Of a stretch of DNA of 53,470 bases, positions 1 to 53,470 are shown piece by piece. The stretch's first letter is position 1. Each line of letters starts with the position of its first letter. Source of the DNA: Enterovirga sp. (GTDB lineage Bacteria > Pseudomonadota > Alphaproteobacteria > Rhizobiales > Beijerinckiaceae). The stretch lies in contig NZ_JAQGKF010000220.1 in assembly GCF_028290205.1 (NCBI RefSeq), positions 1-53,470 of the forward strand, in the 5' to 3' direction. Position numbers and translations under genes: made by a program. The notes beneath the pieces are model-generated. The model did no database searches, had not been told where the DNA came from, and worked only from the letters and a program-made list of their open reading frames with translations.

Positions 1-507
1 CCACCGGCCGAGCGCGTAGCCCCAGGCCGCCAGGTAGTTCCAGCGCGCCCCGCCGCTCGTCTTCGGGTTCGGCGTGATCACCTGGATCCCGGGCTTGGCG
101 AGATCCTCCCAGTCGGTGATTCCCTTCGGGTTGCCCTTGCGGACCAGGAACACGACCGTGGAGCTGTAAGGCGCGGAATTGTTGGGCAGCCGCGACTGCC
201 AGGTTTCGGGCAGCTTGCCGGCCCGGGCGATGGCGTCGATGTCGGGGGCGAGAGCCAGCGTCACCACATCGGCCGCGAGCCCGTCGATGACGCTGCGGGC
301 CTGGGCGCCCGAGCCGCCGTGCGAGGCCCGGATGGTCAGGGTTTCGCCGCTTTGCGCCTGCCAGCTCTTGGCGAAGGCGGCGTTGATGTCGCGGTACAGC
401 TCCCGGGTCGGATCGTAGGAGACGTTCAGGAGCTGCGCCTGGGCGGCCGCCGGCCACGACGCGGACAGCAGCAGGGCGAGGGCGAGGGCGGAGCGACGGT
501 CGAACAT
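1..507 (-). CDS. sbp: Sulfate ABC transporter substrate-binding protein (5' part; cut by window edge)
   Basis: Periplasmic receptor that delivers sulfate or thiosulfate to a CysTWA-type ABC importer. The visible 169 residues start with a signal peptide ([18 protein letters not shown], then an AAAQAQ cleavage region). They continue with [20 protein letters not shown] and end with [20 protein letters not shown], both hallmark segments of the Sbp/CysP family; the second is part of the sulfate-binding site. Length and C-terminus cannot be judged because the gene runs off the left edge. The ATG at 507 is preceded by AGGAGG-like purine-rich sequence on the minus strand. Permease and ATPase genes would be expected beyond the window. 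Sbp and CysP cannot be separated from this part alone. Confidence 0.9.
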
Positions 508-570
508 GGTCGAGCCTCCTGTGGGGGGCGGCGGCTCCGGGACGCCGTCAGCCCGAACCTGTCACGGGCC

Positions 571-1707
571 TCACGCGGCCGGTGGCACATCCTCCCCCGG
601 CGCGCCCGCATGCACCAGGGGCGGCGTGGCGCTCGGGGCCAGAGCGGCAGCCTGCGCGGGATCAGGCCGCCGGCTCCGCGCCACGGGCTCGAGAACCTGC
701 GGCCGCCCCGTGGCGAGCGCCCGCTCGATCGCCGCCACAACCCGCACGTCGAGCCGGCCCTCCTCCCCGTCCGGCTCCGGGTCGCGACCGGCGATCACGC
801 AATCGGAGAAGTAGCCGAGCTCGCCGCCGAACTGGTCCGTCTCCGGAAAACTCTGCTCGCGGGTGTCGCTCCCCTGCGTAACGGCAAGCCGCATCGGCGT
901 GCCGAAACCATAGCCTGGCTCGAGCCGCAGGTTGCCGGCTGTTCCGAGAAGCCTCCAGGCGCCGGCACTCTCCGCCCCGTAGCTGACCGTGAACTGCGCC
1001 AGCCTCTGCCCGGGGAACCGCATGGTGACGCTGACCGTGTCGTCGAATTCAAAGGGCAGGTCCGGATTCATGGCTCCGACGGCCCACAGCTCGGTGGGCT
1101 CGGCCCCGAACAGGTTGCGGGCGGCATTAATCGGATAGGGGCCCATATCGGCCACCGGCCCGGCCCAAAAGCCCTGCTGCGCCCGGTGGTTCGTCGGGGA
1201 GACGTGCTGGCTGAAGCTGGAGCTGAACAGGCGCGGATCGCCGATCGCCCCGGCCCGCACGAGCCGGATGGCTTCCAGCGTGGCCGGCTCGAAATGGAGC
1301 CGGTAGGCGATCATCAGCCGGGCGCCGCTGCCGGTCGCGGCGGCCTCGATGTCGCGGCACTCCTGCTCCGACACGGCCATCGGCTTTTCGAGCAGGAGGT
1401 GGAGCCCTGCCTCGAGCGCCGGCACCGCGAAGTCGCGATGGAGGCCGTTCGGCAGGGCGAGGTAGACGGCGTCGATCTCGGGGCAGGCGAGCATGTCGCC
1501 GTACTCCTTGTAGGACCAGACATGCGGCAGCCGATAGCGCTCGGCCAGGGCCCTGCCCTTCTCGGGATCGCCGGTGACGAGGCCGACGAGCTCGGAATTC
1601 GCCGTTCCGGCCACCGCCGGCAGGAAGGCCGCCTGGGAAATCCAGCCCGCGCCCACCACGGCGAACCGGACGCGCCGGCCCGCCTCGATCCGTTTCGCCG
1701 CCGCCAT
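571..1707 (-). CDS. Gfo/Idh/MocA family NAD(P)-dependent oxidoreductase
   Basis: A 378-residue cytoplasmic oxidoreductase of the glucose-fructose oxidoreductase/inositol dehydrogenase family. The Rossmann dinucleotide site is FAVVGAGWISQA near residue 16. The family-typical LLLEKPMAVS (the EKP lysine) follows, then a C-terminal substrate domain with FDDTVSVTMRFPG. Family members oxidise or reduce sugars, inositols or related polyols; the substrate here cannot be read from sequence. I chose the ATG at 1707 because it lies just before the Rossmann strand and has a GGAG upstream. A longer in-frame reading exists but overlaps the divergent gene at 1843. The last 40 residues are Ala/Pro-rich and probably disordered. 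The gene stands alone between sbp and the divergent GlcG-like gene. Confidence 0.85.
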   Translation of the reverse strand: MAAAKRIEAGRRVRFAVVGAGWISQAAFLPAVAGTANSELVGLVTGDPEKGRALAERYRLPHVWSYKEYGDMLACPEIDAVYLALPNGLHRDFAVPALEAGLHLLLEKPMAVSEQECRDIEAAATGSGARLMIAYRLHFEPATLEAIRLVRAGAIGDPRLFSSSFSQHVSPTNHRAQQGFWAGPVADMGPYPINAARNLFGAEPTELWAVGAMNPDLPFEFDDTVSVTMRFPGQRLAQFTVSYGAESAGAWRLLGTAGNLRLEPGYGFGTPMRLAVTQGSDTREQSFPETDQFGGELGYFSDCVIAGRDPEPDGEEGRLDVRVVAAIERALATGRPQVLEPVARSRRPDPAQAAALAPSATPPLVHAGAPGEDVPPAA

Positions 1708-1842
1708 GCGCAACTCCGGTCCCGTGGCCGGCAACGCGGCACGGGCGGCTTCGTTCGGCGGCCGGCGGCATTGGCGCGGGGCCGATCCGGGTGCTAACCG
1801 GACCGCCATTGCCGCGTCCGCCCGACCGGCCCGGAGAACCGC

Positions 1843-2295
1843 ATGCCCTCCCTCACGCTGTCCCAAGCCTCCCTCGTCGTCGACGCGGCGCTGGCCGAGG
1901 CCCGCCGCATGAAGCTCGCCCCCATGACGGTGGTGGTGCTGGACGCGGGCGGCCACCCCGTGGCGCTGAAGCGCGAGGACGGCTCGGGCATCCTCCGGGT
2001 CGAGATCGCGGGCGGCAAGGCCTGGGGCGCCCTCGGCATCGGGGCCGGAAGCCGGGTTCTGGCCGACCGCGTCGCGTCCGGCGCGGCCGGGGCGGCCTTT
2101 GTGGCGGCCGCCTCGGTGGCGAGTGGCGGGCGCCTGGTTCCGGTGGCCGGCGGGGTGCTGGTGCGGGATGCCGGCGGGCTGGTGATCGGTGCCGTCGGCG
2201 TGTCGGGCGATCTGTCGGACAAGGACGAGCTGTGCGCGCTGGCCGGCATCGCAGCCGCGGGGCTCACGCCCGACACCGGCGCGCCCTCGGCTTAA
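1843..2295 (+). CDS. GlcG/HbpS family (DUF336) heme-binding-like protein
   Basis: A 150-residue single-domain protein of the GlcG/HbpS fold. Visible family segments are LTLSQASLVVDAALAEARR at the N-terminus, MTVVVLDAGGHPVALKREDG, and the glycine-rich PVAGGVLVRDAGGLVIGAVGVSG near residues 100-125. Family members are small octameric proteins, some binding heme or corrinoids and some acting as accessory proteins in glycolate or diol metabolism. There is no signal peptide, so it is predicted cytoplasmic. It is divergent from the Gfo/Idh/MocA gene (135-bp gap), and an AI-2E-type transporter gene follows 97 bp downstream. The physiological role is unknown. Confidence 0.8.
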   Translation: MPSLTLSQASLVVDAALAEARRMKLAPMTVVVLDAGGHPVALKREDGSGILRVEIAGGKAWGALGIGAGSRVLADRVASGAAGAAFVAAASVASGGRLVPVAGGVLVRDAGGLVIGAVGVSGDLSDKDELCALAGIAAAGLTPDTGAPSA

Positions 2296-2392
2296 CCAGC
2301 CCAGAGATCCCGGCCGCGGGAGGGATCGAACCGGCGCAACGGGAGTTGGAGACGGGCTTGCGGCCGAGGGTCGGCGGCATGGTCCAGAGCTG

Positions 2393-4447
2393 ATGCCGGA
2401 TTCCTATTCGTCCCCGCGGCGCGGGCAGGTCGACGCCGCCGCGCCCTCCATCGGGCCCGGCGCGCTGATCACGGGCGCGGTGATCGTCGCCGCGCTCTAT
2501 GTGGGCCGCGAGGTGCTGGTCCCCTTCGTCCTCGCCGTCATCCTGTCCTTCGTGCTGGCCATCCCGGTGCGGCTGCTGCAGGGCTGGGGCCTCGGCCGCG
2601 TCCTCCCGGTCACGGCGGTGGTCCTTCTCGCCTTTCTGGCCATCGGCGGGATCACGGCCCTGCTGGTCGGGCAGGCCGCCGAACTCGCAAACGACCTGCC
2701 GCGCTACCAATCCACCATCCGGGACAAGATCAGCGCGCTGAAAGGCGCGACCGCCGGCAGCGGGCCGCTCGAGCGCCTGGGCGACATGCTGCAGGAGCTC
2801 GCCAAGGACCTCGGCCCGCAGCCCTCCACGGCGCAGCCGCAAACGCCCGGCGCGCCGCCGGCGGCCGCAGAGCCGGCGCCCGTGCCGGTCGAGATCGCCA
2901 AGACCCGGATCAGCCCCCTCGCTGCCATCGCGGCCTTCGTGGCCCCCGTGGTGAAACCGCTCGGCACGGCGGCTCTGGTGATCGTGTTCACCGTGTTCAT
3001 GCTGATGCAGCGCGAGGATCTTCGTAATCGCGCCATTCGGCTCGCCGGCTCGCGCGACCTCCAGCGCACCACGGCCGCCATGGACGAGGCGGCTCACCGG
3101 CTCAGCCGCTACTTCCTGGTCCAGGTGCTGCTGAACGCCGCCTTCGGGGCGGTGGTCGGAATCGGCTTGTGGCTGATCGGGGTGCCGAGTCCGATCCTGT
3201 GGGGCATCCTCTCCTTCGTGTCGCGCTTCGTGCCCTATGTGGGCGTGGCGCTGGCGGCGGGCGGGCCGCTGCTGCTGGCCGCAGCCGTGGATCCGAGCTG
3301 GACCATGCTGCTGATGGCGGCCGGCTTCTTCATCTGCATCGAATTCGGCGTCGGGCAGATCGTCGAGCCGCTGATCTTCGGACGCTCGACCGGTCTGACC
3401 CCGCTGGCGGTCCTGGGATGCGTGACCTTCTGGACCTGGCTCTGGGGCCCGGTCGGGCTGATCATCGCCATGCCGCTGACCGTGTGCCTGGTGGTGCTCG
3501 GCCGGCACGTGGAGCAGCTCGAGTTCCTGGACGTGATGCTGGGGGACCGCCCGCCGCTCACCGTGGCCGAAGTGTTCTACCAGCGCATCCTGGCCGGGGA
3601 TGCCGGGGAGGCGATCGAACAGGCCGAGCTGTTCCTCAAGGAGCACAGCCTGGCGGCCTATTACGACGAGGTCGCCGTGAAGGGGCTCGCCCTTGGCCAG
3701 GTGGATCTGGCCCGAGGCGCCCTGGACGAAGCGGCCCTGGTCCGGATCGAGGAGGCCTCCACCCAGCTCATCGAGGAGCTGGCGGAGCACGAGGCCGACC
3801 CGCCCGCCGGCTCCCCGGAGGGCAAGAAGATCGAGGTCAAGCGCGCCGCCGGCGACGAGGATCTGGACCAGACGCTGGACAGCGCCGACGCCGCAGCCGG
3901 CGAGCTGCCGACCCTGCCGGCCGGCGCGCTCGGCCCGGGCGCCTCGGACCAGCCCGCCGTTCTCTGCGTGGCGGGCCGCAACGGCCTCGACCTCGTCAGC
4001 GCCCGGATGCTGGCCCAGATCCTGGAGAAGCACGGGCTGCCGGCCCGTGTGGAGAGCAGCGATGTCCTGTCCACGACCGGCATCGCCCGGATCGCAACCG
4101 GGTCCGCCCGCATCGTGTGCCTGTCCTACCTCGACACCAGCGTCACGGTTCACGTCCGCTTCGCCGTTCGGCGGCTGCGGCGGCGGCTGCCGGACGCGCT
4201 GGTGGTGATCGGCTCCTGGGGGCTCGGCACCGCGGAGGGCGAGGGCTTGTGCGAGGCGGCGCGCTCGGACCGGTGCGCGAGCCGCCTGACCGATGCGGCC
4301 CGCATCTGCCTCGAAGCGGCCGCGGGCTGGACCGCGACCCCGGCCGGCACCGGACCCTACGGCGATCGGCCAGCGCCGGCCAAGCCGGCGGCCGGTCAGC
4401 CGGCAGGGGCCGGTCAGCCCGCGGCGCGGCCGCTGGTGACGGCCTGA
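2393..4447 (+). CDS. AI-2E (PerM) family transporter with C-terminal B12-binding-like extension
   Basis: A 684-residue inner-membrane protein. Residues about 20-375 form the AI-2E transporter/PerM domain, with hydrophobic helices such as VPFVLAVILSFVLAIPVRLL and AVVGIGLWLIGVPSPILWGI and the signature WGPVGLIIAMPLTVCLVVLG. Standard members are about 350-400 residues long. Here a further 300 residues follow: a helical segment (381-450), an acidic Pro/Ala linker, and a Rossmann-like segment (519-650) beginning VLCVAGRNGLDLVSARMLAQ. That segment resembles the cobalamin-binding-type fold seen in other C-terminally extended members, but I see no cobalamin-ligand DxHxxG motif. The start at 2393 precedes the first hydrophobic stretch; earlier in-frame starts run into the upstream gene. 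The transported substrate is unknown, and the AI-2E name is historical. Confidence 0.85.
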   Translation: MPDSYSSPRRGQVDAAAPSIGPGALITGAVIVAALYVGREVLVPFVLAVILSFVLAIPVRLLQGWGLGRVLPVTAVVLLAFLAIGGITALLVGQAAELANDLPRYQSTIRDKISALKGATAGSGPLERLGDMLQELAKDLGPQPSTAQPQTPGAPPAAAEPAPVPVEIAKTRISPLAAIAAFVAPVVKPLGTAALVIVFTVFMLMQREDLRNRAIRLAGSRDLQRTTAAMDEAAHRLSRYFLVQVLLNAAFGAVVGIGLWLIGVPSPILWGILSFVSRFVPYVGVALAAGGPLLLAAAVDPSWTMLLMAAGFFICIEFGVGQIVEPLIFGRSTGLTPLAVLGCVTFWTWLWGPVGLIIAMPLTVCLVVLGRHVEQLEFLDVMLGDRPPLTVAEVFYQRILAGDAGEAIEQAELFLKEHSLAAYYDEVAVKGLALGQVDLARGALDEAALVRIEEASTQLIEELAEHEADPPAGSPEGKKIEVKRAAGDEDLDQTLDSADAAAGELPTLPAGALGPGASDQPAVLCVAGRNGLDLVSARMLAQILEKHGLPARVESSDVLSTTGIARIATGSARIVCLSYLDTSVTVHVRFAVRRLRRRLPDALVVIGSWGLGTAEGEGLCEAARSDRCASRLTDAARICLEAAAGWTATPAGTGPYGDRPAPAKPAAGQPAGAGQPAARPLVTA

Positions 4448-4647
4448 TCCGGCGCCGCCGCGGTGATCGGTTCCTCGATGGCCCAGAGGAGGCCGGCGGC
4501 CGCAAGCGCCCGGAAGGCCGCCTCCGCCTCCGACATGCCGCCGGCCACCATGGCGTCATAGGCCGCCAGCGGCTCCGCGCCGGCGCAGCGGCCGGCCACG
4601 GCCTCGCGCCAGGTCTCGCTCATCCTCCGCTTGGCCACGCGATCCAT
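4414..4647 (-). CDS. Small hypothetical protein (77 aa)
   Basis: I recognise no family. The predicted product is Ala-rich and helical (SETWREAVAGRCAGAEPLAA, then MSEAEAAFRALAAAGLLWAI). It is soluble, with no signal peptide. An AAGGCGG element about 6 bases before the ATG at 4647 supports translation; an internal ATG at 4623 is possible. It overlaps the 3' end of the transporter gene tail to tail by 34 bases. The gene could be a spurious frame of GC-rich DNA, but the plausible ribosome binding site and codon usage favour a real small gene. Confidence 0.5.
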   Translation of the reverse strand: MDRVAKRRMSETWREAVAGRCAGAEPLAAYDAMVAGGMSEAEAAFRALAAAGLLWAIEEPITAAAPDQAVTSGRAAG

Positions 4648-4722
4648 GGGACTACCGCCTTGCTGCGATCATAATGTCCGGCCAAGGAGCCGGAGCTCGG
4701 ACATACAACGGATCCGCAACAC

Positions 4723-4739
4723 GCTCCGCACGGCGGAGC
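4723..4739 (+). other. 7-bp inverted repeat in the leader of the coiled-coil gene
   Basis: GCTCCGC, the loop ACG, then GCGGAGC form a perfect hairpin 22 bases upstream of the ATG at 4762. Two direct copies of CGGGGTTT follow. It may be an mRNA leader hairpin or a weak terminator-like element. No promoter is obvious nearby. Confidence 0.4.
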
Positions 4740-4761
4740 CGTCCGGGGTTTTCGGGGTTTC

Positions 4762-5289
4762 ATGGCGGTTGATCTGAAGCAGGAATTCACGCGGCCCCTC
4801 GCGCTCATCCTGGCCGCGTTTGCCGCCATGGGCTGGGTGCTGTTCGGGCTCTCGTCCTGGTCGGCCGCCTCGGTCCAGAAGGTGCAACGCCTGCAGATCA
4901 TGGAGGCGACCGAGCGCGGCGAGAAGCTCTCCGCCGACCTCGCCCGCCACATGGCGGCCTCCGCGTCCCTGGCCGAGATCGAGGCCAAGGTCGCGTCCAC
5001 GCGTGACGACCTCACCCGGGCCTCGCAGGCGAAGTCCGACGCGCAGGCGGAACTCACCACCACGCAGCGGAGCCTGGCCGCCCTCCGGCGAGAGCGCGAC
5101 GAGATCGACCGCAACCTGCAGAACCAGAACGCCCGGTTGAACGAGCTGCAGCCCACGGCCGACACGACGGCCGCCGTCCCGGACACCTCGCTGGCACCCG
5201 CGCCGGCCGCCCGCGCGCAGCGGGGCGGCCGGGGGCGCTGGACGCGCCGGGGCCGCGCCTCCTACCCGATCGTCAGCCGCCGACGCTGA
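4762..5289 (+). CDS. Membrane-anchored coiled-coil protein, unknown function
   Basis: The 175-residue product has one N-terminal transmembrane helix (PLALILAAFAAMGWVLFGLS, about residues 11-32). A long charged heptad-type region (about 60-130) with many Glu, Arg, Lys, Asp and Gln residues follows and is predicted to be a coiled coil. The last 45 residues are Pro/Ala-rich and then strongly basic (RGGRGRWTRRGRASYPIVSR). This layout occurs in many small inner-membrane scaffold proteins of Hyphomicrobiales. I cannot assign a named family. It is convergent with the response-regulator gene, whose stop lies only 4 bases away. Confidence 0.7.
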   Translation: MAVDLKQEFTRPLALILAAFAAMGWVLFGLSSWSAASVQKVQRLQIMEATERGEKLSADLARHMAASASLAEIEAKVASTRDDLTRASQAKSDAQAELTTTQRSLAALRRERDEIDRNLQNQNARLNELQPTADTTAAVPDTSLAPAPAARAQRGGRGRWTRRGRASYPIVSRRR

Positions 5290-5293
5290 GCCC

Positions 5294-5953
5294 TCAGGTC
5301 AAGCCGGTGACCCGGCCGGTGGCGCCAATTCGCGAGGCGGCGATCACGGCCTGGGTGCGGCTGTCCACGCCGAGCTTCTGCAGAATGGCCGAGACATGGG
5401 CCTTGATGGTCGCCTCCGAGACGCTGAGCTCGTAGGCGATCTGCTTGTTGAGCAGCCCCTCCGACAGCATCATCAGAACCCGCATCTGCTGCGGCGTCAG
5501 CCGGCCGAGCCGCTGCACGAGGTCCGCCGTCTCCTTGTCCTCGCCGGCCTCCAGATCGACATCGGGCGGCACCCAGATGTCCCCGGACAGGATGGTCCGG
5601 ACCGCGTTGCCGATGCCCTCGAGATCGAGCGATTTCGGCACGAAGCCGGAGGCCCCGAATTCGACGGCACGCCGGATCACGGTCGCGTCCTCGTTCGCCG
5701 ACACGATCACGATCGGGATTTCGGGATACTGGGCCCGCAGGTAGATCAGACCCGAAAACCCCTGCACGCCCGGCATGGTGAGGTCGAGCAGGACCAAGTC
5801 GGCGTCGCGCGACCGCGTCAGCGTCTCTTGGAGAGAGTCGAGGCCGGAACATTCCTCGACGGAGGCTTCCGGCAAAATCTGCTCGATGGCGCGGCGCAGG
5901 GCCTCGCGGAACAGCGGATGATCGTCGGCGAGGATGATCTTGGTACTGTGCAA
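5294..5953 (-). CDS. NarL/FixJ-type response regulator with LuxR DNA-binding domain
   Basis: A 219-residue two-component response regulator. The receiver domain (1-120) has the acidic pair D10/D11, phospho-acceptor D57 (LVLLDLTMPG), S85 and K107 (GFVPKS). A linker follows, then a LuxR-type HTH (about 150-215) with LTPQQMRVLMMLSEGLLNKQ and VSEATIKAHVSAILQKLGVD. It should act as a phosphorylation-dependent transcription factor. No histidine kinase gene is nearby, so it is an orphan regulator here. It has its own 104-bp upstream region containing a perfect inverted repeat at 6030-6041. Targets cannot be inferred from context. Confidence 0.93.
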   Translation of the reverse strand: MHSTKIILADDHPLFREALRRAIEQILPEASVEECSGLDSLQETLTRSRDADLVLLDLTMPGVQGFSGLIYLRAQYPEIPIVIVSANEDATVIRRAVEFGASGFVPKSLDLEGIGNAVRTILSGDIWVPPDVDLEAGEDKETADLVQRLGRLTPQQMRVLMMLSEGLLNKQIAYELSVSEATIKAHVSAILQKLGVDSRTQAVIAASRIGATGRVTGLT

Positions 5954-6029
5954 CGCCGTCTCCGGCCTGGCTCGCCCATGGAGGCCAGCCTTGGCTCTAC
6001 CAGAGCGCGCACAATCCGCGCGAGCCGTA

Positions 6030-6041
6030 TCTTACATAAGA
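6030..6041. promoter_or_regulatory. Inverted repeat upstream of the response regulator gene
   Basis: TCTTACATAAGA is a perfect 5-2-5 inverted repeat (TCTTA/TAAGA) in the 104-bp gap between yjbQ and the response-regulator gene, 77 bases before the start codon at 5953. It could be an operator, possibly autoregulatory, or a promoter element. This rests on symmetry alone. Confidence 0.3.
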
Positions 6042-6057
6042 CACCGTCGCCCGGCGT

Positions 6058-6522
6058 TTACGCACCGGTAAGGTTGACGATGACCTCGCGGCGGTGCGGC
6101 GCGTCGCGGTGTTCGGCCAAGTAGACGCCCTGCCAGGTCCCGAGCGCCGGCCGCCCGCACAGGACCGGGATGGACAGCGAGGCCCCTGTCAGCATGGCCC
6201 GGATATGCGCCGGCATGTCGTCCGGCCCCTCGGCATCATGAACGTACGGCGCGCCGCGCGGCGCCAGCCGGTCGAGCGCGGCCGCGAGGTCGCGGCGCAC
6301 ATCCGGGTCGGCGTTCTCCTGGATCAGGAGCGAGGCGGAGGTGTGCCGGCACAGAAGGGTGAGGAGCCCGTTGGCGATCCCGCTCTCGGCCACGAAGCGG
6401 GCGAGAGGGGCCGTGATGTCGGTGAAGCCCGGTCCGGAGGTCTCGACAGCCAAGCGGCCCAGCACCTGCCGCAAGGCGGACCCCGCGGCCACCGGCTCGA
6501 CCCGCAGCGCGGCCCGGCTCAC
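6058..6522 (-). CDS. yjbQ: YjbQ family (UPF0047) protein
   Basis: A 154-residue protein of the YjbQ/UPF0047 family; some members show weak thiamine-phosphate synthase activity and complement thiE mutants. Signatures are GLLTLLCRHTSASLLIQENA (residues about 52-71), DPDVRRDLAAALDRLAP, and the C-terminal LGTWQGVYLAEHRDAPHRRE with clustered His and Glu residues that probably bind metal. The start is a GTG at 6522 overlapping the TGA of the ligase gene (GTGA), so translation is probably coupled. The product is soluble and cytoplasmic. Its place behind a DNA-repair pair looks like operon convenience rather than a shared pathway. Confidence 0.88.
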   Translation of the reverse strand: MSRAALRVEPVAAGSALRQVLGRLAVETSGPGFTDITAPLARFVAESGIANGLLTLLCRHTSASLLIQENADPDVRRDLAAALDRLAPRGAPYVHDAEGPDDMPAHIRAMLTGASLSIPVLCGRPALGTWQGVYLAEHRDAPHRREVIVNLTGA

Positions 6523-8258
6523 GTCTCGCCTCCGTCGGTGCCCGTCGGGTGCATCTCCGTCTCTCCCTTGCTCAGGATGCGCTCAAGCGTCTCGAGCCGG
6601 TCCGCCTCGCCGGCCGGCTTGTCCCACCGGATGCGGTGAATCCGCGGGAAGCGCATCGCCACCCCGGATTTGTGCCGGCCGGAGCGCTGCAGCCCCTCGA
6701 ACGCGACCTCCAGCACGAGGCCCCTGTCCGGCCCGAACTGCACCTCTCGCACCGGCCCAAACCGCTGGCTGGTATGGTTGCGGACATAGCGGTCGAGCTT
6801 GAGCAGCTCCTGGTCGGTGAAGCCGAAATAAGCCTTGCCCACCGGCACCAGCTCGGGCCCGGCCGGGCCGTCGCGCCAGCAGCCGAAGGTGTAGTCCGAA
6901 TAAAAGGACGAGCGCTTCCCGGAGCCCCGCTGCGCATACATCATCACGGCATCGATCAGATACGGGTCGCGCTTCCACTTCCACCACGGGCCCTTGGGCC
7001 GGCCCGGCAGGTAGGGCGAGTCGGCCCGTTTCAGCATGCAGCCCTCGATCGCGTCCGCATCCGGCCCCGCCCCGGCCGAGGCGGGATCGGCCCGGGCAGC
7101 CGCGAGCTCGTCCCATGTCGCGAAGGGGATCTGCGGCGACAGGTCGATGCGGGGCTCTCCGAGCCCCGTCACGAAGGTGGCGAGCCGGCGCCGGCGCTCG
7201 TCAAAGGGCAACTCGCGCAGATCCTCGCCGTCGAGCGCGAGCAGGTCGTAGACCCGCAGATGGGCCGGGTACTCGACCAGCATCTTGGCCGTGACGGCCT
7301 TCCGGTTCAGCCGCTGCTGCAGCACGTTGAAGCTCTCGACCCGTCCCTCGCGCACAATCAGGAGCTCGCCGTCCAGGGCGCCCTCGAAATCGAGCACCTC
7401 GACCAGGTCCGGAAACGCCGCCGAGACGTCCTCGCCGGTGCGCGAATAGATGCGCCGCACGGGCGTGCCGTCGCCGTCCCGCCCGGCGACCGCTTGCAGC
7501 CGGATGCCGTCCCACTTCCACTCCGCCCGAAAGGCCGCCGGTTCGAGCTTGGCGAAATCCTCGTCGTCGACCGGATGCGCCAGCATGGGCGGCCGGAACG
7601 GGGCCGGGTTCACGTTCTCCGGCCGCTCGCCGCAGCCCTCGACCCAACTGAACAGCGATCGGTAGGGCGGCTCCAGCCCGTGCCAGACATGCTCCACGTC
7701 GTCGGCCGTGATCGGCCGCTCGGCGTCCTGGCAGAGGCTCGCGAGCGCGGTCTTGGCCAGGCGGGCCGACACGCCGATGCGCAGCTCGCCGGTGATCAGC
7801 TTCAGCAGCGCCCAGCGGCCGATCTCGTCAAGCGCATCGAGCCAGTTCGCGACCAGGCCCGGCAGCTCCGCCTTGCCGGCGCTCGCGAGCCCATGGACCA
7901 CCTCGGACAGGGTCGGGCCGTCGGCGGGCGGGTTGTTGTGGCCCGGGCCGGGAGCGCCGTCGGCTTGGCCAGACGGGGCCTCCCCGGGCGGCCGCCACAT
8001 CAGCGCAACCGTTTCGGACAGGTCGCCCACATAGTCGCGCGACAGCCCGAACAGCACCGGGTCGGAGCGCTCCTCCATGAGGCCGCGGATCAGACCGGGC
8101 TTGGCGTGCCGGAAGCTGAGCGCCCCGGTCAGCGCGGCCAAGGCCCAGCCGCGCTCCGGATCGGGCGTGCGCCGGAAGTAATCGGCGATGAGCCGGATCT
8201 TGCCGTTGCGGCGCGGCTCGTAGCCGACCCGGTCGATCAGGTCTGCGAAGCGGTTCAT
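6519..8258 (-). CDS. ATP-dependent DNA ligase (bacterial ligase-associated repair family)
   Basis: A 579-residue ATP-dependent DNA ligase that seals nicks through a lysyl-AMP intermediate. The N-terminal DNA-binding domain spans residues 1-210. The adenylation domain carries motif I, EWKWDGIR, with nucleophile K248. Further nucleotidyltransferase motifs are YSRTGEDVS, EGALDGELLI and EGCMLKRADSPY, then WWKWKRDP. The OB domain ends in GVAMRFPRIHRIRWDK. Length and layout match the TIGR04120-type ligase that bacteria encode next to a metallo-beta-lactamase exonuclease, a DEXH helicase and the PdeM phosphoesterase. Its ATG overlaps the TGA of the exonuclease gene (ATGA). It is probably a repair ligase distinct from the essential NAD-dependent LigA. 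Confidence 0.93.
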   Translation of the reverse strand: MNRFADLIDRVGYEPRRNGKIRLIADYFRRTPDPERGWALAALTGALSFRHAKPGLIRGLMEERSDPVLFGLSRDYVGDLSETVALMWRPPGEAPSGQADGAPGPGHNNPPADGPTLSEVVHGLASAGKAELPGLVANWLDALDEIGRWALLKLITGELRIGVSARLAKTALASLCQDAERPITADDVEHVWHGLEPPYRSLFSWVEGCGERPENVNPAPFRPPMLAHPVDDEDFAKLEPAAFRAEWKWDGIRLQAVAGRDGDGTPVRRIYSRTGEDVSAAFPDLVEVLDFEGALDGELLIVREGRVESFNVLQQRLNRKAVTAKMLVEYPAHLRVYDLLALDGEDLRELPFDERRRRLATFVTGLGEPRIDLSPQIPFATWDELAAARADPASAGAGPDADAIEGCMLKRADSPYLPGRPKGPWWKWKRDPYLIDAVMMYAQRGSGKRSSFYSDYTFGCWRDGPAGPELVPVGKAYFGFTDQELLKLDRYVRNHTSQRFGPVREVQFGPDRGLVLEVAFEGLQRSGRHKSGVAMRFPRIHRIRWDKPAGEADRLETLERILSKGETEMHPTGTDGGET

Positions 8259-9310
8259 GCCGGTTCGGCGGCGGGCTCGGCCGCGCCCTCCGTCGCGGTG
8301 TCACCTTCCTCATCGCCGTAGCCGAGCAGGTGCAGCGGTTTCGACCGGATGCCCTGTGTCCGGCACCAATGCACCAGCGCGTCCTCCTGGCCGTGCGTCA
8401 CCCAGACCTCCTCGGCGCCGGTCTCGAGGATGGAGCGGCAGAGGTCGTCCCAGTCGCAATGGTCGGAGATGATCAGCGGCAGTTCCACGCCCTTTTGCCG
8501 GGCGCGGGCCCGCACCCGCATCCAGCCGGACGCGAAGGCCGTCACGGGGTCCGGGAATTTGCGGGCCCACAGATCCTGGATGGCGGAGGGCGGACACAGC
8601 ACGATGGCGCCCTTCAGCCCGGCCCGGTCGGCGGCCGCGACCCGGGGCGTGTCGCCGAGGGCCACGCCCTCGTCCTTGTAGAGGGCGGTCAGCCGCTCCA
8701 TCGCGCCGTGCAGCCAGATCGGCTCGGCGTAGCCAGCCTGGCGCAGGAGAGCCATCACGCGCTGCGCCTTGCCGAGCGCATAGGCGCCGACGATGTGGGC
8801 GCGCTCCGGAAAGAGCCGCACCGATGCGAGCAGCTTGGCGACCTCCTGGGCGGTGTCGGGATGGCGGAACACCGGCAGGCCGAAGGTCGCCTCGGTGATG
8901 AAGACGTCGCAGCGCACCGGTTCGAAGGGCAGGCACGTCGGATCGCGGCCGCGCTTGTAGTCGCCCGACACGACCAGGCGGCAGCGGCCTTGCTCGATCA
9001 CGATCTGGGCCGATCCCAGCACGTGGCCGGCCGGCACAAAGGTGACCAGGACCTCGCCGACCCGCAGCACCTCGCCCAGCACCGCCTCCTGTGTCGCGCC
9101 GGCGAAATCCTCGCCGTAGCGGACTCGCATGATCCGCAGGGTCTCGGCGGTGGCCATGACGTGCTGGTGGCCGGCGCGGGCGTGGTCGGAATGGCCGTGC
9201 GTGATCAGGGCCCGGTCGACAGGCCGCACCGGATCGACGTGGAAATTCCCGCCCGGACAATAGAGGCCCTGCGGCGTCAGCGTCAGAAGGTCAGAGGCGC
9301 GGGCGGCCAT
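8255..9310 (-). CDS. Ligase-associated metallo-beta-lactamase-fold DNA exonuclease
   Basis: A 351-residue nuclease of the MBL/beta-CASP superfamily (TIGR04122-type ligase-associated exonuclease). The zinc-binding motif HGHSDH lies at residues 38-43. Also visible are FVPAGHVLGSAQIVIEQG, LVVSGDYKRGRDPT (the metal-bridging Asp) and, near the C-terminus, LIISDHCDWDDLCRSI with a further conserved His. It probably trims DNA ends before ligation. It is first in a coupled minus-strand operon with the ligase and yjbQ. The helicase and PdeM members usually found with this pair are absent from the window. Start: ATG at 9310. Confidence 0.9.
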   Translation of the reverse strand: MAARASDLLTLTPQGLYCPGGNFHVDPVRPVDRALITHGHSDHARAGHQHVMATAETLRIMRVRYGEDFAGATQEAVLGEVLRVGEVLVTFVPAGHVLGSAQIVIEQGRCRLVVSGDYKRGRDPTCLPFEPVRCDVFITEATFGLPVFRHPDTAQEVAKLLASVRLFPERAHIVGAYALGKAQRVMALLRQAGYAEPIWLHGAMERLTALYKDEGVALGDTPRVAAADRAGLKGAIVLCPPSAIQDLWARKFPDPVTAFASGWMRVRARARQKGVELPLIISDHCDWDDLCRSILETGAEEVWVTHGQEDALVHWCRTQGIRSKPLHLLGYGDEEGDTATEGAAEPAAEPA

Positions 9311-9413
9311 GCAGGATAACGGCGGATGTCCGGACCGATTGGCGCGAGGGTCCGGCCGGAAACATTGTGACGCGGCCGAAGTTTCCCCCGGGAGACAGTT
9401 TCAGGAGGACGCC

Positions 9414-9815
9414 ATGTCACAATTCGGAGCAACGGCCGGCGCAGCCGGCACCGCGACGACATCCGCCAACCCGCTCATCGAGAGCGACCGGGTGGAGGGC
9501 ACGGAGGTCTACGGCGCCGACCGGCAGCATATCGGCTCGGTGAAGCGGCTCATGATCGACAAGGTGAGCGGACAGGTCGCCTACGCGGAACTCGGCTTCG
9601 GCGGCTTCCTGGGTCTCGGCGAGGAGACCTACACGATCCCGTGGGGCAAGCTGACCTACGACACGGAACTCGGCGGATACCGGACCGACCTGTCCGAGAG
9701 CCAGGTCAAGGACGCGCCGAACTTCTACCGCGAAAACGAATACGGCTGGTCCGACCGCGAGCGGGAGCGGGACCTGCATTCCTATTACGGCGTGTCCCCC
9801 TATTGGGGCCTCTGA
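9414..9815 (+). CDS. PRC-barrel domain protein
   Basis: A 133-residue soluble protein with one PRC-barrel domain (about residues 22-95): DRVEGTEVYGADRQHIGSVK, then VAYAELGFGGFLGLGEETYT and IPWGKLTYD, the classical PRC signature. A C-terminal segment rich in Tyr, Glu, Arg and Trp follows (YRENEYGWSDRERERDLHSY). Such stand-alone PRC proteins are common and often stress-induced in Hyphomicrobiales; their partner is usually unknown. The start at 9414 has a strong AGGAGG 6 bases upstream. It is divergent from the exonuclease gene. Confidence 0.88.
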   Translation: MSQFGATAGAAGTATTSANPLIESDRVEGTEVYGADRQHIGSVKRLMIDKVSGQVAYAELGFGGFLGLGEETYTIPWGKLTYDTELGGYRTDLSESQVKDAPNFYRENEYGWSDRERERDLHSYYGVSPYWGL

Positions 9816-9881
9816 CACCGTCGGGGCGGCCGGACCCGGTCGGCACCGGCGGCCTGCCGCCAGCGGCGGGCCCTGTTGCGG

Positions 9882-10211
9882 TCAGATCGCCCAGGCCAGG
9901 ATCACGAACACCACCTCGCCGGCCAGAATGGCGCCAAACAGCGATGGCCGGAGGCGGTGGACCAGCACGCCGGTCGCCATGGCGGCCACTGGCACCCAGA
10001 CCGGAACCGTCGCCAGCGCGGCGGGCGGGGAGGCCACGATCTTGGACACCACGGCCGCCAGCAGGGTGATCGCCACCACCCTGATCCAGCGAAACAGCTC
10101 TCCGTCCTCGGACAGCCCGCGCGCCAGAAACACGGCCGCGGACCGGAACACCTCGTTCGGCAGGGCGCCGAAGAGCAGCACCACGAGATAGGGCCAGAGC
10201 GCCTCGCTCAC
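9882..10211 (-). CDS. azlD: AzlD family membrane protein (branched-chain amino acid export subunit)
   Basis: A 109-residue integral membrane protein with four hydrophobic stretches: WPYLVVLLFGALPNEVFR, IRVVAITLLAAVVSKIVASP, VPVWVPVAAMATGVLVHRL and LFGAILAGEVVFVILAWAI. It matches the small AzlD subunit that pairs with AzlC to export branched-chain amino acids or similar compounds (LIV-E family). I place the start at the GTG at 10211, 19 bases after the azlC stop, because the family domain begins almost there. The longer in-frame reading from 10295 adds a basic, Pro-rich, non-family extension that overlaps azlC. Confidence 0.82.
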   Translation of the reverse strand: MSEALWPYLVVLLFGALPNEVFRSAAVFLARGLSEDGELFRWIRVVAITLLAAVVSKIVASPPAALATVPVWVPVAAMATGVLVHRLRPSLFGAILAGEVVFVILAWAI

Positions 10212-10230
10212 GGCCGGGCCCGGTCGCCGC

Positions 10231-10947
10231 TCACGCGGGGCGGCCCTGCGACGCCCGGTCGACCAGGTAGGCGGCCGTCCCGCCGACCAGTCCAACAGCC
10301 AGGATGTCGTAATCGCGCCCGATCAGGAGCTGGGCCACGGGCAGCAGCCCGAGCCCGAGGCCGATCGCCGCCCAATCGCCGCGGTGGCGGGCGGCGCCGG
10401 TCATCGCCACCGTGAAGTAGATGGGCGTCAGGCACAGGATGGCGGCGGCGAGCGGGCGCGGCAGGGCGCCCACCAGGAGAAACCCGGCCGCCGTCATGGC
10501 TGTCGAGATGGCCATGCAGGTCAGTGCGAAGCCGACAAAGAACGGCACCCGGCGCTCTTCCGGCATGGTCGGAAGGCGCCGCATGCCCTCGATCCAGGCC
10601 GTCGCGGCCACCAGATGGGCAAGGCCGAGCTGCGTCAGCAGCGACTGTCCGGGCCGGCGCAGCAGCGGCAGGATGGCGATGGTCATCGGCAGGAGCCGGA
10701 TGGCCGAGAGCGCGACCGAGATGGCCGCCGCCAGCAAGAGGCCCCCGCTCGCGATCCCGGCATAGAGGATCAGTTGCGCAGGCGCGGCCCAGATCGCCAC
10801 GGTGGACAGCATGGCGGCACCGATCGGGTGGCCGGCATCGCGGGCCAGGCTGCCGACGCCGAGCAGCGAGAAGCCGACGATCCAGGCCGGTCCCAGCGCC
10901 GCGTCGCGGATCCCGCCGAGGGCAGCGCTGCGGGCGACCTCCGTCAT
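10231..10947 (-). CDS. azlC: AzlC family transporter (branched-chain amino acid export)
   Basis: A 238-residue inner-membrane protein of the AzlC family. It shows GIRDAALGPAWIVGFSLLGV at the N-terminus, then STVAIWAAPAQLILYAGIAS and LPMTIAILPLLRRP, characteristic of the LIV-E large subunit. Together with AzlD it should export branched-chain amino acids or related small molecules. Its ATG (10947-10945) overlaps the TGA of the upstream molybdenum hydroxylase gene (ATGA), so the two are translationally coupled. The pairing is unusual and may mean the exporter handles the hydroxylase's substrate or product. No local regulator is seen. Confidence 0.88.
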   Translation of the reverse strand: MTEVARSAALGGIRDAALGPAWIVGFSLLGVGSLARDAGHPIGAAMLSTVAIWAAPAQLILYAGIASGGLLLAAAISVALSAIRLLPMTIAILPLLRRPGQSLLTQLGLAHLVAATAWIEGMRRLPTMPEERRVPFFVGFALTCMAISTAMTAAGFLLVGALPRPLAAAILCLTPIYFTVAMTGAARHRGDWAAIGLGLGLLPVAQLLIGRDYDILAVGLVGGTAAYLVDRASQGRPA

Positions 10948-13352
10948 TGCGGGGCTGCGGCCGCCCTCGCGTCCCGAATGGCCCGCCAGACCCGATCGGG
11001 CGTGGCCGGCATGTCGAAGCGGTCAATGCCGACCTCGCGCAGGGCGTCGACCACGGCGTTCATCACCGACGGCAGCGCCCCGGCGCAGCCGGCCTCGCCG
11101 CAGCCCTTGGCCCCGAGCGGGTTGGTGGTGGCCGGCACGGGCCGGCTCTCGAACACGAAATCGGGCGCATCACCGGCGCGCGGCAGGGCGTAATCCATGA
11201 AGGAGCCCGACACGAGCTGCCCGGATTCGTCGTAGCTCGTGCGCTCCAGGAGCGCCTGGCCGATGCCCTGCACGACGCCGCCATGGAGCTGGCCTTCGAC
11301 CAGCATCGGGTTCACGACCGTGCCGAAGTCGTTGACCATCGTGTAGCGGACGACCTCAATCGTGCCGGTCTCCGGGTCGATCTCGACCTCGGCGACATGG
11401 CAGCCGTTCGGGTAGGCCGAGGGCGACAGCTCGTGCACGTGCTTGACGTCGAGCGAGCGCGGCACCCCGTCCGGCAGCTCGACCCCGGCCCGGAGCTGGG
11501 CCGCCAGATCCATGATGCCGATGCCCCGGTCGGTGCCGGCGATCTCGAAGCGGCCGTTGCGGAACTCGATATCCGCGACGCCGGCCTCCAGCAGCTCGGC
11601 CGCGACCACCCGGCCGATGCCGATCACCTTCTGGGAAGCTTCCACGATGGCGGCCCCGCTCGCCATCACGGATTTCGAGCCGCCCGTGCCGCCGCCCGCG
11701 ATGAGCTGGTCGGAATCCCCCTGCAGCAGGGTGATCTTCTCGAACGGGACGCCGAGATGGGTCGCCAGCACCTGGGCGAAGGTGGACCAGTGCCCCTGGC
11801 CGTAATCCAGCGTGCCGGTCACGATCGTGACGGTGCCGTCGCTCTCGAACCGGATGCCGCCCATCTCGTTCTGCGGCGGGGCCGTGACCTCGAGATACTG
11901 GCCGATGCCGCGGCCGCGCAGCTTGCCCCCGGCCCGGCTTTCGGCGCGCCGGCTTTCGAACCCGTCCCAATCGGCGGCCGCGACAGCCCGGTCCAGGATG
12001 GCCGTGAACTCACCCGAATCGTAGGTCGTCTCGGCCGGGGTCGCGTAGGGGATCTCGTCCGGCCGGATGTGGTTCAGCCGCCGGAGCGCCACCGGGTCGC
12101 GGCCGGTCTCCTGGGCGGCCAAGTCGATCAGCCGCTCCATCACGTAATTGCCCTCGGGGCGGCCCGCGCCCCGGTAGGCCCCGACCGGCACGGCATTGGT
12201 GAGCAGGCATTTGATGTCGGCCGAAATCGCGGCCGTCCGGTAGGTGCCGATCGCGTTCTTGGGGATGTTGATGGTCGCAAAAAGCGGCGCCACGGGCGTC
12301 AGAAAGGCGCCGAGATCGGCCAGCCCGTCGATCTTGAGCGCCAGGAAGCGACCCTCGGCGTCCAGCGCCAGCGCGGCCGACACCTCGATGCCGCGGCCGT
12401 GGTAATCGGCCACGAAGCTTTCTGAGCGCTGGTCGGTCCATTTCACCGGCCGACCGAGCTCGCGGGCGGCGTGCAGCACGCCGACATATTCCGGAAACGG
12501 CGCGATCTTCATGCCGAAGGAGCCGCCGACCTGGCCGGTCACGACCCGAAGCTGCTCCTTCGGGATGCCGAGCACGCCGGCCAGCATGCCCCGCATGCCG
12601 AACACGCCCTGCGTGCCGGCCGTCAGCGTGTATTTGCCGCCCTCGGGCTCCCACTGGCCCAGTGCCGTGCGGGGCTCCAGCGGGTTGATGACCAGGCGGT
12701 GGCTGGCGAGATCCAGGCGGGTGATGTGGGCGGCCTTGCCCATCGCCTGCGCAACCTTGTCGGAATCCCCGAAATGGAAATCCAGGACGACATTGCCGGG
12801 GATGTGATCGTAGAGCTGGGGCGCGCCTTCGGCGACGGCGTCCCGCGCCGTTACGGCGGCCGGCAGCGGATCGATCTCGATCGCGACCGCCTCGGCGGCT
12901 TCGCGCGCCTGGACGTTGGTTTCGGCCACCACGAAGGCCACCGGATCGCCGACATAGCGCACCCGGTCGGTCGCGAGCGGCCGCCGGTCGGGCTTCAGCA
13001 TGGGCGAACCGTCGCGGTTCTTGAAGTTGGTGACGTTGGGAAACGACCCATAGCCGGCCAGGTCGTCCGGACCGTAGACGGCGAGCACGCCCGGCATGTC
13101 GCGGGCGGCATCGAGGTCGACACCGGTGATCACGCCGTGGGCGTATGGGCTTCGCGCAAAGGCGGCATAGACCTGCCCCTCGACCGAAACGTCGTCCGTG
13201 TAGCGGCCCTCGCCGCGCACCAGCATCGGATCCTCCCGCCGGTGCACGGGCTGGCCGATGCCGAACTTGCTCTCCGCCGTCAGGCCCGGATGGCCGCCCG
13301 GGCGGTCTGAGAGGTCGTGCGGGAGAACGTCGGACAAGGCGCGAAGGCGCAT
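10944..13352 (-). CDS. Molybdenum hydroxylase large subunit (xanthine dehydrogenase/CoxL-like, form II)
   Basis: An 802-residue molybdopterin-binding large subunit of the xanthine dehydrogenase family. The N-terminal segment FGIGQPVHRREDPMLVRGEG with RYTDDV is the a/b hammerhead start. GQVGGSFGMK follows, then AYRGAGR (about residues 392-398), which is the form II CoxL version; true form I CO dehydrogenase has AYxCSFR. The catalytic Glu lies in KGCGEAG (about residue 753). The substrate is therefore probably a heterocycle, aldehyde or purine-like compound rather than CO. Partner FAD and 2Fe-2S subunits are not adjacent, although the enzyme needs them. The ATG at 13352 is preferred; a GTG at 13358 is also possible. 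MoaE, for molybdopterin synthesis, lies just upstream. Confidence 0.9.
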   Translation of the reverse strand: MRLRALSDVLPHDLSDRPGGHPGLTAESKFGIGQPVHRREDPMLVRGEGRYTDDVSVEGQVYAAFARSPYAHGVITGVDLDAARDMPGVLAVYGPDDLAGYGSFPNVTNFKNRDGSPMLKPDRRPLATDRVRYVGDPVAFVVAETNVQAREAAEAVAIEIDPLPAAVTARDAVAEGAPQLYDHIPGNVVLDFHFGDSDKVAQAMGKAAHITRLDLASHRLVINPLEPRTALGQWEPEGGKYTLTAGTQGVFGMRGMLAGVLGIPKEQLRVVTGQVGGSFGMKIAPFPEYVGVLHAARELGRPVKWTDQRSESFVADYHGRGIEVSAALALDAEGRFLALKIDGLADLGAFLTPVAPLFATINIPKNAIGTYRTAAISADIKCLLTNAVPVGAYRGAGRPEGNYVMERLIDLAAQETGRDPVALRRLNHIRPDEIPYATPAETTYDSGEFTAILDRAVAAADWDGFESRRAESRAGGKLRGRGIGQYLEVTAPPQNEMGGIRFESDGTVTIVTGTLDYGQGHWSTFAQVLATHLGVPFEKITLLQGDSDQLIAGGGTGGSKSVMASGAAIVEASQKVIGIGRVVAAELLEAGVADIEFRNGRFEIAGTDRGIGIMDLAAQLRAGVELPDGVPRSLDVKHVHELSPSAYPNGCHVAEVEIDPETGTIEVVRYTMVNDFGTVVNPMLVEGQLHGGVVQGIGQALLERTSYDESGQLVSGSFMDYALPRAGDAPDFVFESRPVPATTNPLGAKGCGEAGCAGALPSVMNAVVDALREVGIDRFDMPATPDRVWRAIRDARAAAAPQ

Positions 13353-13519
13353 GGGCACGGTCCGTGATCTGAGGCGGAGACTTCACACAACCACGAGGAG
13401 GGGCGTCCCGCAATCGCCGGAGGCGCGGGGCAGCAGCGCGCCTGGATCGGCGGGCCGCAGCTCGTCAGCGGCGCATCACCGGGCTCGGCACGGGCCCGCC
13501 GCCCCCGTGCCGGGCCCTC

Positions 13520-13807
13520 TCAGCGGCCGGACGGCCGGACCCTGATGCGGCCCCTGGACGGGTGGGGATAGCCCTGCTCCGCCCGGACCCGGTCGTCGTA
13601 GCCCGCGCCTCCGTAATACGCGCGGTAGCGGGTCTCCTCGCCCCCGGGCTCAATCAGACGCGGGTTCCGGACCGTGTCGTTGACGAGCGAGTCCTGGTAA
13701 TCCGAGCTTCCGCCCCGGCGGGCCTCGGCCGGCGCGGCCACGACGGCCGCGAGCAGCCCGGCCGCCGCCGAGAGGGCCGTCAGCGTCGGTGAGGGCGTTC
13801 GCCGCAT
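13520..13807 (-). CDS. Small secreted hypothetical protein
   Basis: The 95-residue product has a clear N-terminal signal peptide (MRRTPSPTLTALSAAAGLLA, then VVAAPAEA and a likely cut after EARRG or ARA). The mature part of about 65 residues is polar and Arg/Gly/Tyr-rich: SSDYQDSLVNDTVRNPRLIE and YRAYYGGAGYDDRVRAEQGY, ending HPSRGRIRVRPSGR. I recognise no family. It is probably periplasmic. It sits between moaE and the molybdenum hydroxylase gene on the same strand, but 160 bases from the latter. The 161 bases at 13359-13519 show no further gene. Confidence 0.65.
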   Translation of the reverse strand: MRRTPSPTLTALSAAAGLLAAVVAAPAEARRGGSSDYQDSLVNDTVRNPRLIEPGGEETRYRAYYGGAGYDDRVRAEQGYPHPSRGRIRVRPSGR

Positions 13808-13880
13808 GGCCCAGCTCCCGTCGAGTGTGGGGCGCCCCCGGGTGGGGCCCTGTCCGGCAACGCGGCGCGGCGCGGGCGGT

Positions 13881-14345
13881 TCACGCTCCGGCGGCCCAGG
13901 CCGAGGCGGCCCGGTCATCCGCTTCCCTGGCCTCGACCCAGGTGCCGAGGCTGCCGTCGACAAGATGCTCGCGCTTCCAGAACGGGGCCCGGGTCTTGAG
14001 GTAATCCATCAGGAAGCTCGCGGCCGCAAAGGCGGCGTCGCGGTGCGAGGAGGCCGTGGCCACCAGCACGATGCGTTCCCCCGGCCGGATCAGGCCGTGG
14101 CGGTGGATGGCGGTGAGGCCGAGAAGCGGCCAGCGCCGCGCTGCCTCGGCCGCCACCCGGGCCACCTCCTCCTCGGCCATGCCGGGATAATGTTCCAGCT
14201 CCAGAGCCGAGAGCCGGCCGCCCTCGTCGCGACAGAGCCCGACAAACGACACGGCCGCGCCGATCTCCGGCCGGCCGGCCGTGAGCGCCTCCATCTCGGC
14301 GGCGGGGTCGAAATCCTCGGGCTGGATGCGGATGGTCGGGATCAT
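13881..14345 (-). CDS. moaE: Molybdopterin synthase catalytic subunit MoaE
   Basis: A 154-residue large subunit of molybdopterin synthase. With the thiocarboxylated small subunit MoaD it inserts the dithiolene sulfurs into precursor Z (cPMP). Visible signatures are AAVSFVGLCRDEGG (32-44), LELEHYPGMAEEE, IHRHGLIRPGE (80-90) and LKTRAPFWKRE. The last carries the two functional lysines K117 and K124, matching E. coli K119 and K126. Start ATG at 14345. MoaD and the other moa genes are not nearby. Its place beside a molybdenum hydroxylase is consistent with cofactor supply but may be coincidental. Confidence 0.95.
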   Translation of the reverse strand: MIPTIRIQPEDFDPAAEMEALTAGRPEIGAAVSFVGLCRDEGGRLSALELEHYPGMAEEEVARVAAEAARRWPLLGLTAIHRHGLIRPGERIVLVATASSHRDAAFAAASFLMDYLKTRAPFWKREHLVDGSLGTWVEAREADDRAASAWAAGA

Positions 14346-14421
14346 GCCCCAGCCTGCCGTGCGGCCGGCCCGCTGGCAACGAGGGCTTCCGGCCGAGGGC
14401 GGCCCGGGCGAAGGTGCGGGC

Positions 14422-17049
<2,628 letters not shown>

Positions 17050-17063
17050 GGGCGCTCGCGCCC
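17050..17063. terminator. Small GC hairpin between convergent GH63 and comC genes
   Basis: GGGCG, loop CTCG, then CGCCC starts one base after the GH63 stop codon, in the 52-bp gap to the convergent comC gene. There is no T-tract, so it may act as a 3' end hairpin rather than a classical terminator. Confidence 0.3.
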
Positions 17064-17101
17064 CGGCGCTGCGTCGGGCCGCGCGGCCGGAGCCGATCCG
17101 C

Positions 17102-18094
17102 CTAGGCCGCCTGGATCTCGGCCAGCAGCGCGTCGGACACCGCGAGTCCGTCCCGGGCCGCCGCGGCGCGGCTGTCGAGCCGGCGCGAGCCCGGCAGGCG
17201 GGCGCCGGGCTGGTCCTCGATGGCGGCGGCCAGTGCTGCGAAGCGGCTGAGCGTGTCCGGGCCGCCGATCGGGCCGGGATCGAGCGCCAGCAGGAGCTGG
17301 CCCGTGCCGGGCGGGCCGCCCTCGGCATCGATGAAGGTGGAGGCGTCGGCCGCGTAGGTGGCGCCCGTGAGGCCGGCGGCCAACAGCTCGACCATCAGCG
17401 CGAGCGCCGTGCCCTTGGCGCCGCCCAGCGGCAGCATGGTGCCTTTCAGGGCGGCCTCGGGGTCGGTGGTCGGCCGACCCTCGCTGTCCAGCGCCCAGCC
17501 CTCGGGGATGCGCTCGCCCCGGGCCCGGGCGGCCACGATGGGGCCCCGGGCGACCTGGGACAGGGCAAGGTCGACCACGATCGGGGCGCGGCCCGGCAAG
17601 GGGCACGCGAAGGCGATCGGGTTGGTGCCGAACACGGCCCGGGAGCCGCCGTGCGGGGCGATGGCCGAGGGCGTGTTGGCGAAGAGCAGCGCCACCAGCC
17701 CGGCCGCGGCCAGCCGCTCCACGGGATGGCCAGCTGCGCCACAATGGTGCGAGCGCCGCACCGCCGCGACCGCGACCCCCTCCTGCCGGGCCAGGGCCGG
17801 CAGTTCCGCCGTGACCAGGTCCATGGCCGGGTAGGCGAAGCCATGCGCGGCATCGACCAGGAGCAGCGCCGGTTTCGGCCGCGCGGCGGTCGGCACGGCG
17901 TGGCCGTCCACCTTTCCGACGCGCGACTGGGCGGCATACGAGCTGACGCGCGACAGGCCGTGCCCCTTCAGGCCGTCGGCCTCTGCGGCCACCAGGGCGC
18001 GCGCCACCGAGCGGGCATTGCCGTCCGCTGTGTTGGCCCGGATGAGCGCAGCCGCAACGAGGTCTTCGGCGTCAGCGAGGCTGAGACGTGGCAT
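17102..18094 (-). CDS. comC: Ldh/ComC-type dehydrogenase, probable (R)-sulfolactate dehydrogenase
   Basis: A 330-residue NAD(P)-dependent dehydrogenase of the malate/L-sulfolactate (Ldh_2) family. Signatures are DGLKGHGLSRVSSYAAQSRV (about 41-60), the catalytic His region RRSHHCGAAGHPVERLA (115-131), GTNPIAFACPLPG and GGAKGTALALMVELLAAGLTG. In the sulfolactate pathway ComC reduces 3-sulfopyruvate to (R)-sulfolactate. Paired with SlcC it converts the S to the R enantiomer, the form SuyAB cleaves. The specific name rests on position: comC is last in the order suyA-suyB-slcC-comC. The family also includes malate and ureidoglycolate dehydrogenases. I chose the ATG at 18094 because of a GGAG 8 bases upstream; a GTG at 18103 is possible. 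Confidence 0.78.
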   Translation of the reverse strand: MPRLSLADAEDLVAAALIRANTADGNARSVARALVAAEADGLKGHGLSRVSSYAAQSRVGKVDGHAVPTAARPKPALLLVDAAHGFAYPAMDLVTAELPALARQEGVAVAAVRRSHHCGAAGHPVERLAAAGLVALLFANTPSAIAPHGGSRAVFGTNPIAFACPLPGRAPIVVDLALSQVARGPIVAARARGERIPEGWALDSEGRPTTDPEAALKGTMLPLGGAKGTALALMVELLAAGLTGATYAADASTFIDAEGGPPGTGQLLLALDPGPIGGPDTLSRFAALAAAIEDQPGARLPGSRRLDSRAAAARDGLAVSDALLAEIQAA

Positions 18095-18142
18095 GCGGTG
18101 CACTCCGGGTGTCAGGCTGGGGACGGGCGCGGCCCATCCCGC

Positions 18143-19087
18143 TCATCCGGCGGCGAGATGCGCCCGCACGCGCTCGACCACCACGGACGAGACGCGGTCA
18201 TTCGCCTCGACCGACCGGCCCGCGATGTGCGGGGTCAGGATGAGGTTGGGGCAGCCGGCGAAGACCGCGCCGCGCGCCGCCGAGAGCGGCTCCTCGTCGA
18301 ACACGTCGAGCGCCGCGCCGCCGAGGCTGCCCTCCTGGAGGGCGCGGGCCAGCGCGGCCTCGTCCACGATGCCACCACGGGCGCCGTTGACCAGGATGGC
18401 GCCGGGCTTGGTGCGGGTGAGCCGCTCAGCGTCGATCAGGTTGCGGGTCTCGGCGGTGAGCGGCACGTGCAGCGAGATCACGTCGGACGTGGCCACGAGA
18501 TCGTCGAGGCTCAGGCGCTCGACGCGGCCGAAAGGCTGGGTCCAGGCCGGGTCGTCCGGCGCGACGAAGGGATCGTAGGCCGCAACGCTCATGCCGAGGG
18601 CTGCACCCCGGAGCGCCGTCTCGCGGGCAATGGAGCCGAAGCCGACGAGGCCGAGCCGCTTGCCGGAGATCTCCCGGCCGCTGATCAGGTTTTCGCGCGG
18701 CCAGGTGCCGGCGATCACCTCGCGGCTGGACCCGTAGGCGCCGCGCAGCAGCAGCATGGTGGTGGCGATCACCCATTCGGCGACCGACACGGCATTCGCC
18801 CCCGTGGCCGGGTACACCGCGAGGCCCCGTGCCCGGCAGGCCGCGAGGTCGATGTTGTCGAGGCCGACGCCGAGCCGACCGATGCAGACGAGCTTGGGAC
18901 CGGCCTGCAGGATGTCGGCCGTGACCTGGGTGGCGTTGCGGACGATCAGCGCCCGGGCGTCCCCGAGCAGCGCCTTCAGGGCGTCGGGGCGGTCCACGAG
19001 CGTCTTGTCGTAATGGACGTCGAAGCCTTTGAGCCCGTCCTGGATGACGTGGCTCTCGATGAACTCGGAAATGACGATATCGGGCAT
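18143..19087 (-). CDS. slcC: D-2-hydroxyacid dehydrogenase, probable (S)-sulfolactate dehydrogenase
   Basis: A 314-residue NAD-dependent 2-hydroxyacid dehydrogenase. The Rossmann motif is LGLVGFGSIARETALRGAA (about 145-163). The catalytic triad is Arg in VNGARGGIVDE, Glu in DVFDEEPLS and His in LTPHIAGRSVEAN. The subfamily resembles SerA-type enzymes without the ACT domain. In Chromohalobacter-type clusters SlcC oxidises (S)-sulfolactate to 3-sulfopyruvate. The assignment depends on its place between suyB (80-bp gap) and comC (48-bp gap). The sequence alone would fit D-3-phosphoglycerate or other hydroxyacid dehydrogenases. Start ATG at 19087. Confidence 0.8.
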   Translation of the reverse strand: MPDIVISEFIESHVIQDGLKGFDVHYDKTLVDRPDALKALLGDARALIVRNATQVTADILQAGPKLVCIGRLGVGLDNIDLAACRARGLAVYPATGANAVSVAEWVIATTMLLLRGAYGSSREVIAGTWPRENLISGREISGKRLGLVGFGSIARETALRGAALGMSVAAYDPFVAPDDPAWTQPFGRVERLSLDDLVATSDVISLHVPLTAETRNLIDAERLTRTKPGAILVNGARGGIVDEAALARALQEGSLGGAALDVFDEEPLSAARGAVFAGCPNLILTPHIAGRSVEANDRVSSVVVERVRAHLAAG

Positions 19088-19167
19088 GGTTGAACCGTTG
19101 GCGCCGGCGAAGCCGGCATCCGGCCGGCGGTGAACCGCCCCGGCTTACGCCGAGGCGGGGGGAAGCT

Positions 19168-20445
19168 CTAGGCGCTCCGGTACAGCTTCGTCAGCGAGAA
19201 TTCCCGGTGCCCGAGCGATTCCGCGGCCGTGAGGCGGCCGTTGGCCGTGCGAACCACCATGTCGATCAGGGCGTCGCCGGCCTGATCCAGCGTCATGTCG
19301 CGGCGGAGCACGCCGGACACGTCCACGTCGATATGCTCGCCCATGGTCCGGATGGTCTTCGGATTGCCGGAGATCTTGATGACCGGCACGATCGGGTTGC
19401 CGATGACGTTGCCCTGCCCGGTCGGGAAGGTGTGCACAGCGTAGCCAGCCGCCGCCATCAGGGTCACGCATTCGGCCGCGGCCGAGGACGTGTCCATGTA
19501 GTACAGCCCCGGGCCCTTGGCGGGCGCCTCGGCCGGCTCGAGCGCGTCGATGTAGCGGCAGTCGCGCCCGATCTTCTCGAGGTTGCCGAGCGCCTTCTCC
19601 TCGATGGTGGTCAGCCCCCCGGCGATGTTGCCCTTGGTCGGCTGCGAATCGGACAGGTCATCGGTCTTGAACTGCTCGATCACGTCGTCCTGATAGGACT
19701 TCCACATCTTGTACCACTTGTCGGCGATCTCCGGGCTCGCCGCGCGCTCCTTGCAGAGGTGCTCGGCGCCGGTGATCTCCGAGGTCTCGCCGAAGACGCC
19801 GTAGATGCCGTGCGGGATCAGCTTGTCGTACATGTTGCCGACGGTCGGGCAGGAGGCGAGGCCCGTCGTGGTGTCGGACTCGCCGCACTTGGTCGAGACC
19901 CAGAGGTCGGAGATGGGGCATTCCTCGCGGGGCAGCTCGGTGGCCCATTGCAGGAAGCGCTTGGCCGCGTAGCTCGCCTTGGCGATGGTGGCGATGTCGC
20001 CGTGACCCTCGATGCCGTAGCCGACCACCGGCTTGCCGGTCTTGCGGATGCCGTCGACCACGCGGCCGGTCCAGCCGTCCTCGATGCCGATCACCACCAC
20101 GGCGGCGACGTTCGGGTTCGAGCCGATGCCGATCAGGGTGCGGAAATGGAGCTCGAGGTCCTCGCCGAATTGCAGCCGGCCATAGGCGTGCGGCAGGGCC
20201 ATGGTGCCCTTGACGTTGTTGGCCACCGCCTCGCAGGCGGCGTTGGACAGGTCGTCCAGCGGCAGGATGATGACGTGGTTGCGGACGCCGACGCGGCCGT
20301 TCTCGCGCCGCCAGCCCATGAAGGTGGCGTTCTCGTAGTCCTGCGAGGCCCGCGCTGTCGGCAGCCCTTCGGTCGTGAACTGGTCCGGCGCGCCGCCCGG
20401 GAAGGGGGAGCGCATCTCCTGGTCGAGGGTGGCGGTGAGGCTCAT
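19168..20445 (-). CDS. suyB: (2R)-sulfolactate sulfo-lyase large subunit SuyB
   Basis: A 425-residue protein of the UxaA/altronate-dehydratase C-terminal family. As SuyB it would form, with SuyA, the lyase that cleaves (R)-sulfolactate to pyruvate and sulfite. Visible segments are [20 protein letters not shown] (family start), [56 protein letters not shown] (Cys residues that may ligate iron) and the tail [20 protein letters not shown]. The large/small split and a size of about 45 kDa match reported SuyB. Altronate/galactarate dehydratase is the alternative, but the separate small subunit and the slcC/comC neighbours argue for SuyB. The ATG at 20445 has an AGGACGG upstream. Confidence 0.87.
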
Positions 20446-20576
20446 GGTCGTCCGTCCTGTCGTGAGGTCTTCAGGGAGTTCGACATCGTCGACGTCGTGC
20501 GGTCTGGGGAGGCGCGGCCGAAGCCGCCCCTCGGAATGGCGGGGTCGCCCCCTTGGCATGGCGCCTGGACGCGGCA

Positions 20577-20592
20577 GGGCCCGGCCGGGCCC
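20577..20592. other. 16-bp palindrome just after suyA in the suyA-suyB gap
   Basis: GGGCCCGGCCGGGCCC is a perfect palindrome starting 6 bases beyond the suyA stop codon on the minus strand, at the beginning of a 153-bp intercistronic gap. In mRNA it could fold as a 6-bp stem with a GGCC loop and stabilise the suyA 3' end or partly terminate transcription. There is no T-tract. Confidence 0.4.
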
Positions 20593-20598
20593 GCCGGC

Positions 20599-20886
20599 TC
20601 ACCAGCGCTTGGTCTTCACGTTCTGCGTGTGGACGTGAAAGCCCTTCCTGATGTCGGCCACGGCCTTGCCGATGTCCTGGCCATACTTCCAGATCGTGTC
20701 GCCGGACTTGATGTCCCGGAGCGCCACCTTGTGGCCGATCGGGATGTCCTGCTCGGCCTTGAGGCGGAAATCCGAATTGTCGTGCGTCACGACGCACAGC
20801 ATGTCGGTGCCGGCCTTGAGATCCTCGACCACGACCACGCCGACCGTGTCCTTGGCGTCGTGCACGAGGAGTTGCGGTTGGCTCAT
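20599..20886 (-). CDS. suyA: (2R)-sulfolactate sulfo-lyase small subunit SuyA
   Basis: A 95-residue single SAF-domain protein, equivalent to the N-terminal domain of UxaA. It starts QPQLLVHDAKDTVGVVVVED, continues IPIGHKVALRDIKSGDTIWK and GQDIGKAVADIRKG, and ends in the family tail HVHTQNVKTKRW. Split small SAF subunits of 8-10 kDa are typical of SuyA. It is first in the minus-strand cluster, with a good GGAGG five bases before the ATG at 20886. It shares a 55-bp divergent promoter region with the GntR regulator, where an inverted repeat (20921-20934) is visible. With SuyB it releases sulfite from (R)-sulfolactate. Confidence 0.87.
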   Translation of the reverse strand: MSQPQLLVHDAKDTVGVVVVEDLKAGTDMLCVVTHDNSDFRLKAEQDIPIGHKVALRDIKSGDTIWKYGQDIGKAVADIRKGFHVHTQNVKTKRW

Positions 20887-20920
20887 CGGACCTCCGAAAG
20901 TGGAATTGCGGGAACGCGTG

Positions 20921-20941
20921 GTCTTCTATAAGACGTAAGAC
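20921..20941. promoter_or_regulatory. Putative GntR operator in the suyA/suyR divergent promoter
   Basis: GTCTTCTATAAGAC (20921-20934) is a 5-4-5 inverted repeat (GTCTT/AAGAC). A third AAGAC half follows at 20937-20941, abutting the suyR start codon. It lies in the 55-bp gap between suyA and the regulator gene. A similar pair of arms occurs before the Bug receptor gene (21746-21764). HutC-type GntR proteins bind such short dyads. Confidence 0.5.
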
Positions 20942-21703
20942 ATGGCCGTCAACCGTCTCACTCTCGGCTCTCGGCCGGACCCCGCCAGCTCCGAACCCGT
21001 GGGCTTCCGCCCGCTGTACCGACAGGTGAAGGAGGTGCTGGTGGACCGCATCGCGCGGGGCGCCTGGCGCGGCGGCGAGGCCATCCCGAGCGAGATCGAG
21101 ATCGCGGCCGAGCTGGCCACCAGCCAGGGCACGGTGCGCAAGGCGCTCGACGAGATGGCGGCCGAGAACCTGGTCGTGCGCCGCCAGGGTCGCGGCACCT
21201 TCGTGGCCCGGCACGACGACGCCCGCATCCTGTTCCAGTTCTTCAAGCTCGCGCCGGACGAGGGCGAGCCGCGCTTTCCGGAAAGCCGCGTGCTGCGGAT
21301 CGGGCTTGCGGCCGCGGACGAGGCGGCGGCGCGCCATCTCGGCCTCGCTCCGGGAACCGGGGTGGTGGAGCTGGTGCGCGAGCGGTCGCTCGGCGGCCGG
21401 CCGGCCGTATTCGAGCGGATCGTGCTGCCGGCGAAGCCGTTCGCGCCGCTCTGCGATCGTCCGGTGCCGAACAACCTGTACGACCTCTATGCCACGCGGT
21501 TCGGCGTCACGATCGGGCGGGCCCGCGAGCGCCTGAAGGCGGTCGCAGCCGGGCCCGAGGAGAGCGCCAGCCTCGGGGTCGCGCCGGGTGCGCCGCTGCT
21601 GCTGGTGGACCGCATCGCAACCGCGATCGACGGCCGGCCCGCCGAGTGGCGGATCTCGGCCTGTCGGACCGACGACCTCCATTACCTCTCGGACCTGCGG
21701 TGA
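20942..21703 (+). CDS. GntR family (HutC/UTRA) transcriptional regulator, probable suy regulator
   Basis: A 253-residue repressor-type regulator. The winged HTH (about 22-92) includes PLYRQVKEVLVDRIARGAW, PSEIEIAAELATSQGTVRKA and ENLVVRRQGRGTFVARH, typical of GntR. The UTRA effector domain (105-250) contains GTGVVELVRERSLGGRPAVF, ERIVLPAKPFAPL and WRISACRTDD. It is divergent from suyA and precedes the Bug receptor by 89 bp, and it is flanked on both sides by GTCTT/AAGAC dyads. It therefore probably controls both units and itself, with sulfolactate or a related sulfonate as ligand (inference). The ATG at 20942 overlaps the last operator half-site. Confidence 0.88.
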   Translation: MAVNRLTLGSRPDPASSEPVGFRPLYRQVKEVLVDRIARGAWRGGEAIPSEIEIAAELATSQGTVRKALDEMAAENLVVRRQGRGTFVARHDDARILFQFFKLAPDEGEPRFPESRVLRIGLAAADEAAARHLGLAPGTGVVELVRERSLGGRPAVFERIVLPAKPFAPLCDRPVPNNLYDLYATRFGVTIGRARERLKAVAAGPEESASLGVAPGAPLLLVDRIATAIDGRPAEWRISACRTDDLHYLSDLR

Positions 21704-21745
21704 ACGGCAGATCTCTGCTCGGACGCTGCCGATAAAGGGAAGCAA

Positions 21746-21764
21746 AGTCTTCCTGCAAAAGACT
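21746..21764. promoter_or_regulatory. Putative second GntR operator, upstream of the Bug receptor
   Basis: AGTCTT, a 7-base spacer, then AAGACT forms a perfect 6-bp inverted repeat 28 bases before the ATG at 21793. The GTCTT/AAGAC halves match those at 20921-20934, though the spacer is 3 bases longer. It is consistent with co-regulation of the receptor by the GntR protein. Confidence 0.45.
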
Positions 21765-21792
21765 AAAACATGAGGAAACGGAGACCCTTGGC

Positions 21793-22773
21793 ATGAGAAT
21801 CACCCGACGCCTGCTCACAGTCGCCCTGGCCCTGTCCGCCGTGTCCGGGCCAGCCCTGGCGCAGAGTTTCCCGTCGCGGCCGATCACGCTCATCGTGCCC
21901 TTCACGGCCGGCGGGCCGACCGACGCCATCGCGCGCTTGGTCGGACAATCCATGTCGACCACGCTGGGCCAGCCGGTGGTGATCGAGAACGTGGCCGGCG
22001 CCGGCGGCACGGTCGGGGCGGCCCGCACCGCCAAGGCCGAGCCGGACGGCTACACGCTGCTGATCGCGCACGTGTCGCTGGCGGCCTCGGCCTCGCTCTA
22101 CAAGTCCCTGCCCTACGACACCGCAACTGCGTTCGAGCCGGTGGGCCTCGTGAATACCGGCCCGATGGTGCTCGCCGCCAAGAAGGATTTCGGCCCTCCC
22201 GACGCCAAGGCGTTTCTGGCCCGGCTGAAACAGGACGGGCCCAAGGTCACCATCGCGCATGCCGGAGTGGGCTCTAACGCCCATCTCTGCGGCCTGCTGC
22301 TGCAGCAGGCCATCGGGGCCAAGCTGACCGAGGTCGCCTACCGGGGCACCGGCCCGGCCATGAACGACCTCGTGGGCGGGCAGGTCGACATCCTATGCGA
22401 CCAGAGCACCAACGGCGTGCCGCAGATCGAGGCCAAGACGGTGCGGGGCTATGCCGTCACCTCCGCCAAGCGGCTCGACGTGGTGAAGGAGCTGCCGACT
22501 CTGCAGGAGGCGGGGCTGCCCGGCTTCGAGTTCACCCTGTGGCACGGGCTCTATGCGCCGAAGGGCACGCCCGCTCCGATCGTGGCGGCCCTGAACGCGG
22601 CGCTGCGGACCGCGGTCGCCGATCCGACCATCCGGTCCCGCTTCGCGGCCGGCGGCACCGAGGTCTATCCCGAAGCGGAGCTGACGCCCGCCGCGCACCA
22701 GACCCGCCTCGAGCGCGAGATCGCGACTTGGAAGGATGTGGTGGCCAAGACCGGCGTCTCCGCCGGCAACTGA
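21793..22773 (+). CDS. Bug/TctC-type tripartite tricarboxylate transporter receptor, candidate sulfolactate binder
   Basis: A 326-residue periplasmic solute-binding protein of the Bug family. It has a signal peptide (MRITRRLLTVALALSAVSGP, cut after ALAQ). Bug signatures follow: FPSRPITLIVPFTAGGPTDA, IARLVGQSM, GQPVVIENVAGAGGTVGA, PDGYTLLIAHVSLA and VAYRGTGPAMNDLVGGQVDI. It follows the GntR regulator and a matching dyad, so it is probably the receptor for sulfolactate uptake; TTT receptors are known in sulfolactate clusters elsewhere. The membrane partners TctA/TctB are not in the window, so it must use a distant permease. No catalytic role is expected. Confidence 0.88.
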   Translation: MRITRRLLTVALALSAVSGPALAQSFPSRPITLIVPFTAGGPTDAIARLVGQSMSTTLGQPVVIENVAGAGGTVGAARTAKAEPDGYTLLIAHVSLAASASLYKSLPYDTATAFEPVGLVNTGPMVLAAKKDFGPPDAKAFLARLKQDGPKVTIAHAGVGSNAHLCGLLLQQAIGAKLTEVAYRGTGPAMNDLVGGQVDILCDQSTNGVPQIEAKTVRGYAVTSAKRLDVVKELPTLQEAGLPGFEFTLWHGLYAPKGTPAPIVAALNAALRTAVADPTIRSRFAAGGTEVYPEAELTPAAHQTRLEREIATWKDVVAKTGVSAGN

Positions 22774-22929
22774 GCCAAGCCGCCTGCCCTGACCGGGCGG
22801 GCTCGGCCCGGCAGCGCCAGCCGGGTCGGGACCGCCCGGAACCGGACCCTGTCGCGGCCCGGCTTGCGCGAGGGCCCTATCCCGTCATGCTGGGCGTGGC
22901 TCGCCCAGGCGCGCCGACGGGAGACGAGG

Positions 22930-23757
22930 ATGCGGCTCTTCCCTGACAGACGCATCCTCTCCGGCCTCCTGGTCGCGGCCGGGCTCCTCGTGGCGGCACC
23001 CGCGCGGGCCGAAACGGAGGTCGATCTCGCGCTTGTGATCGCGGTCGACATCTCCTTTTCGATGGATCCCGAGGAGCAGGCTCTGCAGCGGGAGGGCTTC
23101 GTCCAGGCCTTCCGGTCGCCGGCCGTCCACGACGCCATCCGCCGCGGCATGATCGGCCGCATCGGCGTGGCCTATGTCGAATGGGCCGGCGTGCACGATC
23201 GCCGCGTGGTGCTGCCCTGGCAGGTGATCGACGGGCCGCGCGCGGCAGAAGCGTTTGCGGCCGAGCTCGCCGGCAGGCCTACGCGCCGGGCCTCCCGGAC
23301 CTCGATTTCCGGCGCCATCGACTTCGCCCGCCAGGTTCTCGGCGAGAGCGGGCTCGCGGCGACCCGACAAGTGATCGACCTGTCCGGCGACGGCCCCAAC
23401 AACCAGGGCCGGCCCGTGACGCTGGCCCGCGACGAGGCGGTCGAGAGCGGGATCACGGTCAACGGCCTGCCCATCATGGTCAAGGAGGCCGGCTATTTCG
23501 ACATCGCGGAACTCGATCTCTACTACCGCGACTGCGTGATCGGCGGCCCGGGCGCCTTCATGGTGCCGGTGCGGTCGCGCGAGCAGTTCGTCGAGGCCGT
23601 GAAGACCAAGATCATCATGGAGGTAGCGGCCCGGCCGGTGCCCGGCCAGGCGGCCGAGCGCGAGGGCGGCGGGCTGGTGATCCCGGCGCAGGCGGGCGGC
23701 CGCGGGGCCAACTGCTTTTCGGGCGAGTCGCAATGGCGCGACCGCATGGGCAACTGA
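22930..23757 (+). CDS. DUF1194 (von Willebrand factor A-like) secreted protein
   Basis: A 275-residue exported protein. The signal peptide is MRLFPDRRILSGLLVAAGLL, cut near APARA|ETE. A vWA-like domain with an intact MIDAS DxSxS (D40-I-S42-F-S44 in VIAVDISFSMDPEEQ) and the DUF1194 segments VAYVEWAGVHDRRVVLPWQ and QVIDLSGDGPNNQGRPVTLA follow. The C-terminus carries a conserved lone Cys (GGRGANCFSGE). The family is common in alphaproteobacteria and has no established function; a metal-dependent adhesion or scaffold role is possible. The ATG at 22930 directly precedes the signal peptide and has a GGGAG about 8 bases upstream. The 156-bp gap before it shows no gene. Confidence 0.85.
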   Translation: MRLFPDRRILSGLLVAAGLLVAAPARAETEVDLALVIAVDISFSMDPEEQALQREGFVQAFRSPAVHDAIRRGMIGRIGVAYVEWAGVHDRRVVLPWQVIDGPRAAEAFAAELAGRPTRRASRTSISGAIDFARQVLGESGLAATRQVIDLSGDGPNNQGRPVTLARDEAVESGITVNGLPIMVKEAGYFDIAELDLYYRDCVIGGPGAFMVPVRSREQFVEAVKTKIIMEVAARPVPGQAAEREGGGLVIPAQAGGRGANCFSGESQWRDRMGN

Positions 23758-23782
23758 CCGACGCGGACCGGATCGGGGCGGC

Positions 23783-24190
23783 TCAGCCCGTGGGCGCGAC
23801 CGCGTATTCCTCGTCCGTGACGTGCTCCATCCAGGTCACGTGCTTCTCGCCGTCGAATTCGTGCATGGCGATATGCACCATGCCGTGCGTCGGCGAGGCG
23901 CCGTGCCAGTGCTTCTCGTCCGGCGGGATGTAGACCGTGTCGCCGGCCCGGATCACCCGCACAGGGCCGCCCTTGGTCTGCACGTGGCCGATGCCGTGCA
24001 CGACGTAGAGCGTCTGGCCGAGCGGATGGGTGTGCCAGGCGGTGCGGGCGCCGGGTTCGAAGGCGACGCGGGCCGACCGGATCCGGGCGGGAGGCGGCGC
24101 CTCGACGATCGGGTCCTGCCAGACCGTGCCGGTGAACCAGTCCGGATTGACCCGTCGCGACGGGTGCTTCGAGGCCGGGGTGATGTCCAT
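23783..24190 (-). CDS. Cupin-domain protein
   Basis: A 135-residue single-domain cupin. Motif 1 is RTAWHTHPLGQTLYVVHGIG (about 54-73), with two His and a Gln as metal ligands. Motif 2 is AGDTVYIPPDEKHWHGASPT (about 88-107), with His. This variant matches small cupins annotated as (R)-mandelonitrile-lyase-like or carboxymuconolactone-associated, whose true substrates are mostly unknown. Mn or Fe binding is likely. A strong AGGAGGG precedes the ATG at 24190. It is divergent from the enolase-superfamily gene (143-bp gap), so the two may share control. Confidence 0.83.
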   Translation of the reverse strand: MDITPASKHPSRRVNPDWFTGTVWQDPIVEAPPPARIRSARVAFEPGARTAWHTHPLGQTLYVVHGIGHVQTKGGPVRVIRAGDTVYIPPDEKHWHGASPTHGMVHIAMHEFDGEKHVTWMEHVTDEEYAVAPTG

Positions 24191-24333
24191 GAGGTCCCTC
24201 CTGCCCGGCAGGTCGTAGCGGCCGCTCGCAGGCGCGGCAAGCGCGCCGGGCCCTGCTTCGGCCGCCTGATTGGCGCTTCCCGGCCGGAGCCGAACTCTGT
24301 AGGAGGTGAGCAAAGGTCGCCGGGAGGACATGA

Positions 24334-25467
24334 GTGAGGATCTCAAGAGTCGAGGTCTATGCGCTGCGCGCTCCCAAGCAGGAGCGGCCGCACTGGACGA
24401 GCCACTTCATCGTCCCTCAAGCCAACGAACTCCTGGTCCGTCTCTTCACCGATGAGGGGATCGACGGCTTCGGCCTCGCAACCAGCTACACGCCGATCGA
24501 CTATGCGCTGAAGCCCTGGACGTCGGGCCTGGCCGATCTGATCGTGGGCGAGGACGCCCTCGCGCCCGAGAGGCTGTACGCCAAGCTGTTCGGCCTCACG
24601 ACCAGCAAGATGGCGAGCGAGCGCGGCTGGTCCAAGGAGGCCATGGTCCGCATCAGCGCAGCCGTGGACATCGCCTGCTGGGACATCGTCGGCAAGGCCG
24701 CGAGGCTGCCGCTGTTTCGGCTGTTCGGGGGCTTCCGGGACGAGGTCCCGGCCTACGTGACCTGCGGCTATTACCGCGAGGGCAAAGACAACCACGAGCT
24801 TCGCGACGAGATGCAGATGCTCGTCGGCCAGGGGCATACCGGCTTCAAGGCCAAGGCGGGCGGCATTCCGGTGCCGGAGGACATCGACCGCATGGCCCTG
24901 ATGCGCGAGGTGATCGGCCCCGATTGCGACTTCATGGTCGACCCGAACCGCGCCTGGGATCTGCCGACCGCCATCGAGGCGGCGCGTCTGCTCGAGCCGC
25001 TGAACCCGCGCTGGCTCGAGGAGCCGGTGCGCTGGGAAGACGATCGCCGCGGCCTCAAGCTGCTGGCCCAGAAGACCCGCATCCCGCTCTCGGGCGGCGA
25101 AAGCGAGATCACGAGCTACGGCTGCCGGGCGTTGCTCGAGGAGCAGGCGATCCAGATCCTCCAGTTCGACTGCACGATGATGGGCGGCTTCACCGAGGGC
25201 CGCAAACTCGCCGGCCTGTGCGAGCTGAACCACGTGCAGATCGCGCCCCACCACGACTGCTTCATCCACGCCCATATCGTGGCGGCGAGCCCGGCCGGCG
25301 CGATCGTGGAATCCTTCACCGACCCCGAGCGCGATCCCCTTCAGGCCGAGCTCTTCGAGGACCCGCCAGCCATCAAGGCGGGCCGGCTGAAGCTGAAGGA
25401 ACAGCCCGGGCTGGGCCTCACCTTGTCCGAGGCCGCCGTGGCCAAGTTCGGGCAGCGGGTCCTTTAG
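24334..25467 (+). CDS. Mandelate racemase/muconate-lactonizing-type enolase superfamily protein
   Basis: A 377-residue enolase-superfamily enzyme that abstracts the alpha-proton of a carboxylate. It has the mandelate racemase set: K172-A-K174 (FKAKAGG), metal ligand D203 in DPNRAWD, a Glu in LEEPVRWED (229/230), E256 in SGGESE, and the D279/H306-H307 dyad (LQFDC and APHHDC). Sugar-acid dehydratase or racemase activity is likely; the substrate is unknown. The start is a GTG at 24334 with GGGAGG upstream; an ATG at 24330 is out of frame. A Bug receptor follows 52 bases downstream, which suggests uptake and turnover of one organic acid. Confidence 0.88.
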   Translation: MRISRVEVYALRAPKQERPHWTSHFIVPQANELLVRLFTDEGIDGFGLATSYTPIDYALKPWTSGLADLIVGEDALAPERLYAKLFGLTTSKMASERGWSKEAMVRISAAVDIACWDIVGKAARLPLFRLFGGFRDEVPAYVTCGYYREGKDNHELRDEMQMLVGQGHTGFKAKAGGIPVPEDIDRMALMREVIGPDCDFMVDPNRAWDLPTAIEAARLLEPLNPRWLEEPVRWEDDRRGLKLLAQKTRIPLSGGESEITSYGCRALLEEQAIQILQFDCTMMGGFTEGRKLAGLCELNHVQIAPHHDCFIHAHIVAASPAGAIVESFTDPERDPLQAELFEDPPAIKAGRLKLKEQPGLGLTLSEAAVAKFGQRVL

Positions 25468-25519
25468 ACGCGTCACGTTTGGACGGACGGCTTTGGGCCG
25501 TCACAGGGAGCAGAACACG

Positions 25520-26500
25520 ATGAGGCTGTTGAAGCTGGTCGTCGGCGCCGCGTTCGGCGCCCTCGTGGCCGTCACCGGCGCCCATGCCCAGGACGAGGCG
25601 GCCGCCTACCCGAACCGGGCCATCAAGATCGTGGTGCCGTTTGCGGCCGGCGGCACGACGGACGTGCTGGCCCGGCTCATCGGCCAGAAGATGACGGCCG
25701 AGTGGGGCCAGCCGGTCGTGATCGAGAACCGGGGCGGCGCCGGTGCGACGCTCGGCGCCGACGCGGTCGCGAAGTCGACGCCCGACGGCTACACGCTGCT
25801 GATGGGCGCGACGCATCACAGCATCGCCCAGAGCGCCTACGCCAAGCTGCCCTACCACATCGGCCGGGACTTCGCGCCCGTCACCGTTGTGGCGCTCGTG
25901 CCCAACATGGTGGTGGTCAATGCCAAGGTCCCGGCCAAGACCATCGAGGAGTTCATCGCGCTCGCCAAATCGAAGCCGGGAGAGCTGAACTACGGCACGG
26001 CAGGGGCCGGCACCGCCCATCACCTGATCGGCGAGATGTTCAAGCTGAAGACCGGAACGAACCTCGTTCACGTGCCCTATCGGGGCAGCGCGCCGGCCGT
26101 CACCGACCTCATGGCCGGGCAGGTTCAGGTGATGTTCGACACGGTGACCTCGGGCCTGCCGCAGGTAAGGGAGGGCAACATCCGCGCCCTCGCGGTGACC
26201 ACGGCCAAGCGCTCCTCGGCCTTGCCCGACGTGCCGGCCCTCGGCGAAAAGGCCCTGCCCGGCTTCGACGTCGGCACCTGGTTCGGCATCCTGGCCCCGG
26301 CCGGCACGCCGCCTGCGATCGTGGCGAAGCTGCATCGCCAGATCGCCGCCATCGTCAACGCCCCCGAGATGAAGGCCCGCCTTCTCGAACTCGGCTCGGA
26401 GCCGGTTGCCAACACGCCGGCCGAGATGGCGGCTCAGATCAAGCAGGAGCTCGAGACGTTCGAGGGCATCATCAAGCAGATCAACCTCGTCATCAACTGA
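25520..26500 (+). CDS. Bug/TctC-type tripartite tricarboxylate transporter receptor (second copy)
   Basis: A 326-residue periplasmic binding protein. The signal peptide is MRLLKLVVGAAFGALVAVTG, cut after AHAQ. Bug signatures are YPNRAIKIVVPFAAGGTTDV, LARLIGQKMTAEWGQPVVIE, PDGYTLLMGATHHSIAQ, VPYRGSAPAVTDLMAGQVQV and APAGTPPAIVAKLHRQIAAI. It is in the same unit as the enolase-superfamily gene, with GGGAG before the ATG at 25520. It probably captures that enzyme's organic-acid substrate. As with the copy at 21793, TctA/TctB membrane subunits are not adjacent. It is clearly distinct in sequence from the first copy, so the ligands probably differ. Confidence 0.9.
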   Translation: MRLLKLVVGAAFGALVAVTGAHAQDEAAAYPNRAIKIVVPFAAGGTTDVLARLIGQKMTAEWGQPVVIENRGGAGATLGADAVAKSTPDGYTLLMGATHHSIAQSAYAKLPYHIGRDFAPVTVVALVPNMVVVNAKVPAKTIEEFIALAKSKPGELNYGTAGAGTAHHLIGEMFKLKTGTNLVHVPYRGSAPAVTDLMAGQVQVMFDTVTSGLPQVREGNIRALAVTTAKRSSALPDVPALGEKALPGFDVGTWFGILAPAGTPPAIVAKLHRQIAAIVNAPEMKARLLELGSEPVANTPAEMAAQIKQELETFEGIIKQINLVIN

Positions 26501-26515
26501 GGCCGCGGTTGCCGC

Positions 26516-26986
26516 TCAGCCGAGCGGCACCGCCGTCGAGCGCTTCACCTGCCCGAGCGCGAAACTCGTCTCGATGGACGCCACGCCGTCGAGACGGGTC
26601 AGCTTGTCCTTGAGAAAGCGCTCGTAGGAGGCGAGGTCCTTCACGACGATGCGCATGAGGTAGTCGCGCTGCCCGGTCATCAGGTAGCAATCGGCGACTT
26701 CCGGCCAGCGCGCCACCGCCTTGCCGAAGCGGTCGAGCTCCTCCTCCCGCTGCCGTTCCAGCTTGATGGACGCGAAGGCGCTGATCGGCAGGCCGACCTC
26801 GGCCTCGTCCACCAGCGCCACATAGCCCCGGATCACGCCGGCCTGTTCCAGGAGCCGCACGCGCCGGGCACAGGGTGAGGCCGACAGCCCGACCCGCTCG
26901 GCCAGTTCCTGCACGGTGAGGCGCGCATCGACCTGCAGGGCGGCCAGGAGCTTGCGGTCGATCTCGTCGAGATCACGTTTTGGCAT
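26516..26986 (-). CDS. Lrp/AsnC family transcriptional regulator
   Basis: A 156-residue feast/famine regulator. The N-terminal HTH has LDEIDRKLLAALQVDARLTV, QELAERVGLSASPCARRVRL and LEQAGVIRGYVALVD. The C-terminal RAM (ligand) domain has CYLMTGQRDYLMRIVVKDLA and FLKDKLTRLDGVASIETSFA. Such proteins form octamers or dodecamers and sense amino acids. It is divergent from the 2-oxoacid dehydrogenase E1 gene with a 123-bp gap containing a perfect dyad (27007-27020). The arrangement resembles Pseudomonas mdeR, the regulator of methionine breakdown. A GGAGGAG precedes the ATG at 26986. Confidence 0.93.
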   Translation of the reverse strand: MPKRDLDEIDRKLLAALQVDARLTVQELAERVGLSASPCARRVRLLEQAGVIRGYVALVDEAEVGLPISAFASIKLERQREEELDRFGKAVARWPEVADCYLMTGQRDYLMRIVVKDLASYERFLKDKLTRLDGVASIETSFALGQVKRSTAVPLG

Positions 26987-27006
26987 GAACTGACTCCTCC
27001 ACCCGC

Positions 27007-27020
27007 GTTGTTAGCACAAC
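27007..27020. promoter_or_regulatory. Inverted repeat between the Lrp/AsnC gene and the E1 gene
   Basis: GTTGT-TAGC-ACAAC is a perfect 5-4-5 dyad, 20 bases upstream of the regulator start and 90 bases upstream of the E1 start. An 8-bp palindrome CTACGTAG follows at 27024-27031. It is a candidate AsnC-type operator controlling both genes; it does not match the E. coli Lrp consensus closely. Confidence 0.4.
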
Positions 27021-27109
27021 CGGCTACGTAGTGCCGCCCGGAAGGGGCGTCTTTGGCTGCCCTGCTCCGTGCCGGAATGGTATCGAATCCAGGCGCACGA
27101 GACCCGCCC

Positions 27110-29506
27110 ATGCCCGCTCCCGCCGTCGATTCCCGTCTGCCCATCCTGGCCGAGCTCGGGCGCAAGATCCTCTGGCTCTCGACCTGGACGATCCACCACG
27201 CGAACCACCTGCGGCCGTCGACCGACGGCCTCAAGGTCGGCGGCCACCAGGCCTCCTCGGCCTCGCTCTCGACCATCATGACGGCGCTCTACCTCGCCGT
27301 GCTGCGGCCGGAAGACCGGGTCGCCGTGAAGCCGCATGCCAGCCCGGTCTTCCACGCCATCCAGTACCTGTTCGGCCGCCAGACCCGGGAGAAGCTGGAA
27401 GCCTTCCGGGCCTATGGCGGGGCGCAATCCTACCCGTCCCGCACCAAGGACACCGACGACGTCGACTTCTCGACCGGCTCCGTCGGGCTCGGCGTGGCGC
27501 AGACGCTCTTCGCCAGCCTGGTGCAGGATTACGTGCGGGCTCATGGCTGGGCCGGCGAGCGCGCCGAAGGCCGCATGATCGCGCTGCTCGGCGATGCCGA
27601 GATGGACGAGGGCAACATCTTCGAGGCGCTGCTGGAGGGCTGGAAACAGGGTCTCCGGAATTGCTGGTGGATCATCGACTACAACCGCCAGAGCCTCGAC
27701 GCGGTGGTCCGCGAGGGCCTGTTCGACCGCTTCGAGGCGCTGTTCGCGGCCTTCGGCTGGGACGTGGTGGTGCTCAAATACGGCTCGCTCCAGGACGCGG
27801 CCTTCGCCGAGCCCGGCGGGCAAAGGCTTCGCGCCTGGATCGATTCCTGCCCGAACCAGCTCTACTCGGCGCTGACCTTCCAGGGCGGCGCGGCCTGGCG
27901 GCGCCGGCTGATGGACGACCTCGGCGACCAGGGCGACGTCTCGGCGCTGATCGGGCGGAGGACGGACGACGAGTTGCAGGCGCTGATGAGCAATCTCGGC
28001 GGCCATGACCTCCCCAACCTCGTCCAGGCGTTCGAGCGCATTGATCACGACCGGCCGGTGGTCTTCATCGCCTACACGATCAAGGGGTTTGGGCTGCCCC
28101 TGGCCGGCCACAAGGACAACCATGCGGGCCTCCTCACGCCGACCCAGCTTCAAGGCTTCCAGGCCAGCCTGAACATCAGGCCCGGCCATGAATGGGACCG
28201 CTTCGAGGGCTTGCCGGGCGATCCCGAGCTGTACGAGCGCTTTCTCGGCGAAGTGCCGTTTTTCCGGGAGGGCGCCCGCCGGCACGAGTCCGCCGCCATC
28301 CCGGTGCCGGAGCGCTTCGCGGCGCCGACCCAGCCCACCATCTCCACCCAGCAGGGTTTTGGGCTGATCCTGAACGAGATCGGCCGCACCGACAGCGAAC
28401 TCGCCGCCCGCATCGTCACGACCTCGCCCGACGTCACCGTGTCGACCAATCTCGGCGCCTTCGTGAACCGGCGCGGGTTGTTCGCCCGGGCCGAGATGAA
28501 GGACCTGTTCCGGTCCGAACGCATCCCGTCGACCTTTTCCTGGGATTTCGGCCCCAAGGGCCAGCACATGGAACTCGGCATCGCCGAGATGAACCTGTTC
28601 CTGATGCTGTCGGCGCTGGGCCTGTCGCATTCCCTGTTCGGCGCCCGGCTGCTGCCCATCGGCACGCTCTACGACCCCTTCATCTCGCGCGGCCTCGATG
28701 CCCTGAACTACGCCTGCTACCAGGATGCCCGCTTTCTGCTCGTGGCGACCCCGTCCGGCGTGGCGCTGGCGCCCGAGGGCGGCGCCCACCAATCCATCGG
28801 CACGCCCCTGATCGGCATGTCGCAGGACGGGCTCAGCTCCTTCGAGCCCGCCTTTGTGGACGAACTCGCCGTGGCCATGCGGTGGGCCTTCGTCCACATG
28901 CAGCGGGAGGGCGAGCCCGGGCCGCTGGACGATCCGGATGAGCGGGGTGGCTCGGTCTACCTGCGGCTTTCGACCCGCAGCCTGGCCCAGCCCCAGCGCG
29001 AGATGACGCCCGAGTTCGAGGCCGACATCATCGCGGGCGCCTACTGGCTGCGGAAGCCCGGCCCCAATGCCGAGATCGTGGTCGCCTACCAGGGCACGCC
29101 CGCCCCCGAAGCCATCGCGGCCGTGGGCATGATGGGGGAGGACCGCCGCGACGTCGGCCTTCTGGCCGTCACCTCCGCCGACCGGCTCCATGCCGGGTGG
29201 AGCGCCGCCACCCGGGCCCGCGAAAACGGGTTCGTGGGCGCGCGCTCGCATGTGGAGCGGCTCCTCGCCGACCTGCCGCGCCATTGCGGGCTCGTCACCG
29301 TGATCGACGGCCACCCGGCCACCCTGTCCTGGCTCGGCTCGGTCGGCGGACACCGGGTGCGAGCGCTCGGGGTGGAGCGCTTCGGCCAGACCGGCACCGT
29401 CGACGACCTGTTCCGGCATAATGGGTTCGACGCCGAGGGCATCGCGCGGGCCGCCGAAGCCATCGCGCCGGGCCGGCCGCTGCGGCATCTCAGGCGGGTC
29501 GGCTAG
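27110..29506 (+). CDS. Homodimeric 2-oxoacid dehydrogenase E1 component (AceE/MdeB-like)
   Basis: A 798-residue thiamine-diphosphate enzyme of the homodimeric pyruvate dehydrogenase E1 family; E. coli AceE has 887 residues. The N-terminal part has TWTIHHANHLRPSTDGLKVG and GGHQASSASLSTIMTALYL. The ThDP site runs from LLGDAEMDEGNIFEAL (about 159-174) to IIDYNRQSLD (about 188-197). The central part has FSWDFGPKGQHMELGIAEMN. Size and neighbouring regulator resemble MdeB, the 2-oxobutyrate dehydrogenase E1 of methionine degradation, but the methionine gamma-lyase gene mdeA is not here. No E2/E3 genes are adjacent. The 27110 start is chosen by family alignment; 27077 or 27053 are possible, and no start has a strong ribosome binding site. 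Confidence 0.85.
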   Translation: MPAPAVDSRLPILAELGRKILWLSTWTIHHANHLRPSTDGLKVGGHQASSASLSTIMTALYLAVLRPEDRVAVKPHASPVFHAIQYLFGRQTREKLEAFRAYGGAQSYPSRTKDTDDVDFSTGSVGLGVAQTLFASLVQDYVRAHGWAGERAEGRMIALLGDAEMDEGNIFEALLEGWKQGLRNCWWIIDYNRQSLDAVVREGLFDRFEALFAAFGWDVVVLKYGSLQDAAFAEPGGQRLRAWIDSCPNQLYSALTFQGGAAWRRRLMDDLGDQGDVSALIGRRTDDELQALMSNLGGHDLPNLVQAFERIDHDRPVVFIAYTIKGFGLPLAGHKDNHAGLLTPTQLQGFQASLNIRPGHEWDRFEGLPGDPELYERFLGEVPFFREGARRHESAAIPVPERFAAPTQPTISTQQGFGLILNEIGRTDSELAARIVTTSPDVTVSTNLGAFVNRRGLFARAEMKDLFRSERIPSTFSWDFGPKGQHMELGIAEMNLFLMLSALGLSHSLFGARLLPIGTLYDPFISRGLDALNYACYQDARFLLVATPSGVALAPEGGAHQSIGTPLIGMSQDGLSSFEPAFVDELAVAMRWAFVHMQREGEPGPLDDPDERGGSVYLRLSTRSLAQPQREMTPEFEADIIAGAYWLRKPGPNAEIVVAYQGTPAPEAIAAVGMMGEDRRDVGLLAVTSADRLHAGWSAATRARENGFVGARSHVERLLADLPRHCGLVTVIDGHPATLSWLGSVGGHRVRALGVERFGQTGTVDDLFRHNGFDAEGIARAAEAIAPGRPLRHLRRVG

Positions 29507-29573
29507 CGCCGCTCGCCTTGGCGGACCGGGCCCTTGCCGCTACCAGTGATGGCGCCTGCCGTGAGGTCGTGTC

Positions 29574-29909
29574 GTGCTTCGATCCATCGTGTTCGCCGGT
29601 CTCGTCGCGGCCAGCCCCGCGCTCGCCCAGACCTATCCGTTCGAGGGCCGCTGGCGGCAGGGCGCCAACACCTGTGACACGGGCCTCGTGCTCACCGCCA
29701 CCACCATGCGCTACCTGGCGGCCGGGGGCGGCTGCCGCCTCACGGGCGTGACCCGGCAGACCAGCACGACCTTCGGCTACGCGGCGCAGTGCAAGGACGG
29801 CACCGGCGCCTATGCGACCTCGGGCACGATCGAGATGTCGGGTCCGAACAGGTTCCGGCTGCGCGACAAGCTGATGGGCGGACAGGTCGACACCTTCGAC
29901 CGCTGCTGA
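29574..29909 (+). CDS. Small secreted hypothetical protein (111 aa)
   Basis: A 111-residue exported protein with a short signal peptide (MLRSIVFAGLVAASPALAQ). The mature domain of about 90 residues contains four Cys: NTCDTGLVLTATTMRY, GGGCRLTGVTRQTSTTF, AQCKDGTGAYATSGTIEMSG and the C-terminal FDRC. Pairing of these as two disulfides in the periplasm is likely. The beta-rich pattern resembles small lipocalin-like or inhibitor-like domains, but I cannot name a family. The start is a GTG at 29574 with GAGG about 9 bases upstream. It may be cotranscribed with the E1 gene 67 bases upstream, and it is convergent with arfB (3-bp gap). Confidence 0.72.
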   Translation: MLRSIVFAGLVAASPALAQTYPFEGRWRQGANTCDTGLVLTATTMRYLAAGGGCRLTGVTRQTSTTFGYAAQCKDGTGAYATSGTIEMSGPNRFRLRDKLMGGQVDTFDRC

Positions 29910-29912
29910 GGC

Positions 29913-30338
29913 TCAGCCCTCTGCGTCCGGGCGGCCCGAGCGCAGGGATTTCACGCGGCCGCGCTTTTCCTTGCCTTCCAGGCGGCGCTCCTTGGAGCCG
30001 AGGGTCGGCCGGGTGGGGCGGCGCACCTTGGGCACCAGCGTCGCGGCCCGGATCAGCTCCAGGAGACGCTCGAGCGCATCCGCCCGGTTGCGCTCGCGGG
30101 TGCGAAACCGCTGCGCGTCGATCACGATGACGCCGTCCTGCGTCATGCGGCGCCCGGCCAGCGTCTTGAGCCGGAGCTTCACGCCCTCGGGCAGATTCGG
30201 TGAGCCGGCCGCGTCGAAGCGCAGCTCCACCGCCGTCGAAACCTTGTTGACGTTCTGTCCGCCCGGCCCCGAGGCCCGGACAAAGCTTTCCCCGATCTCG
30301 CTCTCGTCGAGGGCGATCCGGCCCGTCACGGGAATCAT
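29913..30338 (-). CDS. arfB: ArfB (YaeJ)-type peptidyl-tRNA hydrolase, ribosome rescue factor
   Basis: A 141-residue release-factor-like protein that rescues ribosomes stalled on non-stop mRNA. The GGQ motif at residues 26-28 lies in RASGPGGQNVNKVSTAVEL, followed by the RF1/RF2 domain-3 fold. The basic C-terminal tail (RRPTRPTLGSKERRLEGKEK and onward, rich in Lys/Arg) is the part that enters the empty mRNA channel. There is no codon-recognition domain. Its ATG at 30338 overlaps the ubiG stop by the ATGA arrangement, so the two are probably translated together. Confidence 0.95.
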   Translation of the reverse strand: MIPVTGRIALDESEIGESFVRASGPGGQNVNKVSTAVELRFDAAGSPNLPEGVKLRLKTLAGRRMTQDGVIVIDAQRFRTRERNRADALERLLELIRAATLVPKVRRPTRPTLGSKERRLEGKEKRGRVKSLRSGRPDAEG

Positions 30339-31078
30339 CGCGGCTTCTCGGCCGCCGCCAGGTAGTTCACGGCGATGTCGTCCGAGAGCCGCCACAGGTT
30401 GCGGAGCGGATCAAAGACCATGCCGCGGGTGCGAAACCCCGTGAGCCCGGCCTCCCGCACGGAGAGGCGCAGCTCGTCCGGCCGAATGAAGCGCTCCCAG
30501 TCATGCGTGCCCCTGGGCAGCCAGCCGAGCACGTATTCCGCGCCCACGATGGCGAGCGCGAAGCTCCGCAAGGTGCGGTTCAGCGTGGCCAGCAGCAGGA
30601 GCCCGCCCGGCCGCAGCGCCTGGGCACAGGAGGCCACGAACCGGGCCGGATCGGCCACGTGCTCCAGCACCTCCATGCTGACCACGAGGTCGAATCGCTC
30701 GCCCCGCGCGACGGCCGCCTCCACGGTCTCGGCCCGGTAGTCGATCGCGAGGCCGGCCCCCTCCGCGTGCCGGCGGGCGGCCGCGATCGTGGCTTCGGCC
30801 GGATCGAGCGCCGTCACGGCGCCGCCGAGCCTGGCCAGTGGCTCCGACAGGAGGCCGGCACCGCAGCCAGCGTCCAGCACGTCGAGGCCTTCGAGGGGAA
30901 ACGGCGTCTTGGGGTCGCGCTCGAAATGAGCGCAGCATTGGTCGCGCAGCCACTGGAGCCGCACCGGGTTGATGCGGTGCAGGGGCTTCATCGGCCCCTC
31001 CGGATCCCACCAGTCGCGCGCGATGCGGTCGAACTTGTCGACCTCGGCCGCCACCACGGAGGGCTGCGCCGCCGTCAC
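30335..31078 (-). CDS. ubiG: UbiG, 3-demethylubiquinone/2-polyprenyl-6-hydroxyphenol O-methyltransferase
   Basis: A 247-residue SAM-dependent methyltransferase that performs both O-methylations of ubiquinone synthesis. The conserved UbiG N-terminus AAEVDKFDRIARDWWDPEG with MKPLHRINPVRL is followed by the SAM motif LDVLDAGCGAGLLSEPLA (about 66-83), VVSMEVLEHVADPARFV and ATLNRTLRSFALAIVGAEY. I place the start at a GTG at 31078: no in-frame ATG lies between the divergent lysC gene and residue 30, and the length then matches the family. The 193 bp to lysC hold the divergent promoters. The ribosome binding site at this GTG is weak. Confidence 0.92.
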   Translation of the reverse strand: MTAAQPSVVAAEVDKFDRIARDWWDPEGPMKPLHRINPVRLQWLRDQCCAHFERDPKTPFPLEGLDVLDAGCGAGLLSEPLARLGGAVTALDPAEATIAAARRHAEGAGLAIDYRAETVEAAVARGERFDLVVSMEVLEHVADPARFVASCAQALRPGGLLLLATLNRTLRSFALAIVGAEYVLGWLPRGTHDWERFIRPDELRLSVREAGLTGFRTRGMVFDPLRNLWRLSDDIAVNYLAAAEKPR

Positions 31079-31271
31079 GATGGAGAGCCCGGCAGGCTGG
31101 GAGACGGGCCGGGAGCCCGGCCCGGCCTTGCCCAGGAAGGAGGTGCGGCCGGAGCCCGGCCGGGTCCGCCATGACGCCGATGCGTTGACATGGCCGAAGC
31201 ATACGCGATACCGCCCGGCCGATCGACACTCCCCGCCGATTCCCCGACAGCTCAGACCTCCCCGCCCGTCG

Positions 31272-32513
31272 ATGCCCCGTCTTGTCATGAAGTTCGGCGG
31301 CACGTCGGTCGCCAATGTGGACCGGATCCGCAACGTCGCCCGCCACGTGGCCCGCGAGGTGCGGGCCGGCTACGACGTCGCCGTCGTGGTCTCGGCCATG
31401 TCCGGCAAGACCAACGAGCTCGTGGGCTGGGTGCGCGACGCGAACCCGCTCTACGACCCGGCCGAATACGACACGGTCGTGGCCTCGGGCGAGCAGGTCA
31501 CCTCGGGCCTTCTCGCCATCGCGCTGCAGAAGGACGGCATTCCGGCCCGCTCCTGGCAGGGCTGGCAGGTGCCGATCCACACGTCCGACCAGCACGGCTC
31601 CGCCCGCATCGCGGCGATCGATGGCGCCGCCATTCTGGCCCGCTTCGAGGCGGCCCGGGAGGTTGCCGTGGTGTCGGGCTTTCAGGGCGTTCACCCCGAG
31701 ACCGGCCGCATCACGACCCTCGGCCGGGGCGGATCCGACACCAGCGCGGTGGCCCTAGCTGCAGCCCTCGGGGCGGAGCGCTGCGACATCTACACGGACG
31801 TCGACGGGGTCTACACGACCGATCCCCGGGTGGTGCCGCGCGCGCGGCGGCTCGACCGGGTGGCCTTCGAGGAGATGCTCGAAATGGCATCCCTCGGCGC
31901 CAAGGTGCTGCAGGTGCGCTCTGTCGAGCTCGCCATGGTGCACCGGGTGCCGACCTATGTGCGGTCGTCCTTCGACGACCCCGACCACCCCAAGCCCGGC
32001 ACGCTCATCTGCGACGAGGAGGACATCATGGAGAACCCCGTCGTCACCGGCATCGCCTTTTCGCGCGACGAGGCCCAGATCACGCTGCGGCGGGTGGCCG
32101 ACAAGCCGGGCGTCGCGGCTGCCATCTTCGGTCCGCTCGCGGACGCGAACGTCAATGTCGACATGATCATCCAGGTTGTGTCCGACGACGCGGCCACCAC
32201 CGACATCACCTTCACCGTGCCGTCGGCCGATTACGAGCGCTCCCGGGCCCTGCTCGAGGAGAACAAGGACCGAATCGGCGCCGCCGTGATCCAGGGTGCA
32301 ACGGACGTCGTGAAGGTGTCGGCCATCGGCGTCGGCATGCGGTCCCATGCCGGCGTCGCGTCCCGGGCCTTCAAGGCCTTGGCCGAGAAGGGGATCAACA
32401 TCCGGGCGATCACAACTTCTGAGATCAAGTTCTCGGTCCTGATCGACGCCGCATATACCGAGCTTGCGGTGCGAACGCTCCACTCGCTATACGGCCTCGA
32501 CGACAAGGCCTGA
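31272..32513 (+). CDS. lysC: Aspartate kinase (monofunctional LysC)
   Basis: A 413-residue aspartokinase, the first step of Lys, Met, Thr, Ile and diaminopimelate synthesis. The kinase domain begins MPRLVMKFGGTSVANVDRIR with catalytic K7. It includes VVSAMSGKTNELV, TTLGRGGSDTSAVALAAALG and CDIYTDVDGVYTTDPR. Tandem ACT domains (about 265-413) include DKPGVAAAIFGPLADANVNV and SHAGVASRAFKALAEKGINI with ITTSEIKFSVLID, the feedback sites for Lys/Thr. It begins the lysC-ptsP-prfA run, which is a Hyphomicrobiales arrangement. Start ATG at 31272; divergent from ubiG. Confidence 0.97.
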   Translation: MPRLVMKFGGTSVANVDRIRNVARHVAREVRAGYDVAVVVSAMSGKTNELVGWVRDANPLYDPAEYDTVVASGEQVTSGLLAIALQKDGIPARSWQGWQVPIHTSDQHGSARIAAIDGAAILARFEAAREVAVVSGFQGVHPETGRITTLGRGGSDTSAVALAAALGAERCDIYTDVDGVYTTDPRVVPRARRLDRVAFEEMLEMASLGAKVLQVRSVELAMVHRVPTYVRSSFDDPDHPKPGTLICDEEDIMENPVVTGIAFSRDEAQITLRRVADKPGVAAAIFGPLADANVNVDMIIQVVSDDAATTDITFTVPSADYERSRALLEENKDRIGAAVIQGATDVVKVSAIGVGMRSHAGVASRAFKALAEKGINIRAITTSEIKFSVLIDAAYTELAVRTLHSLYGLDDKA

Positions 32514-32581
32514 GCCCACCAGGGCGGACGGGCTCGCCGCCGCGCTCTCCGGCCCGCGGCCTCCTCGTCACGGGAAGATCG

Positions 32582-34855
32582 ATGCCAGGTGCTCCGGGAG
32601 GTCCGCGCGTGCTCCTGCGCCGCCTCCGCGAAGTCATGGCGGAGCCGGTGGCAGCACAGGCGCGTCTTGACCGCATCGTGATGCTGATCGCCGCCAACAT
32701 GGTGTCGGAGGTCTGCTCGCTTTACGTGATGCGGTCTGACGAGGCGCTGGAGCTCTACGCCACCGAAGGGCTCAACCGTGAGGCGGTCCACCAGACCAAG
32801 CTCCGGTCGGGCGAAGGCCTGGTCGGCCTGATCGCCCGCAGCGCGGAGCCGCTGGCGCTCTCGGACGCGCAATCCCACTCGGCCTTCGCCTACCGGCCGG
32901 AGACGGGCGAGGAGGTCTATCACGGCTTCCTCGGCGTGCCGGTTCTCAGGGCGGGCAACACGCTCGGCGTCCTGGTGGTTCAGAACGCCGCCCATCGCCA
33001 CTACACCGAGGAGGAGGTCGAGGCCCTCCAGACCACCTCCATGGTGCTGGCCGAGATGATCGCCTCGGGCGAGTTGCGCTCGCTCGGCGAGCCCGGCACC
33101 GAAACGGCGGCCCGCCGGCCGCTCCAGTTCCGTGGCGTCCCGCTCGCCGACGGGCTCGGGCTCGGCCATGTGGTGCTGCACGAGCCGCGCGTGGTGGTGA
33201 AAAACCTCATCGCGTCCGACATCGACCACGAGATCGCCCGGCTCAACGCCGCCATTGCGGATGTGCGCTCCTCCATCGACGAGATGCTGGAACGCGGCGA
33301 CATCGCCCATCAGGGCGACCACCGGGACGTGCTCGAGACGTTCCGCATGTTTGCCAACGACCAGGGCTGGCTGCGCCGCCTGGGAGACGCGGTCCGGACC
33401 GGCATCACGGCGGAAGCCGCGGTGGAGCGGGTGCAGTCGGACAGCCGCGCCCGCATGATGCGGTCGACCGACCCGTATTTCCGCGAACGGCTGCACGATC
33501 TGGACGACCTGGCCAACCGCCTGCTCCGCCGGCTGGTCGGACGCGACCTGATCGCCTCGCACGACGCGCTGCCCGAGAACGCGATCCTGGTCGCCCGGAT
33601 GATGGGGCCGGCGGCGCTGCTCGATTACGACCGCTCGCGCCTGCGAGGCCTCGTGCTCGAGGAGGGCGGCGAGACGAGCCACATCGCCATCGTGGCCCGG
33701 GCGCTCGCCATTCCGGTCGTCAGTGCGGTCGAGAATGCCAGCTCGGTCGTGGAGACGGGCGACGCCATCATCGTGGACGGCGACACCGGCGACGTGCAGA
33801 TCCGGCCGCCGCCGGATGTCGAGGCCTCCTACGCCGGCAAGGCGCGCCTGCGGGCCCGCCGGCAGGAGCAGTACCGCCGTCTGCGCCACCTCCCTTCGGT
33901 CACCCGCGACGGGGTCGAGATCGTGCTGCAGCTCAATGCCGGGCTGCTGGTCGACCTGCCGCACATGGCCGAGACGGGCGCGGCCGGGATCGGCCTGTTC
34001 CGGACCGAGCTGCAATTCATGATCGCCGAGCGCATGCCCTCGGCCAAGGATCAGCAGCGTCTCTATGCCGACGTCCTGACGGCGGTCGGCGACCGGCCGG
34101 TGACCTTCCGATCGCTCGACATCGGCGGCGACAAGCTGCTGCCCTACATGCCGCGCGTCGACGAGGAGAATCCGGCGATCGGCTGGCGCGCCATCCGGAT
34201 CGCGCTCGACCGGCCGGCCCTGCTGCGCATTCAGGCTCGCGCGCTGCTGAAGGCCACGGCGGGCCGCGAGCTGCGGCTGATGTTCCCGATGGTCGCCACC
34301 CGGACCGAGTTCGAGCGCGCCCGGAGCCTGGTCGAAGGCGAGATCGAGTACCTGCGCCGGACCGGCCACCCGCTGCCGTCGCAGATCTCGCTCGGCGCCA
34401 TGGTGGAGGTGCCTTCGCTCTTGTTCGACCTCGACGGCATCGCCCGGTCCGCCGACTTCCTGTCGATCGGCTCGAATGACCTCATGCAGTTCCTGTTCGC
34501 GGCCGATCGTGACAACCGGCTTGTGTCCGGCCGCTTCGACGCGCTGAGCTTGCCGTCGCTGCGCGCGCTAAGGCTGATCGCGGACGAGGCCGGCAAGGTG
34601 GGCTGCCCGGTTACGGTGTGCGGCGAGCTCGCCGGCCGGCCGCTCGAAGCCATGGCGCTCATCGGCCTCGGCTATCGCCGGCTGTCGATGTCGGCGGCCG
34701 CGATCGGCCCCGTGAAGGCGATGCTGCTGGCGCTCGAAGCCTACCCGCTCGAGGCCCTCCTGGCCGAGGCCTTGGCGACGGGCGGGGATCCGGCCGGCGA
34801 AAGCCTGCGGCCGGCCCTCGCGCGCTTCGCTGCCGACCATGCGATTCCGGTCTGA
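32582..34855 (+). CDS. ptsP: PtsP, phosphoenolpyruvate-protein phosphotransferase of the nitrogen PTS (EI-Ntr)
   Basis: A 757-residue enzyme that transfers phosphate from PEP to NPr (PtsO) at the head of the PTS-Ntr regulatory chain. A GAF domain (about 25-165) contains [20 protein letters not shown] and [10 protein letters not shown]. It is followed by the EI N-terminal domain, the swivelling His domain with H367 in [17 protein letters not shown], and the C-terminal PEP-binding barrel with [52 protein letters not shown] and [12 protein letters not shown]. The GAF domain senses glutamine and related signals in homologs. Its TGA overlaps the prfA ATG (TGATG). Confidence 0.97.
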
Positions 34856-35937
34856 TGCCCGCACCGCCGGCCCATAAGCTCGACGCCATCCTGGCGCGGC
34901 ACGCCATCGTGACCGCGACCCTGAACGGGGCGCCGGACCCGGACAGCTTCGTGGCCCTGTCGCGCGAGCTCGCCGAGCTCGACCCCGTGGTGCAGGCCGT
35001 CCGGTCGTACCGGATCGCCCTGGACGAGGTCGTCGGCATCGATGCGATCATCGAGGAGGCCGGGCTCGCCCCCGAGATGCGGGCCATGGCCGAGGAGGAG
35101 CGGCCCGCCGCGGTCGCGGCCGCCGAGGAGGCCGCCGCCGCCCTCAACCTGCTGCTCCTGCCCAAGGATGCCGCCGACGAGCGCAGCGCTATCCTGGAGG
35201 TCAGGGCCGGAACCGGCGGCGACGAGGCGGCCCTCTTCGCCGGCGACCTGTTCCGGATGTATGCCCGCTATGCCGAGCTGAAGGGCTGGCGTGTCGAGGT
35301 GCTGAGCGAAAGCGAGGGCACGGCGGGCGGCCTCCGGGAGGTCGTGGCCGAGATCAAGGGCCGCGGCGTGTTCGCCCGGCTTCGCTTCGAATCGGGCGTA
35401 CATCGCGTGCAGCGGGTGCCGAGCACGGAGGCGCAGGGCCGCATTCACACCTCCGCGGCCACCGTCGCGGTGCTGCCGGAAGCCGAGGAGGTCGACGTCG
35501 CGATCAACGAGGCGGATCTCAAGATCGACACGCTGCGGGCCCAGGGCGCCGGCGGGCAGCACGTCAACAAGACCGAATCGGCCGTGCGCATCACCCACCT
35601 GCCGTCCGGCATCGTGGTGTTCGTCCAGGACGAGCGCTCGCAGCACAAGAACCGGGCCCGGGCCATGAACCTGCTGCGCTCGCGCATCTACGACCAGGAG
35701 CGGTCCCGCAAGGACGCCGTCCGGGCCGCGGACCGCAAGTCGCAGGTCGGCTCAGGCGACCGCTCGGAGCGGATCCGGACCTACAACTTCCCGCAAGGTC
35801 GGGTCACGGACCACCGCATCAACCTGACCCTCTACCGGCTGGAGGAGGTCATGGCCGGCACAGCCCTCGACGAGGTGGTCGATGCGCTCACGCGCGAACA
35901 CCGGGCCGCTTTGCTGGCCGCCGAGGGCCTGAGCTAG
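34855..35937 (+). CDS. prfA: Peptide chain release factor 1
   Basis: A 360-residue RF1 that terminates translation at UAA and UAG. The tripeptide anticodon of RF1 (PxT) is PST at 189-191 within [23 protein letters not shown] or PVT is more common, and PST is a permitted variant. The catalytic GGQ is at 233-235 ([20 protein letters not shown]), with Q235 the normal PrmC methylation target. The N-terminal coiled coil is of usual length. Its start overlaps the ptsP stop by one base. The usual downstream gene prmC is missing here; a convergent metallopeptidase gene overlaps the last 4 bases instead. Confidence 0.98.
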
Positions 35938-37016
35938 GGGCTGCCCTCTGCAGGCCGTCGCCGCCGCACCAGCCGGTGGATGAAGCCGAGCTTCTCGATC
36001 ACCACCGGCGTCAGCACGAACGGGTAGAGGTCGTGCTGCCCCATGCAGCGGTTGACCGAGTTCAGCGCAAAGGCGAGCGGGATCCAGCGATCTACGAGGC
36101 CGCGGATGTCGGGCACGTCGTAGACCTCCACGTCCGCCGTGGCCGCCAGACTGTCCGCGCCCTCGATGCGGGGTGCCACGCTCATGCCGAAGGCGCGGGC
36201 CATCTCGAGCGAATCGACGATGTGCAGGTAATGCGCCCAGGTCTCCGCAAAGTCCTCCCAGGGGTGGGTCGTGGCATAGGCCGACACGAAGCTGTTCCGC
36301 CAGTCGGCCGGCGGGCCCTCCCGGTAGTGGCGGTTCAGCGCCTGCCCGTAATCCTGCCGATCGTCCCCGAACACCTCCCGGCATTCGGCCAGCGCGCCGC
36401 CGTCCCGCACCAGCACGTCCCAGTAGAGATGGCCGACCTCGTGCCGGAAATGGCCGAGCAGCGTGCGGTAGGGTTCGCCCATGGCCGCCCGGCGTCGCTC
36501 ACGCTCGGCATCGTCCGCCTCAGCCAGGGCGATCGTGATGAGGCCGTCGTCGTGGCCCGTCATCACCTTGGGCCCGTCCGGAAGCGGCGCGTCGGCCAGG
36601 AAGTCGAAGGTCAGCGGCTCGCGGCTCTCGCCAAAGGCCGGCCGGGGCAGGTCCAACCGGAGCAGGCCGTAGAAGAGCCGGTGCTTGGCCGCCTCGATCC
36701 TCCGCCACGCGGCTTCCGCGCCGGGCTGGCTCAGGTTCGGCACCGTCCGGTTGTGCCGGCAGGCAAGGCAGAACCCGGCCGAGCTGTCAGCCGGAATGAG
36801 CCAGTTGCACACGTCGTGCTCGGCATTGGCGCAGAACCGGTACTGCCCGCCGATCTCGGCCCGCGCCTGCCAGACCCCCTGCCGCTCGGGGATTGGCTCC
36901 AGTGCCGACAGCACGTCCGCCTCCGGCACATAGCCGAGCCGGCGGCCGCAATTCTCGCAGCGGGTATTCTCGAAATGGAGAAGTTGCCCGCAGCACGGGC
37001 ATTTGAACAGCTTCAT
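35934..37016 (-). CDS. Zinc-ribbon protein with putative zinc-binding metallopeptidase domain
   Basis: A 360-residue cytoplasmic protein of the family with an N-terminal zinc ribbon and a predicted metallopeptidase domain. Zinc-ribbon cysteines are C6/C9 (FKCPCCGQ) and C20/C23 (RCENCGRR). A second Cys set lies at 62, 70, 83 and 86 ([20 protein letters not shown]). The peptidase motif HEVGH is at 192-196 ([16 protein letters not shown]). Further acidic and His residues are in [20 protein letters not shown]. Such proteins are widespread in Proteobacteria; substrate and role are unknown. It is convergent with prfA (4-bp overlap) and divergent from the hydrolase gene. ATG at 37016. Confidence 0.85.
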
Positions 37017-37125
37017 CGGGGAACGAACCGCTCTGTCGCAGTCGCCCGGACAATGGAGGCTGCGGACCATTGTTCCCGGCCGGCCTCACCGTATGTGTGA
37101 CGGATCGGGGGGGTCGTCGTCGCCT

Positions 37126-37947
37126 ATGCGCATCCTTGCCGGCGTCGTCGTCGTAGTGGCGCTGCTCTACGTCCTGCTGGTCGCGCTGCTCTATGTGGGC
37201 CAGCGCCGGCTGCTATTTCCGGCCGGTGGCGTGCGGGCAAGCGCGGCCGAGGCCGGCCTCGCCCCGGCCATCTCGGACCTCGTGCTTCGGACAGAGGACG
37301 GCGAGCACCTGGTGGCCTGGTGGAAGCCGCCGGAGCCCGGCCGGGCGCTGCTGATCTACTTCCACGGCAATGGCGGCTCGCTCTGGAACCGGCGCGAGCG
37401 GGCCCGGGCGCTCACGGCCGACGGGCGCGGTCTCCTTCTGGTGAGCTACCGCGGCTATTCGGGCTCCACCGGCACGCCGAGCGAAGCCGGATTGCGGCGC
37501 GACGCGGAGGCGGCCTACCGCTTCGTGGCCGGCTATGAGCCGCGCCGCATCGTTCTCTACGGCGAGTCCCTCGGCACCGGCGTCGCGGTCTGGCTCGCCG
37601 CCCATCGCCGGGTCGGAGGGGTGATCCTGGACGCGCCGTTCACGTCCATCGCCGACGTGGCGCAGCCGCTGTTCCGCATCATCCCGGTCGGGCTGCTCCT
37701 GCGCGACGAGTTCCGGTCGCTGGATCGGATCAGCGAGATCGGGGCGCCGCTGCTGGTGATGCACGGAGAGCGCGACGGCGTGATCCCGATCGCGCTGGCG
37801 GAAAGGCTGTTTGCCGCCGCCCGGGAGCCAAAGGTATTTCTCCGGCTGCCGGACAGCGACCATGTCAGCGTGCTGGAGGGTGGCGGGCTCGGGGCCGTCC
37901 GCACGCTCCTGGATGACGTCGAAGCCCGCCTGCCGGCCCCGCCCTGA
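37126..37947 (+). CDS. Membrane-anchored alpha/beta hydrolase
   Basis: A 273-residue serine hydrolase with an N-terminal membrane anchor (ILAGVVVVVALLYVLLVALL, residues 3-22). Its catalytic domain resembles the BEM46/ABHD-type family. The nucleophile elbow is LYGESLGTG with S148. The acid is D217 in HGERDGVIP and the base is H246 in LPDSDHVSVLEGG. The oxyanion region is LIYFHGNGGS (77-86). Activity could be esterase, thioesterase or lipase-like and is not determined. ATG at 37126 starts just before the anchor; an upstream ATG at 37093 is possible. It is convergent with the six-cysteine gene (16-bp gap). Confidence 0.87.
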   Translation: MRILAGVVVVVALLYVLLVALLYVGQRRLLFPAGGVRASAAEAGLAPAISDLVLRTEDGEHLVAWWKPPEPGRALLIYFHGNGGSLWNRRERARALTADGRGLLLVSYRGYSGSTGTPSEAGLRRDAEAAYRFVAGYEPRRIVLYGESLGTGVAVWLAAHRRVGGVILDAPFTSIADVAQPLFRIIPVGLLLRDEFRSLDRISEIGAPLLVMHGERDGVIPIALAERLFAAAREPKVFLRLPDSDHVSVLEGGGLGAVRTLLDDVEARLPAPP

Positions 37948-37963
37948 AGGCCGGCGCGGCGCC

Positions 37964-38248
37964 TCAGCAGCGGTCGCGGCAGAGCTGCCCGGCGGCGTGG
38001 GCGGCCGCGATGCAGATCGGAATTGCGGGCCCGGACAGGGCCGCGCAGGCGGCCACCGCAGCGGCTTCCGCGATGCTGCAGGCCGCCGTGCAGAACGGGT
38101 TGGCCGCGATGGCTTCGGTGGCTCTCGCGCCCTCGACCGGCACGAACGTGTGCTGCGCCTTGAAGAAGCTGTCCGTGATGTCCTGGATCTTCTTGCGGTC
38201 GGCGTCGCTGATCCCGGACCACTCGGTTGAGTTCACCTCGATGTTCAT
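37964..38248 (-). CDS. Small six-cysteine protein A (paralog of 38418-38720)
   Basis: A 94-residue protein of no family I recognise. The N-terminal 40 residues are polar and leader-like (MNIEVNSTEWSGISDADRKK and onward, with W10 and R18). The C-terminal half is hydrophobic and Ala-rich with six Cys at 53, 57, 68, 79, 90 and 94, spaced x3-x10-x10-x10-x3, ending on the last Cys. This palindromic spacing with a SGP turn at 72-74 would let two helices pack as a hairpin with stacked pairs 53-94, 57-90 and 68-79 (inference). There is no signal peptide. GGGAGG lies before the ATG at 38248. It is divergent from its paralog. Confidence 0.75.
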   Translation of the reverse strand: MNIEVNSTEWSGISDADRKKIQDITDSFFKAQHTFVPVEGARATEAIAANPFCTAACSIAEAAAVAACAALSGPAIPICIAAAHAAGQLCRDRC

Positions 38249-38304
38249 GTCACGGCCTCCCGAAGCCCTCCCGGGCGGCGCCATTCAGGCAGCAGACAGG
38301 CCTA

Positions 38305-38332
38305 AACACAACCTCTAGTTTTGTTATGTGTT
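38305..38332. promoter_or_regulatory. AT-rich dyad in the promoter region between the two six-cysteine genes
   Basis: AACACA (38305-38310) and TGTGTT (38327-38332) are inverted arms around a 16-base AT-rich spacer, in an otherwise GC-rich 169-bp divergent region. TTGACG at 38331-38336 could be a -35 element for the plus-strand gene. It is a candidate shared operator or promoter. Confidence 0.35.
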
Positions 38333-38417
38333 GACGGCACGCAGCCGCTGTGGCCAGTTTTGCCCTGCCGCTGGCCGACCCGGCCGGGGTCGGTGAGACC
38401 GGCAGGGAGGACCAGCC

Positions 38418-38720
38418 ATGGATATCGTGGTTCCGCGGGAGCACTGGGACAGCCTGACGGAGGACCAGCGGCAGGAGGTGACGACGACGCTGCAGGCGAG
38501 CGGCGCCCTGCAGCGAGGGGACCGCATCGTGGCCGGGGACGTGGAATTACAGTTCGCCCCCGAGGCACAGATCATGGCGGACGGGCCGTGCCAGGCGGCC
38601 TGCACGGCGGCCTATGGCCGGGCGACTCGCCTTTGCACCCTGCTGCCGCACCCGGCCGCGAAGGCGGCCTGCTATGCGGGCGCGATGGCCGTCTACGCGG
38701 TCTGCTTGAGAAACTGCTGA
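38418..38720 (+). CDS. Small six-cysteine protein B (paralog of 37964-38248)
   Basis: A 100-residue protein that aligns without gaps to protein A over residues 1-21. Both have M-x-I-x-V, W10, a Ser/Thr-Asp/Glu run and R18. The N-terminal part (MDIVVPREHWDSLTEDQRQE and onward) is acidic and helical. The C-terminal part carries six Cys at 58, 62, 73, 85, 96 and 100, spaced x3-x10-x11-x10-x3, again ending in Cys, with a Pro-containing turn (LLPHPAA) in the middle. No signal peptide and no modification enzymes are nearby. GGGAGG lies before the ATG at 38418. Possible roles are a bacteriocin or RiPP-like precursor, a disulfide-rich secreted peptide, or a metal binder. Confidence 0.75.
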   Translation: MDIVVPREHWDSLTEDQRQEVTTTLQASGALQRGDRIVAGDVELQFAPEAQIMADGPCQAACTAAYGRATRLCTLLPHPAAKAACYAGAMAVYAVCLRNC

Positions 38721-38781
38721 CCCGTTACGGGCCGCGTTCGGGCCCGGGCCTCACCCGGTTCCGAAACAGGTCACGTGGCCC

Positions 38782-38802
38782 GCTCAGCCGACCCGGCTGA
38801 GC
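38782..38802. terminator. 8-bp hairpin between the six-cysteine gene and the convergent TPR gene
   Basis: GCTCAGCC, loop GACCC, GGCTGAGC: a perfect 8-bp stem overlapping the last codons of the TPR gene and lying 61 bases after the stop of the six-cysteine gene. There is no T-tract on either side; it could be a shared 3' end structure. Confidence 0.35.
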
Positions 38803-39626
38803 CCGGCCCTGGCGGTGGCGTTGCCGCTCTCGATGCCGGTCGCCCGCTGGTAGCTCTCGGCGGCGTCCTGCCGGCGGCCCATCTTCTCGAAGGCGAGGCC
38901 TCGCTGAGCCCAGGATTCAGCGTCGCGGTTGTTGATGTTGAGCGCGGCGTTGAAATCCTCGACCGCCTTGTCGAACTGCCCAAGCGCGATCAGGCTCTGC
39001 CCGCGCCCGGCATAGGGCGCCGCCACATAGGCGTTGCGGTCGATGGCGGCGTCGAAGTCGATCACGGCTTCGCGGTGGCGGCCCATGCGCTGGTAGACGA
39101 GGCCGCGGGCATGAAGCGCTTCGGCCGATTCCGGCGTCAGCCGGATCGCCTGCGTCAGATCCGAGAGGGCGGCGTCGAAATTCGACTGCACGCGGTAGAG
39201 ATTGGCGCGGCCGACAAAGGCCGGGCCGTAATTGCCATCAGCCTGGATGGCGCGCGAGAAGTCGGCCAGCGCGGCATCGTTTCGGTTCGTCTGCCGGTAG
39301 GCCAGCGCCCGATTGGTGTAGGCCGGGGCGTTGTTGGGATCGATCTGGATCGCCTTGGTGAAGTCGGCGATCGCGTCCGTGTAGCGCCCGGCCCTGGCAT
39401 AGGCCGCGCCACGGGTGTTGTAGGCCGAGGGCTCGTTCGGGTTGCGGCTGATGACGTCGGTCAGCGACTCGATGTTGACCGAGGTCGAGCCGGTCTTGTC
39501 CTCGCCCTCGAGCACGGCCACGCCCGGGCCGGGCCCGGCGACCCGGCCGGCCGTGTCGCACCCCGCGAGGCCGATCCCCAGGACCAGCGCCACCAAGGCG
39601 GCCTTACGGCCTTCCGCAACCCCCAT
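38784..39626 (-). CDS. TPR-repeat lipoprotein
   Basis: A 280-residue lipoprotein. The signal peptide ends in a lipobox (LGIGLAGC, lipidated Cys23). About six tetratricopeptide repeats follow (residues 55-275), each of about 34 residues. Examples are AYNTRGAAYARAGRYTDAIA, AYTNRALAYRQTNRNDAALA and SWAQRGLAFEKMGRRQDAAE. The fold resembles NlpI and other TPR lipoproteins that act as protein-binding scaffolds in the envelope, often linked to peptidoglycan hydrolases. The specific partner is unknown. ATG at 39626 begins the signal peptide; longer readings from 39758 run into the region upstream with no family support. Confidence 0.9.
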   Translation of the reverse strand: MGVAEGRKAALVALVLGIGLAGCDTAGRVAGPGPGVAVLEGEDKTGSTSVNIESLTDVISRNPNEPSAYNTRGAAYARAGRYTDAIADFTKAIQIDPNNAPAYTNRALAYRQTNRNDAALADFSRAIQADGNYGPAFVGRANLYRVQSNFDAALSDLTQAIRLTPESAEALHARGLVYQRMGRHREAVIDFDAAIDRNAYVAAPYAGRGQSLIALGQFDKAVEDFNAALNINNRDAESWAQRGLAFEKMGRRQDAAESYQRATGIESGNATARAGLSRVG

Positions 39627-39717
39627 CAAACCTGCTCCCGTGCTGCCCCGACCGGCGCCGGAAGGTGGGGGTGCGTTGTTACCAAAGGCTGAAGAGGCCA
39701 GCCCAAACCCTGCGACA

Positions 39718-40008
39718 TCAAGTCGGAGCGACTGCCGGCGCAGCCGGTTGGGCGCCACCGCGGCCGGGCCCGCCGAGACGCGGCACAGGCTTCGGCTTTG
39801 CCGGCAGCAGGCCTTCCCGCTGCATGCGCTTGCGGATCAGCTTGCGGGCGCGGCGGACGGCCTCGCCCTTTTCCCGCGCCCTCTTCTCGGATGGCTTCTC
39901 GTAATGTCCGCGCAGCTTCATCTCTCGGAAGACGCCCTCGCGCTGGAGCTTCTTCTTGAGGGCGCGCAGCGCCTGATCGACGTTGTTGTCCCGAACGAGA
40001 ACCTGCAC
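39718..40008 (-). CDS. rpsU: 30S ribosomal protein S21
   Basis: A 96-residue S21, a small basic protein of the 30S platform near the 3' end of 16S rRNA. The family sequence starts [20 protein letters not shown], continues [20 protein letters not shown] and ends with a Lys/Arg-rich tail. It is longer than E. coli S21 (71 residues) because of a Pro/Ala-rich C-terminal extension, as is common in Hyphomicrobiales. The start is a GTG at 40008 with AGAGAG upstream. The 230-bp gap to the plus-strand membrane gene holds no tRNA or other gene that I can see. Confidence 0.96.
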
Positions 40009-40238
40009 GCGTCGTCTCTCTGTCGCCTCGAATGCTGAGTTCAGCGCCTGAATGTGGAAGTGGTCACGGGCGCCGCACCGGGAGCACCTTGGAACCAATC
40101 CCGTCGTTACCAGATTGGGGGACACCTGTCCACGGCCGGACCCGTCCTGCGCCGCCCGGGTTGACCTTCGACCAAAGTCGTAGATGATCGGGGTCGGGAG
40201 ACACCTGGGGGCACGTTCACGTCAGAGCGGGACAGGCC

Positions 40239-40817
40239 ATGGTCAATGCCGACGAGTTCAGCCGCTCGCTGCGCGGCCTCTCAGATTTGCTGAATCGCCG
40301 GGCGGAGGGCCTGGCGCAGTTCGAGCTCAGCCTCCCGGCCTTCTGGCGCTCCTTCGCGGCCGTCCTGCTGACCGCACCGGCCTATGTGGTCGAGCTCGCC
40401 CTCGTGCGCCGAAACGTCGAAGGGGCGGCGGTCGGGCTGTTCGACGATCCCGGGCTGGCGCTGCTGGTCGGGGCCGGCCACGTGCTGGCCTTTCTGGCCC
40501 TCCCGGTCGCGATGATCTTCGTGGCGCGGCGGCTTGGGCTCGGGCACCGCTACGTGCCCTTCGTGATCGTCACGAACTGGCTGCAGGTCTTTGCATCCCT
40601 GGCCCTGGCCGTGCCGGGCGCCTTGCTGGTGCTGGGCTGGGAGACACCGGCACTGACGGCCCTGTTCACCCTCGCCTTCACGACCATTGTGCTGCACGTG
40701 CAATGGTTTGCGACCCGGGTGACGCTGCAGGTCGGCGCGCTCGCGGCGGCGCTGGTGACCGCGCTCGGGCTGGCGCTGTCGGTCGGCTCGACCGCCCTGG
40801 TCCAGGCGCTCGCCTGA
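40239..40817 (+). CDS. Multi-pass membrane protein, unknown function
   Basis: A 192-residue inner-membrane protein with about five hydrophobic helices: FWRSFAAVLLTAPAYVVELA, LALLVGAGHVLAFLALPVAM, FVIVTNWLQVFASLALAVPG, ALTALFTLAFTTIVLHVQWF and VGALAAALVTALGLALSVGS. The first 30 residues are soluble and charged. The pattern resembles YIP1-like or DUF-type membrane proteins common in alphaproteobacteria, but I cannot assign a function. It is convergent with truA (13-bp gap). ATG at 40239 follows a GGGACAGG region. Confidence 0.75.
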   Translation: MVNADEFSRSLRGLSDLLNRRAEGLAQFELSLPAFWRSFAAVLLTAPAYVVELALVRRNVEGAAVGLFDDPGLALLVGAGHVLAFLALPVAMIFVARRLGLGHRYVPFVIVTNWLQVFASLALAVPGALLVLGWETPALTALFTLAFTTIVLHVQWFATRVTLQVGALAAALVTALGLALSVGSTALVQALA

Positions 40818-40830
40818 ACCCGAAAACCCG

Positions 40831-41571
40831 TCAGGGGTAGTCGACGCCGACCAGGGCCAGCCCTGCCGCCGGCGCGAGCGGGCCGCAGCGGGCGCGGTCG
40901 CGCGCCTCCAGCGCCTCCCGGACCTCCATGACGCGCCAGCGGCCGGAGCCCGCCTGGACCAGCGTTCCGACGAGGGACCGGACCTGGCTGTGCAGAAAGG
41001 ATCGGGCCGCGGCGTCGATCCGGATCTCGTCCCCGTGCCGGGCGACGTCGAGCTGCTCGAGGGTTCGGACAGGGCTGTCGGCCTGGCACTCGGCGGCCCG
41101 GAAGGTGGTGAAGTCGTGCCGCCCGACCAGGAGCTGCGCCGCCTCGTGCATCGCGCCCGCGTCGAGCAGCCAGGGCAGGTGCCAAACCCGATTGCGATCG
41201 AGGGCCGGCGGGGCGCGCCGGGTGAGGATGCGGTAAAGGTAGCGGCGCCGAATGGCCGAGAAGCGGGCGTGAAACGTCTCGGGCGCGATCTCGGCCGACA
41301 CCACGGCCACGGGCAGCGGCCTCAGATGGGCATTGGCCGCATCCCGGACCGTGTCCGGCCGCAGCGGCTTGGCGATGTCGACGTGAACCACCTGCCCGCT
41401 GGCGTGCACGCCCGCATCGGTGCGGCCGGCGCAGTGCACCCGCACGGTCTCGCCGGCGAAAGCCGCAATGGCGGTCTCCAGCGCCTCCTGGACAGAGGGG
41501 CCGTTGCGCTGGTGCTGCCAGCCCGAAAACCCCGTGCCGTCATATTCGACGACCAGCCGGTAGCGGGCCAT
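40831..41571 (-). CDS. truA: tRNA pseudouridine(38-40) synthase TruA
   Basis: A 246-residue enzyme that isomerises uridines 38-40 in the tRNA anticodon arm. N-terminal [20 protein letters not shown] and the catalytic loop [17 protein letters not shown] with D52 are diagnostic. [16 protein letters not shown] and [20 protein letters not shown] are the further family blocks. It is last in the def-fmt-truA operon; its ATG at 41571 shares one base with the fmt stop (TGATG). Length fits the family. Confidence 0.97.
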
Positions 41572-42500
41572 CAGAGGAGCGCGTCGCCGGGACGCAGGCG
41601 GGTTCCGCGCCAAAACGCCTCGGCGTCCACCGGCCCCCGGCCGGCCCGCTGCAGCCGCAGAGGCCGGACCGCCTCGTCCCCGCACGCGACGGCCATGCCG
41701 TCCAGCAGCGTCCCCGGCGCGCCATTGCCGGGGACCCGCTCGGTCTGAAGCAGCTTCACCCGCTCCGGCCCGCCCCCGAGATCGGCCTCGAAGAAGGCGC
41801 CGGGCCAGGGCGCGAGCCCGCGCACGTGGTCGTGGATGCGGGCCGCCGGCCAGGTCCAGTCGAGCCGGGCTTCCTCGTTGGTGATCTTGCTGGCGTAGAC
41901 CACGCCCTCGGCGGGCTGGGCTGCGAAGGGGAGCCCGCCCGTTTCCAGCCGCTCGAGGGCCTCGACGGCGAGCCGCGCGCCGAGCCGGCTCAGCTCGTCG
42001 TGCAGTTCGCCGGTGGTCGTGTCGGGTCCGATCGGCAGCCGCGCCTCCAGCGCGACCGGACCGGTGTCCAGCCCCGCCTCCATCTGCATCACGCCGATGC
42101 CGGTCTCCCGGTCGCCGGCCATGACGGCGCGGTGAATGGGCGCGGCCCCGCGCCAGCGCGGCAGCAGCGAGGCATGGAGGTTGAGGCAGCCGTGCCGTGG
42201 CACGGCCAGGATGGTGGGCGGCAGGAGCAGGCCATAGGCGACCACCACGGCGACGTCGGGGGCGAGCGCCTGCAGCCGGGCCACTTCCTCGGGAGCGCGC
42301 AAAGTCGGGGGCGTGTGAACCGGGAGCGAGCGGGCGAGCGCGGCGGCATGGACGGGGCTCGGCCGTTCGCGCAGGCCGCGGCCCGAGGCTGTCGGGGCCT
42401 TGGTGAAGACGGCCACGACGTCATGGCCGGCAGCCGCGATCGCCTCCAGCGTGGGGACGGCGAAAGCCGGAGTCCCCATGAAGACGACCCGCAAGGTCAT
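41571..42500 (-). CDS. fmt: Methionyl-tRNA formyltransferase
   Basis: A 309-residue enzyme that formylates initiator Met-tRNA using 10-formyl-THF. The N-terminal Rossmann part starts [20 protein letters not shown]. The catalytic region is [20 protein letters not shown], with the Asn/His and SLLP signature. [20 protein letters not shown] and the C-terminal OB domain ([20 protein letters not shown]) follow. Its ATG (42500-42498) overlaps the def stop (ATGA), so the two steps of the formyl-methionine cycle are translationally coupled. Confidence 0.97.
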
Positions 42501-43018
42501 GCGTCCTCGGCTTCGCGCCGTGCCGCCTTCTCGAACTTCTTGATGGCCCGCGAACGTTTCAGACGCGACAGGTGGTCGATGAACATGACCCCGTTGAGGT
42601 GGTCGATCTCGTGCTGGATGCACGTCGCCAGGATGCCGTCGGCCTCCTGCTCCACAGACTCGCCCTCGAGCGTGCGGTAGCGGTAGCGGATGCGGTCCGG
42701 GCGCTCCACCTCTTCGTAATATTCCGGGATCGACAGGCAGCCTTCCTCATGCACCCGACGCTCCTCCGAGCTCCAGGTGATCTCAGGATCCACGAGGACC
42801 ACCGGACAACGCTCCTCGTCCTTCTTGGCGAGGTCGATCACCACCAGCCGCTTCGCGATCCCGATCTGGATGGCCGCGAGCCCGATGCCGGGCGCGTCAT
42901 ACATGGTGTCGAGCATGTCGGCCGCGAGCGCGCGGGTCTCCGCCGTCACGGGCCCGACAGGCTCGGATACCAGCCGGAGCCTCGGATCCGGGAGCTTCAC
43001 GAGGGTCCTGATCGCCAT
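42497..43018 (-). CDS. def: Peptide deformylase
   Basis: A 173-residue Fe(II)/Zn hydrolase that removes the N-formyl group from nascent proteins. The three family motifs are GIGLAAIQIG (44-53, GxGxAAxQ), EGCLS (92-96, metal ligand C94) and QHEIDHLNG (135-143, HExxH ligands H136 and H140, catalytic E137). It is first in the def-fmt-truA operon. ATG at 43018 is chosen because earlier in-frame codons lack family sequence. The 126-bp gap to oprB holds an opposing regulated promoter. Confidence 0.97.
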   Translation of the reverse strand: MAIRTLVKLPDPRLRLVSEPVGPVTAETRALAADMLDTMYDAPGIGLAAIQIGIAKRLVVIDLAKKDEERCPVVLVDPEITWSSEERRVHEEGCLSIPEYYEEVERPDRIRYRYRTLEGESVEQEADGILATCIQHEIDHLNGVMFIDHLSRLKRSRAIKKFEKAARREAEDA

Positions 43019-43093
43019 GCCGGGGCAGATAGGATGCGGCCGCCGGAGGGTCAATCAAGGGCCGGCAACGCTGAAGCTATGCAGTTCAGCCTG

Positions 43094-43121
43094 TTGACGG
43101 GATCATAGCACGTGCTATAGT
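43094..43121 (+). promoter_or_regulatory. Promoter of the porin-sitABCD operon with MntR-like box
   Basis: TTGACG (-35, 43094-43099), a 16-bp spacer and TATAGT (-10, 43116-43121) make a good sigma-70-type promoter 23 bases before the oprB start. The spacer and -10 are covered by ATAGCACGTGCTAT (43105-43118), a perfect 14-bp palindrome. Its ATAGC-N4-GCTAT core is that of the E. coli MntR box. A Mn-loaded repressor bound here would block RNA polymerase. Confidence 0.72.
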
Positions 43122-43144
43122 CAGCGGAACGGAAATGATCGCCC

Positions 43145-44683
43145 ATGCTCGGAGAGCTGCCCCCTAGGCTCGGTCTCGGTGCTGCCGGCCCGGTTAAAAC
43201 CCGGCCTGGGCGGGGCCGTTGCCGGGTGCGCGGGCCCCTGGCCGGGGCCACGTTCCTGCTGCTCGCCGGCCCCGTCGCAGCCCAGACGCTGGGCCAGGCC
43301 GGCAATCGCGCCGATCCCGGACCGGCCGATCTCCCCGCCCAGGCCGCCAGCACCGGCCAGCCGGCCGAGCCGGACAGTCAGGGCTCGATCTCGACATCGC
43401 TGCCGGCCGCTCTCGCCGATCCGGCCGGCCTGCGGAGCACGCTGAAGGCCGCCGGCATCACCTCCCGGCTGATCTATATCGGCGAGGGGTTCGGCCTCGC
43501 GCGGGGCGGCATCCGCCGCGGCGGCAGCTACCAGGGCCGCCTGGAGTGGCAGCTCGACGCCGATCTCGACACGCTCGCCGGCCTGTCCGGCCTGGCCCTT
43601 CACGGCAACCTGTACCAGATCCACGGCCACGGCCTATCGGGCTGCTGCCTGGGCAATCTCTTGACGACCAGCAGCATCGACGCCCTTCCGGCCACGCGCC
43701 TGTCCGAGCTCTGGGCCGAGCAGAAGCTCTTCGACGACAAGGTCGCGATCCGGGCCGGGCAGCTCGCCGCCGATGCCGAGTTCCTGGTCAGCGACTATGC
43801 CGGCCTGTTCGTGAACGCGACCTTCGGCTGGCCCGGCATCGCGGCCGCCAACCTGCCGAATGGCGGCCCCGCCTACCCGACCGCGACACCCGGCATCCGG
43901 CTCAAGCTCGCACCGGCCGATCAGGTCGCCGTGATGGCGGCCGTGTTCAACGGCGATCCGGTCGGGCCCGGCGGCCAGAGCCCGCCGCAGCGCCGGGACC
44001 GGTCGGGCTTCGAGTTCCGGACGTCGGATGCGGCGCTGCTGATGGGCGAGGTCGCCTACGGCTACGGGCAGGCGGGAGCGGAGCCGCGGCTGCCCGGCAC
44101 CGTGAAGCTCGGCGGCTGGCACCATCTCGGCCGCTTCGGCGACCAGCGCACCGGCACCGACGGGCTGTCGCTCGCCGATCCGAATTCCGGCGGCATCGCC
44201 CGCCGGCTCTCCGGCAATTCGGGCGTCTACGGCGTCGTCGACCAGCTCCTCTACCGTGTCCCCGGCACGGCCGATGGCGGGGTCGGGATGTTTGTCCGGG
44301 CCTCCGCCTCGCCGGGCGACCGCAACCTCGTGTCCGCCTATCTGGACGGCGGCATCACCTTCAAGGGCCTGCTGCCGGGCCGCCCGGCCGACACGTTCGG
44401 CGTCGCGGCCGGCTATGCGGCGATCTCGCCTCAGGCCCGCGGGCTGGACCGCGACGCCCAGCTCTTCGGGGCGGCAGCCGGCGCGCCGTTCGGCCCCCGG
44501 CGCAGCCGCGAGGCCGTGATCGAGGCCACCTACCAGGCCCAGATCGTGCCGGGCTTCACCATCCAGCCCGATGTCCAACACGTGATCCGGCCCGGCGGCA
44601 ACGTCGCCAACCGGCGCGATCCGAACGGGGCTCCGGTCCGCAACGCCACGGTCCTGGGGCTCCGGGCGTCCCTGCGCTACTGA
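43145..44683 (+). CDS. OprB-type (carbohydrate-selective) outer membrane porin
   Basis: A 512-residue outer-membrane beta-barrel protein. The signal peptide has a long basic n-region (residues 1-30) and hydrophobic [13 protein letters not shown], cut near AQ. OprB-family blocks are [58 protein letters not shown] and [12 protein letters not shown]. It ends in the barrel's terminal aromatic (SLRY). The family name implies sugars, but here it heads the sitABCD Mn/Fe operon under an MntR-like box, 2 bases from sitA. It is therefore probably the outer-membrane entry for Mn(II), a role MnoP plays in Bradyrhizobium (inference). The ribosome binding site is weak. Confidence 0.85.
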
Positions 44684-44685
44684 CC

Positions 44686-45624
44686 ATGTCCGTCTCTCCC
44701 CGCCTCCCCTCGCTCCTGGCGCCCCTGTGGCCTGGCCGAACCCGCCGCCTGGTGCTGGCCGCGGCGCTGGCCACGTTGTGCTCGGCCGTCCCGGTCGCCG
44801 CGCAGGACAAGCTCAAGGTCGTCACCACCTTCACGGTCATCGCCGACATGGCCCGCAACGTGGCCGGCGAGGCCGCGACGGTGGAATCCATCACGCGGCC
44901 GGGGGCGGAGATCCACAATTACGCGCCGACGCCCGGCGACATCCAGCGCGCCCAGGGCGCCAAGCTGATTCTGTGGAACGGCCTCAGCCTGGAGAGCTGG
45001 TTCCAGCGCTTCTTCCGCAATCTCAGGGACGTGCCGAGCGCGGTCGTCTCGGACGGCGTCCAGCCGATCGGCATCGGCGAGGGGCCCTATCGGGGGCGGC
45101 CGAACCCGCATGCCTGGATGTCGCCCACCGACGGCCTGCGCTATGTCGACAACATCCGGGACGCGCTCGCCGCCGCCGACCCGGCCCAGGCCGAGACCTA
45201 CCGGGCCAATGCCGAGCGCTACAAGCAGCGCATCCGCGACGCGGTGGAGCCCATCCGCCGCCAGCTCGACCGGATCCCGGAAGCCGAGCGCTGGCTCGTG
45301 TCGAGCGAAGGCGCCTTCAGCTACCTGGTCCGCGATTTCCGGATGAAGGAGATCTATCTCTGGCCCATCAACGCCGACCAGCAGGGCACGCCGCAGCAGG
45401 TCCGGCGGGTGATCGATGCGGTCCGGCGGAACAAGATCCCGGTCGTGTTCAGCGAGAGCACCGTATCGCCCGACCCTGCCCAGCAGGTCGCCCGCGAAAC
45501 CGGCGCCCGCTACGGCGGCGAGCTCTACGTGGATTCGCTCAGCGAGCCGGACGGGCCCGTGCCGACCTATATCGACCTTCTCCGGGTGACGACGGAGACG
45601 ATCGCCAGGGGCTACGGCCGGTGA
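44686..45624 (+). CDS. sitA: SitA, Mn(II)/Fe(II) ABC transporter substrate-binding protein
   Basis: A 312-residue periplasmic cluster-A-I (ZnuA/SitA) metal-binding protein. The signal peptide is [20 protein letters not shown]. Sit/Yfe-type segments are [40 protein letters not shown] and [14 protein letters not shown]. The expected metal ligands are H77, H142, E208 and D283. It lacks the His-rich loop of ZnuA, which supports Mn/Fe over Zn. It is second in the porin-sitABCD operon, 2 bases after oprB, and its TGA overlaps the sitB GTG start (GTGA). Confidence 0.92.
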
Positions 45625-46541
45625 CCCAGTCCATGCGGACGCCTGACGCCGCCGGCATCACGGTCCAGGGCGCGACCGTCACCTACCGCAACGGCCACAC
45701 CGCGCTGCGGGACGCGAGCTTCGCCATCCCGACCGGCACCATCACGGCGCTGGTGGGCGTCAACGGCAGCGGCAAGTCCACCCTCTTCAAGGCCATCATG
45801 GGCTTCGTCCGGCTCGCCCGGGGGGAGATCCGGGTGCTGGGCCAGCCCGTGCACACGGCGCTGAAACAGAGCCTCGTCGCCTATGTTCCCCAGAGCGAGG
45901 AGGTCGATTGGACCTTTCCGGTTCTGGTCGAGGATGTGGTCATGATGGGCCGCTACGGCCGCATGAACGTGCTGCGCATCCCGCGCGGCCCGGACCGCGA
46001 GGCGGTCACGACCGCGTTGGAGCGGGTCGGCATGACGGCCTACCGCAAGCGCCAGATCGGCGAATTGTCCGGCGGGCAGCGCAAGCGCGTGTTTCTGGCC
46101 CGGGCCCTGGCCCAGGACGGCCGGGTGATCCTGCTGGACGAGCCCTTCACGGGCGTGGACGTGCGCACGGAGGAGAGCATCGTCGGGCTGCTGCGCGACC
46201 TGCGGGCGGAGGGCCGGGTGATGCTCGTCTCCACCCACAATCTCGGCTCCGTGCCGGAATTCTGCGACCGCACCGTGCTGCTGAACCGGACCGTGCTGGC
46301 CTATGGACCGACCGCCGAGACCTTCACGCAGGAGAACCTCGAGCGGACCTTCGGCGGGGTTCTGCGCCACTTCGTGCTGAACGAGCGCGAGGGTGGCCGG
46401 CCGCATCCGGTCGGCGTGTTCACGGACGACGAACGGCCCTTCGTGCTCTACGGCAACCGGGGCACCGAGCCGGGCGGGCTCGCCGAGCCGGACCGGCCGC
46501 CCGTGAGGGCGCGTGAAACGGCGGCAGAGCCTGGCCCATGA
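45621..46541 (+). CDS. sitB: SitB, Mn(II)/Fe(II) ABC transporter ATP-binding protein
   Basis: A 306-residue ABC ATPase. Walker A is [15 protein letters not shown] (45-59). The Q-loop is [20 protein letters not shown], typical of metal-chelate importers. The ABC signature is [19 protein letters not shown], Walker B is [12 protein letters not shown] and the switch His is in [10 protein letters not shown]. It has an unusually long C-terminal tail (about residues 245-306) rich in Pro and acidic residues. The start is a GTG at 45621 overlapping the sitA stop; ATG at 45633 is possible. It energises SitC/SitD. Confidence 0.93.
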
Positions 46542-47395
46542 CGGTGCTGCTGGAGCCCTTCGGCTACCAGTACATGGTCAACGCCATCTGGGTGTCGGCC
46601 CTGGTGGGCGGCGTCTGCGCCTTCCTGTCCTGCTACCTGATGCTGAAAGGCTGGTCGCTGATCGGCGACGCGCTGTCCCATGCCATCGTACCTGGGGTCG
46701 CGGGCGCCTACATGCTGGGCCTGCCCTTCGCGGTCGGCGCCTTCTTCTCCGGCGGCCTCGCGGCCGCCAGCATGCTGTTCCTCCAGAACCGGACGAAGCT
46801 GAAGGAGGACGCCATCATCGGCCTCATCTTCACGTCCTTCTTCGGGCTCGGCCTGTTCATGGTGTCGCTGCGGCCGACGGCCGTGAACGTGCAGACCATC
46901 ATCCTGGGCAACGTCCTGGCCATCACACCGGGCGACACCATCCAGATCGCGGCCATCGGGGCCGTCAGCCTCGCGGTCCTGCTGCTCAAGTGGAAGGACC
47001 TGATGGTGACCTTCTTCGACGAGAACCACGCCCGCGCCGTGGGTCTCAACCCGCGGCTCCTCAAGGCGGTGTTCTTCACCCTGCTGGCCGCCTGCACGGT
47101 GGCCGCGCTGCAGACGGTGGGCGCCTTCCTGGTCATCGCCATGGTGGTGACCCCCGGCGCGACCGCCTACCTGCTGACCGACCGTTTCCCCCGTCTGATC
47201 GCGATCAGCGTGAGCATCGGCGTTCTGACCAGCGCGGTCGGCGCCTATGCGAGCTTTTTCATGGACGGTGCCACGGGCGGCATCATTGTCGTGCTGCAGA
47301 CCACCATCTTCCTGATCTGTTTCGTGGCAGCGCCCAAGCATGGGCTGCTCGCCTCGCGGCGCCGGGCCGCCGAGGCCCTGCGGGCGGGAGCGTGA
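46538..47395 (+). CDS. sitC: SitC, Mn(II)/Fe(II) ABC transporter permease
   Basis: A 285-residue membrane subunit of the ABC-3 (ZnuB/SitC) family with about eight transmembrane helices. Family segments are [80 protein letters not shown] and [20 protein letters not shown]. Its ATG overlaps the sitB stop (ATGA). It pairs with SitD to form the channel. The two permeases are homologous but clearly different. Confidence 0.94.
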
Positions 47396-47400
47396 GCGGC

Positions 47401-48243
47401 ATGGACACGCTCCTCGCGCCGTTCGGCTTCGAGTTCATGCGCCAGGCCTTTGTCATCTCCGTGCTCGTGGCGGTGCCCTGCGCCCTCCTGTCGTGCTTTC
47501 TGGTCCTCAAGGGGTGGTCGCTGATGGGGGACGCCGTGTCGCACGCCGTCCTGCCCGGGATCGTGCTCGCCTATCTGGCGGGACTGCCGCTGGCGCTCGG
47601 CGCCTTCGCGGCCGGGATGGGCTGCGCGCTGCTGACCGGGTTCTTGCAGGCCAACAGCCGGGTGAAGCAGGACACCGTGATGGGGGTCGTGTTTTCCGGC
47701 ATGTTCGGGCTCGGCCTCGTCCTGTTCGTGAAGGTCCAGACGGACCTCCATCTCGACCACATCCTGTTCGGGGACATGCTGGGCGTGGACTGGCGCGATG
47801 TCGCCGAGGCAGGGGCCATTGCGGCCGTCGTGTCCGCGCTGCTGCTGCTGCGCTGGCGCGACCTCCTGCTGCACAGCTTCGATCCGGCCCAGGCCCGCGC
47901 GGTCGGGCTTCCGGTGCGGACGCTGCATTACGGGCTGCTCTGCATCCTGTCCCTGACCATCGTCGGGGCGCTCAAAGCGGTCGGCATCATCCTGGCGATC
48001 GCCATGCTGATCTCGCCCGGCGCCATCGCCTTCCTGCTGACCCGCCGCTTCAGCGCCATGCTGGCGGTCGCGGTCGCGGTCGCCGTGCTGGCGTCCCTGC
48101 TCGGGGTTTATCTCAGCTTCCTGCTGGACAGCGCTCCCGCGCCGACCATCGTGCTCCTGATGACGGTGACCTTTGTGAGCGTGTTTGTGGCGCAGACGGC
48201 CCGGGCGGCGCGCCGCGAGCGGCTGCATGACGGCCTGGCCTGA
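47401..48243 (+). CDS. sitD: SitD, Mn(II)/Fe(II) ABC transporter permease
   Basis: A 280-residue ABC-3 family permease, the second membrane subunit of the Sit importer. Family segments are LKGWSLMGDAVSHAVLPGIV, QANSRVKQDTVMGVVFSGMF, DPAQARAVGLPVRTLHYGLL and GIILAIAMLISPGAIAFLLT. The start ATG at 47401 has GGGAG about 10 bases upstream; a GTG at 47392 overlapping the sitC stop is the alternative. The gene ends the operon and is followed by a strong hairpin at 48255-48279. Confidence 0.94.
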   Translation: MDTLLAPFGFEFMRQAFVISVLVAVPCALLSCFLVLKGWSLMGDAVSHAVLPGIVLAYLAGLPLALGAFAAGMGCALLTGFLQANSRVKQDTVMGVVFSGMFGLGLVLFVKVQTDLHLDHILFGDMLGVDWRDVAEAGAIAAVVSALLLLRWRDLLLHSFDPAQARAVGLPVRTLHYGLLCILSLTIVGALKAVGIILAIAMLISPGAIAFLLTRRFSAMLAVAVAVAVLASLLGVYLSFLLDSAPAPTIVLLMTVTFVSVFVAQTARAARRERLHDGLA

Positions 48244-48254
48244 TCGCATCGGAA

Positions 48255-48279
48255 GCCGCCGCCCCGAAGGAGCGGCGGC
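48255..48279. terminator. 8-bp hairpin after sitD, convergent with ydcH-like gene
   Basis: GCCGCCGC, a 9-base loop, then GCGGCGGC form a perfect 8-bp stem 11 bases after the sitD stop, in the 59-bp gap between convergent genes. No T-tract follows; it is probably a bidirectional 3' end structure. Confidence 0.5.
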
Positions 48280-48302
48280 CGGAGTTCAGGCCGGAAGCCT
48301 GG

Positions 48303-48485
48303 TCAGTGGAGCTTGGGCTCCGACTGCTTCAGTCGGGTCAGTTCGTCCTTCAGCTGCAGCTTGCGGCGCTTGAGCTCCGCGACCTTGGCATCGTCGGTCG
48401 CGGGCCGCGTCGCGGCGGCCTGGATCTCCCGCTCCAACGCATCGTGCTTGCGTTCGAGTTCGGCCAGGTGGTTCTGCAGCGCCAT
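48303..48485 (-). CDS. YdcH/DUF465 family protein (copy 1)
   Basis: A 60-residue helical protein of the YdcH/DUF465 family: ALQNHLAELERKHDALEREI followed by DDAKVAELKRRKLQLKDELT. The family forms short antiparallel coiled coils; no function is established. The start ATG at 48485 has AGAGGAG upstream, and the family begins there, so the longer in-frame reading from 48563 is rejected. It is divergent from a second DUF465 gene 158 bp away. Confidence 0.88.
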   Translation of the reverse strand: MALQNHLAELERKHDALEREIQAAATRPATDDAKVAELKRRKLQLKDELTRLKQSEPKLH

Positions 48486-48643
48486 GGAGTGCTCCTCTGC
48501 TGTGTCGAACCCCTTCAATCTGTGCCTCGATGGCGGAAGGGTGACTGTGGCATTCTGCCGCACCTTGACGTCGGGCGCGGCTTCCCGCCTATCCAGAACA
48601 GGTGGCCGAATTCCTCCTTCTCGGCCCGGCCTCGGGAACCGCG

Positions 48644-48865
48644 ATGGAGCCGGATGTCGATCAGGACAATGGGCAGGGAACGCTCGTGGCGGAGCTTGCC
48701 CGCCTGAAGCTGGAGCATCGCGACCTGGACGCGGCGATCGAGGCCCTGAAGGCCAACGTGGCCGGGGACCTGCTGCAGATCCAGCGGCTGAAGAAGCGCA
48801 AGCTCGTGCTGCGGGACCGCATCTCGTTTATCGAGGACGAGCTCACGCCCGACATCATCGCCTGA
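48644..48865 (+). CDS. YdcH/DUF465 family protein (copy 2)
   Basis: A 73-residue DUF465 protein: [20 protein letters not shown], then [20 protein letters not shown], the family's basic patch and coiled coil. The N-terminal 15 residues are acidic. ATG at 48644 is chosen; a GTG at 48602 would add 14 non-family residues. It is the divergent partner of the copy at 48303-48485 and lies 67 bases before purE. Two adjacent DUF465 genes suggest an old duplication. Confidence 0.85.
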
Positions 48866-48932
48866 GGCGGCCCGGCTTGCAGCCGCCCGCCTGCCCCTCT
48901 ATCCGCACCCTTCCTGTCCCGAACCGCCAGTC

Positions 48933-49427
48933 GTGAACCCGGCCATGCCGCCCGTCGCCATCATCATGGGAAGCCAGTCCGACTGGACCACCATGCGCCA
49001 TGCGGCCGAGACGCTCGACGCCTTGGCGATCGGCTACGAGGCCAGCATCGTGTCGGCCCACCGCACGCCCGAGCGGCTGTACAGCTTCTCGCGCGGCGCC
49101 AAGGCGGCGGGGTTCAAGGTCGTGATTGCCGGGGCCGGCGGGGCGGCCCACCTGCCCGGCATGTGCGCGGCCCTGACGCCGCTGCCGGTTCTCGGTGTCC
49201 CGGTCGAATCCAAGGCCTTGTCGGGCCAGGACTCGCTGCTCTCCATCGTGCAGATGCCGGCGGGCATTCCGGTCGGCACCCTGGCCATCGGCCGGGCCGG
49301 CGCGGTCAACGCGGCCCTGCTGGCGGCCGCGATCCTGGCCCTCGGGGATGAGGGCGTCGCGGAACGGCTCGCCGCCTGGCGCGCCCGCCAGACGGAGGCG
49401 GTGGCCCGCCACCCTGTCGATGGCTAA
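48933..49427 (+). CDS. purE: PurE, N5-carboxyaminoimidazole ribonucleotide mutase
   Basis: A 164-residue class I PurE that converts N5-CAIR to CAIR in purine synthesis. Family signatures are [33 protein letters not shown] with catalytic H43, [14 protein letters not shown] and [20 protein letters not shown]. It works directly with PurK, whose start overlaps its last 8 bases. The start is taken as the GTG at 48933; an ATG at 48945 is equally possible. No clear ribosome binding site distinguishes them. Confidence 0.96.
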
Positions 49428-50505
49428 GTCGGGGGCCGGCCACCGGCCGATCGCACCCGGCGCCACGCTCGGCATCCTGGGTGGGGGGCAGCTCGGACGC
49501 ATGATGGCGGTGGCGGCCGCGGCGCTCGGCCTGAAGACGCATATTTTCTGCCCCGACGCCGATTGCCCCGCCTTCGATGTGGCGGCGGCCCGCACAGTCG
49601 CGGCCTACGAGGACGAGGACGCGCTCAGCGCCTTTGCGGCCGCGGTCGATGTCTGCACCTACGAATTCGAGAACGTGCCGGGCCGGACGGCCGAGATCCT
49701 GGCCGACCGGGTGACGCTGCGGCCCAACGCGCAGGCGCTCGCCACGGCGCAGGATCGCCTGATCGAGAAGCAGTTTGTGACCGGGCTCGGGATCGCGACC
49801 GCCCCGTTCCGGGCGGTGGACAGCGAACACGACCTCGCGGCCGCGCTGGAGGAGCTCGGCGCCCCGGCCATCCTGAAGACCCGCCGCTTCGGCTATGACG
49901 GCAAGGGGCAGGTCCGGATCCAGCCGGGCGACCGGCCCGGGGAGGCCTATGCCCACCTGGGCGGCGCCCCGGCCATCCTCGAAGGGCTGGTGCGCTACAG
50001 TCAGGAGATCTCGGTCCTGGCGGCGCGCGGTCCGGATGGCGCCTTTGCGGCCTATGAGCCCTGCCACAACGAGCACCGCGACGGCATCCTGGCCGTGACC
50101 CGCGTGCCGGCCGACGTCCCGGCCGCCCTGGAACAGCAGGCCGTGGAGGCCGCCCGGGCCATCGCGGACGCGCTCGATTATGTCGGCGTGATCGCGGTCG
50201 AGATGTTCGTGGTGGAGGGCGGGGTCGCGGTGAACGAGATCGCGCCCCGGGTGCACAATTCGGGGCATTGGACCATCGAGGGCGCCGAAACCTCGCAGTT
50301 CGAGCAGCATGTCCGAGCCGTGTGCGGCTGGCCCCTCGGTGCCACGGGCCGCCGGGGCCGGGTCGAGATGCGCAACCTGATCGGGTCGGAGATCGACACC
50401 TGGCCGGCCGTCCTGGCCGAACCGGGCGCCCACCTGCACCATTACGGCAAGTTGCGGGCCCGCCCCGGCCGCAAGATGGGCCACGTCACCCGGGTCTGGA
50501 CCTGA
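49420..50505 (+). CDS. purK: PurK, N5-carboxyaminoimidazole ribonucleotide synthase
   Basis: A 361-residue ATP-grasp enzyme that carboxylates AIR to N5-CAIR using ATP and bicarbonate. It starts [20 protein letters not shown] and continues [23 protein letters not shown]-grasp segments are [40 protein letters not shown] and [20 protein letters not shown]. Its ATG lies within the last codons of purE (8-bp overlap), giving coupled translation. It is convergent with dapE, overlapping by 20 bases. Confidence 0.97.
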
Positions 50506-51658
50506 AGAACCCGTCCAGGACGCGGCGGTAGATCGCCGCGAGCCGGCCGAGATCCTCGACCCGCACGCATTCGTCCACCGCGTGCATGGTCTGGCCGACC
50601 AGGCCGAATTCCACGACCGGGCAATGGTCCTTGATGAAGCGGGCATCCGACGTACCGCCCGTCGTGGACAGGACGGGTGTGAGCCCGGTTTCGGCCGCGA
50701 CGGCCTGCTGAACCAGGTGCACGAAGGGCCCCGGCGGCGTCAGGAAGCTGACCGAATTGGTCGGGTCGAAGCGCAGCGCGACGGCGGCGCCCGATCCGGC
50801 CGCCCCGCGCTCCACCCGCGCCCGGATCTCGGCCGCCAGCGAGTCCGGATCCCAGCGGTCGTTGAACCGGATGTTGAACACCGCCCGGGCCTCCGCCGGC
50901 ACGACGTTGGTGGCCGGATTGCCGGTGTCGAAGCTGGTCCATTCGAGCGTCGAGGGGCCGAAATGCTCCGTGCCGCCGTCCACGGGTTCGGCGGAGAGCG
51001 CGGCCACGATGCGGGCCAAAGCCGGGATCGGGTTCAGGACCAGTTCCGGATAGGCAACGTGGCCCTGCTTGCCTGACACCGTGATGCGGCCTGTCAGCGA
51101 GCCGCGGCGGCCGATCTTGCACATCTCGCCGAGCCGCTCGGGATTGGTCGGCTCGCCCAGCAGACAGGCGTCGAAGCGCGCGCCCTGCCCCGCCGCCCAG
51201 CCGAGCAGCTTCACGGTGCCGTTCACGGCCGGGCCTTCCTCGTCGCCCGTGAGCAGAAAGGCGATCGAGCCTCCGAAGTCCGCGCCCCGCTCGGCCACGA
51301 AGCCGACCGCGGCCGCCAGCATGGCGGCCACCCCGCCCTTCATGTCGGCGGCGCCGCGGCCAAAGAGCCAGCCGTCCTCCACGGCGGCCGCGAACGGATC
51401 GTGCCGCCACAGGGCGGCATCGCCCGGCGGCACCACGTCGGTGTGGCCGGCAAAGGCGAGGCACGGCCCGGCGGTGCCGATCCGGGCATAGAGGTTCGGG
51501 ATGTCGGGCGTGCCGGGCGCGCTGAACACGGGCCGGTGGATCTCGAACCCGGCCGCGGCCAGGGCTTCGGCGCAGACCTCGAGCGCGCCGTCATCGGCAG
51601 GCGTCACCGAGCGGCAGCGGATCAAAGCCTGGGCGAGGGCGAGGGCGTCGGCAGGCAT
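50486..51658 (-). CDS. dapE: Succinyl-diaminopimelate desuccinylase
   Basis: A 390-residue dinuclear zinc M20 hydrolase that removes the succinyl group from N-succinyl-LL-diaminopimelate in lysine and peptidoglycan synthesis. Metal-ligand blocks are [49 protein letters not shown] and [12 protein letters not shown]. The dimerisation domain starts [40 protein letters not shown] and [16 protein letters not shown] complete the DapE signature. It follows dapD (100-bp gap) on the same strand. ATG at 51658. Confidence 0.97.
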
Positions 51659-51758
51659 GGGAGGCTCTCGGCAGCCCGGCGGGCGAGAAGCGCGCCGGCC
51701 GGGGCGGCCGACGTCGGGTCGCGGACGGGGCCCGGCAACCGGGCCCCGGAGCGGACGC

Positions 51759-52601
51759 CTAGTCGCGCAGCAGCTCGTTGATGCTGGTCTTGGAGCGCGT
51801 CTGCGCGTCGACCCGCTTCACGATCACGGCGCAATAGAGCGACGGCCCGGGCGAGCCGTCCGGCATCGGGCGGCCCGGCAGGGCTCCCGGCACGACCACG
51901 GAATAGGGCGGCACGCGGCCGACAAAGACCTCACCGGTCGACCGGTCGACGATCTTGGTCGAGGCGCCAAGATAGACGCCCATGGACAGGACCGAACCCT
52001 CGCCGACCTGCACGCCCTCGGCCACCTCGGAGCGGGCGCCGATGAAGCAATGGTCCTCGATGACCACCGGGTTCGCCTGCAAGGGCTCCAGCACGCCGCC
52101 GATGCCGGCGCCGCCGGAGATGTGGCAGTTCTTCCCGATCTGGGCACAGGAGCCGACCGTGGCCCAGGTGTCGATCATGGTGCCCTCGTCCACATAGGCA
52201 CCGAGATTGACGAAGGACGGCATCAGCACGACGTTCGGCGCCACAAAGGCGCCGCGCCTGACCACGCAATTCGGCACGGCCCGGAAGCCGGCCGCCCGGA
52301 AGCGATCCTCGCCCCAGCCTTCGAACTTGGACGGCACCTTGTCCCACCAGGTCGAGCCGCCGGGGCCGCCCGTGATCGGCCCCATGTCGGTCAGCCGGAA
52401 GGACAGGAGCACGGCCTTCTTGAGCCACTGGTGCACCTGCCAGCCGCCCTCGCCCTTGGAGGCGACCCGCGCCTCGCCGCGGTCGAGCAGGTCGAGGGCC
52501 TGCTCCACCGCCTCGCGGACCTGGCCACGGGTCGAAGCCCCGACATTGGCCCGGTCCTCCCAGGCGGCATCGATGGTGCGGGACAGGTCTTCGGTCGACA
52601 T
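51759..52601 (-). CDS. dapD: 2,3,4,5-tetrahydropyridine-2,6-dicarboxylate N-succinyltransferase
   Basis: A 280-residue hexapeptide-repeat acyltransferase that succinylates tetrahydrodipicolinate. N-terminal [18 protein letters not shown] and [17 protein letters not shown] are typical of DapD. The left-handed beta-helix contains [60 protein letters not shown] and [20 protein letters not shown]. It forms trimers in the cytoplasm. It is part of the lptB-dapD-dapE same-strand run. ATG at 52601. Confidence 0.98.
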
Positions 52602-52683
52602 GGGGCGCGGTCTCGTCCGTGGGATGGAGGCCGCTTAGCAACTCGCCCGGCCTCTGTCATGGGAGGCTGCGAGTCCGGCCGCC

Positions 52684-53470
52684 CTACATCCGGAAATCGG
52701 CCCCGAGATAGAGGCGACGGACGTCCTCGTTGGCGATGATCTCCTCCGGCCGTCCCTCGGTCAGCACCCGGCCGGAATGGATGATGTAGGCCCGGTCGGT
52801 GAGGGCCAGCGTCTCGCGCACGTTGTGGTCGGTGATCAGCACGCCGATGCCGCGCGCTTTGAGGTGGTGCACGAGCTGCTGGATGTCGCCGACCGCGATC
52901 GGGTCGATGCCGGCAAAGGGCTCGTCCAGGAGCATGAAGGAGGGCTGGCCCGCCAGCGCCCTGGCGATCTCGCAACGCCGCCGCTCGCCACCCGACAGGG
53001 CGATGGAGGGCGACTTGCGCAGCCGGGCGATGTCGAATTCCTCCAGGAGCTGTTCAAGCTTGCGCTCCCGCTCCTTGCGGTCCGGCTCCGTCACCTCGAG
53101 CACGCCCCGGATATTGTCCTCCACGTTGAGGCCGCGGAAGATCGAGGCCTCCTGGGGCAGGTAGCCGATGCCGAGCCGGGCGCGCCGGTACATCGGCAGC
53201 CCCGTGATGTCGTGCCCATCGAGGCTGATGAGACCCCGATCGGCGCCGACCAGCCCGGTGATCATGTAGAAAATCGTGGTCTTGCCGGCGCCGTTCGGGC
53301 CCAGAAGCCCGACCGCCTCGCCGCGCCGGAGCGCCAGTGAGGCCTCGTTCACCACCTTGCGGCCGCGATAGCTCTTCTCCAGTCCCCAGACGGCCAGGAC
53401 GCCGGGGCCGCCGAAGCTCGCCGTCGCGTCGCCGGCGCGCCGGCGCCCGAACAGGCCGCGGCGGGGCGGC
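52684..53470 (-). CDS. lptB: LptB, LPS-export ABC transporter ATPase (5' end beyond window)
   Basis: At least 262 residues of the ATPase that powers LPS extraction with LptFG. The frame stays open to the right edge, so the N-terminus is missing. A basic/Gly-rich lead ([20 protein letters not shown]) precedes [18 protein letters not shown]. Walker A is [20 protein letters not shown]. LptB-specific [20 protein letters not shown] is followed by the signature [20 protein letters not shown] and Walker [20 protein letters not shown], and it ends LYLGADFRM. The N-terminal extension before the ABC domain is longer than in E. coli LptB (241 residues). lptA/lptC should lie upstream, outside the window. 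Confidence 0.94.

What the first reader, a model, noticed from the sequence alone, without database searches (positions are those of the whole stretch)
37964..38720. Divergent pair of paralogous six-cysteine small proteins with a near-palindromic Cys pattern
Two short proteins (94 and 100 aa), encoded back to back, align gap-free over their first 21 residues (shared I3, V5, W10 and R18 and an acidic/polar run). Both end in C-x3-C-x10-C-x10/11-C-x10-C-x3-C with the final Cys as last residue. The spacing is mirror-symmetric about a Pro-containing turn, which suggests an antiparallel helical hairpin held by three stacked disulfides, or two CX3C metal sites. The conserved leader-like N-terminus with a hydrophobic Cys-rich C-terminal part recalls peptide precursors. 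There is no signal peptide and no known maturation gene nearby. I know no family with this description.
Basis: partly seen in the sequence, partly recalled or inferred. Interest (0 to 1): 0.78.

Follow-up and report, generated by a model that had tools for sequence, protein, structure and literature searches.

The report
Six-cysteine hairpin peptide precursor pair
Two back-to-back bacterial genes make small proteins with a detachable-looking front part and a tail predicted to fold into a two-helix clip held by three cysteine pairs; they belong to a rare, unnamed family that probably makes processed peptides.

Summary
Two real genes (94 and 100 aa) face apart at 37964-38720, and both end in C-x3-C-x10-C-xn-C-x10-C-x3-C. 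No Pfam, NCBIfam or PHROGs model matches at its cut-off. I found six relatives (three Methylobacterium species, a Paracoccus plasmid, two other alphaproteobacteria) and one match by the Cys module alone (G1341). Eight intact sequences keep 3-10-n-10-3 exactly; only the loop varies (7, 9, 10, 11). AlphaFold2 predicts a helical hairpin for both window proteins, from thin alignments. The N-terminal part is usually acidic and Cys-free; the core is neutral to basic. In G1341 the module carries another leader and lies behind a PatA/PatG-family maturation protease, between two other six-Cys ORFs. An inverted repeat (AACYTNRRGTT, one mismatch) lies between the window genes and occurs twice, 30 bases apart, before each Methylobacterium copy; 14 peptide-free sister loci have no exact match. 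Best reading: leader plus core precursor of a disulfide-clipped helical hairpin, alpha-hairpinin-like or RiPP-like. Cleavage, export and activity are inferred. No PatA/PatG protease was found near seven of eight loci, and no other maturation gene was recognised among the neighbours scanned, so a cytosolic metal-thiolate protein remains a serious rival.

The parts
37964..38248 (-). pepM: 94-aa precursor-like protein (start ATG at 38248, stop codon at 37966-37964)
   Evidence: relatives
38093..38248 (-). pepM N-terminal part (residues 1-52, no Cys, charge -3; predicted beta-alpha-alpha-beta)
37967..38092 (-). pepM six-Cys core (residues 53-94), Cys 53,57,68,79,90,94; helices predicted at 51-70 and 75-92
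38418..38720 (+). pepP: 100-aa precursor-like protein
38418..38588 (+). pepP N-terminal part (residues 1-57, no Cys, charge -7)
38589..38717 (+). pepP six-Cys core (residues 58-100), Cys 58,62,73,85,96,100; helices predicted at 57-73 and 79-98
38310..38320 (.). AACCTCTAGTT, operator-like inverted repeat between the divergent genes; the only match with at most one mismatch to AACYTNRRGTT in the 53-kb window
38256..38261 (-). ribosome-binding site (GGGAGG) of pepM
   Evidence: read from the sequence
38405..38410 (+). ribosome-binding site (GGGAGG) of pepP
   Evidence: read from the sequence
37102..37947 (+). alpha/beta hydrolase (hydrophobic N-terminus by eye). A similar hydrolase is the direct neighbour of the peptide gene in Methylobacterium G609 and G630 and lies 2.4 kb away in Leaf112. 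Association uncertain

Best explanation
Each gene encodes a precursor: an acidic N-terminal part without Cys (52 and 57 aa, predicted as a small beta-alpha-alpha-beta unit) followed by a 42-43-aa core. The core folds into an antiparallel two-helix hairpin in which Cys1-Cys6, Cys2-Cys5 and Cys3-Cys4 sit at equal levels and can form three stacked disulfides once the peptide leaves the reducing cytosol. The N-terminal part acts as leader (recognition, keeping the core inactive) and is removed by a protease encoded elsewhere in the genome, or by a PatA/PatG-type protease beside the gene as in genome G1341. The released clip is most likely an antagonistic or signalling peptide, as its rare, patchy, partly plasmid-borne and partly decayed distribution suggests. 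The two window genes carry two distant family members on one divergent promoter region with a shared operator-like repeat. Shown: genes, spacing, relatives, the repeat, the PatA/PatG neighbour in one genome. Predicted: hairpin fold. Inferred: disulfides, cleavage, export, activity, joint regulation.
For: Eight intact sequences keep 3-10-n-10-3 exactly while n is 7, 9, 10 or 11, so only the hairpin loop varies. AF2 places helices on the Cys segments of both window proteins (10-residue blocks from residue 61 on: pLDDT 81-85 for pepP; from residue 51 on: 79-89 for pepM). The only row shown under 2 A for the pepP model is the plant six-Cys alpha-hairpinin Nigellin-1.1 (38 of 38 residues, rmsd 1.9, Z 3.5). 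The N-terminal part has no Cys in 7 of 8 and net charge -3 to -10 in 7 of 8; the core has charge 0 to +4 and positive GRAVY in 8 of 8. In G1341 the module has a different, shorter N-terminal part and is the second of three six-Cys ORFs directly behind a TIGR03895 PatA/PatG-family protease (442.6 bits, cut-off 421.05); all three ORFs start M-x-[LM]-P and have AGGAG-like ribosome-binding sites. Three cyanobacterial loci whose proteases also pass TIGR03895 have a small Cys-rich ORF with an M-x-[IL]-P start behind the protease. The Paracoccus copy is on a mobilizable plasmid, directly after another small Cys protein. Decayed copies: Leaf112 (stop at Cys1, no selB over cut-off) and P. aeruginosa plasmids. 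Repeat at peptide loci.
Against: No protease, transporter, modifying or immunity gene was recognised near the window pair (Pfam of ten genes in 30969-44680: housekeeping or none), and no PatA/PatG homologue in the window or near the six other loci. Only 1 of 8 loci has the protease. G1341 was found through the Cys part only, at E = 3.5e-4 for one genome in a search of 397, so about 0.14 such hits are expected by chance, before counting the exact spacing; GC by codon position of its ORF (0.67/0.67/0.60) is not coding-like, and a GC-based gene caller preferred an antisense ORF there. The N-terminal part is predicted folded, unusual for a classical leader, and no cleavage motif such as double glycine is conserved. 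No signal peptide is apparent by eye. The AF2 models rest on three sequences (one read through a stop); the other four models scored 53-61 (pepP) and 64-72 (pepM). Foldseek gave no match at E <= 0.001.
Confidence: 0.5

Rival explanations
1. A cytosolic metal-thiolate mini-protein: the reduced Cys of the hairpin bind Zn, Cu(I) or an Fe-S cluster (a twin CX3C site at the open end plus a third Cys pair near the turn), and the N-terminal part is a folded docking domain. It would store or sense metal.
For: No signal peptide by eye; no PatA/PatG homologue near seven of eight loci and no transporter or maturation enzyme recognised among the neighbours scanned. The N-terminal part is predicted folded. 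The copper-storage protein Csp3 appears among non-significant fold matches of the pepM model (E about 4).
Against: Patchy presence (3 of 111 species of one genus; 0 of 8 others in the window's genus), plasmid location and decay are unusual for metal homeostasis. One copy sits in a protease plus Cys-peptide row with another leader.
Confidence: 0.25
2. The toxin half of a selfish or toxin-antitoxin-like pair, or a small regulator acting inside the cell, with the divergent partner or a distant gene as antidote.
For: Divergent pair with a shared operator-like repeat; small size; plasmid copy; decayed copies.
Against: No divergent second copy was found at the other loci (one profile match per genome); the two window genes are homologous, unlike a toxin and its antitoxin; best PADLOC match E 0.014.
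Confidence: 0.1
3. A bacterial counterpart of the helical-hairpin proteins with paired Cys motifs (small Tim or CHCH type), working as a structural protein of an oxidising compartment.
For: The pattern combines a twin CX3C with a twin CX10C on antiparallel helices.
Against: No such Pfam match; no targeting signal seen by eye; rare, and no gene is linked to it at all loci.
Confidence: 0.05

Closest known systems
Plant alpha-hairpinins, especially the six-Cys type (Nigellin-1.1, PDB 2NB2; passages of PMC11591084 seen)
   Same: Two antiparallel helices clipped by Cys pairs from twin CX3C motifs; the predicted pepP hairpin aligns over all 38 residues of 2NB2 at 1.9 A.
   Different: The published motifs are CX3C-X4-20-CX3C or CX3CX3C-X4-20-CX3CX3C; here CX3CX10C-X7-11-CX10CX3C. 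Bacterial, no apparent secretion signal, no sequence similarity shown.
Loci with PatA/PatG-family cyanobactin maturation proteases (NCBIfam TIGR03895)
   Same: The G1341 module lies behind such a protease, as small Cys-rich ORFs do at three of four cyanobacterial plasmid loci examined.
   Different: No such protease was found near the window and six other loci; their N-terminal part is unlike the M-x-[LIM]-P starts; other cyanobactin genes were not searched for at G1341 and none was recognised by eye.
Glycocins with three disulfides (thermoglycocin and orniglycocin, PMC12457901; abstract and passages seen)
   Same: Leader plus short bacterial core with a loop between two helices and nested disulfides.
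   Different: In thermoglycocin the third disulfide makes a C-terminal loop, and a glycosyltransferase and a peptidase-containing transporter are encoded in the cluster. Neither was seen among the neighbours scanned here.
CHCH/twin-CX9C and small Tim (twin CX3C) proteins of mitochondria (recalled)
   Same: Helical hairpin with paired Cys at matching levels.
   Different: Different spacing, no sequence match, bacterial.

Membership tests
Alpha-hairpinins | CX3C-X4-20-CX3C or CX3CX3C-X4-20-CX3CX3C motif (PMC11591084, passage from its Table 1) | tested here: not met
   All eight intact sequences read CX3CX10C-X7-11-CX10CX3C.
Alpha-hairpinins | helix-loop-helix with disulfides | tested here: inconclusive
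   Helix-loop-helix predicted, Z 3.5 to 2NB2; disulfides not testable.
PatA/PatG-processed (cyanobactin-like) precursors | PatA/PatG-family protease beside the precursor | tested here: not met
   For the window pair: no homologue in the 53 kb by tblastn at E <= 1. Met for the G1341 module only.
PatA/PatG-processed (cyanobactin-like) precursors | M-x-[LIM]-P start as seen behind TIGR03895 genes (pattern noted here, not from print) | tested here: not met
   Window proteins start MNIEVN and MDIVVP; G1341 starts MQLPYL.
RiPP precursors in general | leader removed and core modified after translation | not testable with these tools
   Needs mass spectrometry.
RiPP precursors in general | modifying or maturation enzyme encoded nearby | tested here: not met
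   For the window: Pfam of ten genes in 30969-44680 plus the two next neighbours shows none. The rest of the window was not scanned by family.
Glycocins | glycosyltransferase and peptidase-containing transporter in the cluster | tested here: not met
   None among the scanned neighbours of the window and of L073/L044; not every gene was scanned.
Selenoproteins (for the Leaf112 TGA) | SelB encoded in the genome | tested here: not met
   G113 best match 185.8 bits over positions 2-267 only, cut-off 242.25; G609 passes at 246.7.
CHCH / small Tim proteins | match to their Pfam families | tested here: not met
   No such Pfam hit up to E 10 for five family members.

The most novel reading that the evidence does not exclude
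A new class of bacterial peptide: a portable three-disulfide helical-hairpin core (CX3CX10C-Xn-CX10CX3C) that evolution has attached to at least two unrelated leaders, one of them served by PatA/PatG-type proteases. It would be a bacterial counterpart, by convergence, of plant alpha-hairpinin defence peptides.
Probability: 0.35. Interest if true: 0.78.

Novelty: new variant of a known kind. Interest (0 to 1): 0.6.

Why it matters
If the core is cleaved and oxidised, alphaproteobacteria, including Methylobacterium (often plant-associated; recalled), make a genetically encoded disulfide-clipped hairpin like the plant alpha-hairpinins, with a loop that tolerates length changes. That would give a new antimicrobial or signalling peptide scaffold and a new substrate type for PatA/PatG-like proteases, a family named after cyanobactins. 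If it binds metal instead, it is an unusual minimal six-thiolate protein.

Tried and rejected
Selenocysteine at the Leaf112 TGA: rejected, no selB over the cut-off in that genome. Known family: nothing at a curated cut-off in Pfam, NCBIfam or PHROGs (PHROGs only with the two window proteins; G1537 only against NCBIfam); the best weak Pfam match was E 0.0086, the best PADLOC match E 0.014. Weak local matches that look like TRAP DctP proteins (L065, L066) lie in the N-terminal VNxxxWNxIS stretch and were not counted as relatives. Of the 52 genomes matched at E <= 0.1, the window's own and G113 are true; the other 50 are weak (E 0.002-0.1); loci of 28 of these were held and lack the Cys pattern, 22 were not looked at. 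L065-L069 also lack it. Phages and viral contigs: no relative. Plasmids: Paracoccus and the P. aeruginosa remnants only; two weak partial matches inside oxidoreductase genes (E 0.7) were dropped; G234 and G1341 proteins found nothing. PDB by sequence and fold: no significant match. In one search nine other rows reach Z 3.1-3.7 with rmsd 3.2 A or more, so the Nigellin match is topology only; CHCH and small Tim folds did not stand out there, which does not exclude them. Hydrolase as partner enzyme: weakened, because in Methylobacterium it sits beside thiC without the peptide (4 of 8 peptide-free loci), and in the window's genus hydrolase and TPR gene are neighbours without the pair at four loci (L038, L039, L040, L043). 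Rfam: no match in 35000-42000. Consensus promoters and terminators: none in 37940-38800. Literature: nine searches of the open-licence PMC library (searches returned no paper); no listed title or abstract start describes this family.

Full report
WHAT IS THERE. Two small genes lie back to back at 37964-38248 (minus, 94 aa, here pepM) and 38418-38720 (plus, 100 aa, here pepP), 169 bases apart. Both have a GGGAGG ribosome-binding site (read) and the codon-position GC pattern of real genes (0.59/0.56/0.93 and 0.69/0.53/0.89). The two proteins align without a gap over at least the first 26 columns and share M1, I3, V5, W10 and R18. Both end in C-x3-C-x10-C-x10/11-C-x10-C-x3-C with the last Cys as last residue. 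A looser six-Cys expression run over the window finds only these two places.

RELATIVES. No Pfam, NCBIfam or PHROGs model matches at its cut-off. Profile and protein searches gave these relatives. Three Methylobacterium genomes, G113 (= Methylobacterium sp. Leaf112, named), G609 and G630: 3 of 111 genomes of that genus (the same 3 of 99). A Paracoccus sp. Arc7-R13 plasmid, a 24.5-kb mobilizable record (E 2e-3). G1537 of the same order (E 2.8e-26; 61% identical to the Paracoccus protein). G234 of the same class (E 4.4e-5 before, 2.0e-23 after inclusion in the profile). Also G1341 of the same order, matched through the Cys part only (E 3.5e-4). These E-values are for one genome, so in searches of about 400 genomes a chance hit as good as G1341's is expected about 0.14 times; its exact Cys spacing is what makes me keep it. 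None of the other eight genomes of the window's genus has a copy (several of them are incomplete). Other tallies: 1 of 385 genomes of the class with the first three-row profile (the window's own), 3 of 398 of the phylum (window, G113, G234), 1 of 249 of G234's family (itself), and 9 of 397 of the order at E <= 0.01, of which the window, G113, G1537 and G1341 show the pattern (G113 apart from its stop) and five (L065-L069) do not. One genome-contig scan found one locus, Leaf112; viral contigs and phages none. The family is real, rare and patchy.

THE CORE. In the eight intact sequences (pepM, pepP, G609, G630, Paracoccus, G1537, G234, G1341) the outer spacings 3, 10, 10 and 3 never change, while the middle is 11 in five and 10, 9 and 7 in one each. 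Because the spacing is symmetric, the positions of Cys1+Cys6, Cys2+Cys5 and Cys3+Cys4 add to the same number in every sequence, as expected for pairs at equal level in an antiparallel hairpin. AlphaFold2 predicts helices 57-73 and 79-98 for pepP (mean pLDDT 71.9; 81-85 per block from residue 61, 69 in block 51-60) and 51-70 and 75-92 for pepM (78.1; 79-89 per block from residue 51). Each used three sequences, one of them read through a stop; the other four models of each scored lower (53-61 and 64-72). Fold searches gave nothing at E <= 0.001. Among the chains aligned, the plant six-Cys alpha-hairpinin Nigellin-1.1 matches the hairpin over all its 38 residues at 1.9 A, Z 3.5. That Z is tied with larger, looser matches, so it is a likeness of topology, not of descent.

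THE N-TERMINAL PART. It has no Cys in 7 of 8 (one in G234), is acidic in 7 of 8 (-3 to -10; G1341 0) and hydrophilic. The core is neutral to basic (0 to +4), hydrophobic on average and 26-44% Ala+Gly. That is the usual look of a leader and a core. But AF2 draws the N-terminal part as a small beta-alpha-alpha-beta unit, and no cleavage motif is conserved in the alignments. No signal peptide is apparent by eye; none was computed. pepM groups with the Methylobacterium proteins and pepP with G234 in a small tree; the second grouping involves a very long branch and the first has moderate support (80/84), so I only conclude that the two are distant.

A TELLING CASE. In G1341 a core with the same spacing (loop 9) carries a different, shorter N-terminal part (MQLPYLMPTR...). 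It is the second of three small ORFs in a row directly behind a 633-aa gene that passes the NCBIfam cut-off for the PatA/PatG cyanobactin maturation protease family (TIGR03895, 442.6 bits against 421.05) and has PatG_C and PatG_D domains. Each of the three ORFs has six Cys, an M-x-[LM]-P start and an AGGAG-like ribosome-binding site. Against them, their codon-position GC is not coding-like (for the six-Cys ORF 0.67/0.67/0.60), and my GC-based gene caller chose antisense ORFs there. Of four cyanobacterial plasmid loci whose proteases pass TIGR03895, three (L075, L076, L078) have a small Cys-rich ORF with an M-x-[IL]-P start behind the protease (in L075 at an internal start); at the fourth, L077, a Cys-containing ORF lies upstream on the other strand. 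So the hairpin module occurs as the probable substrate of a maturation protease in one genome, with a swapped leader. This is the best evidence for the precursor reading. It is one case, and descent of that core from the others is not proven.

OTHER CONTEXT. On the Paracoccus plasmid the gene directly follows a second small Cys protein (74 aa, C-x3-C-x10-C-x3-C-G). In Leaf112 the codon of Cys1 is TGA; that genome has no SelB over the cut-off while G609 has one, so the copy is most simply broken. Pseudomonas aeruginosa plasmids (4 records; one examined) carry a remnant with interrupted frames. The window's neighbours scanned are housekeeping or general genes: aspartokinase-like, ptsP-like, prfA-like, a Peptidase_Mx protein, an alpha/beta hydrolase, TPR, ribosomal protein S21, truA-, fmt- and def-like, an OprB porin, and one without a Pfam match. 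No PatA/PatG homologue lies in the window or in the stretches held around the six other loci (L034, L044, L071-L074). In the window's genus hydrolase and TPR gene are neighbours without the pair at four loci (L038-L040, L043), with nothing or other ORFs between them, so the pair was gained here or lost there.

REGULATION. Each Methylobacterium copy, the broken one included, has two inverted repeats of the form AACYTNRRGTT exactly 30 bases apart upstream (five of the six exact, one with one mismatch). In the whole 53-kb window the only match with at most one mismatch is AACCTCTAGTT at 38310, between the two divergent genes. I wrote the consensus from the Methylobacterium copies after having looked at all upstream regions, so this is not a blind test. 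In mononucleotide shuffles of the 169-base intergenic stretch 14 of 1000 had such a site. Of 14 related loci held without the peptide (eight Methylobacterium hydrolase loci, six of the window's genus; 1.7-3.9 kb each) none has an exact match and two have a single one-mismatch match. One-mismatch matches do occur elsewhere: three more in the 20 kb around Leaf112, three around G1537 and four around G1341, one of them at the end of the protease gene. None with at most one mismatch lies before the Paracoccus, G234 or G1537 copies.

HOW IT PROBABLY WORKS. Most likely (0.5): leader plus core precursors of a helical-hairpin peptide clipped by three disulfides, released by a protease encoded elsewhere in most hosts, and used outside the cell for antagonism or signalling. 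The hairpin is predicted; cleavage, export, oxidation and activity are inferred. The main rival (0.25) is a cytosolic metal-thiolate protein, favoured by the lack of any recognised export or maturation gene beside seven of eight loci. The two readings are separated by one intact-mass measurement with and without reductant and metal.

WHAT IT IS NOT SHOWN TO BE. It is not an alpha-hairpinin by the published Cys motifs (PMC11591084, passages seen), not a glycocin by gene content as far as scanned (PMC12457901, abstract and passages seen), and not a cyanobactin-type precursor in the window's own setting. It looks like a hairpin-clip peptide on present evidence; membership of a known family fails on tested features. 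Nine literature searches listed no paper whose title or abstract start describes it.

Noticed in passing
L070:7618-10200 (G1341:C1): A PatA/PatG-family protease (TIGR03895 over cut-off) in an alphaproteobacterium followed by three different six-Cys small ORFs; similar protease plus Cys-rich ORF pairs at cyanobacterial plasmid loci L075, L076, L078. Looks like a little-described peptide system.
   Followed up: partly
L044:1375-1599: 74-aa protein on a Paracoccus plasmid ending C-x3-C-x10-C-x3-C-G, directly upstream of the six-Cys gene; no other match in the plasmid collection.
   Followed up: partly
L034:10001-10285: The Methylobacterium sp. Leaf112 copy has TGA exactly at the first Cys codon; no selB over the cut-off in that genome, so probably a nonsense change.
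   Followed up: yes
L073:6838-8019 and L044:2496-3629: Acyltransferase-3 genes lie within about 2 kb of the peptide gene in Methylobacterium G609 and on the Paracoccus plasmid; may be coincidence.
   Followed up: no
window:35934-37070 minus: Peptidase_Mx zinc-metallopeptidase with zinc ribbon, divergent from the alpha/beta hydrolase; the two are neighbours in five sister genomes too.
   Followed up: no
L045:4940-5300: Remnant of a family member with interrupted frames on Pseudomonas aeruginosa plasmid Rms163; the same stretch matches three other P. aeruginosa plasmids.
   Followed up: partly
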